64,000 bases of DNA from Candidatus Omnitrophota bacterium (GTDB lineage: Bacteria > Hinthialibacterota > Hinthialibacteria > Hinthialibacterales > JAKPRU01), in contig JAKQSI010000065.1 in assembly GCA_029570205.1 (NCBI GenBank), positions 1 through 64,000 of the forward strand. Reading direction: 5' to 3'. A program made the translations under genes and the position numbers. The notes under the pieces were generated by a model. It was not told the DNA's origin and ran no database searches. It worked only from the letters and a program-made list of their open reading frames with translations. Shown here piece by piece: positions 1 through 64,000 of the stretch. Each line of letters begins with the position of its first letter. The stretch's first letter is position 1.

Positions 1-91
1 TGCCAGGTGGGTACGTGCGGGAATCTATACCATACAATTTGTGGGCAGCGGATTCCGGGTTGTAGAGAGAGGGTGGGTGGAGGGGCGCCTG

Positions 92-157
92 ATGATTGAT
101 TGTCTGAACCATGATTTGCTTGATTTCGGGATGACCTTGATTGCTGATGGTGATTGT
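92..157. repeat. TGATT-rich imperfect repeat block
   Basis: TGATT or TGATG recurs about every 5-13 bases through this stretch, which has no convincing coding frame. It lies downstream of the minus-strand pseudopilin gene and next to two hairpin repeats. It resembles short interspersed non-coding repeats, but I see only one copy here. Confidence 0.4.
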
Positions 158-194
158 TTGGTGGCCATGACAGACACGGAGGCCTGTCCCACCA

Positions 195-250
195 GTAGGC
201 CAGGCGTCCCTGCCTGGCAGCTACCCGGTAGGTCAGGCGTCTCTGCCTGA
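195..250. repeat. Two copies of a GTAGG(C/T)CAGGCGTC hairpin repeat
   Basis: Two similar units start at 195 and 228, 33 bases apart. Each forms a small hairpin: 199-218 has arms GCCAGGC/GCCTGGC, and 233-250 has arms TCAGGC/GCCTGA, each with a 6-base loop. The T/C changes in the second copy keep the pairing. A third, decayed copy is at 20386-20412. Together with 1-194 this fills the first 275 bases, where no gene is seen. The hairpins could also end transcription of the pilin gene, although no T-tract follows. Confidence 0.55.
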
Positions 251-275
251 TAATTCGCCGGAAAGGAACTGCATC

Positions 276-884
276 TTATCCGCCCAGGACTGTGGCGGCG
301 GGGACATCGCCGCCGAATCGTCCGATATCTCCGGCGCTGATCAGACCGTTACTCGGATTGTAAATGGATGCAAGACTACCGCCGATCGGAACCCATTCCA
401 CTCCATTGGCTCCCTTGTCGGGACCATAACTCGATATGCAGTAGCCTTTGAAATAACGGTCGTGCATCGCGGCGCTGACATTCGAAAGCCGCGCCCAGCT
501 CCCGTTGTAACTCACATACTGGTAGCTGTAAATCGTATCTTCCGGATACCACTGCGTATTTTCACGTTGCGGCCGGAAAATATCGGTATAGGCTACAGTG
601 GCAATGTAAGCGACCGGGGTAGTCAATTCATGGAGATATTCCACATACACGGAATAGCCCGAATGTCCCTGCCCGTTGCCGATGGGCCACGGGAAATCGT
701 TGTGATCCAGCCTGTACATTTCCAGCGCGGAACCGATGGCTTTATGGTCGCCCATCACCCGGGCGACATTGGCGCGGGTCCGTGCGTTCATAAAGTTCGG
801 GACGGCGATGGCGGCCAGGATCCCGATAATAGCCACAACAATCAAAAGTTCAATTAATGTGAAGCCACAGCGGACTGTTTTCAT
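276..884 (-). CDS. Type II secretion / type IV pilus-like pseudopilin (GspG-like), copy 1
   Basis: This is an exported pilin-like protein of 202 residues with a class III signal. A short basic leader (MKTVRCG) is followed by FTLIELLIVVAIIGILAAIA and PNFMNARTRA. Prepilin peptidase would cut at G/F and the hydrophobic helix would pack into a pseudopilus. The globular part carries LTTPVAY, SSYGPDKG and, near the end, NPSNGLISAGDI. These features are shared with three other pilins in this window and resemble the calcium-loop end of GspG. The start has AAGGAG 9 bases upstream. Only 11 bases separate it from the ribulokinase stop, so the two are probably co-transcribed. No secretion or pilus assembly genes are nearby, so its machine is unknown. 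Confidence 0.85.
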   Translation of the reverse strand: MKTVRCGFTLIELLIVVAIIGILAAIAVPNFMNARTRANVARVMGDHKAIGSALEMYRLDHNDFPWPIGNGQGHSGYSVYVEYLHELTTPVAYIATVAYTDIFRPQRENTQWYPEDTIYSYQYVSYNGSWARLSNVSAAMHDRYFKGYCISSYGPDKGANGVEWVPIGGSLASIYNPSNGLISAGDIGRFGGDVPAATVLGG

Positions 885-895
885 TGCCGTACTCC

Positions 896-2569
896 TTACG
901 CTGTTCGCGCTTTCATGGCTTTCAGTTTTTTCATAACCTCGTTCTCGCCCCGGCCGAAGTAGTCATGCAGAAGTTCATACTCCCGGTAAAGGATCCGGTA
1001 AATGTTGTGGGCCTCGGAGCTCGGTCGGTAGACAACATCTTTCACATGGGCCATTTTGGCGGCGGCCTCGCCGGCGTCATCATATCCCCCCCCGGCTTTT
1101 CCGGCGGCGACGGCCCCCAGCATCGCGGCGCCGAGTGCGCACGGTTGCGCGGAGGCCGCCACCTTGATCTCCAGGCCGGTTACATCGGAGTATATCTGCA
1201 TCAGCAGTTGATTCCGTTCCGGCAATCCGCCGCAAGCATACAGTTCATCGATTCGAATGCCCTGTTCTATGAACGCAGAAATAATTTTCCGGGTTCCGAA
1301 TGCGGTTGCCTCGATCAATGTGCGGTAGATATCTTCCGGCTTGGTAGTCAATGTACAGCCGAGAAGCAGGCCGGTCAGATCGGCATTTACCAGGATGGAA
1401 CGATTCCCGTTCCACCAGTCCAGGGCGATCAAACCGCTTTCGCCGGGGCGGAGTTTCGCTGCGCGTTCTTCGAGGATCTTATGGATATTCGTCCCGGCCT
1501 GTTCGGCTTCTTTTTCGCAGGATGCGGGAACGCAGTTATCCGTAAACCAGGCGAAGATATCACCGGTGGCCGCCTGCCCGGCTTCGTAGCCGAAAAAGCC
1601 CGGCAGGATTCCATCTTCGACTACTCCGGCCATGCCGGGCACAATAGCCTTTTCCTTGGACAGGAGCATGTGGCAGGTAGAGGTTCCCATGACCATCAGC
1701 ATTTTGCCGGCTTCGGTAATCGTGGCGGCGGGCACGGCGGCATGGGCGTCAATGATCGCAACAGCGACCGCAATACCGGGAACAAGGCCGCACAACGCGG
1801 CGCCTTCCGGCGTCAGTTCGCCCGCCTTGCTGCCGAGCGGCTTGATATCGGTCGAGAATTTTTCCTGGATGACATTTTCCAGGCGCGGATCGAGTTCTTT
1901 TAGAAACTCGGGGCTGGGGAATCCCTCATCACGCGCCCACATCCCTTTGTACCCCGCCATGCAGGAACTTCGCGCTTCCTTGCCGCACAATTCAAACACG
2001 ATCCAGTCGCCGCCTTCAATGAACCGGTCCGCCGCATGGAAGACTTCTTCATCCTCGTTGAGAACCTGCCACACTTTCGGAATGGCCCACTCCGAGGAGA
2101 TTTTGCCGCCGTACCGGGCCAGGAAACTCTCCCCGCGTTTGCGTGCCAGTTCATTGATCTTGTCCGCCTCGGGTTGCGCGGCGTGGTGTTTCCAGAGTTT
2201 GCACCAGGCGTGCGGGCGAGACCGCCATTTCTCCTGGAACGAAAGCGGTTCTCCCCTGGCATCCACAGGAAGGATTGTGCAGGAGGTGAAATCCACACCG
2301 ATGCCGACCACCTGTTCCGCTTTCGCCCCTGCCTGATTCAGCACATCGGGAATAGTTGTTCTGAGTACCTCCAGCCAGTCCGCCGGGTCTTGCAGGGCAA
2401 AGTCCGGGTCCAGTTTTGTCTTACCGTCAGGAAGATATTCGTCGAGAACCCCGTGCGCATACGGGAGCACGGAGGTTGCCACTTCTTCGCCGGTGTCGAT
2501 ATCCACCAGCAAAGCGCGTCCCGATTCGGTTCCAAAGTCGATTCCCAGTGCATAACGTTTTTCTGCCAT
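896..2569 (-). CDS. araB: Ribulokinase (FGGY family)
   Basis: It phosphorylates L-ribulose with ATP to L-ribulose 5-phosphate in the cytoplasm, the second step of bacterial L-arabinose use. At 557 residues it has the usual AraB length. The N-terminal actin-like fold opens with [17 protein letters not shown] (phosphate-1 motif). [16 protein letters not shown], the [10 protein letters not shown] stretch and the C-terminal [19 protein letters not shown] are typical of ribulokinases. The start ATG follows GAGGTG. No araA or araD is in the window. Neighbours are a small membrane protein upstream and a pseudopilin 11 bases downstream on the same strand. A broader FGGY kinase specificity cannot be excluded. 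Confidence 0.88.
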
Positions 2570-2661
2570 CGATCGTCACCTCATAAAGTCCGTTGATTCT
2601 TCGGCCTATTGTGCTTGACAGCGGGCGGATTGAAAAGATAAGACGGGGGATGGGTCTGCGA

Positions 2662-2970
2662 TCAGCCGAATATCAGGGTAAACAGTCCGTGAATCAGCGC
2701 CAGCCCGATGACAATAGGGATTGCCAGAAAGGCAAAGAAAATCGGCGCAAGGGCCAGGATCGGGATGGAAATCGCAAAGAGAACAGGGAGCAGAAACGGT
2801 GCGAGAAAGCCGAGAATCACGATTCCGACAATGAAACTGAACACGAATTTGACAACCCCCACGAAAAACCTGGCGAGGAACACCAGCAAGGATAAAATCA
2901 GGCATCCGACCAGGAACCCGACGAGCATCACGATCAAATACTCCGCTGTTCCAATCGCTTCGCCTTCCAT
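2662..2970 (-). CDS. Small hydrophobic membrane protein, unknown function
   Basis: This 102-residue protein is almost entirely hydrophobic, with three to four likely membrane helices (about 10-40, 42-66 and 67-100). Few charges occur after the first five residues. I recognise no family. The start is supported by a strong ribosome binding site, GGGAGGAAGAATC before ATG. The gene lies 92 bases upstream of ribulokinase on the same strand, and a minus-strand TATAAT is about 75 bases upstream of its start. Confidence 0.6.
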   Translation of the reverse strand: MEGEAIGTAEYLIVMLVGFLVGCLILSLLVFLARFFVGVVKFVFSFIVGIVILGFLAPFLLPVLFAISIPILALAPIFFAFLAIPIVIGLALIHGLFTLIFG

Positions 2971-2999
2971 GATTCTTCCTCCCGTGATGATTCGGTTTG

Positions 3000-3037
3000 T
3001 GGCTCCTTGTTCCGGAAAAGACAGGGAGCCATTTTTT
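3000..3037 (+). terminator. Rho-independent terminator-like hairpin in a divergent intergenic region
   Basis: TGGCTCCTTGT (3000-3010) pairs with ACAGGGAGCCA (3021-3031): 11 pairs with one G-T wobble and a 10-base loop, followed by TTTTTT. This is a textbook intrinsic terminator on the plus strand. No plus-strand gene ends before it, and the next plus-strand gene starts at 3243. On the minus strand the same hairpin lies in the leader of the small membrane protein, without a T-tract. Confidence 0.6.
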
Positions 3038-3041
3038 GTAT

Positions 3042-3047
3042 ATTATA
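3042..3047 (-). promoter_or_regulatory. Candidate -10 box of the small membrane protein / ribulokinase unit
   Basis: The minus strand reads a perfect TATAAT here, about 72 bases before the ATG at 2970. The -35 region 17 bases further upstream (TTCCCC) is poor, so this is tentative. The overlapping plus-strand TATATT could serve the esterase. The rest of 2971-3242 shows no gene. Confidence 0.3.
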
Positions 3048-3242
3048 CCGATACTTGCACATCGGGGAAGAAATTTCATTCACACGCGGCAAGAATATTC
3101 ATTTGGAAGATTCCGCAACCTATCCTTCATGCAATTGCAGAATCCCCGCCCTTCATCGGTCAGGAATCGGTAGACATAGACGGCAAAATTGCAGTAAGAT
3201 CAGGGAACAAATAAGCGAACGACCATAGCGAGGCTTTCGATC

Positions 3243-5522
3243 ATGAGAGAACTTCTTCAACACAGCACGGTTTTGATTTCGGCAATCCTCCTGCTTTGTC
3301 CACAGATTCCCGGACAGGACCGCTCAAAACAGGAAGCGGAGTTGAAATGGCTCTTGAAAACGCTCCCGGAAACCAAAGAGCGCGCGTGGGAGAAATGGCT
3401 TGCGGAAACGGGCGAGCGGCCCCCGGATTTCGATGCACTTCCGGGCATTCCCGGTCTGCCCGATCCTCTTCTGAATTCAAAAGGCGAGCGGATTACCTCA
3501 GCAGAGGCATGGCCGGCGCGACGAGAGGAACTGATGAATCTATTCCATTATTATGTTATGGGTTCCGTCCCGCCGGATCCGGGAAATGTGCGGGCCGTGA
3601 ATGGGAATTCGCGAGAGGAGGAAAGCGTCACCGTACAGGAGATGACGCTCGAATTCGGCCCGGAACATCGAGCCAAACTTAGGATGGAGCTGATCGTGCC
3701 GAACGGCGACGGGCCGTTCCCGGTGTTTATTACACAGGACAATCATCGCCGCTGGGCGCTGATAGCGGTCAGCCGGGGTTATATCGGCTGTGTTTATGCA
3801 GGCGCCGATTCGCGGGATGATACCGGAGAGTTTGCCGCCATCTGGCCGGACTGCGATTGGACGAAACTTGCCCGCAGGGCCTGGGCGGCAAGCCGATGTA
3901 TAGACTACCTGCTGACGCTTCCCATGGCGGATTCGTCGAAAATAGCCATTACCGGCCATTCGCGAAACGGTAAGATGTCGCTTATGGCTGCTGCCATGGA
4001 CCGTCGAATCGGCGCGGTTATTTCGAGCAGTTCCGGCGCGGGCGGCTCCTGTACCTATCGTTTCTTCAGTGAAACCGAATTCGGAGAAGGCATTGAACCT
4101 ATTACGCGGGTGTTCCCGGATTGGCTTCATCCCCGATTGCGGTTTTTCGCGGGGCGCGAGAATAAACTACCGATTGACCAGCATGAGTTGATTGCGTGTA
4201 TCGCGCCGCGCGGCTGTCTCATCTCTACGGCAATCAACGATCCGGTAGAGAGCGTCTGGGCGATCGAACAGACCTGTTACGCCGCCAGGCCGGTATATGA
4301 TCTGCTCGGAGCCGGGGATGCGTTACAACTACGTTATCGAAGCGGCTCGCACGAAACCGGGCCGGAAGACATTGAATCCTACATTGACTGGCTGGACACT
4401 CAGTTTCACCGTGGGGGTTCCTTTACCGGCTCCGGACCCATCTATCCGACTTACACAGAGTGGCGCGAATGTGCGAAAGAAGACATAGAGATCACACATT
4501 ATCCCGAAAAAAGAATGGAGGATCTCCTGCAAACCGCCGAAGGGAAATACCTTCAATCCGCCGATGACTGGTTGTTGAAGAAAAAGGATATTCTTCAGCG
4601 CATTCAATGGGCGCTTGGGGATACGCCGCCCCTTGCCGAAAGCGAAGCGGGAGATTACGGAATGGAAACGGCACCTGTCGCCGTGGCACGAAGACGGAAT
4701 AATATTCCGGACACTGTGGGGAAAATCAGTTTTAATTTCGGCCATTATATCCCCGGTGATCTCTATTTTCCCAAGGGAGCCGACAAGGCCGGAAAGGAGA
4801 TCCCTGCCGTAGTCTGGGTGCATCCTCTTTCGAATTCTAACGGCTATGTCGCCGGTTATCATCGAGGTAAAGACGTTCATATTGCTCTGGCGGAAGCAGG
4901 CTTTGCGGTTCTGGCTTTCGATCAGATCGGAAACGGCCAGAGGATTTCAGAAATAGAGAATTTCTACAGGCGACATCCCCATTGGTCCCTGATGGGGAAG
5001 ATGGTGGAAGACGTTCGGGCATCTCTGAACGCATTTCGTCTATTTGATTTTGTAGATCAGAAGCGCATTTTCATACTGGGATATGCGATGGGGGGCATGG
5101 TGGCGCTTCACGCCGCCGCCTTGGACGAGCGGATGGCCGGAGTTGTCTCTGTCGCGGGATTTACCCCCATGAGCCTGGATTCATCGGAAAAAGGAACCGG
5201 GGGACTGCGAAGATGGACCGAATGGCTGCCGTTGCAACCCCGGTTGGGAGTATTTGTCGACAACGAGTCGCGTGTTCCCTATGATTACCATGAGGTTCTG
5301 GCTTGCATCGCTCCACGCCCTTTGCTGGTTGTCCAGCCGAAAGTCAATTACCGGGCCGGCATGAAAGACATAGAGGCTTGTTTGAATGAAGTCCGCACCG
5401 TCTACCGACTGCTCAATTCCGAATCGGCTTTGCAGCTCCTTGTTCCAGATGACTACAACCGGTATTCGCCGGAAATGCAGGAAGAGGTGAATTCAGCAAT
5501 CAGACGGTTAGCGGCGATCTGA
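3243..5522 (+). CDS. Exported two-domain alpha/beta hydrolase (CE15-like esterase plus Ala-substituted second domain)
   Basis: This 759-residue protein has an N-terminal signal-like hydrophobic stretch. Domain 1 (about 90-390) resembles glucuronoyl/acetyl esterases of the CE15 type. Its nucleophile elbow is GHSRNGK (Ser240), followed by SSSSGAGG, with a likely catalytic His in SGSHETGP (His370). Domain 2 (about 490-759) is a second alpha/beta hydrolase related to bacterial acetylxylan-esterase-like proteins. There the elbow reads GYAMGG, so Ala615 replaces the nucleophilic Ser, and the end reads PDDYNRYSPEM with no obvious His. I infer that domain 1 is active on plant or algal polysaccharide esters and that domain 2 is non-catalytic. 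It converges on acr3 with 5 bases between stops and is not part of the arsenic operon. Confidence 0.75.
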   Translation: MRELLQHSTVLISAILLLCPQIPGQDRSKQEAELKWLLKTLPETKERAWEKWLAETGERPPDFDALPGIPGLPDPLLNSKGERITSAEAWPARREELMNLFHYYVMGSVPPDPGNVRAVNGNSREEESVTVQEMTLEFGPEHRAKLRMELIVPNGDGPFPVFITQDNHRRWALIAVSRGYIGCVYAGADSRDDTGEFAAIWPDCDWTKLARRAWAASRCIDYLLTLPMADSSKIAITGHSRNGKMSLMAAAMDRRIGAVISSSSGAGGSCTYRFFSETEFGEGIEPITRVFPDWLHPRLRFFAGRENKLPIDQHELIACIAPRGCLISTAINDPVESVWAIEQTCYAARPVYDLLGAGDALQLRYRSGSHETGPEDIESYIDWLDTQFHRGGSFTGSGPIYPTYTEWRECAKEDIEITHYPEKRMEDLLQTAEGKYLQSADDWLLKKKDILQRIQWALGDTPPLAESEAGDYGMETAPVAVARRRNNIPDTVGKISFNFGHYIPGDLYFPKGADKAGKEIPAVVWVHPLSNSNGYVAGYHRGKDVHIALAEAGFAVLAFDQIGNGQRISEIENFYRRHPHWSLMGKMVEDVRASLNAFRLFDFVDQKRIFILGYAMGGMVALHAAALDERMAGVVSVAGFTPMSLDSSEKGTGGLRRWTEWLPLQPRLGVFVDNESRVPYDYHEVLACIAPRPLLVVQPKVNYRAGMKDIEACLNEVRTVYRLLNSESALQLLVPDDYNRYSPEMQEEVNSAIRRLAAI

Positions 5523-5527
5523 GGAAT

Positions 5528-6601
5528 TCAACCGGCATTCATTTCATGGTCCGTGTCGCCGTAGAAGTGTCGCCTGATATAGAACGCGACATTCACCAGA
5601 CTAATCAACACCGGTACCTCCAGGAGCGGGCCGATGACGGTAGCGAAAGCCTGGTTCGAACTCACGCCGAAAATGGCCACGGCCACGGCGATGGCCAGCT
5701 CGAAATCGTTACTGGCGGCTGTGAACGAGACCGCAACGGACTTCTCGTAACCCACACCCATTCTGTACGTGACGAAGAATGTCACGAGCCACATTACGAA
5801 GAAATATATCGCAAGTGGGATCGCTATCCGGATAACATCGAAGGGCAATTCGACAATATACTCGCCCTTGAGCGAGAACATTACCACAATGGTGAACAGC
5901 AACGCAATCAAGGTGATCGGGCTGATTTTGGGGGTAAATACGCTCTCGTACCACTCCCGACCCTTGAGGGGGATCAATGTAAAGCGGGTTATCAGACCGG
6001 CGAGGAACGGAATGCCCAAATAGATGAAGACAGTTTTGGCGGCTTCACCGATGGAAACCTCGATATTCAGACCGTCAACAAGACCAAGAGCATTCAACAG
6101 TAGAGTGATGAATAGGTAGATATAGACGGCATAGAAGAGCACCTGGAAGACGGCATTCAAGGCAACAAGGCCGACCGCGAGCTCCCGGTCGCCCTCTGCC
6201 AGTTCATTCCAGACAATCACCATCGCGATGCAGCGGGCCAATCCCACAAGAATTACCCCGATCATATATTCGGGATAGTTGTGGAGAAATAGGATTGCAA
6301 GGAGCGTCATGAAGATCGGCCCGATAATCCAGTTCATTGCCAGAGAGAGCGAGAGCAGCCGTTTGTGCTCGAAGATCCGCCCCGATTCTTCGTAGCGGAC
6401 CTTCGCCAGCGGCGGATACATCATCAGAATTAATCCGATGGCAATGGGTACCGACGTGGTTCCGACCTGCAAACCTGCAATGAACTCCGCGACAGACGGC
6501 GTCACAAAACCGATGGCGACACCGATGACCATAGCAAGGAAGATCCAGAATGTGAGATATTTTTCGACTGTAGATAGTCGTTTTGTCTGTGGCGTGTCCA
6601 T
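5528..6601 (-). CDS. acr3: Arsenite efflux permease, ACR3 type
   Basis: This membrane transporter exports As(III) from the cytoplasm. It has about 357 residues and ten predicted helices. ACR3 hallmarks are [26 protein letters not shown] (with the conserved Cys) and [14 protein letters not shown]. It is the last gene of the arsenic operon. An ATG at 6610 overlaps the arsM stop as ATGA, but the AAAGG sequence is better placed for the ATG at 6601, which I chose; either start is possible. Coupling with arsM suggests that reduced arsenic is either methylated or expelled as As(III). Confidence 0.92.
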
Positions 6602-6606
6602 TGGGA

Positions 6607-7395
6607 TCATCCTTTCTTTCGCGCCTCGACAGTTGCAGACCTGACATAATCTTCGATACCACTGCCCGGAAACCAGTCCTTAATGAATTCTTGACTTTCG
6701 TGCTTGATGTCGATTCGAACCTGGGAAAAGCCCGTCGCGGACAGCATCCGCTCGATGTCGGCGACTGAAATCGCGCCCGCGACGCAACCGGAATGAACGT
6801 CAAGGTCTGATTTAATCTCATCGGGCAAGTCCCTGATGGCAACAACGTCTGAGATCGCAAGCCGACCCCCGGTGCGCAGTACTCGAAATGCCTCCCTGTA
6901 CACCTGTAATTTGTCCGGCGACAGGTTAATAACGCAATTTGAAATGATGACATCAACGGAATCATCGGCCACGGGAAGATGCTCGATTTCTCCGAGCCTG
7001 AACTCGACGTTGGTGAACCGGCCTTCTTTCGCGTTAGCCCTGGCCTTACTGATCATGTCGGGAGTCATATCGATCCCGATTACCTTGCCGGTCTCTCCAA
7101 CCTGCCGTGCGGCGAGGAAGCAGTCGAATCCGCCTCCGCATCCCAAGTCGAGAACGGTCTCGCCTGGTTTGAGATTTGCAATGGCCTGTGGATTTCCGCA
7201 ACCCAGGCCCATATTGGCCCCTTGCGGAGTGGAATTGATTTCCTGCTCGGAATAGCCGAGTTCGGCGGACATCTGTGGACTGTTGTTCTCGGATGGAGTA
7301 CAACAGGTACTTCCACAGCCGCAGCCGGACTTGACGATTGACGCATAGCGCTTGCGAACTTGGTCGCGTACAACATCAGGATCGACGGGAGACAT
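6607..7395 (-). CDS. arsM: Arsenite S-adenosylmethionine methyltransferase
   Basis: It methylates As(III) using SAM, giving methylated and volatile arsenicals. With the ATG at 7395 (strong GAAAGGA before it) the protein has 262 residues. The SAM motif is [16 protein letters not shown]. ArsM cysteines are present at about Cys66 (LGCGNP), Cys154 ([12 protein letters not shown]) and Cys204 (HSGCVAGA), with an N-terminal cluster GCGCGSTCC (Cys25, 27, 31 and 32). The conserved stretch [20 protein letters not shown] is typical of prokaryotic ArsM. It sits 98 bases after the CcdA-like gene and overlaps acr3. The family uses thiols to keep arsenic reduced, which fits the thioredoxins upstream. Confidence 0.94.
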
Positions 7396-7493
7396 CTCAC
7401 ATATCCTTTCTGTGCAACATAGCATAATAGTTGAATAGCGTCTCAACAAACGTCCGCATTTCACTGATAGGAATACACATAATCATCCATGCC

Positions 7494-8192
7494 CTATGGG
7501 GCCGTGTATAGCAGATAGAATCCACCGAAAATAACCAATATTCCGCAGCACTTCTTTAATATCACTGCTCCCTTGGACCGTTCATTCCAGTCGAGCCAGC
7601 GCTGCACCAATTCTGTGAAGGTCCCCGCGAGGACGATGACCGAGCAGTGCCCGATGCCATAAAGGAGCAGCAGGAGAAGACTATACGGCAGGTTTGTCGA
7701 GGCCAGTCGAAAAATTACGCCAAGTATCGGGGCCATGTACGCAAAGGTACACGGACCGAGCGCAGTTCCAAAAATCAATCCTAAGAAGAATGCTGCCAAG
7801 ACACCTTTTCGCTCTATTGTTGTTTGGCCTGATCCCGACCAGGGCAGAGGGAGGATTTCCATCAAATACAATCCCACGACAAAAAAGAGAAGGGCAACGA
7901 GATAATTTCCATACGGCCCCACATCGCCCATCATGCGTCCCGCTGCCGCGGTGATGGCACCGATGCACCCGATTGTGATCAGTATCCCCAAGGCGAAAAC
8001 AGACGAGAGAAGAAACGCCGTCCGGATCGACATCCGACCTTGTTTACCAATGAACCCGACAACCAGGGGGATGCTCGCCAGATGGCAAGGGCTTAGTAAA
8101 ATACTGAGAATCCCCCAGACAAACGCGGCCGTGAGCGCCACGAAGGGCGTTCCGTCAACGGCTCGTGTAAGCGTGGCGAAGATCCCTTCCAT
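7494..8192 (-). CDS. CcdA/DsbD-type thiol-disulfide transmembrane transporter
   Basis: This 232-residue inner-membrane protein has six or seven helices. It has the two CcdA motifs: LLSPCHLASIPLVVG (Cys36) near the start and GTALGPCTFAYMAPILG (Cys148) in the middle. The family carries electrons from cytoplasmic thioredoxin across the membrane to extracytoplasmic thioredoxin-fold proteins. It begins 2 bases after the stop of the preceding exported thioredoxin gene without a clear ribosome binding site, suggesting translational re-initiation. The neighbours supply exactly the expected partners, so I infer a dedicated electron relay for the arsenic operon rather than general cytochrome c maturation. 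Confidence 0.85.
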   Translation of the reverse strand: MEGIFATLTRAVDGTPFVALTAAFVWGILSILLSPCHLASIPLVVGFIGKQGRMSIRTAFLLSSVFALGILITIGCIGAITAAAGRMMGDVGPYGNYLVALLFFVVGLYLMEILPLPWSGSGQTTIERKGVLAAFFLGLIFGTALGPCTFAYMAPILGVIFRLASTNLPYSLLLLLLYGIGHCSVIVLAGTFTELVQRWLDWNERSKGAVILKKCCGILVIFGGFYLLYTAP

Positions 8193-8194
8193 GA

Positions 8195-9118
8195 TTACTT
8201 GACTGCCATTGTCGCGAGCCGCTGCTCAATCTCTGCCTGAGGCAATACTCCAGTATGGCGAAACAGTTCTTTTCCGTTCTCATCGAAAAATATCTGGACA
8301 GGAATGGAACGGACGCCGTAACGGGAGGCGAGAACCTGTTCCTCACCGACATGTACAAATACGACATTTACTCTTCCATCGTACTTCTTCCTGAGGGTAT
8401 TCAGGATTGGGGCCATCATGTCGCAGGGCACGCAGCCCGTCGCTCCGAAATCCACCAAGGAAGGTTTCCCGCTTCGACGCGCCTGATCGACCGGATTATC
8501 AATTGCTAATTGTGCCTGCCTATCGACCCATGTGGCGGAGACAACGATAGATACAGCCTTTCCAAGACCACGGATATGTTCCTCGATTGCCGCCTGCTGT
8601 TTCTGCTGGCGAATATATTCCTTCAGGTGATCGTGTATTTGATCGAACGCTGCCTCGCCGAAGAGTTCCCTGTTTTCCTCATAGAAGGTTTTTGCCTCCT
8701 CGACCGTCACGGTGATCGACGGGATCCTTTTCCTGAGATAGGCATGAACGATCTGTCGGTCCGTGCGGTTTGAAAGGTCAACTGTCTCCCCCCCGGAGTC
8801 GTTTCCGGCAACGTAGAGAAGGAGTTTCTCTGTCATGGCCTGTTCTGCCAGATGAAACGCATACTTCTCTCTCTGTTCCTTCGGAATCTCCGTATTTGAT
8901 TCGATGTCCGCGATGCTTATCTCAATTGTAGCGGCACGGACAAGCACGCCGTCCGGCAGTTCCCCGACCTCGGCGAACATAAACACGCCGGATGCCAACC
9001 CCGGATAAAGACATTCCACGGTTGCAGCATCTGTTGCCGCTACAATTCCTGCCCCGATGAATACGGGAAGGACAGAAGTAATTGCCAGAATCCAAGTCCT
9101 GCTAATTGTTGCCTGCAT
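8195..9118 (-). CDS. Exported thioredoxin with SurA/PpiC-like N-terminal helical region
   Basis: This protein has 307 residues from the ATG at 9118 (AAAAGGAAGAATCAG before it) and overlaps the upstream thioredoxin gene by 17 bases. Residues 8-28 form a signal peptide or anchor. Residues about 60-190 are helical and charged (SIADIESNTE, FYEENRELFGE, LKEYIRQQKQQAAI), resembling the substrate-binding region of SurA/PpiC-type foldases. Residues about 215-307 are a thioredoxin domain with CVPC (Cys229, Cys232) and a cis-proline loop RSIPVQIFF. I infer a periplasmic reductase fed by the CcdA-like protein immediately downstream; the chaperone-like part may hold its client. Confidence 0.75.
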   Translation of the reverse strand: MQATISRTWILAITSVLPVFIGAGIVAATDAATVECLYPGLASGVFMFAEVGELPDGVLVRAATIEISIADIESNTEIPKEQREKYAFHLAEQAMTEKLLLYVAGNDSGGETVDLSNRTDRQIVHAYLRKRIPSITVTVEEAKTFYEENRELFGEAAFDQIHDHLKEYIRQQKQQAAIEEHIRGLGKAVSIVVSATWVDRQAQLAIDNPVDQARRSGKPSLVDFGATGCVPCDMMAPILNTLRKKYDGRVNVVFVHVGEEQVLASRYGVRSIPVQIFFDENGKELFRHTGVLPQAEIEQRLATMAVK

Positions 9119-9560
9119 CTGATTCTTCCTTTTCGAGACGAATTCCCAGTTCTTGGCATTTCCTGATAATGTCTTCCTCGGACATGAATTCTTCATTTCG
9201 GTACAATTCGTTACCGGCTGCGTCAAAGAAAATCAGCGTCGGAATTATGCGAATTCCATACTGCTTTCCCGCATCCGGATTCTCCCGGACATCGATGAAC
9301 GCCACGTCAAGTGTCCCCTGATATTCGCTGCGCAATCGCTCCAGGATCGGCGCCATCAGTTTGCAGGGAATGCACTGCTTAGAGCCGAGATCGACAAGAC
9401 GCGGCAGGCCGGTCATCGGTTCTGTTGGAATAGGCGTTCGCGTTTGCGCCGATAATGTGTTTACTGGAACGGGAATTGTTTTTCTCTCTCTCTTTAGCGC
9501 AAGTACAACTCCCACGGCGAATACAAGAACGATCACAGCAATCATCGCTTTCGATCTCAT
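9102..9560 (-). CDS. Membrane-anchored or exported thioredoxin
   Basis: This 152-residue protein has an N-terminal hydrophobic anchor (about 6-22) followed by a thioredoxin domain. The active site is CIPC (Cys63, Cys66) in VDLGSKQCIPCKLM, and the cis-proline loop is IRIIPTLIFF. The start has GGAGGG upstream. It lies 17 bases after the small redox protein gene and overlaps the next thioredoxin gene by 17 bases. It is similar in its catalytic domain to that neighbour, suggesting duplication and division of labour on the periplasmic side. Confidence 0.82.
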   Translation of the reverse strand: MRSKAMIAVIVLVFAVGVVLALKRERKTIPVPVNTLSAQTRTPIPTEPMTGLPRLVDLGSKQCIPCKLMAPILERLRSEYQGTLDVAFIDVRENPDAGKQYGIRIIPTLIFFDAAGNELYRNEEFMSEEDIIRKCQELGIRLEKEESDAGNN

Positions 9561-9577
9561 GGTAAATGGCCCTCCAT

Positions 9578-9817
9578 TCAGGAAGTCGCGAGGAAAGTTC
9601 TGACTTCCTCAAGGCTCGGTACTTTTCCGGCAGCCTTTACCTGTCCGTCTACCACCAGCGCCGGAGTCATCATGACACCGAATGTCATGATTTTCTGAAT
9701 GTCTGTGACCTTTTCGAGTTCGTACTCGATTCCGAGTGTCTTTGCGGCCTCTTCTGCGATTTCGGCCAGTTTTTTGCAGCTCGGGCAACCTGGTCCAAGA
9801 ATCTGAATCTTTTTCAT
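9578..9817 (-). CDS. Small cytoplasmic thioredoxin-fold protein (redox-active disulfide protein 2 type)
   Basis: This 79-residue protein opens with MKKIQILGPGCPSCKKL (Cys11, Cys14) and has a cis-proline loop MMTPALVVDG. It has no signal peptide, so it should act in the cytoplasm. This family is often found next to ArsP-like permeases, and the permease gene ends 14 bases upstream here. The start at 9817 has AAAGGAGAC before it; the longer in-frame extension overlaps the permease gene and is not credible. It probably passes electrons to the CcdA-like protein or reduces arsenic ligands at the permease; both are inference. Confidence 0.85.
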   Translation of the reverse strand: MKKIQILGPGCPSCKKLAEIAEEAAKTLGIEYELEKVTDIQKIMTFGVMMTPALVVDGQVKAAGKVPSLEEVRTFLATS

Positions 9818-9831
9818 CGGAAGTCTCCTTT

Positions 9832-11133
9832 CTAAAACATCGATCCATAAATCAGGCCACTGATCGTCGCCATGACTACAACAAGCGATACATAGGTAAC
9901 GGTTTTCTTTGTGCCCAGGACGCTTTGAAGCGCAATCATACTCGGCAGGCTCAAGGGGGGGCCCGCCAGGAGAAGGGCCAACGCAGGACCTTTTCCCATC
10001 CCACTGCCGATCAATCCCTGTATGATCGGAACCTCGGTCAGGGTGGAGAAGTACATGAACGCACCGATAAGGGAGGAGAGGAAATTTGCGCGAATCGAAT
10101 TGCCCCCGACGGAGGCCACAATCCAGCGAGAAGGAATCAGTCCTTCCTCTCCCGGCCGTCCCAGGAAGAATCCGGAAAGCGCTACCCCGATGAACAAGAG
10201 GGGAAATATCTTCCTGGTCAATCCCCAGGTGGAATCGAACCACGCACGCATCTCCGTGTTGCCTGTTGCGGTAATGATTGACAGAGCGATCAAACCGACG
10301 ACGAAAGGAATTACCGGATACTTCGGAAAGACAAAAGCAAGGACAACCACAGCCAGTCCGGCGGCGGCTGTCGGCCATATTCTTAAGCCGAACCAGCGGA
10401 CCAGGCTGACAGCCATAACGATTGCCGATATACCCGTCAAAGCCCATTTGACCGAGTAAACTCCTGCCAAGAAGCCGGATGGTTCTGTACGCTCCCAATT
10501 CGCGAATACAAGAATGCCTATCATGCCCGCAAAATAGGATATAGTTTGCCACAGAGGGCGAGTCTTTTGGTCCTCGAATACGTCTACCCGGGATTCGATT
10601 CGATCCGGCTCTTCATTACGGAATATGAAGTACATAGCGAGGCCGATCGCAATGCTGAACAGCACGGCGCCGACCGCCCGGGCGACCCCCAGCTCCAGAC
10701 CAAGAGCTCTCGCAGTCAGAATAATCGCCAAGACATTGATCGCCGGCGCCGAATAAAGGAATGCGGTAGCCGGTCCGAGACCCGCGCCCATTCGGTAGAT
10801 TCCGGCAAAGAGGGGCAGGACGGTGCAGGAACAGACGGACAGAATTACTCCGGAAATTGAAGCCACACCATAAGCTAACGTTTTATTAGCGTGAGGTCCC
10901 AGGTATCTCATTACCCCGGCCTGGCTGACGAAGACCGCAATGGCCCCGGCGATAAAGAACCCGGGAAGCAGGCCCACAACAACATGCTCGCGCGCGTACC
11001 ATCGGACCAGATGCAGCGATTGCAATACGGCATGGTCGAACCGAGGATGGCCTACCGGAAGGAGCACGGCGATCGCAAACATTCCGAGAATGAACAGAAA
11101 GACTTTCCATTCTTCTTTGTTCGACATTTCCAT
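9832..11133 (-). CDS. ArsP-family (DUF318) permease
   Basis: This integral membrane protein of 433 residues has about ten to twelve helices. The family signature VCSCTVLPLFAGIYR followed by GPATAFLYSAPAINVLAI matches the permease family that includes ArsP, an exporter of trivalent organoarsenicals. The CSC pair lies in the likely transport path. It is the first structural gene after arsR. With ArsM encoded in the same operon, export of methylarsenite is the natural inference, but some members of this family export other metals or metalloids. The start region has only a weak ribosome binding site, and ATG at 11127 is an alternative. Confidence 0.8.
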   Translation of the reverse strand: MEMSNKEEWKVFLFILGMFAIAVLLPVGHPRFDHAVLQSLHLVRWYAREHVVVGLLPGFFIAGAIAVFVSQAGVMRYLGPHANKTLAYGVASISGVILSVCSCTVLPLFAGIYRMGAGLGPATAFLYSAPAINVLAIILTARALGLELGVARAVGAVLFSIAIGLAMYFIFRNEEPDRIESRVDVFEDQKTRPLWQTISYFAGMIGILVFANWERTEPSGFLAGVYSVKWALTGISAIVMAVSLVRWFGLRIWPTAAAGLAVVVLAFVFPKYPVIPFVVGLIALSIITATGNTEMRAWFDSTWGLTRKIFPLLFIGVALSGFFLGRPGEEGLIPSRWIVASVGGNSIRANFLSSLIGAFMYFSTLTEVPIIQGLIGSGMGKGPALALLLAGPPLSLPSMIALQSVLGTKKTVTYVSLVVVMATISGLIYGSMF

Positions 11134-11161
11134 TTTTTCTTATTCGATATTATGTGCCGAA

Positions 11162-11188
11162 TTTGCCAAATGACCAATTATATGCCAA
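11162..11188. promoter_or_regulatory. A/T-rich element with TTTGGCA half-sites between arsR and the permease
   Basis: On the minus strand this reads TTTGGCATATAATTGGTC then ATTTGGCAAA, with an embedded TATAAT (11177-11182). It shares TATAT and GCCAAA words with the element over the arsR promoter. It could be a second ArsR site or an internal promoter for the seven downstream genes. No good -35 box is visible. Confidence 0.35.
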
Positions 11189-11197
11189 AAAAAGAAA

Positions 11198-11521
11198 CTA
11201 GCCCGACACGGATTCATATTTTCTTTCGGCGTTCGCCGCCAGAATAGATTCGAGGCAACCGAACATCTTGGGAATGCACGGGCATTGTAATTCGTAAAAG
11301 ACCTGCACGCCCCGCTTTTCATCCTGCACAAGACCGGCGTTCTTCAGAATTGCGAGATGTTTGGATACCGTGGAAATGTCGGCGCCGACCATCTCGGTCA
11401 ACTCGCAAACACATCGTTTACCGTGAGAAAGTTCCTCCAGGAGAAACAGCCGTGTGGGATGAGCCAGGGCCTTGGCGATCTCGGCTCGTGCTTCATATCG
11501 CTTGCGGGTTCGGCGATCCAT
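11198..11521 (-). CDS. arsR: ArsR-family metalloregulator
   Basis: This is a 107-residue winged-helix repressor. The DNA-binding core reads ISTVSKHLAILKNAGLV. The As(III) motif CVC (Cys37, Cys39) lies in GKRCVCELTEMVG, the classical site of ArsR repressors. Unusually, the C-terminal part adds Cys80, Cys82 and Cys89 (LQCPCIPKMFGC), as in some atypical metal sensors. AAAGG sits seven bases before the ATG. It is the first gene of an operon reaching to acr3 and should repress it until arsenite binds. Confidence 0.92.
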   Translation of the reverse strand: MDRRTRKRYEARAEIAKALAHPTRLFLLEELSHGKRCVCELTEMVGADISTVSKHLAILKNAGLVQDEKRGVQVFYELQCPCIPKMFGCLESILAANAERKYESVSG

Positions 11522-11544
11522 GATTTTGCCTTTCTTTGCTGTCT

Positions 11545-11581
11545 ATTTGGCGAATATACCAATTATCCAAGGTTAAGTCCA
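11545..11581 (-). promoter_or_regulatory. arsR promoter with overlapping operator candidate
   Basis: The minus strand has TGGACT (11576-11581), a 17-base spacer and TATATT (11553-11558), a good sigma-70 promoter 30-60 bases before the arsR ATG. Over the -10 lies an imperfect inverted repeat, ATTGG-8-CCAAAT (11545-11563), a plausible ArsR operator. The rest of 11582-11805 shows no gene. Confidence 0.55.
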
Positions 11582-11805
11582 GTGGACTTGCACAGGATCC
11601 GGCTTCCTCGCTCAAGGCGGTCAGTCCGGAACCGCAACAACGCAATGCGCTCGAATCTTCCGCGCCGGCACGCCGATGGGTTCGGCCTTCTCTCGACGTG
11701 ACCGTATCGGTGAAGGCTCCGTGTTATTTGAATTCCAGCGGATCCGATCATCCTCTTTCTATTCGGCAGAATCCCTCGGCAGGCAGATAAGAGGTACGAG
11801 GGTTG

Positions 11806-12510
11806 TTATCCGTCAAAGTAGATGACGTTTCGTTTCCCATCCTTCCAACCGAACGCATAAACTGTACCTTTTCGGTTGTTTACGGTGTATTCGCGTTGAT
11901 ACGTGTCATGAACGTGTCCATGGATGATTACGTCTACCCCGTCGGCTATGATGGACCGATAGGCACTATGCGGAACTTCCAATACACGGCGGGGCTTTGC
12001 CGCGACCAGCTTATTGCTGGCCTCTGTCATTTGTTGCGCAAGACTTACCAGGATGGCATGAGGAAGGTGCTCGGCAATGAAACGGCTTGGACCGCTTCGG
12101 ATTATGGTCTTGTATATCTGGTAGGCCCAGTCCTGCCAGCACAACTCATCCCCGTGACCGATGTACACCACACGCCCGCCGATTTCCATCAGGGACGGAT
12201 TCGGCAGAAGGTGGATATACGGCAAGTCCCGGAAATAGGAGGTCGCCAGAAAATCCCGGTTGCCCTCCAGGAAGAACACATCGATTCCACGCTCTGCGTA
12301 TCCGCGCAGGCGTTCAAGGAATGTGCCGTAGCGGGCCTGAATGAACTCATCGTGGTTGATCCAGAAGTGGAACGTATCGCCCAACAGGAAAATCTGCTTC
12401 GTATCGGCCGGCATTGCATCAAAGATCCGGTCGATTTCGGTGTGAGGTCCGCCGGGGTGATGGAGATCGACCACAAAAAAATTCTTTCCGGGTTTGGTGT
12501 AATTCACCAT
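11806..12510 (-). CDS. lpxH: UDP-2,3-diacylglucosamine pyrophosphatase (LpxH-like calcineurin-fold hydrolase)
   Basis: The predicted role is to cleave UDP-2,3-diacylglucosamine to lipid X in lipid A synthesis at the inner membrane. The metal-binding pattern is DLHH near the N-terminus, GDTFHFWINHDE, GNRDF, GHGDEL and HGHVHD. From the ATG at 12510 it has 234 residues, near the usual LpxH length, and the first metal motif is close to the N-terminus. A GTG at 12582 would add 24 residues. Neither start has a strong ribosome binding site. It is divergent from guaA. YbbF/LpxH-like relatives of unknown substrate exist, so function is probable, not certain. Confidence 0.72.
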   Translation of the reverse strand: MVNYTKPGKNFFVVDLHHPGGPHTEIDRIFDAMPADTKQIFLLGDTFHFWINHDEFIQARYGTFLERLRGYAERGIDVFFLEGNRDFLATSYFRDLPYIHLLPNPSLMEIGGRVVYIGHGDELCWQDWAYQIYKTIIRSGPSRFIAEHLPHAILVSLAQQMTEASNKLVAAKPRRVLEVPHSAYRSIIADGVDVIIHGHVHDTYQREYTVNNRKGTVYAFGWKDGKRNVIYFDG

Positions 12511-12606
12511 CAGGAAGCCGTCAGAGTTGGTATAATGCCGGGCACAGAGTGTCTGGATATGGAACTCTGAAGAGAATGACACATTACCGGAAGGAATTCA
12601 ATTCCC

Positions 12607-14154
12607 ATGCCATCCATCGGATATGACAAGATTCTGGTCCTGGACTTCGGTTCCCAATATAGCCATTTGATTGCACGGCGTATTCGCGAGTTGCGGGTCT
12701 ATTGTGAGCTGCATCCCTGCACAATGTCAATGGAAAGGATTTGTTCTTTTGCCCCAAAGGGAATCATTTTGTCCGGCGGTCCGGCTTCCGTCTATGAACA
12801 GGGCGCGCCCACTGTCGATCCCGGCATCTGGGACCTCGGCGTTCCGATTCTTGGAATCTGTTACGGTTTCCAACTGATGATGCACCAGTTGGGGGGCGAG
12901 GTGGCGCGCGGGACCCGCCGTGAATACGGTCATGCCCAATTGGAAATTGAACGTTCGGATCCGCTGTTTGCCGGCCTCGGTCCGAACAGTACCGTCTGGA
13001 TGAGCCATGGGGATAAGGTGTACCGGATTCCGCACACGTTCCGTCGATTAGCTGTCACTCACAACTCGGAGTACGCGGCCATTGTCGATCCGGAACGACA
13101 CCTCTACGGAATTCAATTTCATCCCGAAGTAACGCATACACCCGACGGTATGCAAATACTCGACAATTTTGTGTCGCTTATTTGCCGTTGCAACCATAAT
13201 TGGACCATGGGATCTTTTGTTGAAGAGGCTGTCCGACGTATTCGCGACCGGGTCGGCGAGGGAAAAGTAATCGGCGCCGTCAGCGGCGGCGTGGATTCTA
13301 CTGTAGCCGCTGTCCTTGTCAGCCGCGCAATCGACGATCGATTCACGGCTATCTTTGTGGATCACGGTTTGCTTCGGCTTAACGAAGCGGAACAGGTGGT
13401 ATCCCGTCTCCGAAATCGTCTCGGTATTCGACTGGTAGCCGTTGACGCCTCCGAGCGTTTTCTGTCCCGTCTCCAGGGAATCACCGAACCGGAACAGAAA
13501 CGGAAAATTATCGGTAATGTCTTCATTGAAGTGTTCGAGGAAGAAGCGCGAAAACTCGGGGAAGTCGATTTTCTGATGCAGGGGACCCTCTATCCCGACG
13601 TAATCGAGTCCACGCCATTTCGTGGACCATCCGCCAAGATTAAGAGCCACCATAATGTCGAGGGCCTGCCGGAACGAATGAACCTGAAACTGATCGAGCC
13701 GTTACGGGAACTATTTAAAGATGAGGTGCGTGCCGTCGGTAAAGAATTGGGACTGGATGATGATCTGATTTATCGTCAGCCGTTCCCCGGTCCCGGCCTG
13801 GGGGTACGCTGCCTCGGTCATCTCACACGTGAACGACTGGATATTCTCCGCCATGCGGACGCGATTTACATCGACGAAATTCGAAAAGCCGGACTTTACC
13901 GTGAAATCGGCCAGGCGTTTGCCGTGTTGTTGCCGGTTCGCTCCGTGGGTGTGATGGGAGACGACCGCACATACGAGGAAGTGATCGCTTTACGCGCGGT
14001 GCATACCCGTGACTATATGACCGCCGATTGGGTTCCTCTGCCTTATGAATTGCTGCGCATCGTATCCAATCGAATCATCAACGAGGTACGCGGTGTGAAT
14101 CGTGTTGTCTACGACATATCGAGCAAACCGCCCAGCACGATTGAATGGGAATAA
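12607..14154 (+). CDS. guaA: GMP synthase (glutamine-hydrolysing)
   Basis: It converts XMP, ATP and glutamine to GMP, the last step of guanine nucleotide synthesis, in the cytoplasm. The 515-residue length and domain order are standard. The glutamine amidotransferase spans about 1-195, with Cys85 in LGICYGFQ and His172/Glu174 in FHPEVTHT. The ATP-pyrophosphatase has the P-loop SGGVDS at 226-231. The dimerisation domain follows, with [13 protein letters not shown] and the C-terminal [16 protein letters not shown] lies upstream of the ATG. It starts within 100 bases of the divergent lpxH-like gene. Confidence 0.97.
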
Positions 14155-14157
14155 CCG

Positions 14158-15099
14158 CTATTTCTTTTCTGCCGGATCGCTACCCTCCAGCAGCGGCCGA
14201 TATGTAGCCGGTCGGCGGTTCACGAAACGGTCCTTGTACCGATCCGGTGATGTATCCACATCGTAGCAGACGACTTCGTCGGATCTGCCGAGTGCCCTGA
14301 GTTCCCCACTCCGTTCGATTAACAGACTCTGGAACGGGTGACAAAACACGACCGGGTAACGGTTCTCGTATGCCCGCGTCCGCATCAGAATGGTATTCCA
14401 GCCATATTCGTCGGTATAATTGCCATAAGACGGCACAAAGAGAACCTGTGCCCCGCGCAACGCGAGGATCCGAGCCGGTTCGGGATTCTGCCGGTCATAG
14501 CAGATCAATATACCGACTTTTCCGAACGGGGTGTCGAATACCGGGTAGTCATCTCCGGCTTTGTAGTAATCCGGGTTGACGGCGTATCCCTGCGCAAAAT
14601 GGGTTTTGCTGTATTTTCCGATGATCTCGCCATCCGGATCGAACAGCGCGGCGGAGTTATGAAGAATATCTTTCTCGCGTTCCAGAAAACCCAGTACCAG
14701 AAACACGCCCAATTCTTTACATAACGCAGACGCCTTTTTCATATACGCTCCGTCAATCGGCTCGCCGAGCGCGAGAAAGTTACTCAAAAGAGCCTCTTTT
14801 TTGCCCGGATCCTTCTCGCTGTTCACCTCATTGATAACATAGCCCTCCAGGCATCCTTCCGGCGTTACAACAACCCTGGCGCCGCTTTCCATGGCGGCGT
14901 GACGAACGAGTGTTTCGATACGCCTCCAATTGACTTCCTTATTCCACTTATCGGGCAATACCGACGCAGCGGCAATGCGGATGTTCGTAATCGTCTGAGG
15001 TTGACCCGCATACTTGCTCAGAAAAACCGTCTGCGCATGGCCGGCCGGAACGCTCAGGGCGGCCAACCCGACCATACCGATTGCAATGAGCGCTTTCAT
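14158..15099 (-). CDS. Exported carbon-nitrogen hydrolase (nitrilase superfamily)
   Basis: This protein of about 313 residues has a clear Sec signal (MKALIAIGMVGLAALS...GHA). The mature part is a CN-hydrolase fold with the Glu-Lys-Cys triad visible: TPEGCLEGY (Glu), YSKTHFAQ (Lys) and ILICYDRQNPE (Cys). The family hydrolyses amides or nitriles; the substrate is unknown. A secreted member is unusual, since most relatives are cytoplasmic. The start ATG at 15099 has GAGG nine bases upstream, while the ATG at 15105 is too close to it. It follows the UDP-GlcNAc epimerase gene by 63 bases on the same strand. Confidence 0.8.
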   Translation of the reverse strand: MKALIAIGMVGLAALSVPAGHAQTVFLSKYAGQPQTITNIRIAAASVLPDKWNKEVNWRRIETLVRHAAMESGARVVVTPEGCLEGYVINEVNSEKDPGKKEALLSNFLALGEPIDGAYMKKASALCKELGVFLVLGFLEREKDILHNSAALFDPDGEIIGKYSKTHFAQGYAVNPDYYKAGDDYPVFDTPFGKVGILICYDRQNPEPARILALRGAQVLFVPSYGNYTDEYGWNTILMRTRAYENRYPVVFCHPFQSLLIERSGELRALGRSDEVVCYDVDTSPDRYKDRFVNRRPATYRPLLEGSDPAEKK

Positions 15100-15162
15100 T
15101 ATCATTTACCTCGAAGGTTGTATTCCGGAGAATCATTGGAATGTCAAATCCCGGTTGTTCTT

Positions 15163-16290
15163 TCATATAAGAAACTTCCGAACAATTTGCGCAATTCGTG
15201 GAGCGCTGTTCCCGTCGCCATAAGGCGCGCGTTTTTGTGCCATGGCATCATATACAGACGGATTATGAAGGATTCGCTCTGCTTCTTGTACGATTCGATC
15301 CGGATCGACTCCCGCAAGACGTGCCGCGCCCGCTTCAATACCCTCGGGTCGCTCGGTAGTTTCCCTCAGAATGAGTACCGGTTTGCCGAAATACGGCGCC
15401 TCCTCTTGAATCCCTCCGGAATCGGTCATGACAAGATATGCATTTTTCAAATAGGCCAAACAGGCGGCGTACGGCTGCGCAGGAAGCAAAACAGCCCGTG
15501 GACAGTCCGAGAATGCCTCCCGAAACGGATGCTGCACAACCGGATTGGGATGCAGCATGTGTACAAGCACCAGTTCCTTGTTACTTTCCAGTAATTTACG
15601 AATTCCACGACACATTCCCCCGATTATTTCTCCCCAATGTTCGCGACGATGAATTGTAGTCAGAAGAATCTTTTTACCTTCACGGAGAAACTCGACTACC
15701 CTGGGATCAAGAGGCGGCAATCTTCCATCGGCTATTTCGAGAAATGCATCCACTCCCGGATTTCCGACTACATGAATTCGATCGGATGGGATGCCCTCAT
15801 TCAGAAGGTTCTGTTTTGCCCGCTCCGTAGGCGCAAAGTGCAATCGCGTGAGATGAGAGAGCAAACGACGCTGGATCTCTTCCGGGAACGGCATGTCGTC
15901 GCGATAAGTACGCAGACCGGCCTCGATATGCCCGACGGGGATGCGATGAAAGGCCGCCGCCAGCCCGCCGACAAAAGCAGAAGAGGTGTCTCCCTGCACA
16001 AGGACCAGATTCGGCCGTTCCCGGACAAATACGCCGCAGATTCCCCGCCACAAGCGGGCGATTACATCCTGGAGGTCCTGTTTCTGCTGCATGATATGAA
16101 GATCCCAATCGGGCTGTAAATCAAACAGGTCCAGTACTGAATCCTGTAGCTCCCGATGTTGAGAGGTCACAAGTAGTCGAACCCGCAGGTCGGGTTCCTT
16201 TCGCATTGCGCGAATAACGGGAGCGCATTTGATCGCTTCCGGGCGTGTTCCCAGAATGAAACAGACGGTGGGGCGGGATTCAGACAGCAT
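15163..16290 (-). CDS. wecB: UDP-N-acetylglucosamine 2-epimerase (non-hydrolysing)
   Basis: It interconverts UDP-GlcNAc and UDP-ManNAc, supplying ManNAc-type residues for surface polysaccharides. It has 375 residues and a GT-B fold, with family motifs ILGTRPEAIK, VQGDTSSAFVGG, GHIEAGLRTYRDDMPFPEE, TIHRREHWGE and TDSGGIQEEAP. The ATG at 16290 overlaps the lysS stop by 11 bases, so the two are translationally coupled. Sugar-nucleotide genes upstream in the same run support a glycan role. Confidence 0.93.
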   Translation of the reverse strand: MLSESRPTVCFILGTRPEAIKCAPVIRAMRKEPDLRVRLLVTSQHRELQDSVLDLFDLQPDWDLHIMQQKQDLQDVIARLWRGICGVFVRERPNLVLVQGDTSSAFVGGLAAAFHRIPVGHIEAGLRTYRDDMPFPEEIQRRLLSHLTRLHFAPTERAKQNLLNEGIPSDRIHVVGNPGVDAFLEIADGRLPPLDPRVVEFLREGKKILLTTIHRREHWGEIIGGMCRGIRKLLESNKELVLVHMLHPNPVVQHPFREAFSDCPRAVLLPAQPYAACLAYLKNAYLVMTDSGGIQEEAPYFGKPVLILRETTERPEGIEAGAARLAGVDPDRIVQEAERILHNPSVYDAMAQKRAPYGDGNSAPRIAQIVRKFLI

Positions 16291-17776
16291 TTGTTGACGA
16301 TTCTTCCGGCCGCATAAGCGGGAACAGAACAACACTTCGAATGTTTTCCTCTCCCGCTAATAATGCGACGAATCGGTCGATCCCCATGCCGAATCCGGAG
16401 ATAGGCGGCATTCCGTACTCCATGGCTTCCAGGTAATCCTCATCCAGCATCATGGCCTCTTCATCGCCGGCTGCGCGATGGCGAGCCTGTTCTTCAAGGC
16501 GCGCCCGCTGGTCAATCGGATCGACTAATTCCGAATAGGCATTGACAATCTCTGTGCCGCATACGACGATCTGAAACCGATCCGCAATTTCAGGATGATT
16601 GTCGTTTGCGCGCGCGAGCGGCGAAAGCGCGCGGGGATGACCGATCAAAACAGTCGGCTGAATCAAGCGGGGGCGACAGGTTTTCTTGTATATGGAATCC
16701 ACCAGTGTCGCCCAAGCAGCGCGGTCTGCATCGATATCCTCCAGCACAATCCCGCTTTTGTTACAAGCTTTCAGCAGCGATTCTTTCGTCGGATGTTCCA
16801 GAATATCAATTCCGGAATGCTCTCGAATCAAATCCTGGAACGTTACAATCCGCCACGGATTCTCAAAGCGGATCGTCTCGCCCTGAAATGAACACTGGGT
16901 GGTTCCCGTGGCTTTTTCCAGGACGGTCAAAAGGAGTTCGCGGGTGAAGTTCAAATTGTCCCGGTAGTTCCAATAGGCGGCATAGAACTCCAGCATCGTG
17001 AAGTCCTGAATGTGCGCGGGGGAACTGCCCTCATTGCGAAAGCAGCGGGCGAATTCGTACACACGATCGAAGCCGCCGACGATCAGCCTTTTCAGATAGG
17101 TCTCCGGCGCAATTCGCAGGTAGACATCGATATCAAGCGTGTTGTGATGAGTGATAAACGGGCGCGCGTTTGCGCCGCCGTATTGGCTGCACAGGACCGG
17201 CGTTTCCACTTCGATGAACCGGTGCAATTCGAGAAACGACCGGATCTCCCGGACAATGCGCGACCGGAGAAGAAAACGTCGGCGGGTTTCCTCGCTCATA
17301 ATCAGATCGAGATACCGTTTTCGTTGACACAGTTCAACATCCTGAAGTCCGTGCCATTTCTCCGGTAACGAACGGAGAGACTTTCCGAGCAGCTGGTAGT
17401 CATTTACCGCAACCGTGATTTCGCCGGTGCGCGTTCGAAACATACTTCCGGCGACACCCAGAAAATCGCCGATATCGATCCGTTTCTTGAATCGTTCGAA
17501 TCCCTCCGCTCCGCAGCTGTCCACCGATACGGAAATCTGAACTTTGCCCGAAATATCCTGCAAATGCCCAAACGCCAGCTTGCCCATTTTGCGCAGGGAA
17601 ATCAGTCGTCCGCACACTCTGACTCCAGGCGTTCCTTCGGGAAGGGAGCGGGCTTCTTCAAGTGTATGCGTTCGCTCGAAACGATCGGGATAGGGGTTCA
17701 CTCCTTCTTCCCGAAGCATTTCAATTATGGCTTTGCGGGTCTCGAAGACCGAGAGGCCCTTTGTTCCTTCGTTCAT
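16280..17776 (-). CDS. lysS: Lysyl-tRNA synthetase, class II
   Basis: It charges tRNA-Lys with lysine. It has 498 residues, the usual length. The N-terminal OB fold (VRVCGRLISLRKMGKLAFGHLQD) binds the anticodon. Class II motif 2 is FRNEGSSPAHIQDFTMLEFYAAYW, and motif 3 is GFGMGIDRFVALLAGEENIRSV near the end. It sits inside a run of sugar-nucleotide genes, 35 bases after the SDR epimerase gene and overlapping wecB. Its placement is unusual but the sequence is standard. Confidence 0.97.
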   Translation of the reverse strand: MNEGTKGLSVFETRKAIIEMLREEGVNPYPDRFERTHTLEEARSLPEGTPGVRVCGRLISLRKMGKLAFGHLQDISGKVQISVSVDSCGAEGFERFKKRIDIGDFLGVAGSMFRTRTGEITVAVNDYQLLGKSLRSLPEKWHGLQDVELCQRKRYLDLIMSEETRRRFLLRSRIVREIRSFLELHRFIEVETPVLCSQYGGANARPFITHHNTLDIDVYLRIAPETYLKRLIVGGFDRVYEFARCFRNEGSSPAHIQDFTMLEFYAAYWNYRDNLNFTRELLLTVLEKATGTTQCSFQGETIRFENPWRIVTFQDLIREHSGIDILEHPTKESLLKACNKSGIVLEDIDADRAAWATLVDSIYKKTCRPRLIQPTVLIGHPRALSPLARANDNHPEIADRFQIVVCGTEIVNAYSELVDPIDQRARLEEQARHRAAGDEEAMMLDEDYLEAMEYGMPPISGFGMGIDRFVALLAGEENIRSVVLFPLMRPEESSTNAV

Positions 17777-17810
17777 CCGTGTACTCCATGCGCAAACAAC
17801 GGAAGGCGCA

Positions 17811-18854
17811 TTACCGGCTCGTAAGTGTTTTTACCGTCTCTTGAAAGATATCCGCCAGGCTTTTGGTAATATCCCAATTCGGGTAATGGGATTTCAATTT
17901 GGACAGATTTGAAATGTAGCAGATATGGTCGCCTTCACGGTTCTTGTCTACATATTCATACCGCATCGGCTTTCGAGTAATTTGTTCGACTTGGGCAAAC
18001 GCTTCCAGGATCGAGCAGGAGTTTGCCCTCCCGCCCCCGATGTTATACACTTCGCCGGGACGCGGATTTCCTGCAATTTCCTCAATGGCCCGCGCGACAT
18101 CGAAGGAATGGATATTATCGCGCACCTGTTTTCCTTTGTAGCCGAAAATCCGGTATAATCCGCCTTCGACATTGACCTTTACAAGATAATTCAGGAATCC
18201 GTGCAGCTCGACACCGCTGTGATGGGGCCCGGTCAAACATCCGCCACGCAGGCAGACCGTTTTCATACCGAAGTAGCGTCCGTATTCCTGTACCAGGATA
18301 TCCGCCGCAAGTTTGGAGGCCCCGAACAGGCTATGCTTGGATCGGTCGATCCGCATGGTTTCGTCGATCCCCGCGAAATGAGCGGGGTCGGCATACTCCC
18401 AGCGTGTCTCCAATTCTTTGAGAGGCAACTCATTGGGGGCATCGCCGTAGACTTTGTTGGTACTCATGTGGACAAACACGGCGTCCGGGTGATAGCGGCG
18501 GGTTGCCTCCAGAAGGTTCAGGGTTCCCCCAGCATTTACATCAAAATCGTCGAACGGGCGGTCTTTCGCCAAGTCGTGAGACGGCTGCGCGGCGCAGTGA
18601 ACCACGAGGTCGAAACCGCGGTCCTGAAACAGGTTCAGAATCGCTTCCCGATCCCGGATATCCAGATCGACGGATCGGAAATGCTTTGTTGTAGATTCCA
18701 GACGCCTGCGGTTCCAGGTGGTGTCGCCCCTGGGGCCGAAAAAATCCGCGCGCATGTTATTGTCGATTCCCAGAATTTCCGATGCCCGGGGGTCAAAATA
18801 GGCGACGACTTCCGAGCCGATCAGACCGCTCGATCCCGTAACCAGTACTTTCAT
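17811..18854 (-). CDS. NAD-dependent sugar-nucleotide epimerase (CDP-paratose 2-epimerase-like)
   Basis: This extended short-chain dehydrogenase has about 347 residues. The N-terminal Rossmann motif is [14 protein letters not shown], and the catalytic Tyr/Lys pair appears to be replaced by the [12 protein letters not shown] stretch, with [11 protein letters not shown] upstream. The region [25 protein letters not shown] is like CDP-paratose/tyvelose epimerases. These make 3,6-dideoxyhexoses of O-antigens, although related SDRs use other substrates. GGAATGG precedes the second ATG (18854), which I chose. It is in a run with a nucleotidyltransferase upstream and lysS/wecB downstream. Confidence 0.72.
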
Positions 18855-18961
18855 CATCCATTCCGATCAAAAAAGAAATTGAATATGCATGCAAAATCGG
18901 ATTGTGCCTGTGTCTTGTCCGGCAAACAAGTGAAGCAGGAGAAGAGGGTGACAGGGAGGCT

Positions 18962-20326
18962 CTATTTCAGCCCGGTTTTTCTCAGATGATCCTCGATATC
19001 ATCCAGTTCCTGCATGGTGTTGAATCCGGCGGCGTCATAGTCTTCCAGGCGTGCCGCATACACCCGGAATTTGCGGGGCGCATCTTTCGCCCGGGTCAGA
19101 ATCTCTGCGGCGTCCGTCAGGTAAAACTCTCCTTGCGCATTGAGCGACTGAAGGCGATCCATGGACCAATATAACGCCTCCGAGGAGAACAGGTACAAAG
19201 ATACATTGACCAGATTGCAGCGTTCCTCCACTTCCTCCGGTGTCAGTGGAAACTCGGTTCCATCCGACTCATGCACACGGAATGTCAGCCGATCGGGATC
19301 GATCCGGGAGATCAGGTCTTCCCGTTTGCAGACCGGACCGTCATTAAGCAGCTTCCAAAGGTCCGGTCCCAGGGCCTTTTTCAATTTTTTCTCGCTGGGC
19401 TGCATTCGGATGAATTCACGGAGCAACGTATCGGTTTCAACGGTTTCCCCGTTGAGTTCATAAATGCGTCGGAACATTTGACGTTGAACGACATCCGGGC
19501 GTTCAATGATCGTTAATGCCCGCTCGTCTTTGCCGAAAACCACTCGACCCGAATTTGGCCACGAATTCTTGGCGGCAACCGCCAGTGTCATGTCGGATTG
19601 TTGAGAGCGGTGGATTTCCATCATGGCGGGGATGGCATTGGGGGAGAGAACCTTGTCCCCGGCAAGCAGCAGAATGGTTCCCTGGAAACCTCGATGGCGA
19701 AGAAACCAGGTTGCGCGACGCGCGGCGTCTCCCGTTCCCAGCGGCTGGGGCTGATAAACATAGTGACAATCCGACCGCAGGGCCTCAACAAAGTCCACCA
19801 CTTCCTGCCAGAAAAAACCCACAACCAGTACCATTGTCCTGGCCCCGGCGTTTGCGCAGGTATTCAAGGACCGTTCCAGGGCCGGTATGCCCGAAACCGG
19901 ATACAATACTTTCTGGCATGTGCTGTTGGCAAATCGTGTCCCCGTGCCGCCTGCCAGAATAATCACCGCGAAATCACCGTCTTCCGGCGCCATCTCGCGG
20001 TGCGGAAGCCGGCCGATCGTCTCCAGCGTTTTCACAATGTGTTCACCAACTCCAGGATTTCGGAGAGGATGCCACGCGCCCGGTCCTTCCTGCAAAATCG
20101 TCCCGGCGCTCAGGTCGATGGAAATATGGCTCCGACCGGCCAGGTCGCAGAGCGATTTCCACACATCGGGATATACCTCCGGCAGCTCTTTCAGAACTTC
20201 CGGACGGCATCCTTTCAGCTGAAGACGGATTGGAAAAGACTTCGCATCGGAACACACAAACTCAACCTCACCGGAACGCGGCAATTTGCGAAAAACATAC
20301 ACGCGCTGGACAATTGTATCGCGCAC
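18962..20326 (-). CDS. Sugar-1-phosphate nucleotidyltransferase with an N-terminal extension
   Basis: This protein has 454 residues from a GTG start. Residues 1 to about 110 form an unrecognised extension. From about 115 a nucleotidyltransferase fold begins with VIILAGGTGTRFANSTCQKVLYP, continues with YQPQPLGTGDAARRA and LLLAGDKVLSP, and ends with EFYLTDAAEIL, as in GlmU N-terminal domains (UTP:GlcNAc-1-phosphate). The left-handed beta-helix acetyltransferase of GlmU is absent. I infer a UDP-HexNAc or related pyrophosphorylase feeding the epimerases downstream; the nucleotide and sugar are not established. The ribosome binding site is weak. Confidence 0.75.
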   Translation of the reverse strand: MRDTIVQRVYVFRKLPRSGEVEFVCSDAKSFPIRLQLKGCRPEVLKELPEVYPDVWKSLCDLAGRSHISIDLSAGTILQEGPGAWHPLRNPGVGEHIVKTLETIGRLPHREMAPEDGDFAVIILAGGTGTRFANSTCQKVLYPVSGIPALERSLNTCANAGARTMVLVVGFFWQEVVDFVEALRSDCHYVYQPQPLGTGDAARRATWFLRHRGFQGTILLLAGDKVLSPNAIPAMMEIHRSQQSDMTLAVAAKNSWPNSGRVVFGKDERALTIIERPDVVQRQMFRRIYELNGETVETDTLLREFIRMQPSEKKLKKALGPDLWKLLNDGPVCKREDLISRIDPDRLTFRVHESDGTEFPLTPEEVEERCNLVNVSLYLFSSEALYWSMDRLQSLNAQGEFYLTDAAEILTRAKDAPRKFRVYAARLEDYDAAGFNTMQELDDIEDHLRKTGLK

Positions 20327-20385
20327 GGTAATCTATGGTACGTTTCCATGCAAGGCTGCTTTCGACAGGCACGGACCTCAGTTCC

Positions 20386-20412
20386 ACCGGTGGGTCAGGC
20401 GTCTCTGAGCCG
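20386..20412. repeat. Third, decayed copy of the GGTCAGGCGTCTCTG repeat
   Basis: ACCGGTGGGTCAGGCGTCTCTGAGCC matches the unit at 228-250, but the right arm of the hairpin (GCCTGA) is changed to GAGCCG, so it no longer folds. It lies in the intergenic space between the divergent nucleotidyltransferase and aminotransferase genes. Confidence 0.45.
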
Positions 20413-20568
20413 CAACAAAGGGTGGAAATCACGCTTTCTTCATCCCATCACCGGCCCCGCCGGAGGGGTGGTTGAAATGACAGGCCCCTTGTCATTTCCA
20501 GCGGATGGAAAGAATCTCAACAGACAAATCGCTTTATCCGGCAACGCAACGGACAAGGATATCACCGC

Positions 20569-21732
20569 ATGAAACGGGAGCCGTATTTGGTGTTTGGAAG
20601 TCCTCGGATTGAAGAGGATGAGATTGCGGAAGTTGTGGATTCACTTCGCTCCGGTTGGATATCCACGGGTCCCAAAGTGGCCCGTTTCGAGGAGATGTTT
20701 CGGGACTATATTGGTTGCCGATTTGCCCGCGCAACCAGCTCCTGCACAGCGGGTCTTCACCTGGCCATGGTTGTGGCCGGTGTCGAGCCGGGGGATGAGG
20801 TGATTACCACGCCCCTTACCTTTGCGGCGACCGCCAACGCGATCCTTCATGCGGGCGGCAAACCCGTTTTTGTCGATATTGATCCCCATACGTTCAATAT
20901 CGATCCGAAGAAAATCCCGGAAAAGATCACAGCACAGACCCGGGCAATTGTTCCAGTTCACCTGGCCGGACGCCCCTGCCCTATGAATCCCATTCTGGAG
21001 ATCGCGGAGCCCCACAACCTCCTGGTGATCGAGGATGCGGCTCATGCCATTGAGGCGCAATATCACGGGCGAAAAATCGGAACCATCGGCGACCTGACCG
21101 TGTTCAGCTTCTATGTTACGAAAAACCTGACCACCGGCGAGGGCGGCATGATCACGACAAATCGCGCCGATTGGAGCGAAGCCATCGAGCGATTTGCTCT
21201 GCACGGTCTTTCACGCGGAGCCTGGAAACGGTTCTCCGATGACGGATTCAAGCACTATGAAGTCGTAGTTCCCGGATTCAAATACAACATGATGGACATC
21301 CAGGCTGCTTTGGGCATCCATCAATTGGGCAAGATAGAGGCGTATCACAAACGACGCGAGGAGATTTGGCGGCGCTATGATGAAGCCTTTACTTCCGCGC
21401 CGCTGGACCTCTCACCGCTACCGGAGGAAAACACCGTTCACGCGCGGCATTTATACGTGGTCCGGCTCCGTCTTGATGAGCTGAAAATCAACCGGGACGG
21501 TGTGGTCGAGCAACTGCACCGGCGCGGAATCGGAACCGGCATTCATTATCGGGCACTTCATCTTCATTCGTATTATCGGGAGACATTCGGTCTCAGGCCG
21601 GAGGATTTTCCTCACGCGACCGACTATTCCGAACGTGCCTTTTCTCTGCCGCTTTCGGCGAAATTGACGGACCGGGATGTGGAAGATGTGATCGCGATTC
21701 TCACGGAGGTTCTCGAAGAGAATCGGCGTTAA
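20569..21732 (+). CDS. DegT/DnrJ/EryC1/StrS-family sugar aminotransferase
   Basis: This PLP enzyme of 387 residues transfers an amino group to a keto-sugar nucleotide. Family marks are the start SPRIEEDEIAEVV, ISTGPKVARFE, the cofactor region VIEDAAHAIEA, and the lysine in FYVTKNLTTGEGG that forms the Schiff base. C-terminal RGIGTGIHYRALHLH is typical. It resembles enzymes that make 4-amino-4,6-dideoxy sugars, but no matching dehydratase is in the window. AAGGA lies ten bases before the ATG. It diverges from the minus-strand sugar-nucleotide run. Confidence 0.88.
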   Translation: MKREPYLVFGSPRIEEDEIAEVVDSLRSGWISTGPKVARFEEMFRDYIGCRFARATSSCTAGLHLAMVVAGVEPGDEVITTPLTFAATANAILHAGGKPVFVDIDPHTFNIDPKKIPEKITAQTRAIVPVHLAGRPCPMNPILEIAEPHNLLVIEDAAHAIEAQYHGRKIGTIGDLTVFSFYVTKNLTTGEGGMITTNRADWSEAIERFALHGLSRGAWKRFSDDGFKHYEVVVPGFKYNMMDIQAALGIHQLGKIEAYHKRREEIWRRYDEAFTSAPLDLSPLPEENTVHARHLYVVRLRLDELKINRDGVVEQLHRRGIGTGIHYRALHLHSYYRETFGLRPEDFPHATDYSERAFSLPLSAKLTDRDVEDVIAILTEVLEENRR

Positions 21733-21881
21733 TGCGGCTCAGTCGGGAGGGTTCCACGCCGGTTCATTCCATGTTTCGTTGAAACGGCATCCGATCGCAG
21801 CGGGATAAGGTTCAGCCTTCCACGGGACTGCTCGCTTCTTTTTGGCTTTACCGGGATTTTGTCCTGAAATAGGATAAGATT

Positions 21882-23555
21882 ATGATACTGCTCTGGCTTG
21901 TTCTGGTTCTCCAGACCGCGCCGCCGGATGCACAGCCGACCGCCGAAGAGCCGGTTTCCGCCGGTGAGATTCGACTGGGTGCGCTCCAATCCCCGGATGA
22001 TATCCTCTATTACCCAATCCGTGAGACAATTGACCAAAAACAACTCAGCATTGCCCTGTATGGCCATATTTACCGGCGCCAGGAACCCCAGTCGCCCTAC
22101 CTGTCTGCTCCTGTTTTGATCCTGGAAAGACGCAATCGGTCCGGTTTTCCCGAGGAATCCTGGCAGGAGGTAGACCGGGCTTTCCCGCCCGCGCCCGGAA
22201 TTGAAGTGGCCCGGCTTCAAAACGTTGTTCTCCATCCCCCGTTCCAATATCGAATCGGCGTTACATCTCGCTTTCACAATGGGGGAAGATACGCCCTTGT
22301 TCTGGACCCATCGATGGACGGATACGAATTTGAGGTAGAGGACCTGGATTTTCGCTCCAATCCACACGGCTACCCGTTTACCCTGTCCTGCGCGTATGTG
22401 GCACAGGACCCTTTTTCCCTCCATAACGCCAGGATTCTTATCGGGACGGAAGAAGGCTATGTATTAGAGAGTACGGATGAGGCAAAACACTGGCGTATTC
22501 TTTACCCCCCTCCCGGTGGGCCGCTTCCGTACGGTCCTGTGTTTGGGATTTTTCAGGATTCTGCGGGGATTCTCTACTTCAGCCCATGGACTACCCGGGA
22601 ATCCGTTCTTTCCCGTAACGTTCACGGCCAGGTTCTGGAGAGCCGGGATGGGGGGCATACCTGGCAAACCGCCCTTCGATTTCAATGGCCCACCGGAACC
22701 GCCTGGCGAATGACGGAAGATTTTCAGGGTAATGTATTGATCGGCGAGTACACGTCCGAGTGGGACGGCGAAAGCGCGTCGCCGTTTACCGGAAACATCT
22801 GGCGAAGGAAGCCGAACAGCACACCGGGCGACCCGTTCGAACCGGTCTATTCCAATCCGAATATCAATCCGGATACGCCCAATAATCATGTCCATTACAT
22901 CGGCGTCGATCCGTTCACCGGCCATATTTATGCGACCTTCGGTGACGGCAACGTCGGCAGGTTTGTTGTTTCACGAGAGAACGGGGACCCCGGCACATGG
23001 CGCACGTTGGAAACGGGAGTAGACTCCCAATACACGGCCATTACGTTCACCCCCGATTATTTGTTTTTGGGACAAGACACGAATCGTGCGTTCAAGAAAG
23101 TCATCCGGTGGGAGAAAAGTAAAGAGGCCGTTTACGGAAACGAGCCTTTTTGGACCACAACCATTATGGATCATCTGCCCGGCGCGCCGATTCCGTGGAC
23201 GGACAAAGGAAACTGGTTCTGGAGTCACTTCCTGAACGGGCGCCATGTTGTCCTTTTCCAATATCTACCTTATGGCATGGAGCCGCTCGATAACGGGCAA
23301 ATGCAGTCCCCACGCCTGTATGCCACAAACAATCTCGGCGAGACCTGGTGGCGCGTGTTGACTTTTCCGCCTGTCCCGATCAGCGATGTTCCAATTCATG
23401 GGTTCTATGGCCCGAAATCCGCATCCAATGTCGGACCGGACGGTTGGATTTACGCATCGTACGGAACCGTCCAGTCGTCTATCTACAAAGGATTTCGCAT
23501 TCGCTTGCGCAGCTCTACTGAAAGTTATGTTCCCGGAAGTGATCAATACCATTAA
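21882..23555 (+). CDS. Exported beta-propeller (BNR/Asp-box, sialidase-like fold) protein
   Basis: This 557-residue protein begins with a short signal-like hydrophobic stretch. The middle has Asp-box motifs such as ESRDGGHTW and related forms (STDEAKHWRI, NNLGETWWRV), typical of six-bladed sialidase-like propellers. The sialidase catalytic residues were not identified, so a binding or structural role is as likely as hydrolysis. Residues about 20-170 precede the propeller and are not recognised. AGGA is placed eight bases before the ATG. It stands alone, convergent with the dehydrogenase gene. Confidence 0.65.
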   Translation: MILLWLVLVLQTAPPDAQPTAEEPVSAGEIRLGALQSPDDILYYPIRETIDQKQLSIALYGHIYRRQEPQSPYLSAPVLILERRNRSGFPEESWQEVDRAFPPAPGIEVARLQNVVLHPPFQYRIGVTSRFHNGGRYALVLDPSMDGYEFEVEDLDFRSNPHGYPFTLSCAYVAQDPFSLHNARILIGTEEGYVLESTDEAKHWRILYPPPGGPLPYGPVFGIFQDSAGILYFSPWTTRESVLSRNVHGQVLESRDGGHTWQTALRFQWPTGTAWRMTEDFQGNVLIGEYTSEWDGESASPFTGNIWRRKPNSTPGDPFEPVYSNPNINPDTPNNHVHYIGVDPFTGHIYATFGDGNVGRFVVSRENGDPGTWRTLETGVDSQYTAITFTPDYLFLGQDTNRAFKKVIRWEKSKEAVYGNEPFWTTTIMDHLPGAPIPWTDKGNWFWSHFLNGRHVVLFQYLPYGMEPLDNGQMQSPRLYATNNLGETWWRVLTFPPVPISDVPIHGFYGPKSASNVGPDGWIYASYGTVQSSIYKGFRIRLRSSTESYVPGSDQYH

Positions 23556-23675
23556 TGCCCTGCAACCGAATCGCCTTCATATAGACATTTGCCTATTGTG
23601 TTACTGTACCGTGGATACCAATCCTATGCCGAATTGCGGGTTGTTCCTCGCGGATTCCTGCAGATCCCAGATGTC

Positions 23676-24674
23676 TTATCTATTTTGTTCCATTCCCTGC
23701 CTTTTTGAAAACACCTCCGGATTTACGCAATTCGGAGGAACCTTGCCCTGAAGCGCCGCGATCAGATTCTCCGCCGCCATGATCGCCATCCGGGCCCGAG
23801 TCTCAAATGACGCACTGCCGATATGAGGAAGAAGGACGACATTCTCCATTTCCAGCAATTCCGGCTCGATGTGCGGCTCATGCTCAAATACATCCAACCC
23901 CGCTCCTGCAATCCTCCGTTCCTGGAGAGCCTTGACCAGCGCCTTCTCATCAACCACCGGCCCGCGCGATGTGTTAATCAGGTACGCCGTGGATTTCATA
24001 AGATGAAATTCCTTTTCTCCGATCAAATGTTCCGTCTGATCGGTAAGCGGTACATGAAGCGTAACAAAATCGGACTGCCGAAGCAGCGTTTCAAAATCCG
24101 TGCGCATGGCATGAAGCGATTGCGCCGCAGACGAATCGAGTTCGAAATCATCCGAGTAGAGAATCCGCATGTCGAAACCGGTCGCACGTTTCGCGACGGC
24201 CTGACCGATACGCCCCATGCCGACAATCCCCAGGGTTTTCGCGTAAATGTCTCCACCGAGCATCAACAGCGGTCCCCACCCGTCAAATTTCCCCGCGCGA
24301 GTAAACCGATCGGCCTCCGCGATGCGCCGGGCCACGGACATGAGAAGCGCCCACGTCAAATCCGCCGTCGTGTCCGTCAATACACCCGGTGTATTCGTCA
24401 CCGGGATTCCGCGCGCCGTCGCCGCGGCCAGATCGATATTGTTGAATCCGACGGCGCAATTGGCTACAGCGCGCAGGGTGGGCGCGGAATCAAACAGTTC
24501 CGTATCAATGCGATCCGTCAACAGGCTCAGCAGACCGTCCTTTCCCTGAACCGCTTCCAATAACTCTTCGCGCGTCATATTCCGGTCGTGCGGAAATACC
24601 TCTACCTCGCAATGCGCCCGCAGAATCTCCAGTCCGGGTTCCGGTATTCGTCTCGTTACCAGTACTTTGTCCAC
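23676..24674 (-). CDS. D-2-hydroxyacid dehydrogenase (glyoxylate/hydroxypyruvate reductase type)
   Basis: This cytoplasmic NAD(P)-dependent enzyme has 332 residues. The Rossmann motif is LGIVGMGRIGQAVAKRA. The catalytic Arg (INTSRGPVVDE), Glu (GLDVFEHEPHIEPEL) and His (LLPHIGSASFETR) are all present, as in D-glycerate dehydrogenase/GhrB. It reduces glyoxylate or hydroxypyruvate, linking sugar-acid breakdown to glycerate. The start is GTG with AAAGG upstream. It lies 48 bases after the DUF2961 gene on the same strand, suggesting one transcript. Confidence 0.9.
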   Translation of the reverse strand: MDKVLVTRRIPEPGLEILRAHCEVEVFPHDRNMTREELLEAVQGKDGLLSLLTDRIDTELFDSAPTLRAVANCAVGFNNIDLAAATARGIPVTNTPGVLTDTTADLTWALLMSVARRIAEADRFTRAGKFDGWGPLLMLGGDIYAKTLGIVGMGRIGQAVAKRATGFDMRILYSDDFELDSSAAQSLHAMRTDFETLLRQSDFVTLHVPLTDQTEHLIGEKEFHLMKSTAYLINTSRGPVVDEKALVKALQERRIAGAGLDVFEHEPHIEPELLEMENVVLLPHIGSASFETRARMAIMAAENLIAALQGKVPPNCVNPEVFSKRQGMEQNR

Positions 24675-24722
24675 AACTACTTGACCTTTCTTTTTGAAAT
24701 GTTCCTGTCCGTGCAGTCGCGA

Positions 24723-25919
24723 TCAGTACACCGAAAGATCGTCGCGCCCGGGCAGCTCGGGGAACTGTGGGGTCGGCAGTGTCTGGTACCAGTATGCCAC
24801 CGATGCAATATCATCCTGGCGCGGTCGATACCGGTCCTCTGTGGCCCACCCAAGGCTCTGAATCGTTACACGTAAATCCCGGTCGAACCGAATGGGGTCC
24901 ATGATGTGCCATCGGTATAGTCCGAATCGCTGTTGCGATTTCTCGACTCCGTCCGGACGGATTACCTGCGGCATCCCCAGGAAAGGCGTCGAGTACTCGA
25001 CGTATTGTCCGTTCCGTTGGAAACCGTAGGATCCGCCGAAATAATCTTCCGTGCCGGTCCCGCAGATCGTCGGGTACTTGTCATCACCGTCGATGTAGAA
25101 CTTGATTTCACCCTCTCCCCACCAGCCGCCGCTGTTCACTCCCCAAGCCATATAAGTTCCCACATAGTGGCCTTTTCCGGTTACCCGATCCAGGATTGTG
25201 AAATCTTCCTTGTACGGAAGGGGATTGGATCGATGGAACTGCGCGTGAAAATAGGCGCAATCCTGTGGGATTTCCGTTAATGTGTAGTTAACCTGGTAGT
25301 ACAGGGTCTTCTTGTCATTGTCTCGATTCTCCAGGGTGATCCGGCAGTGTTTCTGAAACGGCATCAGCCAATAGCAATTCATCGCACTGCCGGGATTGAC
25401 GGCTACCGGCAGCGAGTTAATCTGCGCAACCGGCCCCCAGCCTGTACAGAAGAAATCTCCAAGAGGAACTTCCACCGACGGGTTTTTTTGTCCGTCCCAG
25501 TAAATCCGGAGAATCGTGTCGCGGCATACCAGATTCCCTGTCACCCACATACTCTGGATAGACCCCGGCCCGTCGATTTCGGCCATAGTGAAAATGGAAT
25601 GGCCATCCACGGTCACACAGGGCGCGACTTTCCAACCCTGTCCGAGTTCTCGGGCGGCGTTTGCGCCCTCGCCCTCGGTTGCCGTTGCGCCTTTTCCCTT
25701 TTCGCCTCTGGGATTCTCTGCGCTGATCGAGCGGCTTTGGGCATCGGACAGACGCGGCAGGTTGCCCAAGTTCATATAGAGTCCGCTGAACGGTTCCATT
25801 TCCTTCATCTCCTTTTGCGCCGGCTGCGCTGCGGTTTTACGTTCGCGTGCCTGGATATCGGCGCAGCCCAGCAGAGTCATCGCAAATCCAATCAAAACGA
25901 ATTGAGAGACCGTCCTCAT
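24723..25919 (-). CDS. DUF2961-family lipoprotein (GH172-type fold)
   Basis: This 398-residue protein has a lipoprotein signal (MTLLGCAD, Cys at about 19). The DUF2961 core includes AEIDGPGSIQSMWV, LRIYWDGQKNPSVEVPLGDFF, INSLPVAVNPGSAMNCYW and ICGTGTEDYFGGSYGF. Some family members are glycoside hydrolases of GH172 acting on fructose or arabinose-type sugars; these have a jelly-roll fold and assemble as oligomers. A low-complexity Gly/Glu/Ala stretch (about 70-90) follows the anchor. AAAGGACAGAGG precedes the ATG. I infer outer-membrane carbohydrate processing. Confidence 0.82.
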   Translation of the reverse strand: MRTVSQFVLIGFAMTLLGCADIQARERKTAAQPAQKEMKEMEPFSGLYMNLGNLPRLSDAQSRSISAENPRGEKGKGATATEGEGANAARELGQGWKVAPCVTVDGHSIFTMAEIDGPGSIQSMWVTGNLVCRDTILRIYWDGQKNPSVEVPLGDFFCTGWGPVAQINSLPVAVNPGSAMNCYWLMPFQKHCRITLENRDNDKKTLYYQVNYTLTEIPQDCAYFHAQFHRSNPLPYKEDFTILDRVTGKGHYVGTYMAWGVNSGGWWGEGEIKFYIDGDDKYPTICGTGTEDYFGGSYGFQRNGQYVEYSTPFLGMPQVIRPDGVEKSQQRFGLYRWHIMDPIRFDRDLRVTIQSLGWATEDRYRPRQDDIASVAYWYQTLPTPQFPELPGRDDLSVY

Positions 25920-26333
25920 GACCTCTGTCCTTTCTTGAACCGGATTTCGAACTTCGGAGAAATGTGGACAATTTTATTGAAGATGACAAGGGAAGGGGCT
26001 TGCCCGAATGAACTCCTGTCGGTCACCGTTTTGCACGGCACGCCGTTCCGGCAACCGTTCTGTTGACAGGCCCCCGGTGTAGCGAGGTAGCGGATGGAAC
26101 TGAGCAAAGTAGCAATAATCGAGACAGCGGCGGCGGCGCAGATTCGGCGTCCCGCAACGGCCCATAACATCCCGTTTCGCAAACGAACAGGCCGGATCGG
26201 TTCGTGTGCGCCGCCGATCGTGATACAAATCCTGTTCTCTTGTCATACGGACACAAGTATCTGAGAATAGTGTCAAAATGCAGCAGATGAATAACGGCAA
26301 GGGACTTTGCTGATTCATCTTCAGGAGGAAACA
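25920..26333. other. Intergenic region between divergent DUF2961 and Gfo/Idh genes
   Basis: No coding frame here is convincing. The region holds both divergent promoters, a possible TTGTCA-17-GAGAAT promoter near 26239-26267 for the plus-strand gene, and a leader hairpin listed separately. I see nothing else. Confidence 0.4.
26285..26320 (+). promoter_or_regulatory. Leader hairpin next to the ribosome binding site of the Gfo/Idh gene
   Basis: AGATGAAT (26285-26292) pairs perfectly with ATTCATCT (26313-26320), and an inner GCAAG/CTTTGC stem is possible. It ends a few bases before AGGAGG (26323-26328). It could modulate translation or stabilise the message. Confidence 0.4.
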
Positions 26334-27530
26334 ATGATCGACGGAAAGAAGAATGCGGAAAGATTTCCGAGAAGAGATTTTCTGGTAGGAATTACAGGTG
26401 CAGCGGTCGCGGGATGGGTTCATCCGCAGGCTTCGGTCGCCTCGGAGGGGGGGAAGATTCGAATCGGCGTGGTTGGGGGCGGATTCGGAACCGCGTTCTG
26501 CTGGCATGAGCATCCGAACTGCGAAGTGGCGGCGGTCAGCGACCTTCGCGCGGACCGCCGGGACCGGCTGGTCGCTCGCTTCAAATGCGACACCGTGTAT
26601 GAATCGCTGGAAAAGCTGATTCTCGATAAAACCCTGGACGCCGTGGCGGTGTTCACGCCTGCCCCGGATCACGTCCGCCATTGCACAGCGGTCATGAATA
26701 CCGGCAAGCATGTTATCAGCGCCGTTCCCGCCGCCATGACCCTGGAAGATTGCCAAACTCTGATTGATACGGTAAAGAAAACCGGTATGACTTACATGAT
26801 GGCGGAAACGAGCTACTATCGGCAGGAATCCATCACCGCACGCCAGTGGTTCAAGGAAGGCCGATTCGGCAATCTGTTCTATACCGAGGCGGAATATCAC
26901 CATCATACCGAACCGGACAACGAACTGAACTGGTACAACGGGGAGAAGACCTGGCGGTACGGATATCCCCCGATGTTGTACCCGACCCACTCTCTCGCCT
27001 TTCATGTGGGGGTTACCGGGGAGCGGCTCACGGAGGTGATGTGCCTGGGCCAGTCGAGAATGAATACCGGAGAATACCGGGATAATGTCTACAAAAATCC
27101 TTTCTGTAATGCCATGGCCTTGTATAAGACCAGCGGCGGTAACGCTGTCCGACACACGGAGTTTCGCTATGTCGCCGCGGAGATCTGCGAACGGGCACAG
27201 TGGTATGGTGATGAGATGAGTTTCTTCATGCCTACGGCTACCGGGTTCCCCGGCGTGGTCTGCCGCCGGGGTCAGAAGCCGGAACCGTTTGAGCAGCCGC
27301 TTCATTGGCAAACAGATATGCTGCCGGAACCTCTCCGGCACGACAGCGGTCACGGAGGTTCCCATACTTTCCTGACGCACGAGTTTATTTCCGCCCTGGT
27401 AGAAAACCGTCGGCCTGCGGTGGATGTCTACGAGGCCGTTGCGTACACCGCGCCCGGCATTGTGGCGCATGAATCATGTTTGAAAAATGGAGAATTACTC
27501 AAGATCCCCGATTTCGGGCGAGGCGCTTGA
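26334..27530 (+). CDS. Tat-exported Gfo/Idh/MocA-family oxidoreductase
   Basis: This protein of 398 residues starts at the ATG after AGGAGGAAACA. A Tat signal RRDFLVGITGAAVAG lies at about 13-28. A Rossmann domain follows: IRIGVVGGGFGTAFC, then AVSDLRADRRDRLV. The usual EKP motif is replaced by SAVPAAMTLEDC, so the lysine normally near the nicotinamide is absent. The C-terminal part has NWYNGEKTWRYG and PTHSLAFHVG. It probably binds NAD(P) in the cytoplasm before folded export, as Tat-exported members do. Substrate unknown; the carbohydrate genes around it suggest a sugar. Confidence 0.82.
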   Translation: MIDGKKNAERFPRRDFLVGITGAAVAGWVHPQASVASEGGKIRIGVVGGGFGTAFCWHEHPNCEVAAVSDLRADRRDRLVARFKCDTVYESLEKLILDKTLDAVAVFTPAPDHVRHCTAVMNTGKHVISAVPAAMTLEDCQTLIDTVKKTGMTYMMAETSYYRQESITARQWFKEGRFGNLFYTEAEYHHHTEPDNELNWYNGEKTWRYGYPPMLYPTHSLAFHVGVTGERLTEVMCLGQSRMNTGEYRDNVYKNPFCNAMALYKTSGGNAVRHTEFRYVAAEICERAQWYGDEMSFFMPTATGFPGVVCRRGQKPEPFEQPLHWQTDMLPEPLRHDSGHGGSHTFLTHEFISALVENRRPAVDVYEAVAYTAPGIVAHESCLKNGELLKIPDFGRGA

Positions 27531-27548
27531 CTTGCAAGCGGCGGTATT

Positions 27549-28943
27549 TTACGAGAGAAGACAACAGCAATCCAGCAGGCACAACCCCGTGTGATATCCC
27601 GGATCCGCATCGGAGGTTGCCGGAATCGAGTCGATTACCTCGCCGTTTGCATTCCGGGTCTGCACCGCCATCAGGTGCAGATCGGGACGCACATAATGCT
27701 TGATGAAAGCGTTGTGGCACGCGGCAAGCGTATCCAGGCATGCCGGTTTCTCATCCACATCCGCCCCATTCCAACAATACAGCGCCGCCCGCATGGTCTC
27801 CGGCAAACTCCACCATGGCATCTCTGCATTTAACACCCTTCTTTTGAGCAGACCGAATGCCTTGCAAATCCCGCCCGGCCCATCCTGAAATCCGTAGCCG
27901 AACAGATGCCGCAATAGAGATGGCATGACACGTTCTACCTTTGCGGTCTCCCGCAATTGTCCCTCAGAGGCAAGACCCATGCGCCGAACAGTTGAAAGAA
28001 ACTTCAGGCTCAATCCCACAAACTCCAGGGCATGGCCCGGATCAGACACAATCTCTCCGTTTCGACGATAAGGATGATTGTCCCGATCAAGAAACTCAAC
28101 AAAATCATATTCCTCAAGGTCCGGCCATCGCCCTTCAAGATTCACGTAACGATCCAGAATATGTCGAACCAGTCTCAAACCGAAATCGACATAGCTGGGG
28201 TCATGCGTGCATTCGCACAGCAGCGCGGCTGTCCCGATCTGGATCATCCTTGGCCCATGCGTGAATCGATCTGCGACCGGCTGAGCAGGATTTTTCGGGT
28301 CTGGCGACTGCTGATCGCTACGAAACGTCTCGTTCCATATTGCCTGATCCACTGCCCGGCAATACTCTTCCGCTTCACGACAAGCCTCGCCATCTCCCAG
28401 GTATTCCGCCGCCGCCAGCATTCCTTTGGCACAAAAAAGGTCGCTGAAGTTGTACGGTACATCCGTCCCAAGCCGGATGATCTGCATCCCGCCATCTCGA
28501 CCGAGCAGAAACGGTTCGCCTTTCGGGGTCATATAGAAAAACATGTGGCCCGAATTGCGCTCCCTCACAGAGCGAATCCGCTCCAGAACTTCACGGATTA
28601 TGCGATCCATCTGCTGAAGCAGGGCTTCGATTTGCGGCCCCTGAAGATGACTCCGAAACCATCGCGCATGGCCCACAAGCGCCTCAAGCCCCCGCCCCTG
28701 AATCCATCCGTATACCGTTCGTGGTCCGCGAATCAGTTCCTCTTGCGAAAAATCCCGCCCACTGACCAGGTGGATTTTTGTGTCGATCCAGCCATAGTCC
28801 GGATTGCGTTTGTATCGATCCGCAATAGTTTTCATCACCTCAAGTGCGATCGCCACATAATCCCCACTTATCTCTCGCACCTGCTCAATCGTGGGATGCT
28901 CCGGCAACGGACTTCCACGATACCGAATGTCCTCCGCCTCCAT
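27549..28943 (-). CDS. N-acylglucosamine 2-epimerase-like (AGE) alpha/alpha-barrel protein
   Basis: The protein has 464 residues from the ATG at 28943, which has AAAGGA upstream; the ATG at 28961 is worse placed. Alternating helices form an (alpha/alpha)6 barrel. AGE-family landmarks are DPGHALEFVGLS (about 300) and MPWWSLPETMRAALY (about 370), which carry the catalytic-type His/Glu. The chain ends in a Cys-rich stretch LCLLDCCCLLS. The family epimerises or isomerises sugars such as GlcNAc, mannose or cellobiose. It is downstream of the large glycosidase-like gene by about 50 bases, so it may process its products. Confidence 0.72.
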   Translation of the reverse strand: MEAEDIRYRGSPLPEHPTIEQVREISGDYVAIALEVMKTIADRYKRNPDYGWIDTKIHLVSGRDFSQEELIRGPRTVYGWIQGRGLEALVGHARWFRSHLQGPQIEALLQQMDRIIREVLERIRSVRERNSGHMFFYMTPKGEPFLLGRDGGMQIIRLGTDVPYNFSDLFCAKGMLAAAEYLGDGEACREAEEYCRAVDQAIWNETFRSDQQSPDPKNPAQPVADRFTHGPRMIQIGTAALLCECTHDPSYVDFGLRLVRHILDRYVNLEGRWPDLEEYDFVEFLDRDNHPYRRNGEIVSDPGHALEFVGLSLKFLSTVRRMGLASEGQLRETAKVERVMPSLLRHLFGYGFQDGPGGICKAFGLLKRRVLNAEMPWWSLPETMRAALYCWNGADVDEKPACLDTLAACHNAFIKHYVRPDLHLMAVQTRNANGEVIDSIPATSDADPGYHTGLCLLDCCCLLS

Positions 28944-28995
28944 TATTGTTCCTTTTTCCATCTCTTCCGTCTCTTCTCCCCAATTTTTCCCGTTC

Positions 28996-31395
28996 TTATT
29001 TCTTCAAAAGCCACACTTCTGCAATCCTGGATTGGTTCCGCCAGTTGACCCCGGATTCATCCGGAAAATCAACTGTCACTTCGATTGTGCCGCCCTGAGT
29101 CAGTGTCTTCGGAATCGGGAAAACCTTGAACTCCCCGTCCTTCTTGTTGTATACGGTCGGCTCGATTCGTTTTCCGTTCACATTGGGAAATGCCTCACCC
29201 GCGCCAGTGAGACGGAGTTCATACTCTGCACTGGGGTCCAGGTTCTCATACCGAAGTCCGAGCAGTTCGGTCATCGTGTCCAGCCAGGAAATCCGCATCC
29301 GGCTGAACCCACCATCCCAAGCCCAATATGTCGGGGTCGGAGCCGAATGATTCGGTGGCCCTGTCTCGATCGACTCTCCACGATAAAGATGGGGCGATCT
29401 CTCGATATTCCCCAAGTCGTCGTAATAACTTCCCGGTCCGGGATTCTCCCAGGTTCGGATCAATTCCAGCCGCTTCAGTTTTTCGGTGTCACTCGGCAGT
29501 TTGCGGATTTCGGCGAACTGATCCTCCAGCCACCAGCGGTTATTCAGGGGCCGGTCAATGAAGTCGAGAATGCACCCGCGCTGTGAGTTCGCTCCCTTGA
29601 AACGCGGCACACTGGTTTGCAGGCCGATTGTTTCAAACAGCGTCTCGCAACGCTTGATAATCCGTTCACGCAGATCCGGGAGAATCGGCTCCTTGTCCAC
29701 GCTTTGTAAAACCGCCAGCGCATCGTCCATCGCTTTGTCGATTCCACGTTTTTGTGCCTCGGCAAGAATTCGATACGCTTTTGCCTCCAATTCCCGCTCG
29801 GCAATCAGACGGTGACGGATATGGGCATCGTATTCTGCACGCAACATGCAGAGCTGCCATCGCCAGTTCCGTTTCAGTTGATCGTTTCGTTCGTCCAGCC
29901 GGGTCCAATGCGTGTACGTGCTTTCCACGGAACCGTTCTGCGCCAGGGGGCCGGTCCAGTTTTTCTCCAGGGCAAAAATCCCGTCTGCAGCCGGTTCCGC
30001 CACATCCGGTCCGAAAAAGAACCGGCAATAATCCATAAGGACTTCCCGAAGGTCCCAATCCGCCTCCCAACCGAGCATGCTCCACAGGACTTTATTCACA
30101 TCGTCATGAACTCCATCCGAATAGGAGATAAATCCATCGGTGCAGGGCGCAGTCCATCGGTGAATTGCGGAATAAAATACGGGGCGTGGATTGCAGGATT
30201 CGCGGCCATGGATCAGCGCCAACGCCGGGTCCCACCATACTACCGGATACTGGGCACGCACCGAATGCGTCACATCCGGGTAATCCCGCAATCCATATTG
30301 TTTCGGCAGCCACGCGCGAATTTCCGCCATCGGCGGGCTGGATGGCCCTCCCACAATACCCCCCATCCACTTCGGAACATTCTTTTGCACATAATCCCGA
30401 ACGTAGTTTATCTTCTCTTCATCAAATCCCTGCAACGACAGCCAGATTCTTGTTTCGGGATGATGTTGCGCCAGGATTTTCGACAGTTCCTCCAGGAACG
30501 GCAGAACAGTTTTCGGGTGATTATCGCCGGGGTCGCCGCCGGGGAAGAAAATCCCATCAATGCGCGGGCAATCCGCATACAGCTGCTCGTGCATCGCCAG
30601 TTCCTTCTTACGGAACTCCGAATCGGACAGGTCGCCTTCCGCCGGAGTCCAGACCCAGTAATTCAGATCATACTCTGCACAAATTTCACTCAACCGACGG
30701 TTCATCTCCCGACGCGGGATTTTCATGTGCGGGCTGACATCTTTGTCTTGGAACGGGATATTCTCAATGCTGTTGGTTCCGAATAGAGCCAGTTCACGGA
30801 TGTATTGTTCATATTGCTCCGGTGAAAGAGCATCATAGGAATTCGCCTTGTTTCGGTATCCGAGCTGATGGCCCCGAATCGGATACACCGGTGCGGTGCA
30901 AATATCCATCCCCGTTTCCATTACGGCCCGATTGTTCGACAACTCCATTTTCCGGAGCAGATACCCCACTCCGAACAGCGTCCCGCGCGGATCCGCCCCA
31001 ATCACCCAAATTGTGTATGCTTCCGACGCCTGTTCCTCAACAACAACCTGATACCCCTCCGGTTTCAGGCTGATTTTCGTTTCGTCGCCGGGCAATTTGC
31101 GGTCCCAGCCGGTGTTTTCCACACGGGAGGTAACAGCAATGACCGTTCCTTGCGGAGGCCATTCGGTGCGAACTTCCCAGCGAATCCCGGTTCGTTTCTC
31201 CACCTCTTCCACCAGCACACGCGCCGCCGTTTTCTCGCCGGATGGGACATTGCCACTCCGCACAACCACAACCGCATTATCCAAACCGACGTACTCTTTG
31301 GCGTGACCGGACTCGCAAACTCCTGGAATCAGAAGGGCCATGACCAGACCGAAAAACCGGCAAGCCCCGGATCGAAAATACCGACTTCGCATCAT
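28996..31395 (-). CDS. Exported glycoside hydrolase-like protein (alpha-glucuronidase/hexosaminidase type layout)
   Basis: This 799-residue protein has a signal peptide (GLVMALLIPGVCESGHA). Residues about 35-150 resemble the small alpha/beta domain that precedes GH20 and GH67 barrels (ADPRGTLFGVGYLLRKM). A TIM-barrel-like region follows with YPIRGHQLGYRNKANSYDAL, YWVWTPAEGDL and GIFFPGGDPGDNHP. Helical and beta segments close the protein. Catalytic residues cannot be assigned with confidence; the Asp/Glu in TPAEGD and FFPGGDPGD are candidates. GGAACGGAG precedes the ATG. It forms an operon with the AGE-like epimerase. Confidence 0.65.
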   Translation of the reverse strand: MMRSRYFRSGACRFFGLVMALLIPGVCESGHAKEYVGLDNAVVVVRSGNVPSGEKTAARVLVEEVEKRTGIRWEVRTEWPPQGTVIAVTSRVENTGWDRKLPGDETKISLKPEGYQVVVEEQASEAYTIWVIGADPRGTLFGVGYLLRKMELSNNRAVMETGMDICTAPVYPIRGHQLGYRNKANSYDALSPEQYEQYIRELALFGTNSIENIPFQDKDVSPHMKIPRREMNRRLSEICAEYDLNYWVWTPAEGDLSDSEFRKKELAMHEQLYADCPRIDGIFFPGGDPGDNHPKTVLPFLEELSKILAQHHPETRIWLSLQGFDEEKINYVRDYVQKNVPKWMGGIVGGPSSPPMAEIRAWLPKQYGLRDYPDVTHSVRAQYPVVWWDPALALIHGRESCNPRPVFYSAIHRWTAPCTDGFISYSDGVHDDVNKVLWSMLGWEADWDLREVLMDYCRFFFGPDVAEPAADGIFALEKNWTGPLAQNGSVESTYTHWTRLDERNDQLKRNWRWQLCMLRAEYDAHIRHRLIAERELEAKAYRILAEAQKRGIDKAMDDALAVLQSVDKEPILPDLRERIIKRCETLFETIGLQTSVPRFKGANSQRGCILDFIDRPLNNRWWLEDQFAEIRKLPSDTEKLKRLELIRTWENPGPGSYYDDLGNIERSPHLYRGESIETGPPNHSAPTPTYWAWDGGFSRMRISWLDTMTELLGLRYENLDPSAEYELRLTGAGEAFPNVNGKRIEPTVYNKKDGEFKVFPIPKTLTQGGTIEVTVDFPDESGVNWRNQSRIAEVWLLKK

Positions 31396-31572
31396 TTCTC
31401 CGTTCCTTTCTTCACAACCAACCGCTGAAGTTCATTATGTATTATGTATCGCTCTGTTTATCATCGCAGAATTGCCCCCCCTGTAAAGGTTGATGGAATC
31501 CGAATCGGGTATTCGCAGGATCGGATACAATGGAAAATCCGGAGACAGCAGAGAAAGGAATACTCCCGCAGC

Positions 31573-31631
31573 GAAAAAAACAAACAAATGGAACCATTGA
31601 CAGAACGACCCGCGCTCCGCCCATGGTTCCA
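31573..31631 (-). terminator. Terminator downstream of pseudopilin copy 2
   Basis: TGGAACCAT (31589-31597) and ATGGTTCCA (31623-31631) are perfect 9-base arms with a 25-base loop. On the minus strand the hairpin is followed by TTTGTTTGTTTTTTT. It lies about 90 bases after the pilin stop. The opposite strand also has a T-rich tail, so it may work both ways. The rest of 31396-31720 shows no gene, only the leader of the glycosidase gene. Confidence 0.55.
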
Positions 31632-31720
31632 AATTTCTTTCTGATTTTTGCGGATGTACCTGTGCCCGCCCACGTTCGTCGGAGCCGGCCGACTCTGTCC
31701 GCCAATTCCTGACAGATTCT

Positions 31721-32353
31721 TCAGAAATACGTGTCAAACAGGCCGATTTCGGACCACAGATCCTGATGCTCGCCCCCACGTAACTGCATTGCTTTCCAAA
31801 TGTCGCCGTTTGAGATAATCCCGTTTGACGGATTGTAGGCTTTGGCCTGGCGATTATCGAGCCAGTCTCCATAATCGCCGTCCGGCCCCGCCGCGTAGAT
31901 CAACCAATGCGACCCGTTCGTATTTGCACAGTCACGGTCCTCATATCCGTAGAAGACACCCTTGGCGAACGGATCCACTGGGATGGAATTCATATAGCTC
32001 GTCGGCGTCGTCAATTGTTGCCAGATCTGTCCATTGTAATGATTATCGCCAACCGTGTCTTTGACGCCAACCGCTGACGGGACTTTCCCGAAAAACTTAC
32101 CGGAAACCGGAAAACTGCATCTCGGATCGGTACCAGTGTCATTTCCGTCCACCAGCCAAAGCCCGGTTTCCATCTTCCGGATGTTGATTTGATCGTAGAG
32201 GGTTTTCATATCCGCAAAGGATCGAGACGCGTTGGCCCGCACACGCGCATTCATGAAATTGGGCACAGCGATCGCAGCCAGAATGCCGATGATCGCCACA
32301 ACAATCAGCAATTCGATCAGGGTAAAGGCTTCGTTCTTGTGCTTCATGTCCAT
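31721..32353 (-). CDS. Type II secretion / type IV pilus-like pseudopilin (GspG-like), copy 2
   Basis: This protein has 210 residues. The ATG at 32353 has GAAAGGA six bases upstream; ATG at 32347 is also possible. The leader MDMKHKNEA precedes FTLIELLIVVAIIGILAAIA, and PNFMNARVRA follows. Shared family features are LTTPTSY, AAGPDGDYG and YNPSNGIISNGDI. Its tail (GEHQDLWSEIGLF) is longer than in its relatives. It follows the CBM9-like gene at a distance of 313 bases, with a transposase remnant between them, so it probably has its own promoter. Confidence 0.85.
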   Translation of the reverse strand: MDMKHKNEAFTLIELLIVVAIIGILAAIAVPNFMNARVRANASRSFADMKTLYDQINIRKMETGLWLVDGNDTGTDPRCSFPVSGKFFGKVPSAVGVKDTVGDNHYNGQIWQQLTTPTSYMNSIPVDPFAKGVFYGYEDRDCANTNGSHWLIYAAGPDGDYGDWLDNRQAKAYNPSNGIISNGDIWKAMQLRGGEHQDLWSEIGLFDTYF

Positions 32354-32488
32354 ACTCATTCCTTTCGTCAACAAACTGTTCAGCAAATTAGTGTGATTAT
32401 TTGCCGGAAGGATATTAACAGAGATTGACGTTTTGCGCAAGCCCCTGACCGAATCATTGCCACCCGGAAAGTGGATATGGAAGCGTGA

Positions 32489-32650
32489 GAGGCCGCACGG
32501 CGTGCAGCGGCTTTGGCCGCTGGCGCCGGTATCCTGTCCGACCTGCTGGGGAGCCTCGGTTCGGGAACAGTCGAAGCGGCCTGCAAATCGTTGATCGGAC
32601 AACGACTCAAGCAACCCGGCATGGAGCGGTCCGTACCGCCGGCCCTGTAA
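32489..32650 (+). pseudogene. Transposase C-terminal remnant (ISKra4-like)
   Basis: A 53-codon frame without a start reads, near its end, LGSGTVEAACKSLIGQRLK then QPGMERSV and a stop. The pattern GSG-VE-ACK...RLK-GM is the C-terminal signature of ISKra4-type transposases. An in-frame stop lies just upstream (32486-32488), and no inverted repeats or full transposase remain. This indicates an old insertion between the CBM9-like gene and pseudopilin 2. The rest of 32354-32666 shows nothing else. Confidence 0.5.
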
Positions 32651-32666
32651 ACCCCAAGCCGCTCCC

Positions 32667-33632
32667 TCAATACACCGCCCAATCCGCCACACCGGTTTCG
32701 TCTGCAAAGATAAGTTCTCCGAAGGGACGGGCGTAGAGGGTGGTGAAAGAGGGACGATTCCAAACGAGAGTAATCGCCTCGTTAGTCAGCCGTCCGACCT
32801 GGAACGCCCAGCGGTCGCCATCGCGCGGCGCATGAGTGACGACAAGACTGTTATCCGGCGCACCATCAGTGGCATACACCGGCGGCGATTGCATATCCCC
32901 GGTATAGTTGAACGCGGAAAACGGTATGGCAAGTTCTACAATCGCGGTGTCCGGCGCGATGTTATCCGGCAAGAGGGTGATCCCGATCTGCATCGCCGGG
33001 TCCCAGATATTCGGGTCGCCATCCACCAACTCCAGGTCGTAACCCGCCGCGGTAAACTGGTACGGTGGGCCGGTTTCCTCCAGGACATCCCGTTTCAGAT
33101 CGTCAAATCCGACGATGCCCCAAAGCGGGTCCGCATGGGTGGTCTCCGGAGTGACCGCGATATGGTACTGGTCCGGTGTGTTGCTCGGCGGGTCGTTGTT
33201 GCGGCTTACATCCTCGGTCGGCTCGAGAAAGATTTCCAGATCATCGCCCAGGGAAGCGTAAAATTGCCCGGTATCGGTCCCGAGAATGTCCTCATCATCG
33301 GCATTCGAATCATCGCCGCCGGCCAGAATCGGGAAAATGTCGGAGTCACGGATCATTATCAGGAAATACAGGGTCGATTCGGTTCGAAGCGCCTGGAAGG
33401 TGACGGCCATATCCTCCGCCACCGGATCGCCCGTGTCGATTTGCATGAAATCCCCCGCAGCGGGCGCGGCATTGGCCCACTCGCCGGACGCGCTGTTTAC
33501 CACCCCATCGACTGTCGGCGTTGTGAGCGCGCGACGCACCTCATAACTCTTAACCGTCCCCGCCCACGCTGTTCCACCAATCAGAACAAAAGTGATTCCA
33601 AGCCATCCGAAACGAGCGATTCGCATTTTCAT
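32667..33632 (-). CDS. Exported CBM9-like (DOMON-type sandwich) protein
   Basis: This protein of 321 residues has a Sec signal (FGWLGITFVLIGGTAWA). The mature chain begins YEVRRALTTPTVDGVV and carries WANAAPAAGDFMQID and later DDLEIFLEPTED, RDGDRWAFQVGRL. This is the layout of carbohydrate-binding module family 9-like proteins, which bind sugar chain ends with beta-sandwiches. No catalytic domain is attached. ATG at 33626 is an alternative start, and the ribosome binding site is weak. Many acidic residues suggest calcium binding. Confidence 0.68.
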   Translation of the reverse strand: MKMRIARFGWLGITFVLIGGTAWAGTVKSYEVRRALTTPTVDGVVNSASGEWANAAPAAGDFMQIDTGDPVAEDMAVTFQALRTESTLYFLIMIRDSDIFPILAGGDDSNADDEDILGTDTGQFYASLGDDLEIFLEPTEDVSRNNDPPSNTPDQYHIAVTPETTHADPLWGIVGFDDLKRDVLEETGPPYQFTAAGYDLELVDGDPNIWDPAMQIGITLLPDNIAPDTAIVELAIPFSAFNYTGDMQSPPVYATDGAPDNSLVVTHAPRDGDRWAFQVGRLTNEAITLVWNRPSFTTLYARPFGELIFADETGVADWAVY

Positions 33633-33760
33633 CGGTAAGTCCAGGATACTTTTTCGTGATGACAGCGCTGAAACAGCGCTATCCGGAATTCTATCCGGCA
33701 AAGTATCATAATGATAAAATGGCGTCAACTTCTTTTTGACCTTCGGGACAGGACGGACCG

Positions 33761-35611
33761 ATGATTGCCGTTTTTTCCGGGTTCTGGCAATGCTGGCTGT
33801 TGTTTGCGCTGGGAAGCCTGGTTGTGTCCCGCTATCGGCAGTCGTTGCGCCTCGGCGAGGAGGTTGCGCTTTCGATCGGTCTCGGCACGGTGATAACCTC
33901 CGCGCTGATTTTTTTTCTGTTGCTGGGAGGAATCTTCCAACCTGTCCCGGTCGTTTCCATTTTTCTGCTGCTGACCGTTATCTCCGCACGTTCCGGGGAG
34001 CGTCTTCTCCGCCGCGTTCGGACACCGGTGTGGGAAACCGTGCGTGCCAGTCCGGTGTTGAGCGCCGTTGCGTTTGTGCTGCTTATTCCACATTTCCTTT
34101 CCGGGCTGACGCCGGAGGTGGAAGTCGATTCGCTCTGGTATCATTTGGGAGTGCCGCAGTTTTACCTGATCCGCCGGCGACTGTGTGAAGTGCCGTTTTG
34201 TCTACCGTCCCACTACCCGATGAATTTCCACCTGCAATATGTATTTTCGCTATTGGTCGGGAACGACGAAACGGCAAAAATAGTAGTCGTGTTTTTATTC
34301 TTTCCAATCTGCACATTGATTTATTCATTAACCCGGCAATGGTCCGATAGACGAACAGCCCTGTTTGCCGTGATTCTCTACCTCTCTATGATTCACCACC
34401 GCCTGCCGGTGATGGTCAATGTGAAAAGCGCGGTATTGCTGTTCACTCTTCTGTCAACAACGTTTCTGTGGAAATGGATGGAAGAAAAGCGGGAGAGCGA
34501 TTTCCGGATATCGGCATTCTGGTGCGGGATTGCAATGGGGACGAAATTTAACGCGCTGATCTTCTGTCTGTCGCTCCATACGGCCGTCGTGTTTCTATGG
34601 ATGGCCTGTCAACGCAATTGGCGAAACGCGATCCTGCGACCGATCGAGTACCAAGCGATCGGCTGGACGTTGCTCTCGCCATGGATGATTAAGTCGTATC
34701 TCTATACAGGAAATCCGTTATATCCGCTTCTCAGCGGCCTGTTCGGGGCACGTGAGGGATATCTCGAGGCGATGCTTTCGAACGATTTAAACCATGGGCT
34801 GAATCTTACTCGTTCAAAAACAATCGGCGAGTATTGGGGCCAGGTGTGGCACAATGTCCAGTGGATGACATTCAACACGGATTTGCTGTTTTTCCTGATT
34901 CCTGTAGGTGTGCTGCTCCTGGTAATCGAATGGAGAACATTCAAGCCGCAGATACTCACGGGCATAGTTGTGCTGCCGCTTTTCACGCTCCTGTGGGGAT
35001 CGGATATCGGGCGGTTGTTTTCGGTGACGTACGGAATGGGCGCCGTCCTGATTGCTGTCGGGATATTTCTTCTGAGCAAGCGAAGCCGGATCGGCGTGGT
35101 CCTCTTCGGTGTCATGGTGTGCGTGATCCCCGCGACATTTCTTTATCAAAAATGGACATTCTGTAATTACCCTCAGATTGACTGGCATGGACAGATTGCC
35201 GTTTCCGAACAAGCGCGAACGAAGTACCTGTTGAGCCATGACATTGTAACGGAGGAAGATCTGGAAGTGTATCACTACATCCGGGAAAATCTATCCGACC
35301 GGTATAATCTTTATATTTACAATGGAGGGTATCCGTTTTACTTGTATTTTCCGAAGATCCTCAGCGATGCGCATTTCAAGGAAATGCTGGATTTGTGGCT
35401 GTTCCAGGTCGGCCCGGAGGAGACAGCGGAACGACTGAAAGGCTTGCACGTGAAATACATCCTGCGGGGTGGAAAAGAGGGTTGGGTTTCACAGGGCCTG
35501 GAGGACAGAAAGGCGCGATTTGAGGATTGTGTCGGGCGGTTTGCGTGGTCTGTACGGAAATTCGAGAGTCAGGAGATCTTTGAGTTGCGGGGGGTTGTGG
35601 AGCCGCGTTGA
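33761..35611 (+). CDS. Polytopic GT-C-like membrane glycosyltransferase candidate
   Basis: This 616-residue protein has about eleven to thirteen membrane helices in residues 1-470 and a soluble C-terminal domain (about 480-616). After the first helices comes a loop with EVEVDSLWYHLGVPQF, whose acidic pair resembles the catalytic loop of GT-C lipid-linked sugar transferases; SHYPMNFHLQY follows. Identity is by layout, not by a strong family match. It would face the periplasm and use a polyprenyl-phosphate sugar. The aminotransferase gene follows by 68 bases on the same strand. Confidence 0.5.
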   Translation: MIAVFSGFWQCWLLFALGSLVVSRYRQSLRLGEEVALSIGLGTVITSALIFFLLLGGIFQPVPVVSIFLLLTVISARSGERLLRRVRTPVWETVRASPVLSAVAFVLLIPHFLSGLTPEVEVDSLWYHLGVPQFYLIRRRLCEVPFCLPSHYPMNFHLQYVFSLLVGNDETAKIVVVFLFFPICTLIYSLTRQWSDRRTALFAVILYLSMIHHRLPVMVNVKSAVLLFTLLSTTFLWKWMEEKRESDFRISAFWCGIAMGTKFNALIFCLSLHTAVVFLWMACQRNWRNAILRPIEYQAIGWTLLSPWMIKSYLYTGNPLYPLLSGLFGAREGYLEAMLSNDLNHGLNLTRSKTIGEYWGQVWHNVQWMTFNTDLLFFLIPVGVLLLVIEWRTFKPQILTGIVVLPLFTLLWGSDIGRLFSVTYGMGAVLIAVGIFLLSKRSRIGVVLFGVMVCVIPATFLYQKWTFCNYPQIDWHGQIAVSEQARTKYLLSHDIVTEEDLEVYHYIRENLSDRYNLYIYNGGYPFYLYFPKILSDAHFKEMLDLWLFQVGPEETAERLKGLHVKYILRGGKEGWVSQGLEDRKARFEDCVGRFAWSVRKFESQEIFELRGVVEPR

Positions 35612-35679
35612 CAGGGTAACGATCCTTGAATAGAGTATGTCGTTCATCCTGAGCAGAATGAGAAAGGAATAATGCTATC

Positions 35680-36774
35680 ATGGAACTGGCGGAACGTACA
35701 CGACGAATCGATTCATCCGGAATTCGCAAGGTGTTTGCATTGGCGGCGGATATGAAGGACCCAGTGAATCTCTCCATCGGGCAGCCGCATTTCGATGTCC
35801 CGGAGAGTGTCAAGGAAGCGGCTATTCGCGCAATCCGGGACGGGCGGAACTCCTACACGCTGACAGCGGGAATCCCGGAGCTGCGCGAGCGGCTACTCGA
35901 GCGCTATCGGCAGCGGGGTGTTGAAGCAGAGGATGTGATCATTACCTCCGGTGTATCGGGTGGGATTCTGTTGTGCTTCCTTGCATTATTAAATGAAGGG
36001 GACGAAATCATTATTCCCGATCCGTACTTTGTGATGTACAAACATCTGGCGAATTTTATCGGCGCAAGGCCGGTGTTTGTGGACACGTATCCCGATTTTC
36101 AACCGGACCCGCAGAAAATTGAGGCGGCCATTACACCGCGCACAAAGATGATCCTTGTGAACAACCCGAACAATCCGGCGGGGGCGGTCTATACGAAAGA
36201 AATATTGCATGGTCTCGTGGAGGTTGCCGCACAGTACGGACTGCCGATTCTGACGGATGAGATTTACGACTGCTTTCTTTACGATTCCAAGCCGATTTCC
36301 ATCGCCGAATGGTATCCCGATACGATTTTGCTTTCCGGGTTCTCGAAATCCGCGGCGCTGACCGGTTGGCGTGTCGGGTATGCGCTCGCTCCGAAATCAG
36401 TAGTCGCGGCAATGGCAAATATCCAGATGTACTCGTTTGTGTGTGCGCCTTCCATTGCGCAGTGGGCCGCACTGGCCGCGCTGGATGAGGATACCTCTCG
36501 AAACACAGACGACTACCGGCGGAAGCGCGATCTGATTTACAACGGGATCAAGGACCGGTATGAGGTTACAAAGCCCGCCGGAGCGTTCTACATTTTCCCG
36601 AAAGCGCCGAATAATGACGGAGACAGTTTTGTACAGGAGGCGATTCGAAATAATTTGTTGGTTGTTCCGGGAAGTGTATTTTCGGAGCGAAAAACGCACT
36701 TTCGTATTTCGTATGCGGCGGAAGACTCGGTAATCGGCAGAGGGGTAGAGATTTTGAACCGGCTGGCTGGGTGA
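35680..36774 (+). CDS. Class I/II pyridoxal-phosphate aminotransferase
   Basis: This cytoplasmic enzyme of 364 residues moves an amino group between an amino acid and a 2-oxo acid. Fold-type I features are INLSIGQPHFDVPE-like start (NLSIGQPHFD), GVSGGILLCFLAL, NNPNNPAGAVY, DEIYDCFLYD and the PLP lysine in SGFSKSAALTGWRVGY. The substrate cannot be read from sequence; aspartate or alanine/aromatic types are all possible. AAAGGA lies 12 bases before the ATG. Confidence 0.88.
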   Translation: MELAERTRRIDSSGIRKVFALAADMKDPVNLSIGQPHFDVPESVKEAAIRAIRDGRNSYTLTAGIPELRERLLERYRQRGVEAEDVIITSGVSGGILLCFLALLNEGDEIIIPDPYFVMYKHLANFIGARPVFVDTYPDFQPDPQKIEAAITPRTKMILVNNPNNPAGAVYTKEILHGLVEVAAQYGLPILTDEIYDCFLYDSKPISIAEWYPDTILLSGFSKSAALTGWRVGYALAPKSVVAAMANIQMYSFVCAPSIAQWAALAALDEDTSRNTDDYRRKRDLIYNGIKDRYEVTKPAGAFYIFPKAPNNDGDSFVQEAIRNNLLVVPGSVFSERKTHFRISYAAEDSVIGRGVEILNRLAG

Positions 36775-36780
36775 ATCCGT

Positions 36781-36829
36781 TTCCCTTACCCCAACCGCCT
36801 CCCGGGTGAAAGAGCGCACTACGGTGCGC
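36781..36829. repeat. Hairpin and REP-like sequence after the aminotransferase gene
   Basis: TTACCCCAACCGCCTCCCGGG resembles the reversed right half of the REP-like element at 38912-38948. Next to it GCGCAC-TACG-GTGCGC (36814-36829) is a perfect hairpin without a T-tract. It lies between convergent genes. Confidence 0.4.
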
Positions 36830-36870
36830 CTCTGCGATGTGTTCTATCAGGCAAGAAAGCATTTAAGGAA

Positions 36871-37713
36871 TCAGGCAGGCAAGGAGCCTGCGAGGCTGCG
36901 GAAGAGAAGGCGGCCGGGCCCCGGGGATTCCAGGGCGGCGCGGTCGCCGCCGGCGGCGCGACGTTGCTCTCCCCAGGCGGTCCCCCAGGCGGAGGGAATC
37001 TGACGCAGATAGAACGCCCGTTCGGGATGCGGCATCATCGCAAGGACATTCCCTTCCACGTTGCAGATTCCGGCGACACTCCCCCAGGAACCGTTCGGAT
37101 TGATCGGAAAATCGTCGCGCAGATGGCCGTCATCATCGCAGTAGCGCCAGACAATCTGGTCGTTCTGTTCCAATGTGCGCCAAACACTCTCATCCCGGCA
37201 CACAAATCGTCCCTCACCGTGGGAAATGGTCATGGGGAGAACCCGGTGTCTGTCGATGCCCCGCGTGAACGGCGTTCGTCCCGGTCGGGATTCATGCCGG
37301 AGATTGATCCAATGGCAGTGATGTCCGCGGCGAACTACCCGCCCCTCGCGCTTCATCAAATTGGTCGCCAGGGCCATTTCGACCTGCCCCGGATGAAGGC
37401 CGGGAACCAGGCCCGCCTCGATCAACACCTGTGCGCCGTTGCAAATTCCCAGAATCGGCTTGCCCCCTGCGGCCTCCTCGGCGAGCGTCTCCATCAGGGG
37501 TTCTTTGGCGGCAATCACGCCCGCCCGCACACGGTCCTCATAAGAGAATCCGCCGCCGATAACGTAGGCATCATATCCGGCCAGGGCGGAAGCCGGTTGA
37601 TTCCAGCGGATCATCGTAACGGCGCACCCGCACTGCCGGAAGGCGCGCGCTGTCTCCGACTCGCAGTTCGATCCGGGAAATTGAATCAGCGCAACATGAA
37701 TCGTATCGATCAT
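36871..37713 (-). CDS. purQ: Phosphoribosylformylglycinamidine synthase, glutaminase subunit
   Basis: It releases ammonia from glutamine for FGAM synthesis in purine biosynthesis. The triad is visible: Cys in ILGICNGAQVLIEAG and His/Glu in MMPHPERAF. Other marks are FPGSNCESETARAF and IGGGFSYEDRVRAG. At 280 residues it is longer than usual small PurQ (about 220-235). The extra length falls around FTRGIDRHRVLPM and in a basic, Ala/Gly-rich tail after PHPERAF. No purL or purS is nearby. The closing stretch is partly like the amidotransferase end of large PurL. Confidence 0.9.
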   Translation of the reverse strand: MIDTIHVALIQFPGSNCESETARAFRQCGCAVTMIRWNQPASALAGYDAYVIGGGFSYEDRVRAGVIAAKEPLMETLAEEAAGGKPILGICNGAQVLIEAGLVPGLHPGQVEMALATNLMKREGRVVRRGHHCHWINLRHESRPGRTPFTRGIDRHRVLPMTISHGEGRFVCRDESVWRTLEQNDQIVWRYCDDDGHLRDDFPINPNGSWGSVAGICNVEGNVLAMMPHPERAFYLRQIPSAWGTAWGEQRRAAGGDRAALESPGPGRLLFRSLAGSLPA

Positions 37714-37887
37714 TGTCGTCTAAATTTCTCCATTGCGGAAATCCGCGCCGGTTTGTGCGGATGATCCCATGGTTTAAGGTATACAGACCGGCCTGATGTG
37801 GTATAGCATAGCGTAATTGAAGCCTGCCATGGATGGCGGCGCATCCTATCCAGTCACACAATTATTCTCAATGGAGGAACTGGAATC

Positions 37888-38847
37888 ATGGCCACACCCA
37901 ATCTGATCAACACTATCAAAGGATCGTTGCTGGAGAACTTCTTCCCCGCAGGCTGGGATCTCGAAAAAATTGACCGATGTTGCTGCTGCAAGCCGGAAGA
38001 GGCCACAGCGCGTCAGCCCTGGTGGAACAAGCGATTCCTGCCGGTTCCGTGCGAGACGGTGCAGGAATTCGACGCCAAAATGGGGCATGAAATCGCCCAG
38101 ACCATCCGCCGAACCAGAGAGGCCGGGAAGAAACTCGCGCTGATTCTTCCGGTCGGGCCGATGGGGATGTATGCGTGGACGGTGTATTTCCTGAAGGAAT
38201 GGGGGATCGACTGCAAGCATGTCAGCGGATTCAACATGGATGAGTGGGCGGATGCAGAAGGCAACTCGACTCCGCCAACGGAGGTCGGCTCGTTTCAGGG
38301 GGCCATGGAGGAGGCATTTTACGGGCCGCTCGGCAAGTTGACTGTGCCGAAAAACCAGCGGTTCTTCGCCACGAAAAAGCTGCTTCCCCGGTACCCGGAA
38401 CGGATCGCCGCGCTCAAGAAAGAAGGGGCGGATTTGGCCGTGGTGTTCGGCGTTGGGCGCGTATGTCATATCGCGTTCTGGGAGCCGCATTTCGCCGCCG
38501 AGTTTGATTCCGTGAACGAATGGAAAGCGCAGACCTGCCGGATCGGCGCGAAATTGCACCCGCTCACCATCGAGCAGAACGCGATCACCAGTTTCAAAAG
38601 CCGCACCACGCTGGTCCCGTGCTATGCGAATACCATCGGGCCGGGGCTGTTTTTGCAGGCGGACTGGATTATCGGCGGTTGTGATGGCGTACTGTCGAGA
38701 GGAATGCAGTGGCAGGGGATGAGTTTCTGGATGACCTTGCGCTACGGCCCCGATCCGTGGGTTCCGTCTACGTTTATGCCGACGTTGCCGGGTAGATTAT
38801 TCTTCGTAAATGAGTTGCGCGGGCCGCTGGTAGCGGAGTGCAATTGA
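37888..38847 (+). CDS. Glucosamine-6-phosphate deaminase-like (NagB family) protein, variant active site
   Basis: This 319-residue protein is of the NagB/6-phosphogluconolactonase fold. GFNMDEW (Asp118) matches the NagB FNMDEY motif. The second motif reads [13 protein letters not shown] where NagB has a G-x-G-x-DGHIAFNEP pattern. His194 and Glu199 are kept, but the Asp-Gly pair is Val192-Cys193. An N-terminal CCCC (31-34) is unusual and hints at metal or redox sensing. GGAGG is ideally placed before the ATG. It may act on a different amino sugar phosphate or be a sensor; I cannot tell. Confidence 0.72.
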
Positions 38848-38850
38848 CGA

Positions 38851-38948
38851 CTACCCCCCTCAATCCCCCCGTAAACGGGGGGAGGTGATTGAAAATGAAC
38901 GGTGGGGTTCTCCCTCCCCGTTTACGGGGAGGGTTGGCGTGGGGTTCT
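38851..38948. repeat. REPIN-like pair of inverted palindromes
   Basis: Two related palindromes lie in opposite orientation: CCCCCCGTAAACGGGGGG (38865-38882) and CCCTCCCCGT/ACGGGGAGGG (38912-38933), the latter with TTGGCGTGGGG as a right flank and the former with its reverse as a left flank. This is the layout of a REPIN (two REP units). It lies between convergent genes and may end transcription from both sides. Confidence 0.6.
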
Positions 38949-38957
38949 TTATCTGCC

Positions 38958-39542
38958 TCAATTCTGAAAAATGGTCGTGTTGGTCCCGATGATATCCCCG
39001 CTGGAGTTCAGGCCATTGCTGGCGCTGTAGAAGACATATCGAATCGCCGGGTCCTGACGCATCAGGGGCACGACCGCATCCGTCCAGCCGAAATCCGTAT
39101 CGCCATCCGGCCCGGACGATGCAATCACACAGCGGACACCCGCCTGGTCATAGGCCGCCGCGCGCGGTCCCGGTTCGCCCCGGTCGTTCTCATTCCTCTT
39201 GATCCGCCCGCCGTAATCGTAATACGTGCGTGGCTGGTTCTTGGGGGGAAAGATATCCCTGGCGATATCCACGCTGCTGACGTAAGCCACGGGAGTGGTC
39301 AGCTGCCTGTATGTGCTGCCATCCTCGGTTTCCGTGCCCATATCCACGGGAGCCTCATTGTGGTCCACAATGTATGACGCAATGGCAGTTCGAAGGGAAG
39401 CGAAATTGCCGTACACCTGCGCCAGCTTGGAGCGGGTCCGTGCGTTCATGAAATTCGGCACGGCAATCGCCGCCAGGATGCCGATGATGGCCACCACAAT
39501 CAGTAACTCGATCAATGTGAACGCGGATTGTCTGACACGCAT
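38958..39542 (-). CDS. Type II secretion / type IV pilus-like pseudopilin (GspG-like), copy 3
   Basis: This protein has 194 residues from the ATG at 39542 (GGAGACAGAGAA upstream). MRVRQSA precedes FTLIELLIVVAIIGILAAIA, and PNFMNARTRS follows. Family features are QLTTPVAYV, ASSGPDGDTDFG and YSASNGLNSSGDI. The central part carries a basic patch (RIKRNENDR). It lies 72 bases after rpmE on the same strand and may be read from the rpmE promoter. Confidence 0.85.
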   Translation of the reverse strand: MRVRQSAFTLIELLIVVAIIGILAAIAVPNFMNARTRSKLAQVYGNFASLRTAIASYIVDHNEAPVDMGTETEDGSTYRQLTTPVAYVSSVDIARDIFPPKNQPRTYYDYGGRIKRNENDRGEPGPRAAAYDQAGVRCVIASSGPDGDTDFGWTDAVVPLMRQDPAIRYVFYSASNGLNSSGDIIGTNTTIFQN

Positions 39543-39614
39543 TTCTCTGTCTCCGGTTAGAATCAAGCGCCCACCCTGCAAATCATCAGACAAAAGGGAA
39601 CAGTAGTGCCCCGG

Positions 39615-39860
39615 TCAGGACGCTTCTGTCGTGGCGGGCTTGTCTTCCGTAGCAGACTTGTAGTGGTGGCGATACTTCTTCTTGAACCGCTCCACCCGCC
39701 CGGCGGTGTCGACAAACTTCTGTTTTCCGGTGTAGAAGGGATGACAGGCAGAGCAAATCTCGACGCGGATCGCTTTGGAGGTGGATCCGACTTCAAAGGT
39801 ATTCCCACATGCACAGGTCACCTTCGCAATATGATATTCGGGATGAATGTCTTTCTTCAT
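39615..39860 (-). CDS. rpmE: 50S ribosomal protein L31, zinc-binding type
   Basis: This 81-residue protein of the large ribosomal subunit begins [10 protein letters not shown]. The zinc cysteines are Cys16, Cys18 (CAC), Cys36 and Cys39 (CSAC), so it is the C+ form. [24 protein letters not shown] is the L31 signature. The ATG at 39860 follows AGGAG by nine bases. The basic tail ends in a short acidic/Thr-rich extension. A clear promoter lies just upstream. Confidence 0.97.
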
Positions 39861-39896
39861 TTTGTTCAACTCCTGCTTACATCGGCACGAACTAAT

Positions 39897-39926
39897 ATTC
39901 TACCCAGATTATGGCATAATAGTCAA
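39897..39926 (-). promoter_or_regulatory. rpmE promoter
   Basis: The minus strand has TTGACT (39921-39926), an 18-base spacer and TAGAAT (39897-39902), each five of six consensus bases, about 37 bases before the rpmE ATG. Confidence 0.65.
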
Positions 39927-39993
39927 CGGAACTTCATTGCAAATCCGGTTCCATGACATGCGAACACACCGATCGCATGGAGGATCTCGACCC

Positions 39994-40665
39994 ATGACAC
40001 ACTTATGGAAACTCCTTCCCTGTCTTGTCATCCTTCCGACCCTGGTTTCCTGCGGCACATCGGGCGGAAGTCGCTCGGCGCAGGTTGCTCAAACAAACGG
40101 AACGGCCAACGGGCCGGAAGTTCTGGTGGAACTGTTTATGGATACGCGACCGTACCCGGAGCAGAAGGGCAGCAGCGAATCCAGCCTGACCATCGAGACG
40201 CGCGACCGTGATTTCCGCTTGAAACCCCAGGCATTTGTGGATGATGTGCTCAGGACAACGCTTCGGCAAAAGGATTTTCGGATCGCGGAACGCGGTTCGG
40301 GGCGGGTTCCGCTTATCCTCAGCGGCGAGATCCGCCATTTCTTCGGACAGATTCAACTCACGCGCCTCCCCGGTGAGAAGAATCGCACAACCTCATCGTT
40401 TCTTCCCGCCAACTTCCATGCCTCTGTGCAGCTCATGGCCACCCTGTTTGACGTGGAGAACCAGAAGATCCTTTTCCGCAAGAGTTTCCTTGCGGCGCGG
40501 GATGAACGTCGGTCCACCAATGAAATGGACGCCAAGCAGTCGCGCCGGGAAATTGTTCGGCTGGTTGAGGAGTGTCTCGAAGAGGCCGCTTTGCAGGTGG
40601 CGCAGGAAATGGAAACGGCGCTCCAGGGATCGTCCGGGACGGAGTTCCGTCGTGTGCCGAAATGA
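39994..40665 (+). CDS. Uncharacterised lipoprotein
   Basis: This 223-residue protein has a lipoprotein signal ending LPTLVSC (Cys20), so it should be anchored in a membrane. A Gly/Ser/Asn-rich linker (about 21-45) leads to an alpha/beta domain with repeated beta segments, LVELFMDTRPYPEQK, VPLILSGEIRHFFGQI and SVQLMATLFDVENQKILF, ending in a long helix. The layout recalls outer-membrane transport auxiliary lipoproteins (YajG-like), but I do not recognise the family firmly. GGAGGATC lies before the ATG. It overlaps nothing and stands alone. Confidence 0.6.
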   Translation: MTHLWKLLPCLVILPTLVSCGTSGGSRSAQVAQTNGTANGPEVLVELFMDTRPYPEQKGSSESSLTIETRDRDFRLKPQAFVDDVLRTTLRQKDFRIAERGSGRVPLILSGEIRHFFGQIQLTRLPGEKNRTTSSFLPANFHASVQLMATLFDVENQKILFRKSFLAARDERRSTNEMDAKQSRREIVRLVEECLEEAALQVAQEMETALQGSSGTEFRRVPK

Positions 40666-40678
40666 TGGACTTCTTCTC

Positions 40679-40714
40679 GCACTCCATTTACGGAGAGGGT
40701 CGGGCAGGGGAGCC
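40679..40714. repeat. REP-like element, single copy
   Basis: CTCC-ATTTAC-GGAG (40682-40695) followed by AGGGTCGGGCAGGGGAGCC is a diverged relative of the right palindrome and flank at 38912-38948. It lies between convergent genes. Confidence 0.45.
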
Positions 40715-40741
40715 TGCGCTGTTGAGCAAGCATTCCCAAAA

Positions 40742-41671
40742 TCAGCCCTCAATCCATCGGCTATACTTCTTCCATTCCTCCAATGATGCCGCCAATTTGG
40801 CGTGTATGTCCCCACCGATCCCGTATCCCTGAAGACCGATCGGCCCCCGGAATCGCATTTTGTGGAATATCTCCACAAATGACCTGACATCGTAATCCCC
40901 CTCTCCCAGTGGCAGTATCCCCTCTTCCACAGGAAGATTGGAAACGTCTTGCGGGGAGCCGTTGATGGTTAGACAGTCGAGCCGGGGGAAGATCAACTCG
41001 GCTTTTTTCGTCAGGTCGTTCGGACCTTCGGTTTTCAGCCAGTGGTAGAGATTGAACGTGCAACCGACATTCCGCAATCCTGCTTTTTCCGCGATCTCGA
41101 ATGCATGACCGCTGCGTTCCACCCAGCAACCGACATGCGGGTAAAGCGAGATGCGCAGCCCCTGTTCCTGCGCTACTTCCGCCGCCTGCTTTGTCAGGCG
41201 AATCCCGATTTCATCTCCGGCAGGATCGGATGGCCGAATTTTCCGGCTGTTGAGAGAAACCCACAAGAACGTGTTTCGCCCGGCCAGTCGCTTCGTAAGG
41301 TCTTTCAAATGCCCCGGCAGCGTTTCGTCATCGATACTGAATGGCGCGTAAACTGCAATCAACTCGATTCCATCCCGATCCAGCCTTTCCAGGGTTTCGG
41401 GGAATGATTCCCAGTCGGTGCGGCAATCCGTGGTACGAGGAATATCCAGCTCCCGAAGAAGTTCATTCTGCTGAGGAATGCTGAGATTGTTTTTCCAAAA
41501 CCAGGTGTCCAGGACAAACAGACTGTCCTGCAAGTTTGTTTGTTTCGCGGCAGGTGGGGGCATCGTTTGTTCGCGGTGTGACGTGCCGCACCCGGCGGGG
41601 AAGGGAAGAACGCATGTACATGCCGCAAGAGTCTTCAGGAACTCTCGTCTTGGGAAATCAGAATCTGTCAT
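40742..41671 (-). CDS. Exported sugar phosphate isomerase/epimerase-like TIM barrel
   Basis: This protein of 309 residues starts at the ATG with AGGAG upstream (41671). The N-terminus combines a Tat-like RREFLKTL and a lipobox FPAGC. The mature chain is a xylose-isomerase-like TIM barrel, with IELIAVYAPFSIDDE, LGVSLNSRKI-like (FLWVSLNSRKIRPSD), ISLYPHVGCWVERS, NVGCTFNLYHWL and LTINGSPQD, whose Glu, His and Asp metal ligands are only partly clear. The family epimerises or isomerises sugars and inosose-type compounds. Substrate unknown. It is convergent with the lipoprotein gene. Confidence 0.72.
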   Translation of the reverse strand: MTDSDFPRREFLKTLAACTCVLPFPAGCGTSHREQTMPPPAAKQTNLQDSLFVLDTWFWKNNLSIPQQNELLRELDIPRTTDCRTDWESFPETLERLDRDGIELIAVYAPFSIDDETLPGHLKDLTKRLAGRNTFLWVSLNSRKIRPSDPAGDEIGIRLTKQAAEVAQEQGLRISLYPHVGCWVERSGHAFEIAEKAGLRNVGCTFNLYHWLKTEGPNDLTKKAELIFPRLDCLTINGSPQDVSNLPVEEGILPLGEGDYDVRSFVEIFHKMRFRGPIGLQGYGIGGDIHAKLAASLEEWKKYSRWIEG

Positions 41672-41928
41672 GCTCGATTCTCCTGGTCTTCTGAAAGTCT
41701 TCATGGTTGCTCGGAATGAAAGGTTTCTGTCACTGCTTTTCGTTCATCAATTGCTCTTTGCGGGCCATCCGGTAGCCGATGGTTCGGTGAAGCCCCGTGT
41801 ATTCCATGCTGGGTGGGGCAGGGCAGTCGCTTTATTTTTCGTTCAAAGCGTGTTCTCATAGCCACCCATGCGCAAACTGAGAGTAAGAATGAAACGGGAA
41901 CCATCTCGGTTTCTCAATAAGGCTCCGG

Positions 41929-41986
41929 TTATCATCGCGCATTCCTCGAATTATGATACAAGGATATGTACCATAAACGCTTGTAT
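41929..41986 (+). promoter_or_regulatory. Promoter and inverted repeat ahead of the CBS-transporter operon
   Basis: TTATCA (41929-41934), a 17-base spacer and TATGAT (41952-41957) form a promoter. Overlapping its end, ATACAAG-17-CTTGTAT (41956-41986) is a perfect 7-base inverted repeat, a possible operator. Downstream, TCTCCGG-ACTG-CCGGAGA (42025-42042) is a leader hairpin. The rest of 41672-42108 shows no gene. Confidence 0.45.
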
Positions 41987-42108
41987 TTTCAAACCGCTAA
42001 TGCCCCGCAGCCCAGGGCGACCTTTCTCCGGACTGCCGGAGAGGCAGAGGGTGATTTATGGGTTTCCCTGGAGAGATGTCGGAAAAGAGATCGGGAAGGA
42101 GAAAAATA

Positions 42109-42690
42109 ATGGCCGTGAATGAAAAACGAGTCAAAGATCTGATGGTGCCGATTGATGAATACCCGGTTGTTTCAATCGAGGCAACGCTATTGGAGGTGGT
42201 GAATGCCTTGCATGAATCCCACAGTGCCGGGCCGCCCGATCGAGAGCCGCCACGAGCGGTCCTGGTGATGGACGAGCAGAAGCGCATTGTCGGGAAAATC
42301 GGTCATCTGCTGGTTTTGAAGGCCGTCGAATCCCAACAGCATATCAAGTGTACAATCAATGCGCTGACTTCGGGGGGAGTGGGTCAGGAATTTGTCGAAT
42401 GGATGGTGGAAAATCTGCGATTCTGGCAGGAAGACATTTCGGATCTTTGTCGACGAGTACGAAAGATGCCGGTCAAGGAGGCCATGCTCCCGATCCATGA
42501 AAGTATTGATGCAGAATCCTCCCTGGGTGAAGCAATCCACGGATTTGTCGCCTGGCAGACTCTCTCTCTTCTGGTTACCCGCCAGGGCGAGATTGTGGGC
42601 ATCCTTCGACTAGCCGACGTCTATCACGCCGTTGCTGCTGAAATACGGAATGTTCGGGATGAAGATGCAAAAGGAGAGAAATATGAGTGA
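42109..42690 (+). CDS. CBS-pair regulatory protein
   Basis: This 193-residue cytoplasmic protein has two CBS motifs (about 5-75 and 120-190): VKDLMVPIDEYPVV...EQKRIVGKIGHLLVL and VKEAMLPIHESID...GEIVGILRLADVYHA. CBS pairs bind adenosine nucleotides and regulate enzymes or transporters. GGAG precedes the ATG at 42109. Its last eight bases overlap the start of the DASS transporter (ATGAGTGA), so the two are coupled, and I infer that it gates that transporter. Confidence 0.82.
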   Translation: MAVNEKRVKDLMVPIDEYPVVSIEATLLEVVNALHESHSAGPPDREPPRAVLVMDEQKRIVGKIGHLLVLKAVESQQHIKCTINALTSGGVGQEFVEWMVENLRFWQEDISDLCRRVRKMPVKEAMLPIHESIDAESSLGEAIHGFVAWQTLSLLVTRQGEIVGILRLADVYHAVAAEIRNVRDEDAKGEKYE

Positions 42691-44539
42691 TAAAACCGAC
42701 AAAATAAAATTGTCAGGTTATGATAAATTCATAAATTGGAAACTGTTCTCCATTCCGCTGGGACTGTTGCTTTTGCTGATTGTAATCCCGACGCCCCGCA
42801 GCATGTTGGATGTGGGAGTGGAGTATTCCATGGGACCGAAATACGCGCAGGAGTTTTTCGCCTCCCGGTTATTCGGGATGAAGGTCACGGAACTGGCTCA
42901 ATGGCAGGTACAGATGGTACGCATGATGGAGCAGAGCGTACGGAACGCCTCTTTTCTTCAGGAGACTTTTCTCAAACGCAACCGGCGATGGTGCGAACAG
43001 AACGGCATTCCCTGCACTCCCGAACATCTGGAACAGGTTCGTGAATTTGCCCGGCAAATCCCGCCGGACGACTTCACGAAGATACTGAAAGAAGGTCACG
43101 CTCTAGTCACCGAGAAGCTCGCTTTCGATCAACTGTCCGACGAGGAAAAAGCCGAAGCCCAGACAGCCGGATTTCATGTGCAGGCGGCGGTGGGGATTAT
43201 GCTTTTTGTCATATTCTGTTTTATGACGGAAGCCATTCCTCTACCCATGGTGGCTTTCTGTATCGGTGTGATCGCTCTCATGGCCGGCATTGTGGACCGA
43301 AACAGTGTGGCCGCATTGTATTGGTCGGATGCCACCTGGTTTATCATGGGCAGCCTGATGTTTGCCACCGCCTTTGTCAAAACCGGTTTGGATAAACGAA
43401 TTGCGATGATGATGTTCGGCAATTTGAAGCACCCCGATATCCAATGGGTAACTCTTATCATTATCCTTACTGTTTCTCCCCTGACCATGTTTATGTCGGA
43501 CCATGCGCTGACGGCGATGTTTCTTCCCATCGGCATTATATTGTATACGGGGACTGTCAATGTGTCGGGGAAGGATGACCCCGAACTGGCCAAGATACTG
43601 ATGATGACAATCGCGATGGCCGCCAACCTGGGCGGGTCTCTGGCTCCATCGGGCGGCGCGCGCAACCTGATCATGATGGGGTATACCGAAGATATGTTCG
43701 GTATTTCCATCACATTCATGCAATGGGTGATTTATTGCGCGCCTTTCCTGCTCTTCCTGATGCCGGTTACCTGGGTTGTTCTCAATTGGCGTTTCCACCC
43801 CACCCAGCGGAATCTGGCAAATGCCCTGACGCTGGTCAAGACAGAAGTCAAGAAAGTCCGTGGGGGAACCTGGACGCGGCCGGAAAAGATCTCCGTGGTG
43901 ATTTTTCTGGTGACACTCTTTGCCTGGATCACGGAGAATAACCTGATTCTGAAATTGACCGGAATCCGTTTCGGGATCGGAGTGCTGGCGGTAATGGGCG
44001 GCATTGCCTACATTTTCGCCGGGGTAGTGAATTGGCGCGATTATCAGACGAATGTCGACTGGGGTGTTGTCTGGTTGTACGCGGGTGCGATCATCTTCGG
44101 TCGAGTCCTGATGCAAACCGGCGCGGCGTACTGGCTTGCCCAAACCGTGCTCCGACTGACAATGCCTTTGGGGTTCGGTGAGGGCCTCGGCTTACTGTTG
44201 TCCGGAAGCGTTATTGTCGGTTTAATCACGCAACTGATGGCGGACGGCCCTGCGTGCGCAGCGGTCGGTCCTGTCACCATGGCCATGGCGGGCATTACGC
44301 ACCCCGGCACAAGCATGATTCCTTTCATGGCTATGAGTACCTCCATTGCGTCCTCATTTGCCTATTGTCTGATTATCGGGACGCCTCCCAATGCGATTGT
44401 CTATGCAAGCGGTTATCTGAAAGCAAAAGATTTCCTGCGTGCGGGCGTAATTTTGTGGTTTACCAACATGGCCGGCCTGATGTTGCTGTCGGCGACCTAT
44501 TGGAGATGGATCGGATTTCCGGGGCTGCCGAATTATTAG
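42683..44539 (+). CDS. DASS/SLC13-family sodium-coupled anion symporter
   Basis: This 618-residue membrane protein is longer than usual relatives (about 450-500). After the first helix (about 25-45) comes a soluble insertion (about 50-170, with charged stretches such as REFARQIPPDDFTK) before the transport core. Family motifs are AANLGGSLAPSGGARNLI and the closing SIASSFAYCLIIGTPPNAIVY. The family moves dicarboxylates or sulfate with sodium. AAGGAGAG is upstream of the ATG. It is coupled to the CBS protein. Confidence 0.88.
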   Translation: MSDKTDKIKLSGYDKFINWKLFSIPLGLLLLLIVIPTPRSMLDVGVEYSMGPKYAQEFFASRLFGMKVTELAQWQVQMVRMMEQSVRNASFLQETFLKRNRRWCEQNGIPCTPEHLEQVREFARQIPPDDFTKILKEGHALVTEKLAFDQLSDEEKAEAQTAGFHVQAAVGIMLFVIFCFMTEAIPLPMVAFCIGVIALMAGIVDRNSVAALYWSDATWFIMGSLMFATAFVKTGLDKRIAMMMFGNLKHPDIQWVTLIIILTVSPLTMFMSDHALTAMFLPIGIILYTGTVNVSGKDDPELAKILMMTIAMAANLGGSLAPSGGARNLIMMGYTEDMFGISITFMQWVIYCAPFLLFLMPVTWVVLNWRFHPTQRNLANALTLVKTEVKKVRGGTWTRPEKISVVIFLVTLFAWITENNLILKLTGIRFGIGVLAVMGGIAYIFAGVVNWRDYQTNVDWGVVWLYAGAIIFGRVLMQTGAAYWLAQTVLRLTMPLGFGEGLGLLLSGSVIVGLITQLMADGPACAAVGPVTMAMAGITHPGTSMIPFMAMSTSIASSFAYCLIIGTPPNAIVYASGYLKAKDFLRAGVILWFTNMAGLMLLSATYWRWIGFPGLPNY

Positions 44540-44656
44540 TTATTATTTGTCTGCTGTGTCCATACCAACGGGGCGTTCGGGCATTTTTAAATGCAGAAGC
44601 GCTCCGGATCGCGCGCCGGGGTAGAGAGAAGATCACGGAAAGAGAGAACAAACCGG

Positions 44657-44685
44657 TTGACTTGATCCCGTTCCCGGAGTAGTAT
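44657..44685 (+). promoter_or_regulatory. Promoter of pseudopilin copy 4
   Basis: TTGACT (44657-44662), a 17-base spacer and TAGTAT (44680-44685) lie about 65 bases before the ATG. This suggests that this pilin gene has its own transcript. Confidence 0.55.
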
Positions 44686-44751
44686 TCGGTTAACGGCGCC
44701 GATTGCAAACGTCGGCGTATCTTTGCGCTTCAATCGGAGGTCGACAGGCCC

Positions 44752-45378
44752 ATGTCCATTCAAAAACGCGCTTTTACTTTGATCGAGTTGTTGATCGTGG
44801 TGGCGATTATCGGGATTCTGGCGGCAATTGCCGTTCCGAATTTTATGAATGCACGGACCCGCGCGAAAGTTGCGAGTGTTCGTGCAGAGTTACGCGCGCT
44901 GAGCGCCGCGCTCGACTCGTACCGACTCGACAACAACCAGTATCCCTGGCCGCGAATCAACAATCGTTTCGATACCGCCAACCACATCGCCAATGTGATC
45001 GAGCTGACCACGCCGATCTCTTACATAAGCACGGTGGATATGGATGATCCGTTTGTGCCGAAAAAGTTCTGGGTCTCCTACCAGACATCCGGCAGCCACC
45101 CGACTTATGTGTATGTGAATTACCATGGCGAGTGGGGGAATGCCTATTGCAAGAATGACTTGGATCGGATCCCCGAAGGATACGGAATGACCTCGCACGG
45201 TCCGGATGAAAAAGATTCCGGCGGGGTTTGGTGGCCGCTCATGGTCCATTTGCAGGGAAACACTGTTACGGAGGCCAACAACTGTATTTACGATCCCAGC
45301 AATGGCCTGAACAGCCATGGCGATATTGTGCGGTACGGCGGTGCAATTCAGGCTTCCCCCATGGGTGGCGGCAGATGA
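44752..45378 (+). CDS. Type II secretion / type IV pilus-like pseudopilin (GspG-like), copy 4
   Basis: This protein has 208 residues. The leader MSIQKRA precedes FTLIELLIVVAIIGILAAIA, and PNFMNARTRA follows. Family features are ELTTPISYI, TSHGPDEKDSGG and YDPSNGLNSHGDI. The segment RLDNNQYPWPRINN matches RLDHNDFPWPIGN in copy 1, so these two are the closest pair. GGAGG lies 11 bases before the ATG. It follows the DASS gene by 212 bases. Confidence 0.85.
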   Translation: MSIQKRAFTLIELLIVVAIIGILAAIAVPNFMNARTRAKVASVRAELRALSAALDSYRLDNNQYPWPRINNRFDTANHIANVIELTTPISYISTVDMDDPFVPKKFWVSYQTSGSHPTYVYVNYHGEWGNAYCKNDLDRIPEGYGMTSHGPDEKDSGGVWWPLMVHLQGNTVTEANNCIYDPSNGLNSHGDIVRYGGAIQASPMGGGR

Positions 45379-45432
45379 GGCAAGGCGGATTTGTTGAATC
45401 CGGAAAGTCCGGTTTCTGAAGCCTTCATGTCA

Positions 45433-45456
45433 GGAAAAACACCCGTTCCAAACGGG
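45433..45456 (-). terminator. Intrinsic terminator of the Tat isomerase gene
   Basis: On the minus strand CCCGTT-TGG-AACGGG (45442-45456) is followed by TGTTTTT. It lies about 65 bases after the stop at 45522. Confidence 0.6.
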
Positions 45457-45521
45457 GAACTCTCCCGGCAAGGGTTGTTCGTTCCAGCCCGGCGATGAAA
45501 CGGTCTCTCGGTTGCGCGATT

Positions 45522-46427
45522 TTATAGTGCGGCGACCAGGTCCTCCAGGAATTTTCCGGCTTTCTTCGCCTCTTTCAGTATGAAGGGGAGATCGCCTTGT
45601 GTCAGCGTTTCGATCACCAGCGGTCCATGCGTGAATCCGTGCGCTTTAAGGGCTTTCATCACACCCGGAAAATCCACCATGCCGGTCCCTGGAGTCAGCA
45701 TAACCTCTTTGGGATGCCGATAGTCCTTTACGCACATCCCCGTAACCGGCGTGGTGAGCGTTGCGGCATCTTTCACCGGGTCCAATGTTCCGTCCGAATA
45801 ATAGAAGATATTTCCCGGATCGTACCAGAGTGAATAATTCCGATGGCCGACGGTCTCAATGGCCTTGCAGCATTGCGGCCCGGTGGCGTTCAGTCCGCCG
45901 TGCGGTTTCAGGGTAAGCGCGACGCCCTTTTGTTCGGCATAATCGCAACATTCGGCAATTGTTTTGAAATAGGTGTCATACAACTCGGCTTTTCCGATAC
46001 CGGCGGTCATCAGGGTTTTTGAACCGACCGTGGCGGAGTGATCAATCAGCGTTTTGAGCGCCGCGATTCCCTTGTCCGGCGATTCATTCACCGGAAATCC
46101 ACCGCCGTAAACAGAAAGAACTTGCAGATTTCGTTTCTTGACTTCTTCCGCCACCTTCGCGGCCTCTTCCGGCGTGGTCTTATAGGAGATCACCAACCGT
46201 GTTTCCGACTTGGCGGTCATCAGGCCGACATACTGAAACCCGGCTTCCGCGATCGCATCGAGCGCAACCGGGTATTCGTACTCCTCCCAGGGGCGCGTGT
46301 AACAGCCGATCTGCCATCCCTCTTGAACTGTCCCCGCCGCTCCGGAAGGAGCGGATATCGCAACGCCTCCCAATAGCCCCAAAGCGGTTCGGACTACAAA
46401 ATCCCGACGTGTGACTTGTGTGGACAT
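45522..46427 (-). CDS. Tat-exported sugar phosphate isomerase/epimerase-like TIM barrel
   Basis: This 301-residue protein begins with a Tat signal, MSTQVTRRDFVVRTALGLLGG. The barrel carries GWQIGCYTRPWEEY, FQYVGLMTAKSE, GVALTLKPHGGLNATG, YSLWYDPGNIFYY and VKDYRHPKEVM; the Lys-Pro-His-Gly and Asp-Pro-Gly-Asn stretches match xylose-isomerase-like epimerases. GGAGG lies upstream of the ATG. Its orientation is opposite to the GH36-like gene, from which it diverges. Substrate unknown. Confidence 0.78.
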   Translation of the reverse strand: MSTQVTRRDFVVRTALGLLGGVAISAPSGAAGTVQEGWQIGCYTRPWEEYEYPVALDAIAEAGFQYVGLMTAKSETRLVISYKTTPEEAAKVAEEVKKRNLQVLSVYGGGFPVNESPDKGIAALKTLIDHSATVGSKTLMTAGIGKAELYDTYFKTIAECCDYAEQKGVALTLKPHGGLNATGPQCCKAIETVGHRNYSLWYDPGNIFYYSDGTLDPVKDAATLTTPVTGMCVKDYRHPKEVMLTPGTGMVDFPGVMKALKAHGFTHGPLVIETLTQGDLPFILKEAKKAGKFLEDLVAAL

Positions 46428-46570
46428 CTTACCGTGATCCTCCATTCTTGCGGCTTTTTCACCGTGCAAAACAAAAAAGGATACGTTGAAAGACCGGACT
46501 GTTCAAGCAGACACGGATGAAGCAGAATAGTCGCCGTTTAGACCGAGCGCGACACCGAAAGGGCCTCCGC

Positions 46571-48673
46571 ATGAACCATCTTCCCAGAACGCTTCCCCTC
46601 CTGCTTTTCGGCGCTGTGATTGCAAGCCAGGCGTATGCCCTCGATTTCCCCGGACCGAACCCCGGCATTGCCCATGCGCGAACGGACGTCTATCGACTGG
46701 CTCTGGATAACGACATTTTTTCCCAAGAGTGGCGGATCGATCAGGGATCACTTCAAGCCTTGCGTATCGCAGATCGACTGCACTCGGCAACCGTGGAACT
46801 GGAGGGATCCGAGGTGTTTCGGATTGTCCTTCAAGATGGAACCCGCCTCGATGCATCCCAGTTTCAGATTGTTGGAAAGCCGACTGTGAAACTTCTGAAA
46901 GAGTTTCCCGACGCGGCTGTTCTGGCGCGGCATTTCCCCGGAAGAGCCTTCGCGCTTACTCTCGCCTCTCCTGACGGCGCTCTCCAGGTCAACTGGCAGG
47001 CCACACTCCGAGATAACTCCAACGCGGTTCGACAGGAAATCACATTGACCGCCATGAAACGGGAACTCGCGATTCGGGATATCATTCTTGTGGAAATCCC
47101 ACCCCATAGCGTCGAGGTGTCGGGTGTTGTACCCGGCTCGCCAATGGTGACAGAAAATATGTTTTTTGCTTATGAACATCCCAACGCCACGTGTTCTATC
47201 CAGGAGTTTGAAGAAACGGAAGAGGCAACGGCCGGAGATAACCCGACGGGGTCTCCCGCTATCGATTTCGAAAAGCGCTATGCCCGGATCTTTGTGACCC
47301 TGGACGGCGTATTGAAACCGAAGGAATCGACCACACAGTCCTCGGTCGTCGGCGTCGTGCCGCGGGGGCAGATGCGTCGGGGATTTCTCTACTACCTGGA
47401 GCGCGAACGGGCACACCCGTACCGCCCGTTTCCGCATTACAATTCCTGGTACGACATCAGCTGGGCCAATTTGAAATTCAAAGAGGAAGATTGCCTGAAA
47501 GTAGTCGAATCGTTCGGCGGGGAATTGAAGAAACGGGGAGTTGCGCTCGACTCGTATGTATGGGATGACGGTTGGGATGATCCCGCAACTCTCTGGCGAC
47601 CCCTGAAAGAGAATTTCCCCAACGGTTTCACGACGATCCTGGAAACCGCCCGCAAGTATGACAGCGCCCTGGGCTTCTGGATGTCCCCGTTCGGCGGGTA
47701 CGGTCAGGCGGCGGCGGATCGCTACATGTATGGGGCCAAGCAGGGATTTGAATTCAAGAATGAACGATTTGCGCTGTCCGGACCGAAATACTATACCCGA
47801 TTTCTCGAAACCTGTACTGAGATGATCCGCACAAATGGGGCGAACTTCTTTAAGTTCGACGGCCTTACCCAGGACATCCGGGAGACGGAGGCCATGCTTC
47901 GTCTTACTCAGGCGCTCCGCAAAATCAAGACCGACTTGTTTATCAGCATTACGACAGGAACATGGCCCTCCCCGTTCTGGCTGAAATACGGCGACTCTAC
48001 CTGGCGCGGCGGCGAGGATATGGGATTCAGCGGCGAAGGGAGCAAACGCGAACAATGGATCAACTACCGCGATACGATTACCTATCGAAATGTTGTTTCC
48101 CAAGCCCCCCTGTATCCGATTAACTCCATTATGAATCAGGGATTTGCCCACGCCACTCATGGTCCGGCTTCCGAGATGGGCGATTCCGATGCGGAGATTC
48201 GGCGCGAAATACGCTCCCTTTTCGCCTGTGGCACAGGTCTTCTGGAATTGTATGTCACACACGGAAAAATGAAACCCCAGAATTGGGATGACCTGGCGGA
48301 AGCCATTTTCTGGAACCGCCAGAATTCAAGTATCCTGGTGGATACGCACTGGATCGGCGGGGATCCGGGTGAAGGCGAGCCGTATGGTTGGGCTTCCTGG
48401 ACAAAAGAAAAAGCCGTCCTTGCTGTTCGGAACCCCCGCCCCGAACCGCAGAAATTTACCCTGGGATTAGCGGAGCAGTTCCAATTACCGCCCGATGCGC
48501 CGCGTGTCTATATTCTCAAAAGCCCCTGGAAATCCGATAGTCGGAAACACGCTCTCGAAGTTCATGCGGACTCGCCCTATTCCTTGAACCTCGAACCGTT
48601 CGATGTAATTGTTTATGAAGCCTTTCCAGAACCGGAATCCGACATTCCGACGGAATCAGGCGAGAAACAATGA
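46571..48673 (+). CDS. Exported GH36-like alpha-galactosidase/clan GH-D glycosidase
   Basis: This 700-residue protein has a Sec signal (LPLLLFGAVIASQAYA). An N-terminal beta-sandwich (about 25-290) leads to a TIM barrel with SYVWDDGWDDPATLW, LGFWMSPFGGYGQ, FFKFDG (the candidate nucleophile Asp) and WRGGEDMGFSG (the candidate acid/base Asp). A small beta-domain ends the protein. This is the plan of GH36/GH27-clan enzymes, which cleave alpha-galactosides or related alpha-linked sugars. GAAAGGG lies upstream of the ATG at 46571. It is the clearest catalytic glycosidase of the window. Confidence 0.75.
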   Translation: MNHLPRTLPLLLFGAVIASQAYALDFPGPNPGIAHARTDVYRLALDNDIFSQEWRIDQGSLQALRIADRLHSATVELEGSEVFRIVLQDGTRLDASQFQIVGKPTVKLLKEFPDAAVLARHFPGRAFALTLASPDGALQVNWQATLRDNSNAVRQEITLTAMKRELAIRDIILVEIPPHSVEVSGVVPGSPMVTENMFFAYEHPNATCSIQEFEETEEATAGDNPTGSPAIDFEKRYARIFVTLDGVLKPKESTTQSSVVGVVPRGQMRRGFLYYLERERAHPYRPFPHYNSWYDISWANLKFKEEDCLKVVESFGGELKKRGVALDSYVWDDGWDDPATLWRPLKENFPNGFTTILETARKYDSALGFWMSPFGGYGQAAADRYMYGAKQGFEFKNERFALSGPKYYTRFLETCTEMIRTNGANFFKFDGLTQDIRETEAMLRLTQALRKIKTDLFISITTGTWPSPFWLKYGDSTWRGGEDMGFSGEGSKREQWINYRDTITYRNVVSQAPLYPINSIMNQGFAHATHGPASEMGDSDAEIRREIRSLFACGTGLLELYVTHGKMKPQNWDDLAEAIFWNRQNSSILVDTHWIGGDPGEGEPYGWASWTKEKAVLAVRNPRPEPQKFTLGLAEQFQLPPDAPRVYILKSPWKSDSRKHALEVHADSPYSLNLEPFDVIVYEAFPEPESDIPTESGEKQ

Positions 48674-48730
48674 CCACGTAGCGTGATCTGTTGAAACGGA
48701 CCGGTATCAGAACGCCCGTGCGCGGAACCG

Positions 48731-49855
48731 CTATTCCCGCTCCTCTCGCAACAACTCAACGATTTTCCGTCTCAGTTCGAGCGAGTCGATTACCCCCAAC
48801 TGCTTATAGACAATCTCGCCGCCGGGTCGGATCAGCAACGTCATGGGGATTCCGCCCATCCACACCCGTCCGGTTGTCTCGACAAAGGCATTCAGATCAC
48901 CCTCCGCTACGAAGTTACGGCCGGAGCATTCCTGCTCTTTCAAAAAAGCAAGAACATCGGTTTCGACCTCCGGTCTCTCGGTCAGATCGTCTACGCTCAA
49001 TGTGACAAAATCGAATTTCCGATGGCGATACATACGGAAGATGGTAACCAGTTCGGGAAACTCTATTTGGCACGGCCCGCACCAGGTTGCGTAGAAATTC
49101 ACCATGAGCAGTTTATCGGTGTTGTTCTTTAACAACTCGCCGAACCGGGTCGCGTCGATTTTATCCAGTGTCACCGGCTCCGCGCGGACTTGGGTCATCC
49201 ATTCTTGAACCGAGTCACGTTTTGCCGCCCATTTGATCGAGCAGCCCCTCGTCGGCGTGTTGTTCTCAGGGATCGGTTTCCCCGCAAGGAGAGCATCGAG
49301 GGCATCCCGTACATAATGTTTCTTTACTCGTTCCGGGTTGTCCGAGTCATCGAATCCTCCTTCATATTGTAATTTTCTCTCTTTGTCGAAAATAAAGACA
49401 TGCGGTGTCGCGCGGGGGCCGTATTTCTTCGACACTTCCTGTGTTTCGCCGTCATAGAGGTAGGGGTAATTGAACTCGTGGTCCCTCGCCCGGATTTTGC
49501 ACTCTTCGAATGAGTCTCCGACATCCGTATAGCCCATCTCATTCAGCCGCAACGCCTCCGGGTCGTTCGGTGAAATCGCTACAACGGCAACCCCCTTGTC
49601 TTTGTAATCCGTAACAAGTTTCTTGATCCGTTCCTCATAAGCTTGGGCGGTCGGACAATGATTACATGTGAAAATCACAACAAGAATATCGCTGTCTGCA
49701 AAGTCTTTGAGCTGATAAGACTTGCCATCCACGCCGGGCAAGTTGAAATCGGGCGCGACGCTACCGATTGCGAGGGGCTTGATCTCTTCCTTTGCGCCCA
49801 TAGCCGGCACGCCGACAATAATACAAACCAGAATAAAAGCCATTCGGTTCCACAT
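48731..49855 (-). CDS. Exported double thioredoxin-fold protein (AhpC/TSA-like plus TlpA-like)
   Basis: This 374-residue protein has a Sec signal (MAFILVCIIVGVPAMG). Domain 1 (about 30-200) is a redoxin with FTCNHCPTAQAYE; domain 2 (about 235-370) is TlpA-like with VNFYATWCGPCQIEFPELV. Both CxxC sites are intact. The pair could pass electrons internally or act on two substrates in the periplasm. GGAGTG is upstream of the ATG. It follows cobO by 95 bases on the same strand. It is separate from the arsenic operon thioredoxins. Confidence 0.85.
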   Translation of the reverse strand: MWNRMAFILVCIIVGVPAMGAKEEIKPLAIGSVAPDFNLPGVDGKSYQLKDFADSDILVVIFTCNHCPTAQAYEERIKKLVTDYKDKGVAVVAISPNDPEALRLNEMGYTDVGDSFEECKIRARDHEFNYPYLYDGETQEVSKKYGPRATPHVFIFDKERKLQYEGGFDDSDNPERVKKHYVRDALDALLAGKPIPENNTPTRGCSIKWAAKRDSVQEWMTQVRAEPVTLDKIDATRFGELLKNNTDKLLMVNFYATWCGPCQIEFPELVTIFRMYRHRKFDFVTLSVDDLTERPEVETDVLAFLKEQECSGRNFVAEGDLNAFVETTGRVWMGGIPMTLLIRPGGEIVYKQLGVIDSLELRRKIVELLREERE

Positions 49856-49950
49856 GACGACACTCCTTTTCGGGGTTTATCGATCGGATTAGATCGCACA
49901 ACATCTCCTGTTTTTCTCGCGATTCTCTCAATCATTGTACAAGGAATGCA

Positions 49951-50514
49951 TTAAAACTCAATCCCCTGTTGGCCCTTGATTCCCGTATCGAACGGGTGCT
50001 TAACCGATCGCATTTCCGTCACCAGGTCCGCATACTCGACGGCGGCTTTCGGCGCGTCCTGCCCGGTCAACACGACATGCATCCATGTCGGTCGGTTCTG
50101 TAACACATTCCCGACCGTGTTCCATTCGAGATAGTTTCGGGACAGGACATAGTTGATCTCATCAAGAATGACCAGATCATGAACCCCATTTCGAATGACC
50201 TGTTCCGCCAGTGTCCACGCTTCCAGGACCCCGGCACGTTCCCGCTCGAAATCTCGCGTTTCCCATGTGAATCCTTCTCCGAAACTGTGGATTTCGAATG
50301 GAAAAGGAAAATGCGTCGCAAGAATTCTCTCGCCCGTATTCCATTTTCCCTTCAGGAATTGGACCATGAACACGCTCCAATTCCATCCCAGCGCGCGAAA
50401 GGCGAGCCCCAGCGCGGAGGTTGTTTTGCCTTTCCCGTTGCCCGTGTACACAAGAACCAGCCCTTTCCGGGAGGATCGCGGCGACAGGGGGTATTCCTGC
50501 GGAGAAATGTTCAT
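49951..50514 (-). CDS. cobO: Cob(I)yrinic acid a,c-diamide adenosyltransferase
   Basis: It transfers the adenosyl group of ATP to a corrinoid. It has 187 residues. The P-loop GNGKGKTTSALGLAFRALGW near the start and LVILDEINYVLSR are the CobO/BtuR signature, ending with MRSVKHPFDTGIKGQQGIEF. No other cobalamin gene is in the window, so it probably serves corrinoid salvage. It lies 49 bases after the methyltransferase gene. No cobalamin riboswitch is evident. Confidence 0.93.
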   Translation of the reverse strand: MNISPQEYPLSPRSSRKGLVLVYTGNGKGKTTSALGLAFRALGWNWSVFMVQFLKGKWNTGERILATHFPFPFEIHSFGEGFTWETRDFERERAGVLEAWTLAEQVIRNGVHDLVILDEINYVLSRNYLEWNTVGNVLQNRPTWMHVVLTGQDAPKAAVEYADLVTEMRSVKHPFDTGIKGQQGIEF

Positions 50515-50562
50515 AATAAGAATTCTCGACTACTGTATAAACATCAACTATATTCTCCCCTG

Positions 50563-51510
50563 TCAACTAACGGGGACTATAAGATTCGGTTTATCATTTC
50601 GGACGGGGAACACCCGGTTACAATTTCCGCAGACAATGGATTGCTCTTCCCACTGCACTCCGCTTCGGCAAATCGGGCAGGTTGCAATTCTTTCCAATAA
50701 CGCTCTTTTACTGCCGGCACGTTCCGATACGGTCGCGTCGCCCGGTTTTGTCGCGTGAAGGCAGTAATTATTCGGCATCTGCGGAATCGGGACCGCTTTC
50801 GGATATTCCTGGGCCGCGCCCTCCATGTTGTCCAGTGACCGGAACAGGGGACGCAGAGTCCGGTCGAGAAGCTGATTCATCCGGCTGTGTATTTCGGGCG
50901 GGACCATGGAGAGACCGAAGTCGACAAGGCTAAGCGCGGTTTCAAACAGACTATTCGAGGGCCGAAGAGAGCGGATTTCAAGTCCGCTGTTTTTGCACAG
51001 GTGCGCAAGACCGTATCGTGTGTATCGAAAGAAATCATAAGGCGCTTCATGTTCTGCGATTGTAAACGGTACGTAAAGGAACAGATGCCCGCCCGGTTTG
51101 AGGACGCGATAAAACTCCGAGAAAGCCTGCGCCGGATTCGTGTAGTGTTCCAGGCTGGTGAAATTCAGCCCCACATCGACGGTTTCCGAATGAATGGGAA
51201 GCGCATGGGCATCGCCGATCAGGTCCAGTTTGCTGTAGTCCCATTTCGGATTGCCGATGCCGGAGTCGATCGCGAGATACTGGGAATGCGCGAAGAAAGC
51301 CTTGTAACGGCATTGCCCGGCGCTGATATCCAATACCACCGATGTGTCCGAGCAGTGTAGAGAAGCCTCCCAGAGCAGCGCAAATACGGCTTCGCCGGGC
51401 TTTGTCTGGGGAACGGCGGTCCATCCCATATCGGTTGAGAATCTGCGCCGCAATTCTTCTTTGGACAGGCGCTCAGGAAATTCCGGGAACCGCTCGTCTG
51501 TTTCAGTCAT
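50563..51510 (-). CDS. SAM-dependent methyltransferase with C-terminal zinc ribbon
   Basis: This protein of about 315 residues starts at the ATG with AAGGA upstream (51510; a TTG just before is unlikely). The class I fold is VVLDISAGQCRYKAFF, then VDVGLNFTSLEHYTNP and LKPGGHLFLYVPF. The C-terminus has CPIC and CGNC, a Trm112-like zinc ribbon. It is probably a glycan or small-molecule methyltransferase. It is 111 bases downstream of the three-domain glycan protein on the same strand, so they likely work together. Confidence 0.78.
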   Translation of the reverse strand: MTETDERFPEFPERLSKEELRRRFSTDMGWTAVPQTKPGEAVFALLWEASLHCSDTSVVLDISAGQCRYKAFFAHSQYLAIDSGIGNPKWDYSKLDLIGDAHALPIHSETVDVGLNFTSLEHYTNPAQAFSEFYRVLKPGGHLFLYVPFTIAEHEAPYDFFRYTRYGLAHLCKNSGLEIRSLRPSNSLFETALSLVDFGLSMVPPEIHSRMNQLLDRTLRPLFRSLDNMEGAAQEYPKAVPIPQMPNNYCLHATKPGDATVSERAGSKRALLERIATCPICRSGVQWEEQSIVCGNCNRVFPVRNDKPNLIVPVS

Positions 51511-51620
51511 ATTCAAGTCCTTGTTCCGAAGATGCCGAATCGTAGCGAACTATTGGTCTGTTACCCGATTCCCTCGACGGGGACCGCCAATCCCTGCAGA
51601 TGCGATCAAATAACGGACAC

Positions 51621-53924
51621 TCAGAGAACGTAATCCTCCGGGAAATTGTACATCCGGGGAGCCGGGTGCGGTTTGCGGTTGCGCATCGCCGCAAATAACT
51701 GACAAAAGAGTGTTGACATGTTATATCGATTCCACAGTTCTTCTTTCGAGCGGTACGAAGGAGTCCACGGCTCCTGCTCCATCTCCTCAAGGACCCGTTC
51801 GGTCGAACACCCGCGAATCTCCCTGGCGTAGTTTTTCTCGGCGAACGGTTCATTCCGCTCCCGAATATCCGACAGGACTGCCTGATTACGGGATCGGACC
51901 GCATCAATAATTGTACGAACATCCTCGATGGTTTTCAGAATCGGTACCCGGCCGAAAAACTCTTTCACCTGTTCGTCATAGAGCCGCATTACCTGGGGCA
52001 ACAGCAATGCGGTCGGAACCCCGGCCAGGACCCCTTCCAGGTAACAGGTAGAGGGAACGGAGATCAGGAGATCCACGACTTTCAACAGGCGAGTCAAATG
52101 AAAATCGAAGGCGTGGCACATATCGTCTAAAAGGAAAACGAGATTGTCGCAATCCAGAATCTTCGAGTACATCGGCGGTTTTTCATGCGGACCGACTTTC
52201 AATACAAATAATATATCGGGAAACTCCAATACCGTCCGACAAACGGTCTCTATGGAGGAAGAATAATCCTCCCATTGCGGGTCGAAATGGGTAGCGATCA
52301 GGGTAACCATATTGAAAGAACTGTAATAATCTCCGAACAGATCCGTGAGAGTGCAGGGAGTGTCCCTGAAGTAGACATCGAATTGAGGCGAACCGGCGAT
52401 GACCAGGCGGCTTCGGTCGACCATGTATCTCGGCAGATCGGGAACAAAAGGGCCGGGTCCCGTGTAATAATCCACATTGGCCTGCGAATGCACAAATACC
52501 TTGTCGGAGAAAAAGGTGACCGGACGGGTGTTGCCCCGCGTCGCTCCATGCTGAACGAGACCTGTCCTGGCTCCGCAGAGGGATGCTGCCAGTGTGTACG
52601 ATGCGGCATACAGCAATCCATAATCCCCGTCTCCTTCAATACTGGTCATCCAAATATCATTCGGACCGAGGATATCGAGAATATCCTGATTCCGTTCGGC
52701 CACAATCGGCTCAATTCCGCAGGATCGCAACCGGCTCTCCGTCACATCCTGAGACAGCAGCGGCGCCGTCAGGAACCAGGAGGTAAACGCACGGACTTTC
52801 TGCGGATCCACCATGCGCACAAGGCTTTCAAAATGTTTCCAGGCATTGTGCGCCAGGCAGGCGAAATTCAGATTTCGATACAGATTCCACTGTTTTTTCT
52901 CAAGTACAGGAAGTGGGAGGCTTCCCTCCGAAACCTTCAACAGAAAGAAGGCGGCCTCCATCCCCTGTTCCGCCGGGGACGACCGAAAAGGAAAATTGAG
53001 CGCACGGGCAGTCCGTGGATACTTCTCCAGAGCGAGAGATTTCATCCGTTCGGATGTGCAATCCTCTACAATCTCAAAACCGGAACCGCGAAAACAACTT
53101 CGCCACCATTGTGCCGGACGGATACAATTATTCGGAAAAACGACGTCGAAAAAAAGCCGGACAGAGATCAATAGAAATGCCGGATTGATCTCGCGAAATA
53201 ATTGAAGGTAATCCTGTACTCGATCCGGGTTCTGTTGAGACAAAAAATCTATGCAAATCAGCAGGTCGTACCGACCCGGTACAGGAGGCTTCTGTGCAGG
53301 ATGGACGACATCCTCGGTATTCAACAATTCCACAAGATATTTCGACGGTTCCAATCCCTGCACCTCGAAGCCGCACGAACGAAGATACCGCACTACATCG
53401 CCGTGCCCACACGCAAAATCCAGAACACGATTTGTGCCGTGTTGCGATCGCAACGTTTCAAGTACTTCGCGAAGTCGCGCAACATTACAGGGAAGAATCC
53501 GTCCGGGAATCTTGCGATAAAAGAAATCCCGGGAAAGATCGGACTGGTGTGCCGGAATGGTCGATCTCGGTTCAGTGTCGAGCGACGCTCCACGAGGTCC
53601 CGGAAAGAATACCTCGCGTCTTTCCACCGGCAGTTCGGCTTGTCCCAGAGGAACGATGGACAAAGTCAAAGGAACACTACGGGGAGGCCCGGAGATCGGA
53701 ATAGTGTATCGGAATCCATATAAGTTTTCTTTCGGGCAATTGGGGATAGCCGAAGTCAGGTCCCGCGCACAGCGCTCGCATCGGTATCTGGCCCCGTCCA
53801 TCTGAACGAATATCTCGTGGCGTGTTTCCTGGGGAAGATAAAACCACCCGGTTACTTCGACCGAGTCATCGAGTACCTGTCGGGGCCTCGGCGTGTCCCA
53901 GGAATATCGAATCTGTTCGGCCAT
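51621..53924 (-). CDS. Three-domain fusion: beta-sandwich / methyltransferase / GT-B glycosyltransferase-like
   Basis: This protein has 767 residues from the ATG at 53924; ATG at 54014 would add 30 residues that do not look coding. Residues 1-110 form a beta-sandwich (VEVTGWFYLPQET...MDGARYRCERC) seen in surface-polysaccharide proteins. Residues about 150-330 are a class I methyltransferase (RVLDFACGHGDVVRYLRSCG). Residues about 375-767 resemble CDP-glycerol-phosphotransferase-like GT-B enzymes, with LVQHGATRGN (about 456), VIAGSPQFDVYF and VPSTCYLEGVLAGVPTALLLP. I infer synthesis and methyl-capping of a surface glycan. Confidence 0.65.
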   Translation of the reverse strand: MAEQIRYSWDTPRPRQVLDDSVEVTGWFYLPQETRHEIFVQMDGARYRCERCARDLTSAIPNCPKENLYGFRYTIPISGPPRSVPLTLSIVPLGQAELPVERREVFFPGPRGASLDTEPRSTIPAHQSDLSRDFFYRKIPGRILPCNVARLREVLETLRSQHGTNRVLDFACGHGDVVRYLRSCGFEVQGLEPSKYLVELLNTEDVVHPAQKPPVPGRYDLLICIDFLSQQNPDRVQDYLQLFREINPAFLLISVRLFFDVVFPNNCIRPAQWWRSCFRGSGFEIVEDCTSERMKSLALEKYPRTARALNFPFRSSPAEQGMEAAFFLLKVSEGSLPLPVLEKKQWNLYRNLNFACLAHNAWKHFESLVRMVDPQKVRAFTSWFLTAPLLSQDVTESRLRSCGIEPIVAERNQDILDILGPNDIWMTSIEGDGDYGLLYAASYTLAASLCGARTGLVQHGATRGNTRPVTFFSDKVFVHSQANVDYYTGPGPFVPDLPRYMVDRSRLVIAGSPQFDVYFRDTPCTLTDLFGDYYSSFNMVTLIATHFDPQWEDYSSSIETVCRTVLEFPDILFVLKVGPHEKPPMYSKILDCDNLVFLLDDMCHAFDFHLTRLLKVVDLLISVPSTCYLEGVLAGVPTALLLPQVMRLYDEQVKEFFGRVPILKTIEDVRTIIDAVRSRNQAVLSDIRERNEPFAEKNYAREIRGCSTERVLEEMEQEPWTPSYRSKEELWNRYNMSTLFCQLFAAMRNRKPHPAPRMYNFPEDYVL

Positions 53925-54134
53925 CCTATCACCCGATTGTCCGTGTTGGCTCTGAGACTCCCGCCTGTCATCTCGCGAAACCCGCGCGCCGGCCCACAGG
54001 CTCCTTCCTAACATGATCGGTCTCTCGAATCAAGCCACAGAGCGAAAATGGGCCATTTTACCCGTCGGGCTTGACTGGCACAGCCCGGATGTCAAAAATG
54101 ACAAGGTATTCGAGCCATCAGCAAGGAGTAAATC

Positions 54135-55337
54135 ATGATCCTGGATTTGTTGAAACGATTATCCGAAAAAACGGACAGCAAAATTGTCTTTCTGATTTTT
54201 GACGGCCTCGGAGGGCTGGATACCGGAAAGGGTACTGCCCTGGAGGTGGCGAAAACACCCAACCTGGACCGCCTTGCCGCAGAAGGAACGGTGGGTTTTG
54301 CCGACCCGATTCTTCCTGGAATCACTCCCGGCAGCGGCCCGGCGCACTTGGCTCTGTTCGGATACAATCCTCTCCAATATGAAATCGGACGGGGTATTCT
54401 CTCCGCCCTGGGAGTCGGTTTTGAAATCAAGGCGGGGGATGTCGCCGCGCGCGTCAATTTCGCCACCATCGACAAGAACGGCCTGGTGACAGATCGCCGG
54501 GCGGGCCGCATTCCCACGGAGACTTGTGTTCGTCTCTGCGACAAACTTCGGCAGATATCCCTCGAAGGTGTGGAAGTCTTTGTCCAGCCCGAAAAGGAAC
54601 ATCGGGCCGCTGTTGTGTTTCGCGGGCAGGGGCTGTCCGGCCAGGTTTGCGACACCGATCCCCAGCGAACCGGCGCGAAACCGATTGTCCCCCGTGCCAC
54701 CACCGATAATCCCGCTGCGATCCGGACGGCGAAGATCGTGGAGCAGTTTCTCCATCGCGCATTCGAGGTTCTTAAAGATGATCACCCGGCGAATGCAATC
54801 CTCATGCGCGGATTCGACAGTTTTGAGGCGCTCCCCACCATGCAGGAAATCTACAAACTCAATCCCGCCGCCATTGCTACCTACCCCATGTACAAAGGCG
54901 TCGCTCGCCTTGTCGGCATGACCGTACTCGATGCGGGAGAGACACCCGAGACGGAATTCGATTGCCTGGAAAAACACTGGAACGAGTACGATTTCTTTTA
55001 TGTTCATATTAAGAAAACGGACAGTTACGGGGAAGACGGCAATTTCGAGGGTCGTGTTCATGTGCTGGAAGAGGTGGATGCCCTTGTGCCGAGGTTGGTT
55101 GCGCTCAAACCGTCAACGATATTGGTGACCGGCGACCATTCCACGCCGTCTCCGATGAAGGCTCACAGCTTCCATCCGGTTCCGGTTCTGATTCATTCGC
55201 CGCTGGCCCGACGGGATCCCGCAAAGGTCTTCGGTGAAACAGCCTGCATGACCGGCGGCCTCGGACGAGTTCCGATGGAATATCTCATGTCGCTCGCCCT
55301 GGCACACAGCGGAAAGCTGCAAAAATATGGCGCTTGA
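54135..55337 (+). CDS. apgM: 2,3-bisphosphoglycerate-independent phosphoglycerate mutase, archaeal type
   Basis: It interconverts 3- and 2-phosphoglycerate in glycolysis. It has 400 residues of the alkaline phosphatase superfamily. Motifs are FLIFDGLGG (metal Asp), ITPGSGPAHLALFGYNP (catalytic Ser), RRAGRIPTE, VHIKKTDSYGEDG and VTGDHSTPSPMKAHSFHPVP. AAGGAG lies eight bases before the ATG. It is the archaeal ApgM form, found in several bacterial phyla, and overlaps the M16-like gene by 11 bases. Confidence 0.93.
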   Translation: MILDLLKRLSEKTDSKIVFLIFDGLGGLDTGKGTALEVAKTPNLDRLAAEGTVGFADPILPGITPGSGPAHLALFGYNPLQYEIGRGILSALGVGFEIKAGDVAARVNFATIDKNGLVTDRRAGRIPTETCVRLCDKLRQISLEGVEVFVQPEKEHRAAVVFRGQGLSGQVCDTDPQRTGAKPIVPRATTDNPAAIRTAKIVEQFLHRAFEVLKDDHPANAILMRGFDSFEALPTMQEIYKLNPAAIATYPMYKGVARLVGMTVLDAGETPETEFDCLEKHWNEYDFFYVHIKKTDSYGEDGNFEGRVHVLEEVDALVPRLVALKPSTILVTGDHSTPSPMKAHSFHPVPVLIHSPLARRDPAKVFGETACMTGGLGRVPMEYLMSLALAHSGKLQKYGA

Positions 55338-56613
55338 TTTGACGGAGACTGCATGGTCCGATCTTCCGATTGCGCGGCGGGTTCTCGATAACGGGACTGT
55401 AATCGTTCACCAGGCAAGCCCGGCCAACCCGATCGTGGCGATCAAGGTTTTGACCCCGGTCGGTTCTGTCCAGGAACCGCCGGAGCTTGCAGGGTTGGCC
55501 AATCTCAGCATCCGGCTCCTTCCGACCGGAACATCCCGGCGTACCGAGCACGAAATCTCCCTGGCGCTGGAGGCGAACGGTGCGCATTTCAGCGCCGAAG
55601 GCGGCAAAGACGCCGCCACGGTTTCGCTTCTCTCCACACAAGCCGGATTCGCCGAGGACTTTGAGATTCTGTTGGACCTCTTGCGCGATCCGGTCTTTCC
55701 GGACAAAGCTCTCGCGCGGGACCGCGAAGTGGTTCGGATGATGATTCGGGAGGAAGACGATTCCCCGTTCAATTTCACTTATCGCCTCTTTCGGGAGTTC
55801 CTGCTCGGCTCGCATCCTTATGGATGGCCGAGCCTGGGACTTGAGGAAACCGTTGCCCGGGTGCAAAGGGATGATGTGGTGAATTTTTCTCTTCGCCAAC
55901 GCCGGGCCGATCATCTGGTTGTGGTTCTTGTGGGAGGCGATGAACGATCGGGGGTTGTGGATTCTGTTGCCGAACAGTTTCTGAAATTACCCCTTCTTTG
56001 TGGGGAAGCCTTGCCCGAACCTCCCGCCGCTCCCAGCGAACCCGCCAATTATGGGATTCACGAGGAACACCGTGAAGGCGAGGCCGAATGGATTATGTCC
56101 GGGACCTTTGCACCCGATTTCAACAGCGAGGATTTCGCCCCGTTTCGTGTGTTGGATTCCATATTGGCCGGGTCCATGGATTCCAGACTTTTCGTGGAGT
56201 TGCGTGAGAAGCGCGGGCTGGTTTACCAGGTCGGCAGCCAATACACACCTCATTTTCACTGCGGTGCGTATGCGCTGTATGCGGTCTCCACACCGGAGAA
56301 TCGCCCGGAAATCCTCCGTCTTCTGGAGAACGAATGCGAGCGACTGAAGGAGGAGCCGGTCGGCGACGACGAGTTGGAACGTTCCAAGCGATATCTGATC
56401 GGCCGCCAGATCATGAGCCTGGAAAGCAATTCCGGTCGTGCTTCCGCGCTCGGTATCTATGAACTGTCCGGTCAGGGCGCCGAGCAGGTTAGTCAATACC
56501 CGCAACGAATCGCCCAAGTGACCGCACCGGACATCCGTCGGGTAGCTCAACGCTATTTCAACCGGTTCGTTGCTGCCATTACCACTCCCCGCTTGCCGGA
56601 CGTACAATCATAA
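55327..56613 (+). CDS. M16-family peptidase homologue lacking the zinc site
   Basis: This 428-residue protein has the two-domain M16B plan: VLDNGTVIVHQA at the start and MMIREEDDSPFNFTYRLFREFL in the middle. Where active members have HxxEH, the sequence reads GLANLSIRLLPTGT, so His, Glu and His become Asn59, Ile62 and Arg63. This is the form of the inactive subunit in M16 heterodimers. No active partner is nearby. It may act as a chaperone-like partner or bind peptides. It overlaps apgM, which suggests translational coupling. Confidence 0.82.
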   Translation: MALDLTETAWSDLPIARRVLDNGTVIVHQASPANPIVAIKVLTPVGSVQEPPELAGLANLSIRLLPTGTSRRTEHEISLALEANGAHFSAEGGKDAATVSLLSTQAGFAEDFEILLDLLRDPVFPDKALARDREVVRMMIREEDDSPFNFTYRLFREFLLGSHPYGWPSLGLEETVARVQRDDVVNFSLRQRRADHLVVVLVGGDERSGVVDSVAEQFLKLPLLCGEALPEPPAAPSEPANYGIHEEHREGEAEWIMSGTFAPDFNSEDFAPFRVLDSILAGSMDSRLFVELREKRGLVYQVGSQYTPHFHCGAYALYAVSTPENRPEILRLLENECERLKEEPVGDDELERSKRYLIGRQIMSLESNSGRASALGIYELSGQGAEQVSQYPQRIAQVTAPDIRRVAQRYFNRFVAAITTPRLPDVQS

Positions 56614-56630
56614 GAAAATCTCAGAAAATC

Positions 56631-58304
56631 ATGGAGAAGACCGTGAACATGATCTTCCGTGTACTCCTGTTCTGCACAATCTCCCTGTGTTTGTCCGCTC
56701 CCTCTTTCGCAGATGTCACCGAGACGGCCCGGGGCAACGGTGAACAGGCCCGGGAGGCCCTCATTCGCAGCAAACGGGTCTTAGATGCCTATCTCAAACG
56801 CCTGGACCCGACAACGGGCCTCCTGCCGCGAACGGGAAAGGTCTCGACCTGGTATGTCCGGGATTCCGCAGCGGACCTGTACCCCTTCCTGGTGATGGCA
56901 GCCTATTACACCGACCGTCCGGCTTTTGAGACAACCCTGATGGAAATCCTCCGAAACGAGATCCGGTATTCAACCCGCTTGGGAATGCTGTCGGATAATG
57001 TGCTTGCGGGCGGAGGATTCGAGAAAGAAGAGATCGATTTGGATTCCATCATTTTCGGGTCATGCGAATATGCGAAAGATGGCCTGCTCCCGTTGACGGA
57101 ACTGCTGGGGCATCATGCCTGGTATGAGCGAATGCGCGGGATCGCGGATGATGTGATCGCTCATGCCCCCTGCGATTCGTCTTTCGGCAAATTGCCCTCG
57201 ATCAGCGCAGAGGTCAATGGGGAGTTTCTGCAAGTTCTGGCACGGCTTGCGTTTCTTACTCATGATTCACGCTATATTCAACAGATGATCTCCATCGGCG
57301 ATTTCTATTTCCATGAGGTAATCCCCGAGTGCAACGGACTTCCGGCGCACCTGTGGGACCTCAAGGAAAGAAAGCCTGCCGCCGATGATTTCGTGTTCAG
57401 CGATCATGGAAATGAAATCGCCGGGGGACTTTCGGAACTGGTTCTGTTTCTGAAAGAGACCGGACATCCGAAATTTGCGGATTACAAAGGCCCGATGACA
57501 GACTTGATTGACACGCTGCTGGAATGCGGTCTCAACGAAGATGGGGTATGGTATTCCAAGGTTTCTCTGGCCGATAAGAGAGTTACGGATGCCCGCCACG
57601 CGCATTGCTGGGGATATTTGTTCAACGCCGTGTATACAACCTACCTCATCACCGGCGAAGAGCGATTCCTGCGGGCGACGGAGAGGGCCATGCGGGCAGT
57701 CACCGAGAAACCCACCTATCTGGATGACCCGGAAGGCAGCGGAAGGAAGTACGGCTCCAATGCCTATTCCGACGCTATCGAAAGCGCGATTGTTTTTCTT
57801 AATCGTCTTCCCAGTGGGGAGACTTCCGAGGTGTTGGATGTTTGTGTAAAGCGATTCCTCAGTCGTCAGCGCGAAGACGGAATTATTGAAGACTGGTACG
57901 GCGACGGCAACTATGTCCGAACGGCTCTCATGTATGTCCTGATGAAATCCCAGGGAACCTGGATCGAGCCTTGGCGCGAGGATACCCGGCTCGGTGCGGT
58001 CCGTGAAGGCGACAAGGTCACACTGACGCTCGAAACCGAGAAGCCATGGCAGGGAAAAATCCGATTCGATATCCCCCGGCACAAAATGTACTTTAATCTG
58101 CCTGTGAACTACACACGACTCAATGAATTCCCCGAATGGTACACGGTCGCCCTGGACCGTCTGTATACGGTCCGTATCGGTGATGAAGTGAAGACCTGCG
58201 TGGGCGGTGAATTGCGGAATGGCATACCGGTTTCTGCAGGAAATGAGAAACCGACTGTAATCGAAGTCTCACCCGTGGAGGGACCGCCTTACGGAACCAA
58301 ATGA
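56631..58304 (+). CDS. Exported (alpha/alpha)-barrel protein, possible glycan hydrolase or lyase
   Basis: This 557-residue protein has a Sec signal (MIFRVLLFCTISLCLSAPSFA); an ATG at 56649 is an alternative start. Helical repeats across about 40-440 suggest an (alpha/alpha) toroid: DAYLKRLDPTTGLLPRTG, TWYVRDSAADLYPFLVMAAYY, RHAHCWGYLFNAVYTTYLITG and SDAIESAIVFLNRL. The last 100 residues form a beta-domain (VTLTLETEKPWQGKIRFD). The layout recalls secreted glycan-active enzymes, but I do not recognise the family or the catalytic residues. Confidence 0.55.
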   Translation: MEKTVNMIFRVLLFCTISLCLSAPSFADVTETARGNGEQAREALIRSKRVLDAYLKRLDPTTGLLPRTGKVSTWYVRDSAADLYPFLVMAAYYTDRPAFETTLMEILRNEIRYSTRLGMLSDNVLAGGGFEKEEIDLDSIIFGSCEYAKDGLLPLTELLGHHAWYERMRGIADDVIAHAPCDSSFGKLPSISAEVNGEFLQVLARLAFLTHDSRYIQQMISIGDFYFHEVIPECNGLPAHLWDLKERKPAADDFVFSDHGNEIAGGLSELVLFLKETGHPKFADYKGPMTDLIDTLLECGLNEDGVWYSKVSLADKRVTDARHAHCWGYLFNAVYTTYLITGEERFLRATERAMRAVTEKPTYLDDPEGSGRKYGSNAYSDAIESAIVFLNRLPSGETSEVLDVCVKRFLSRQREDGIIEDWYGDGNYVRTALMYVLMKSQGTWIEPWREDTRLGAVREGDKVTLTLETEKPWQGKIRFDIPRHKMYFNLPVNYTRLNEFPEWYTVALDRLYTVRIGDEVKTCVGGELRNGIPVSAGNEKPTVIEVSPVEGPPYGTK

Positions 58305-58370
58305 TACCGGCTCATTTTCTCCGAAAGGCTCTTATTGTGTCCGCATACCACAGGCCGAAAATCTGTGTCA

Positions 58371-58410
58371 TCTCCCTTTCCCTCCGGGAGAGGTTGGAGT
58401 GAGGGAAGGT
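58371..58410. repeat. REP-like element
   Basis: TCTCCCTTTCCCTCCGGGAGA followed by GGTTGGAGTGAGGG has the palindrome-plus-GGTTGG-flank layout of the elements at 38851-38948 and 40679-40714. It lies between convergent genes. Confidence 0.45.
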
Positions 58411-58456
58411 TCGAGTACTGCCGGCCACTCAACATCGCTGCGGGGGAACAAATCTC

Positions 58457-59104
58457 TCAGAGTTTCTTCACCGGCTCTGCCCAAACGGCCATTCCAAATT
58501 CTTCTTCAAATAGACGCTGTTTTTTTCGCAAACCGAATAACTCCATCGAGGGATCGCTACGAGATACAAAACGGATCCGCAGTTGCCCGTCGTGGTAGTC
58601 GCAGTCGATCTGCCGAATGTTCTCGGTGTGACTTCGGTCCAGCCCATCTGCGATCCTCAAGATGGAAGCGAGGACCCGGACAATCCTGCGGTCGTCCGGG
58701 CGGAGATCCCGGTACCCTTTATGGCGAGAATGAGGATGACTTTTGCGATGATAACGAGCCACAAGCGCCACGATCAGGCGTTGGCGGTTATCCAGGCCAA
58801 CAAACGGCTCGGTAAGAATAGCATCACGCGCTCCTTTATTGTGCGCATTCGGCTTAACGCTCCAGCCGATATCGTGCAGGAGCGCGGCACATTCCAAAAG
58901 AAGCCGTTCTTCCTTCCCGTAACCGTGCAAAGGGATCAGTTGGTCGTACAGGTCGAGCGCCAGGCGGCGGACCTGAAGGGCGTGACTCGGCTCATCATCC
59001 AGTCGTTCCATCAGTCGGTGCGCTTCTTTCAAAGCCAATTCCTGCGCGCTCCTGGGAAGCGATTTTTCGGACATCCGTCTCGTTTCGGCTTCAGCCGTAT
59101 TCAT
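58457..59104 (-). CDS. HD-domain phosphohydrolase (Ppx/GppA C-terminal type)
   Basis: This 215-residue cytoplasmic protein has metal-binding residues in SHALQVRRLALDLYDQL (His), CAALLHDIGW (His-Asp) and DGLDRSHTENIRQIDCDY. This is the HD domain found at the C-terminus of Ppx/GppA exopolyphosphatases, but the ASKHA catalytic half is absent. The family hydrolyses nucleotides or polyphosphate. The start at 59104 has a weak ribosome binding site; ATG at 59074 is possible. It diverges from the sugar transferase gene. Confidence 0.78.
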   Translation of the reverse strand: MNTAEAETRRMSEKSLPRSAQELALKEAHRLMERLDDEPSHALQVRRLALDLYDQLIPLHGYGKEERLLLECAALLHDIGWSVKPNAHNKGARDAILTEPFVGLDNRQRLIVALVARYHRKSHPHSRHKGYRDLRPDDRRIVRVLASILRIADGLDRSHTENIRQIDCDYHDGQLRIRFVSRSDPSMELFGLRKKQRLFEEEFGMAVWAEPVKKL

Positions 59105-59161
59105 TGCCTGTAGTTCAACACCGGCAGAAACAGTGCTTTCAAAAAGCCTGTTTGAAATTAC

Positions 59162-59182
59162 ATCCGCTATAATTTAGCGGAT
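59162..59182. promoter_or_regulatory. Perfect inverted repeat enclosing TATAAT
   Basis: ATCCGCTA-TAATT-TAGCGGAT is a perfect 8-base inverted repeat, and TATAAT (59168-59173) is read on the plus strand inside it. It lies between the divergent HD and sugar transferase genes and could be an operator over a promoter. No good -35 box is seen. Confidence 0.45.
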
Positions 59183-59306
59183 ATACTCCGGTTTTCCAGG
59201 GGAGCATGAATATTCTTCGCCCGGACGCTTCTGAGTCGGGTCACTCCAAAGGGATCTGAACCGTTGATACGATAATTCGCTGTCTTGAAATCAAACGGCG
59301 ACGGCA

Positions 59307-60752
59307 ATGCGGAAACCTGCAATGATCTCCACTCGAAAACGAGGCGTACCCAAAGGGCCACTATACAAGTTCGTGATCGTCGATCTCCTGGTCGCCGTTG
59401 CGTCCATGCTCGCGGCATTCCGGATCAAGTTCGGCGAGTACCCATTTCCGGCACAGAATTTCCTTTTTATTGCTTATCTCTTTCCGGTTCTGTTCGCCAT
59501 CCGCTTTTTTGTCTTCCTGAAGTTCAGACTCTATGATTTTCGACGTCGTTACACGCCGTTTGATGTTGTCTATCTGACTCTCGGAGCCGTTGCTTTCTCA
59601 CGGGTTGTGGAGAGTTTCACCGTTTACTATGTCGCGTTGTATTGGTCCACCGGAACAGACCTCCAGCCATCACGGGCGATTCTGTTTCTGTGGGATCCCG
59701 CCCTGTTTTGGCTGGGGTGCTGCGCGTGGCGACTTTTGTACCTTCTCCGTCGGCGGCGCTGGGCGTACGACCGAACCCGGGTATTGATTGTCGGCGCGGG
59801 AGACCAGGGGGAAAGTATTCGGCACGATATTTCCGAATACTCCGCGCTGGGGCACGAGGTTGTGGGTCTGGTGGATGACGGCATAGAGGAAAAAGCCCCC
59901 GGAGCGGATGTGCTTGGAACCTTGCGGCAATTGCCGAAACTGGTTGAGGAATATGATGTCGATGAAATCATTGTTGCCACGGAGCGGGCCGGGCGGGATG
60001 ATCTGCTCCGAATTCTCTCGCAATGCCAGATCGAGGATGTGCAAGTCTGGCTGCTTCCTGCGCTGTATGAAGTTACCATCGGGCGCGTGGAGATCGGCGA
60101 AGTAGCCGGAATCCCCCTGATCACCGCCAACCGCGAACCGTTAGGCGACTGGGGGAGTTTTTTCAAGCGGTCGGCAGATTTAGTTTTTGCCCTGATTGGT
60201 CTCCTGTTTCTGTTACTGGTTCTGCCTCTGATTGCTTTACTTATCAAGTTGAGTAGTCCCGGCCCGGTTTTTTACCGGCAAAAGCGGGTCGGAAAAGACG
60301 GGCGAATGTTTACGTTGTACAAGTTCCGAACCATGCGCCAGGATGCGGAGAAATCCTCCGGCCCGGTTCTGTCCTGGGCGGACGATCCCCGCGTCACCCC
60401 CATTGGGCGGATTTTGCGCCGACTTCATCTGGATGAGCTGCCGCAACTATGGAATGTTCTCAAAGGCGACATGAGCATTGTCGGTCCACGCCCCGAGCGG
60501 CCGGAATTCGCCGAGGAATTCAGTCAACGTTTTCCGGCGTATCGGCTTCGATTCGCTGTGCGGCCCGGCATGACCGGACTGGCCCAAATCCATGGCTATT
60601 ACGATTCCCCCGTGGAGCATAAACTTCGCTATGACTTGGCCTATATCGGCAACATTTCCGGTCTGCTGGACCTGAAAATTCTTCTGAGTACCCTGAGAGC
60701 CACGCTGAGTGGAAGAGAACAAGTCCGAGAGAGAAACCACCGCGATGCGTGA
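59307..60752 (+). CDS. Polyprenyl-phosphate sugar-1-phosphate transferase (WbaP-like)
   Basis: This 481-residue membrane protein has four N-terminal helices (about 20-150), a Rossmann-like CoA-binding-type domain (VLIVGAGDQGESIRHDISE) and a C-terminal transferase starting with a fifth helix. The catalytic part has SPGPVFYRQKRVG, LYKFRTMRQDAE, LDELPQLWNVLKGDMS, VGPRPERPEF and RPGMTGLAQ. It starts exopolysaccharide or O-antigen units by moving a sugar phosphate to undecaprenyl phosphate. The ATG at 59322 is better placed after GGAAA. It overlaps the thiamine gene by eight bases. Confidence 0.92.
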   Translation: MRKPAMISTRKRGVPKGPLYKFVIVDLLVAVASMLAAFRIKFGEYPFPAQNFLFIAYLFPVLFAIRFFVFLKFRLYDFRRRYTPFDVVYLTLGAVAFSRVVESFTVYYVALYWSTGTDLQPSRAILFLWDPALFWLGCCAWRLLYLLRRRRWAYDRTRVLIVGAGDQGESIRHDISEYSALGHEVVGLVDDGIEEKAPGADVLGTLRQLPKLVEEYDVDEIIVATERAGRDDLLRILSQCQIEDVQVWLLPALYEVTIGRVEIGEVAGIPLITANREPLGDWGSFFKRSADLVFALIGLLFLLLVLPLIALLIKLSSPGPVFYRQKRVGKDGRMFTLYKFRTMRQDAEKSSGPVLSWADDPRVTPIGRILRRLHLDELPQLWNVLKGDMSIVGPRPERPEFAEEFSQRFPAYRLRFAVRPGMTGLAQIHGYYDSPVEHKLRYDLAYIGNISGLLDLKILLSTLRATLSGREQVRERNHRDA

Positions 60753-61815
60753 ATTGGATCGGTTACTGGACGCGAACCTCAACCGCGCCGCCGAGGGACT
60801 CCGGACCCTTGGCGAGGTGGCCCGATTTGTTCTGTCGGACCCGATACTTTCCGAGAACGCGCGGAATATCCGACGACGTATCCATGAGGTCCTTGCCGAA
60901 CTCCCCACTTTGCGGAATCGCCTTATCTTGGAGCGCGACAGCGAAACCGATGTCGGCAGGGAGTTTAAACCCGGCAGACATCAAAGCCTTGTCGATCTAT
61001 GCCGGGCGAATGCGCGACGCGCGGAGGAGTCCCTGCGCGTGCTGGAGGAAACCTGGCGCACCATCCGCCCGGAAGTCGCCCCAATCCTGGCGGACCTTCG
61101 ATACAAAACCTATACACTTGAAAAGAATCTGGTCGAGAAACTCCTTCCCTGGGACATCGCAAAGAAACTTGATTTCTCCCTGTATGTTGTGCTGGGACGG
61201 GAGCAATCCCGGGGAAGAGATTTCCTGGAGGTAACCCGAGCCGCGATTGCAGGCGGGGCCGGAGCCATTCAGCTGCGCGATAAGGAAATGGGGAAACGCG
61301 ATCTGCTGGAATGGGCAAAACGTTTGCGTGAAATTACAGCAGAAGCCGGTGTGACCTTCCTGATGAACGATCATCCGGATGTGGCGCTGGCATCCGGGGC
61401 CGACGGGGTTCACCTTGGCCAGGACGATTTTCCTATCCCGCAAGCGCGAGATATCCTGGGACCTTCCATGATTATCGGGGCCAGCACGCATAGTCTCGAA
61501 CAGGCACAGCGAGCCGAACAGGAAGGCGCCTCCTATGTAAATGTCGGACCGATTTTCCCCACCGCCACAAAGAAAGGAGGCCATCCCCCCGTCGGACCGG
61601 AACTGATCCGCACCGTTCTGGATCGGGTCTCTGTTCCTGTCACAACAATGGGGGGAATCAATCTTGCCAATGTGGATCAGGTCCTGGCGCAGGGTGCGCG
61701 CCGGATTGCGGTAGTTTCCGCCGTCGTCGGAACGACGGACATTCAGGCTGCCGCACGGGCGCTTTATGAGCGGATCAAAACAGCTGATAATTTCGACAAA
61801 TCAACAGGGGATTAA
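60745..61815 (+). CDS. thiE: Thiamine-phosphate synthase with N-terminal ThiD2 domain
   Basis: This protein has 356 residues from the ATG overlapping the upstream stop (ATGCGTGA). Residues 1-130 have RLLDANLNRAAEGLRTLGEVARF, the ThiD2 signature; ThiD2 phosphorylates HMP phosphate to HMP pyrophosphate. Residues about 145-356 are ThiE: GAGAIQLRDKEMGK, MNDHPDVALASGADGVHLGQ and VGPIFPTATKKGG. ThiE joins HMP pyrophosphate with thiazole phosphate. Together they cover two successive steps. No thiamine riboswitch or other thi gene is nearby. Confidence 0.93.
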   Translation: MRELDRLLDANLNRAAEGLRTLGEVARFVLSDPILSENARNIRRRIHEVLAELPTLRNRLILERDSETDVGREFKPGRHQSLVDLCRANARRAEESLRVLEETWRTIRPEVAPILADLRYKTYTLEKNLVEKLLPWDIAKKLDFSLYVVLGREQSRGRDFLEVTRAAIAGGAGAIQLRDKEMGKRDLLEWAKRLREITAEAGVTFLMNDHPDVALASGADGVHLGQDDFPIPQARDILGPSMIIGASTHSLEQAQRAEQEGASYVNVGPIFPTATKKGGHPPVGPELIRTVLDRVSVPVTTMGGINLANVDQVLAQGARRIAVVSAVVGTTDIQAAARALYERIKTADNFDKSTGD

Positions 61816-62240
61816 AACCGCCACCAGCGACGTTTCTTTTTTTTCCTGCCGCCGGTCAGCTCGTTTTCAAGGGCGGCGCGAAGCTGACCGAACATCTTAT
61901 TCAGCGAGATGGAAACCTCGTGCCACTGGCTGCGGAGTTCATGGACCTTGATGCCCGGTTCCGAATGAATTGTCCGCAGAGAGATACATTGGGAAAACAG
62001 TTTTTTGACATCATTCTCGATGTCGAACACGCCCTTAGGCATTCGGAACTTAAGGAACTGCGTTCGACGCATCAATTCCGCCTGCAACTCCAGAAACGTA
62101 TTCTCTTCATCGTCAGTGATTCCATTGGCTTCCTTATTCACGCCAATGTTGAAATACTCCATAAACTTGCTCCAGAGTTGCTGATATTCCGTCAGCCGGC
62201 GGGTTAGGAATGCTCCACGGTCTTTCGGATCCATCTTCAT
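61812..62240 (-). CDS. Hypothetical helical protein with cationic tail
   Basis: This 142-residue protein is mainly alpha-helical with charged segments and no signal peptide. The C-terminus is strongly basic and aromatic: GGRKKKKRRWWRF. The middle has EENTFLELQAELMRRTQFLKF. I do not recognise the family. GGGAGG lies ten bases before the ATG. It is the last gene of the cassette with the small membrane protein and the large helical protein; the tail may contact membrane phospholipid or nucleic acid. Confidence 0.6.
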   Translation of the reverse strand: MKMDPKDRGAFLTRRLTEYQQLWSKFMEYFNIGVNKEANGITDDEENTFLELQAELMRRTQFLKFRMPKGVFDIENDVKKLFSQCISLRTIHSEPGIKVHELRSQWHEVSISLNKMFGQLRAALENELTGGRKKKKRRWWRF

Positions 62241-62273
62241 CTGCCCAAACCTCCCGGGTTCGAGAGCCTATGA

Positions 62274-62399
62274 TCACGACTTGCGGAAAATGCCCAGCGA
62301 GCTGCCCAGGTAGATCGCAAATATGACGACACCGGTCTCCACCACCAATTCTACCGCGGTGACCAGATCCATTTCTGCACCCAGACCTAGCAGATCCAT
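62274..62399 (-). CDS. 41-residue single-helix membrane protein
   Basis: A frame of 41 codons begins MDLLGLGAEMDLVTAVEL and continues with a hydrophobic helix (VVIFAIYLGSSLGIF) and a basic end (RKS). AAGGGAG lies about ten bases before the ATG. Its position between two same-strand genes, 33 bases before the cationic protein, favours it being real. Function unknown. Confidence 0.55.
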   Translation of the reverse strand: MDLLGLGAEMDLVTAVELVVETGVVIFAIYLGSSLGIFRKS

Positions 62400-62497
62400 C
62401 CTTGGGATGCTCCCTTCATGTCTATACATTCGGCTGATCGCGGTTCGAAATAACCGTTATGCTGCGGGGACCGAGACTCCGGAACAAGTCTGACCGA

Positions 62498-64000
62498 TCA
62501 GTTCAGCGGCCCTTTCCAGAACTTCCGCGAGACATTTTCCTCGAAATTACGCAGCTTCCAGTCGAACCGTTCCCAGAGGTTGTCCTTTCTTTTCTGCTCA
62601 ATAATGTAATTGATTTCTTTGTTCAGGCGCAGGGTTTTCTCCAAGTGAGAATACGCCCCTCTCAACGCCTCTTCCCGATATCCCGTATCGAATTTGTCCG
62701 TCTCCCCGAATGCAGCAAATCCTTCTGCCGCCTTTCGGAAGTGGCGAAACGACTCCATGGCCAGGTCTTTCAGGCCGTTCAATGTCTTTGGCGGATTATC
62801 CGCTTTCACATTCTGCTCCAGGAGCTCGGCAGCCGCCAACAATCGTTTTGCTGTCAGAGGCTTCTGGAGTCCTCTGTAGATATCGGAAACCGTCGGGTCG
62901 TCGGTTGTTGTCTCCGTGGCTCGTGCCGCAATCAGGACTTCCTTGTTCAGTCTGGCAATGTAATCGAAGTCCAACATGAGGTCCTTCATCTCTTTGAGAC
63001 GGACACTCAAACGCTCCTTGTATTCATCTTCCGCCAAGGCGAGAGAGGTGTCCTCCAAGAGACCGGGAGCAACGGATTCGAGGCGGCTGAGATGCTCATA
63101 AATCCCATTGCAGTCCCCCGCCTGAATTTCATTTCGAAGCCACTGAAGGTCTATGACGGCCTTTTCAAACCGGTCAGGATAGTACTTCCTTGCTCCGGCT
63201 TTCTCGGCCTGCTGAAGAATCTCATTTGCCTGGGTTGTGCGCTGCATGGCGTTCTCTTGAGCCAATTCAGGGAACTTTGCCAAATCGGCCGCGGCGGTGT
63301 CCGCCTGCGCCATCAATTCCTTGTAATCGTACTTGTCGCCCGGACTGTTCAATTTCTTTATGAGCGATTGGATTTCCTTGCTTCGACCCGCAAGGATCTT
63401 CGCTGAGCCGGTTTGTTCCCGTTCTTTCAGTTGGGTTTGAAGAGCCTCGGCCCGCACCTGGAGGTTGTGGCGTTGTACCCCATCCAGCAGGGATCGGGCA
63501 TCCGCCAGGGCCTCGTCGGCAGCCGCGTATGCCTCCACAAAGGAATGCAGCTCTGTAAGCCGTCGGACCTCCGCAATAACGGACACGAAATCGCTTTTCT
63601 GTGCCCGTCCCCAGTCGTCCATGGCGATATTGCCGACTGTCTGGGTAATTGTATTCAGCTCTTCTATTATTTGATTGAGCTGATTGGTCATTTCTTTCCA
63701 GGATTCTTCTGCGGCTTTCCTGGCATCATCGGCGGCGGCATAGCATTCGGCCCATTTGCCGTCGATTTCATAAACTCGCGCCTGCGCCAAACTTGCAGAA
63801 AACCGCCGGGCCAATGCCGGAACATGCACACTTGCCTGAAGCAGAGTCATCTGCTGCTCGGTTCCGGCCAACTCGATCAGGAGCTGTTTGCTTCGCTGAC
63901 GCCAGGCGAATTCCTCGGCAGAGGCAGCCAATTCGGTCGCCTGTTTTGCGGCTTGATTGGCCCGGTCGAAGTTCTGGGCTTCCTGAGCGGCTTTTGCTTC
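62498..64000 (-). CDS. Large helical (coiled-coil/TPR-like) protein, partial
   Basis: The frame is open through the window end at 64000, so the N-terminus lies outside; the TTG at 63931 is not a credible start. At least 500 residues are visible, almost all helix with Ala/Glu/Lys/Gln-rich repeats such as AYAAADEALADARSLLDG and LAAAELLEQNVKAD, like a chain of helix pairs. The C-terminus ends WERFDWKLRNFEENVSRKFWKG. No enzyme motif is seen. It precedes the small membrane protein by about 100 bases. A scaffold is the best guess. Confidence 0.65.
   Translation of the reverse strand, partial: EAKAAQEAQNFDRANQAAKQATELAASAEEFAWRQRSKQLLIELAGTEQQMTLLQASVHVPALARRFSASLAQARVYEIDGKWAECYAAADDARKAAEESWKEMTNQLNQIIEELNTITQTVGNIAMDDWGRAQKSDFVSVIAEVRRLTELHSFVEAYAAADEALADARSLLDGVQRHNLQVRAEALQTQLKEREQTGSAKILAGRSKEIQSLIKKLNSPGDKYDYKELMAQADTAAADLAKFPELAQENAMQRTTQANEILQQAEKAGARKYYPDRFEKAVIDLQWLRNEIQAGDCNGIYEHLSRLESVAPGLLEDTSLALAEDEYKERLSVRLKEMKDLMLDFDYIARLNKEVLIAARATETTTDDPTVSDIYRGLQKPLTAKRLLAAAELLEQNVKADNPPKTLNGLKDLAMESFRHFRKAAEGFAAFGETDKFDTGYREEALRGAYSHLEKTLRLNKEINYIIEQKRKDNLWERFDWKLRNFEENVSRKFWKGPLN

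Follow-up and report, generated by a model that had tools for sequence, protein, structure and literature searches.

A gene in a Candidatus Omnitrophota genome encodes a 767-residue protein, designated P0001, in which a beta-sandwich predicted at medium confidence, a predicted class I SAM-dependent methyltransferase and a GT-B-like domain follow one another on a single chain. A methyltransferase joined to a GT-B-like domain, and encoded beside a second methyltransferase (P0002), fits a glycan-methylating enzyme. The reading we favor, tentatively and at somewhat less than an even chance, is that P0001 both adds and methylates a sugar and works with P0002. What appears to be new, judging from sequence, is this combination with an altered donor site, which we saw in three genomes, all belonging to a single genus. 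The window (the whole stretch of 64,000 nucleotides analyzed here) is part of C20, a 199-kb contig in a genome of 4.39 Mb and 131 contigs. The features discussed below, all on the minus strand, are as follows.

51621..53924, minus: P0001, whole gene, 767 aa plus stop; congeners L007 and L008 share its ATG start
53601..53912, minus: N-terminal beta-sandwich, residues about 5-108, seven strands in an AlphaFold2 model
52926..53534, minus: predicted class I SAM-dependent methyltransferase, residues about 131-333, from PF13489 and a profile against PDB
53397..53426, minus: putative SAM-binding motif I, VLDFACGHGD, residues 167-176, invariant in the three congeners
51894..52694, minus: GT-B core as aligned to relatives by hhalign, residues 411-677 (whole domain about 345-690)
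52545..52553, minus: QHG motif, residues 458-460 (His459); of the 26 relatives, 14 have this His and 20 this Gly
52185..52199, minus: site of the K-x-H-P motif, residues 576-580, reading K-V-G-P-H in P0001; Gly578 takes the place of the His carried by 24 of 26 relatives
52035..52052, minus: S-T-x-x-x-E motif, residues 625-630; Ser in 25 of 26 and Glu in 24 of 26 relatives
50563..51510, minus: P0002, class I methyltransferase with a C-terminal Trm112-type zinc ribbon (PF08241 44.2 bits, PF03966 28.4 bits)

An earlier note on this DNA gave the coordinates 51621-53924 and a length of 767 residues, both of which are correct; the strand, which it did not state, is minus. The plus-strand reading of the same interval is interrupted by stops, while the minus strand holds a single 767-codon open reading frame plus stop. 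An alternative ATG further upstream would lengthen the product to 797 residues, but the copies in L007 and L008, both from metagenome-assembled genomes deposited as Candidatus Omnitrophota, begin at the ATG of the 767-residue form. Over the whole gene, dN/dS against L007 is 0.096, and P0001 is therefore a real protein under constraint. The same comparison gives 0.162 for the N-terminal part, 0.075 for the methyltransferase, 0.054 for the N half of the GT-B-like domain (345-505) and 0.110 for its C half (506-690), with the phosphoglycerate mutase gene (0.045) as yardstick; P0002 has 0.063. Purifying selection acts on each part of P0001 in this comparison (dN/dS 0.05-0.16). Against the nearer congener L008, where changes are few, the values are 0.428 for the N-terminal part, 0.166 for the methyltransferase and 0.054 for the GT-B N half.

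For the N-terminal domain, an AlphaFold2 model of residues 1-120, built from three sequences, has a mean pLDDT of 68.1 and a pTM of 0.55, with strands at residues 6-10, 21-29, 36-42, 45-49, 68-76, 82-92 and 98-107. We assign it, with medium confidence, to the beta-sandwiches in general fold. No Pfam family reaches its cut-off on this domain, NCBIfam has no match to it, and none of 1989 Foldseek matches to the model has an E-value of 0.001 or less. VIA-align with the same model gives Z >= 8 in 56 of 999 cases; the best (Z 9.1, rmsd 2.3 over 93 residues) is the N-terminal domain of the glycosidase Apg, with glycosidase accessory domains only slightly ahead of those of ICAM-1 and antibodies. Because the Z scores are nearly tied across many Ig-like folds, they support the general fold alone, and a function is not derivable from them. 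At E <= 1, a search covering 14 genomes from the class yielded no relative of this domain that we accepted beyond the congeners. A three-row profile of the domain, run against 386 genomes, found 17 matches in 16 genomes at E <= 0.1 with the three congeners set aside; their best E-value is 3.4e-4 per genome, ten of the 17 contain internal stops, and all were taken as chance.

The middle domain is predicted to be a class I SAM-dependent methyltransferase. PF13489 (Methyltransf_23) matches P0001 at 32.4 bits, above its cut-off of 27, and the segment VLDFACGHGD is what we take to be the SAM-binding motif I. Searched against PDB at E <= 1, a three-row profile of the domain found 18 sequences, of which 15 are named methyltransferases, with a best E-value of just 0.0048. 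A single-sequence search of PDB with P0001 also returned methyltransferases, the best at E 0.15.

The C-terminal part of P0001 matches no Pfam family. Its nearest curated families are NCBIfam models NF046086 (BFO_1060 glycosyltransferase), which matches the C-terminal 433 residues at E 2.4e-10 and 40.1 bits and the whole protein at 37.5 bits, against a cut-off of 200, and TIGR04396 (surface carbohydrate biosynthesis protein), which matches the C-terminal part at E 0.0022 and 17 bits, against a cut-off of 125. P0001 thus falls far under both cut-offs, and it differs further from these families in missing the HP histidine; NF046086 itself has no match above cut-off in any of 145 genomes. Relatives were defined as open reading frames matched by NF046086 in those 145 genomes, with 42 matches listed. 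The set used for motifs comprises 26 distinct frames plus P0001, leaving out the P0001 orthologue in sibling genome G001, merged duplicates and 13 further matches; a primase brought in by a weak match (L013) was removed. Fourteen of the 26 relatives made up the profile for hhalign. A three-row profile of P0001 residues 335-767 matches this profile at 98.3% and E 2.4e-14 over residues 411-677. Controls gave 1.3% for reversed P0001, 0.3% for the N-terminal part, 0.1% for the methyltransferase part and at most 1.0% for 20 column shuffles. The relatives were picked by a family model that already matches P0001 weakly, so the profile-profile test is not blind, but the match is long and the controls are low, which makes the GT-B family relationship firm.

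Against PDB, the 14-relative profile finds TarL (3.2e-15), CapG (1.9e-12), TagF (2.6e-4) and SiaD (0.0054), as well as WecB-type epimerases, all of which we take to have GT-B folds. The profile of the P0001 C-terminal half by itself found chance-like matches only in PDB, with no GT-B structure among them, and a full-length AlphaFold2 model has a mean pLDDT of 32.6. At the level of sequence profiles, then, the third domain can firmly be called GT-B-like and homologous over the GT-B core, and the fold that the earlier note had singled out as the point where its reading could fail is supported. The order of three domains that it described on one protein also stands, resting on a medium-confidence model for the beta-sandwich, on Pfam for the methyltransferase and on profile-profile comparison for the GT-B-like domain.

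Within the GT-B-like domain, P0001 keeps the QHG and S-T-x-x-x-E motifs and the glycine of a G-x-P-x-x-D motif found in 22 of the 26 relatives. The exception is the HP site, where each of the three congeners reads GPH. Outside the genus, the nearest relative, in G227 (E 3.1e-8 with the C-terminal profile), has KLHPDEKP where P0001 has KVGPHEKP, in a gapless alignment made by eye. In a polysialyltransferase, the HP motif binds the donor phosphate, and single mutants, including that of the histidine, retain some activity (PMC2169525, in the parts covered). TagF-like domains need two histidines, H444 and H584 in TagF (PMC5974469, in the parts covered), and from an alignment with TarL we infer that H584 is the HP histidine. 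With Gly578 at this position, either donor binding is different, or His580 took over, or transfer was lost; the GT-B domain of P0001 may be inactive or may use other donor chemistry. The G227 relative is seemingly split over two frames (L084, about 6160-7012, plus strand), and the genes around it read, by eye, like lipopolysaccharide core and Kdo genes. The genome that carries P0001 also encodes, on contig C31, a second protein of the TIGR04396/BFO_1060 type (L035:2022-4031, plus strand), 670 aa long, with the HP motif intact and no methyltransferase family match.

P0001 lies between a divergent phosphoglycerate mutase-type gene and P0002, which is followed by CobO/BtuR and redoxin genes, and this order, including the P0001-P0002 pair, is kept in L007. 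The P0002 ATG, at 51510, is 110 nt past the P0001 stop. The description of this next gene as a methyltransferase with a zinc ribbon is borne out, PF08241 and PF03966 (Trm112p) both scoring above cut-off. In the sibling genome G001, a 578-aa fusion (L074:5863-7599, minus strand) joins Sulfotransfer_2 (30.0 bits, cut-off 22) to a methyltransferase resembling P0002 and to a Trm112-type zinc ribbon whose Trm112p match is just at cut-off; it is 46% identical to P0002 over residues 11-314. The fusion of a P0002 homologue to Sulfotransfer_2 points to a glycan or glycolipid substrate. P0001 is outside any glycan gene cluster, and the nearest glycan gene is a Bac_transf sugar transferase about 5 kb off. 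That gene (59307-60752 of the window, plus strand) encodes Bac_transf, of the polyprenyl-phosphate sugar transferase type, together with CoA_binding_3, and its flanking genes do not look glycan-related.

Full-length matches to P0001 occur in three genomes of one genus, where a contig end truncates one of the copies; the remaining 11 genomes from the class have none. The C-terminal profile finds four of 386 genomes, namely the three congeners and G227. A search of genome contigs, sensitive to close relatives only, found two relatives, the same two congeners. A scan of viral contigs found no relative of P0001, and plasmids gave no match at E 0.01; in phages, three records, among which one phage appears with two accession numbers, matched the methyltransferase region only. 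Among the 27 open reading frames with this type of GT-B domain, a Pfam methyltransferase is present in just one, P0001 itself. An 885-aa protein in G110 (L042:3975-6629, plus strand) matches Glyco_trans_1_2 and Glyphos_transf at its two ends, and by eye has a methyltransferase-like segment between these glycosyltransferase-type parts; Pfam calls none there, and the protein is a possible independent fusion.

Enzymes that join methyl and sugar transfer on one chain have been described, and P0001, with its methyltransferase from Pfam and its GT-B-like domain from hhalign, has both kinds of domain on one chain as they do. WsaE of Geobacillus stearothermophilus, which acts on the S-layer glycan, consists of a methyltransferase and two rhamnosyltransferase domains and makes a 2-O-methyl cap (PMC2943079, in the parts covered). 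It resembles P0001 in carrying the methyltransferase on the N-terminal side of a glycosyltransferase, and differs in having two glycosyltransferase domains and a cluster with Wzm/Wzt; the parts of that paper covered mention no N-terminal beta-sandwich such as P0001 has. Klebsiella pneumoniae O7 ORF6 combines a methyltransferase, a kinase, an Ig-like carbohydrate-binding fold, a coiled coil and two GT2 modules (PMC11231755, in part). It shares with P0001 a methyltransferase, an immunoglobulin-like fold and glycosyltransferase modules on one chain, whereas its kinase domain, coiled-coil ruler, paired GT2 modules and ABC-transporter pathway set it apart. In A064R of PBCV-1, two rhamnosyltransferases are joined to a methyltransferase, and a separate protein, A061L, then adds a second methyl (PMC9614988, sections consulted). 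The pair A064R and A061L appears to resemble P0001 and P0002 in layout, a two-activity chain followed by a separate methyltransferase. A064R itself comes from a virus and carries a pair of glycosyltransferase domains, of which the first is GT-A-like, with its methyltransferase at the C-terminus. TagF-like polymerases (TagF, TarL, Cps7D) share with P0001 the GT-B core and the first (QHG/HG) histidine; P0001 differs in lacking the second histidine and any PF04464 match.

Since WsaE, ORF6 and A064R are published, P0001 is no first instance of methyl and sugar transfer on one chain, and the novelty that the earlier note saw in the single chain does not hold. Its proposal that one protein extends and methylates a glycan agrees with the domains of P0001 and with the second methyltransferase alongside, though it is not new. 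To the question it raised of whether the architecture is already common and characterized, the answer is divided: the functional kind is characterized in those three enzymes, as far as the parts of the papers covered go, while the exact architecture is not common, occurring in one of 27 frames. Literature searches found single-chain precedents and, among the papers listed, none with the beta-sandwich/methyltransferase/GT-B architecture; they found no text combining Omnitrophota with glycosyltransferase and methyltransferase, and none combining Tannerella forsythia with BFO_1060.

In the reading we favor, the GT-B domain would most likely take a sugar from a nucleotide donor other than CDP-glycerol and attach it to a glycan that is either still growing or complete, and the methyltransferase domain would then O-methylate the residue so added on the same acceptor. 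The N-terminal beta-sandwich may serve to bind the acceptor glycan, and P0002 would probably methylate the product once more, in the way that A061L follows A064R in PBCV-1. The Pfam methyltransferase, the profile-profile match to GT-B relatives, the retained motifs, the constraint on each part, the P0001-P0002 pair kept in L007, the Sulfotransfer_2 fusion, the published single-chain enzymes and the names of the nearest NCBIfam families, a glycosyltransferase and a surface-carbohydrate biosynthesis protein, speak for this reading; Gly578, the epimerases that share the fold, the lack of a glycan cluster and the N-terminal dN/dS of 0.43 against L008 speak against it. It is unlikely, though a possibility of appreciable weight, that the methyltransferase is the only catalytic part, the GT-B domain having been left without a donor site and serving instead to bind a nucleotide or the acceptor glycan. 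The glycine that replaces the HP histidine throughout the congeners, at a position where nearly all relatives keep it, and the failure of any Pfam glycosyltransferase family to recognize the domain would suit such a loss; yet both GT-B halves are constrained, the QHG and S-T-x-x-x-E motifs are intact, His580, two positions further along, could substitute, and a polysialyltransferase with its single histidine mutated retains some activity (PMC2169525, same parts). UDP-GlcNAc 2-epimerases are found among the GT-B relatives, so the fold by itself is no proof of transfer: the relatives' profile matches their structures in PDB, and PF02350 is present in 11 of the 27 frames. The domain could accordingly be imagined as a sugar-nucleotide epimerase or hydrolase of the WecB/NeuC type, with the methyltransferase acting on a sugar nucleotide or small molecule and not on a glycan. 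We consider this distinctly unlikely, given that the best PDB match of the relatives' profile is TarL, that the QHG of P0001 corresponds to an EAG segment in CapG, and that P0001 itself matches no epimerase family.

The earlier note likened P0001 to proteins that control O-antigen chain length, and a methyltransferase with a GT-B-like domain on one chain would be in keeping with a protein that elongates a polysaccharide and caps it with methyl, so setting chain length like WbdD-type terminators. A characteristic marker of such terminators is a coiled coil (PMC11231755, in part), and P0001 has a single heptad stretch of 31 residues by our own uncalibrated score. No ABC transporter (Wzm/Wzt) lies beside it; the genome has three Wzt_C genes, none near P0001, the nearest being about 126 kb away on C20. 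The anatomy of a terminator is instead suggested by another protein of the genome, an 865-aa product of C20 at about 182668-185265 (L078:10669-13266, plus strand) that combines two methyltransferase stretches with a long coiled coil, its heptads at 612-771 and 776-844 covering about 230 residues by the same uncalibrated score. It adjoins a GT4-type glycosyltransferase and a Wzt that carries Wzt_C (L078:7890-9155), at about 179.9-185.3 kb of C20, and from sequence it is a candidate WbdD-like chain terminator. We therefore hold chain-length control by P0001, with no ruler, no adjoining Wzt and a better candidate in the same genome, to be improbable. An 823-aa protein of the same methyltransferase-methyltransferase-coiled-coil kind is found in G006, of another family in the same order (L046:1290-3761, minus strand), where it adjoins a gene that by eye resembles an ABC-transporter ATPase. 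The label "CDP-glycerol-type" for the transferase proved too specific, and we rejected it. The relatives' profile does match the TarL and TagF structures, and PF04464 is present in nine of the 27 frames; P0001 itself has no PF04464 match at E <= 1 over the whole protein or at E <= 0.1 over the C-terminal part, and of the two histidines that define TagF-like domains (PMC5974469, same parts) it keeps His459 while the HP histidine is glycine. We consider it very improbable that the domain belongs to the TagF family as a transferase for polyol phosphate or CDP-glycerol.

A bolder form of the favored reading, which we regard as rather unlikely, is that P0001 represents a new glycosyltransferase family in the TagF/TIGR04396 superfamily, one whose donor-phosphate histidine has shifted position or been replaced (K-V-G-P-H versus K-x-H-P). 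It would then be a compact enzyme made of beta-sandwich, methyltransferase and GT-B domains, attaching a residue and methylating that same residue with no ruler or export partner, and P0002 would carry out a second methylating step. The glycine-for-histidine change makes a clean test of how far the superfamily needs the HP motif. If both domains work, P0001 would be a compact, independent case of one protein adding and methylating a sugar, outside any obvious polysaccharide cluster.
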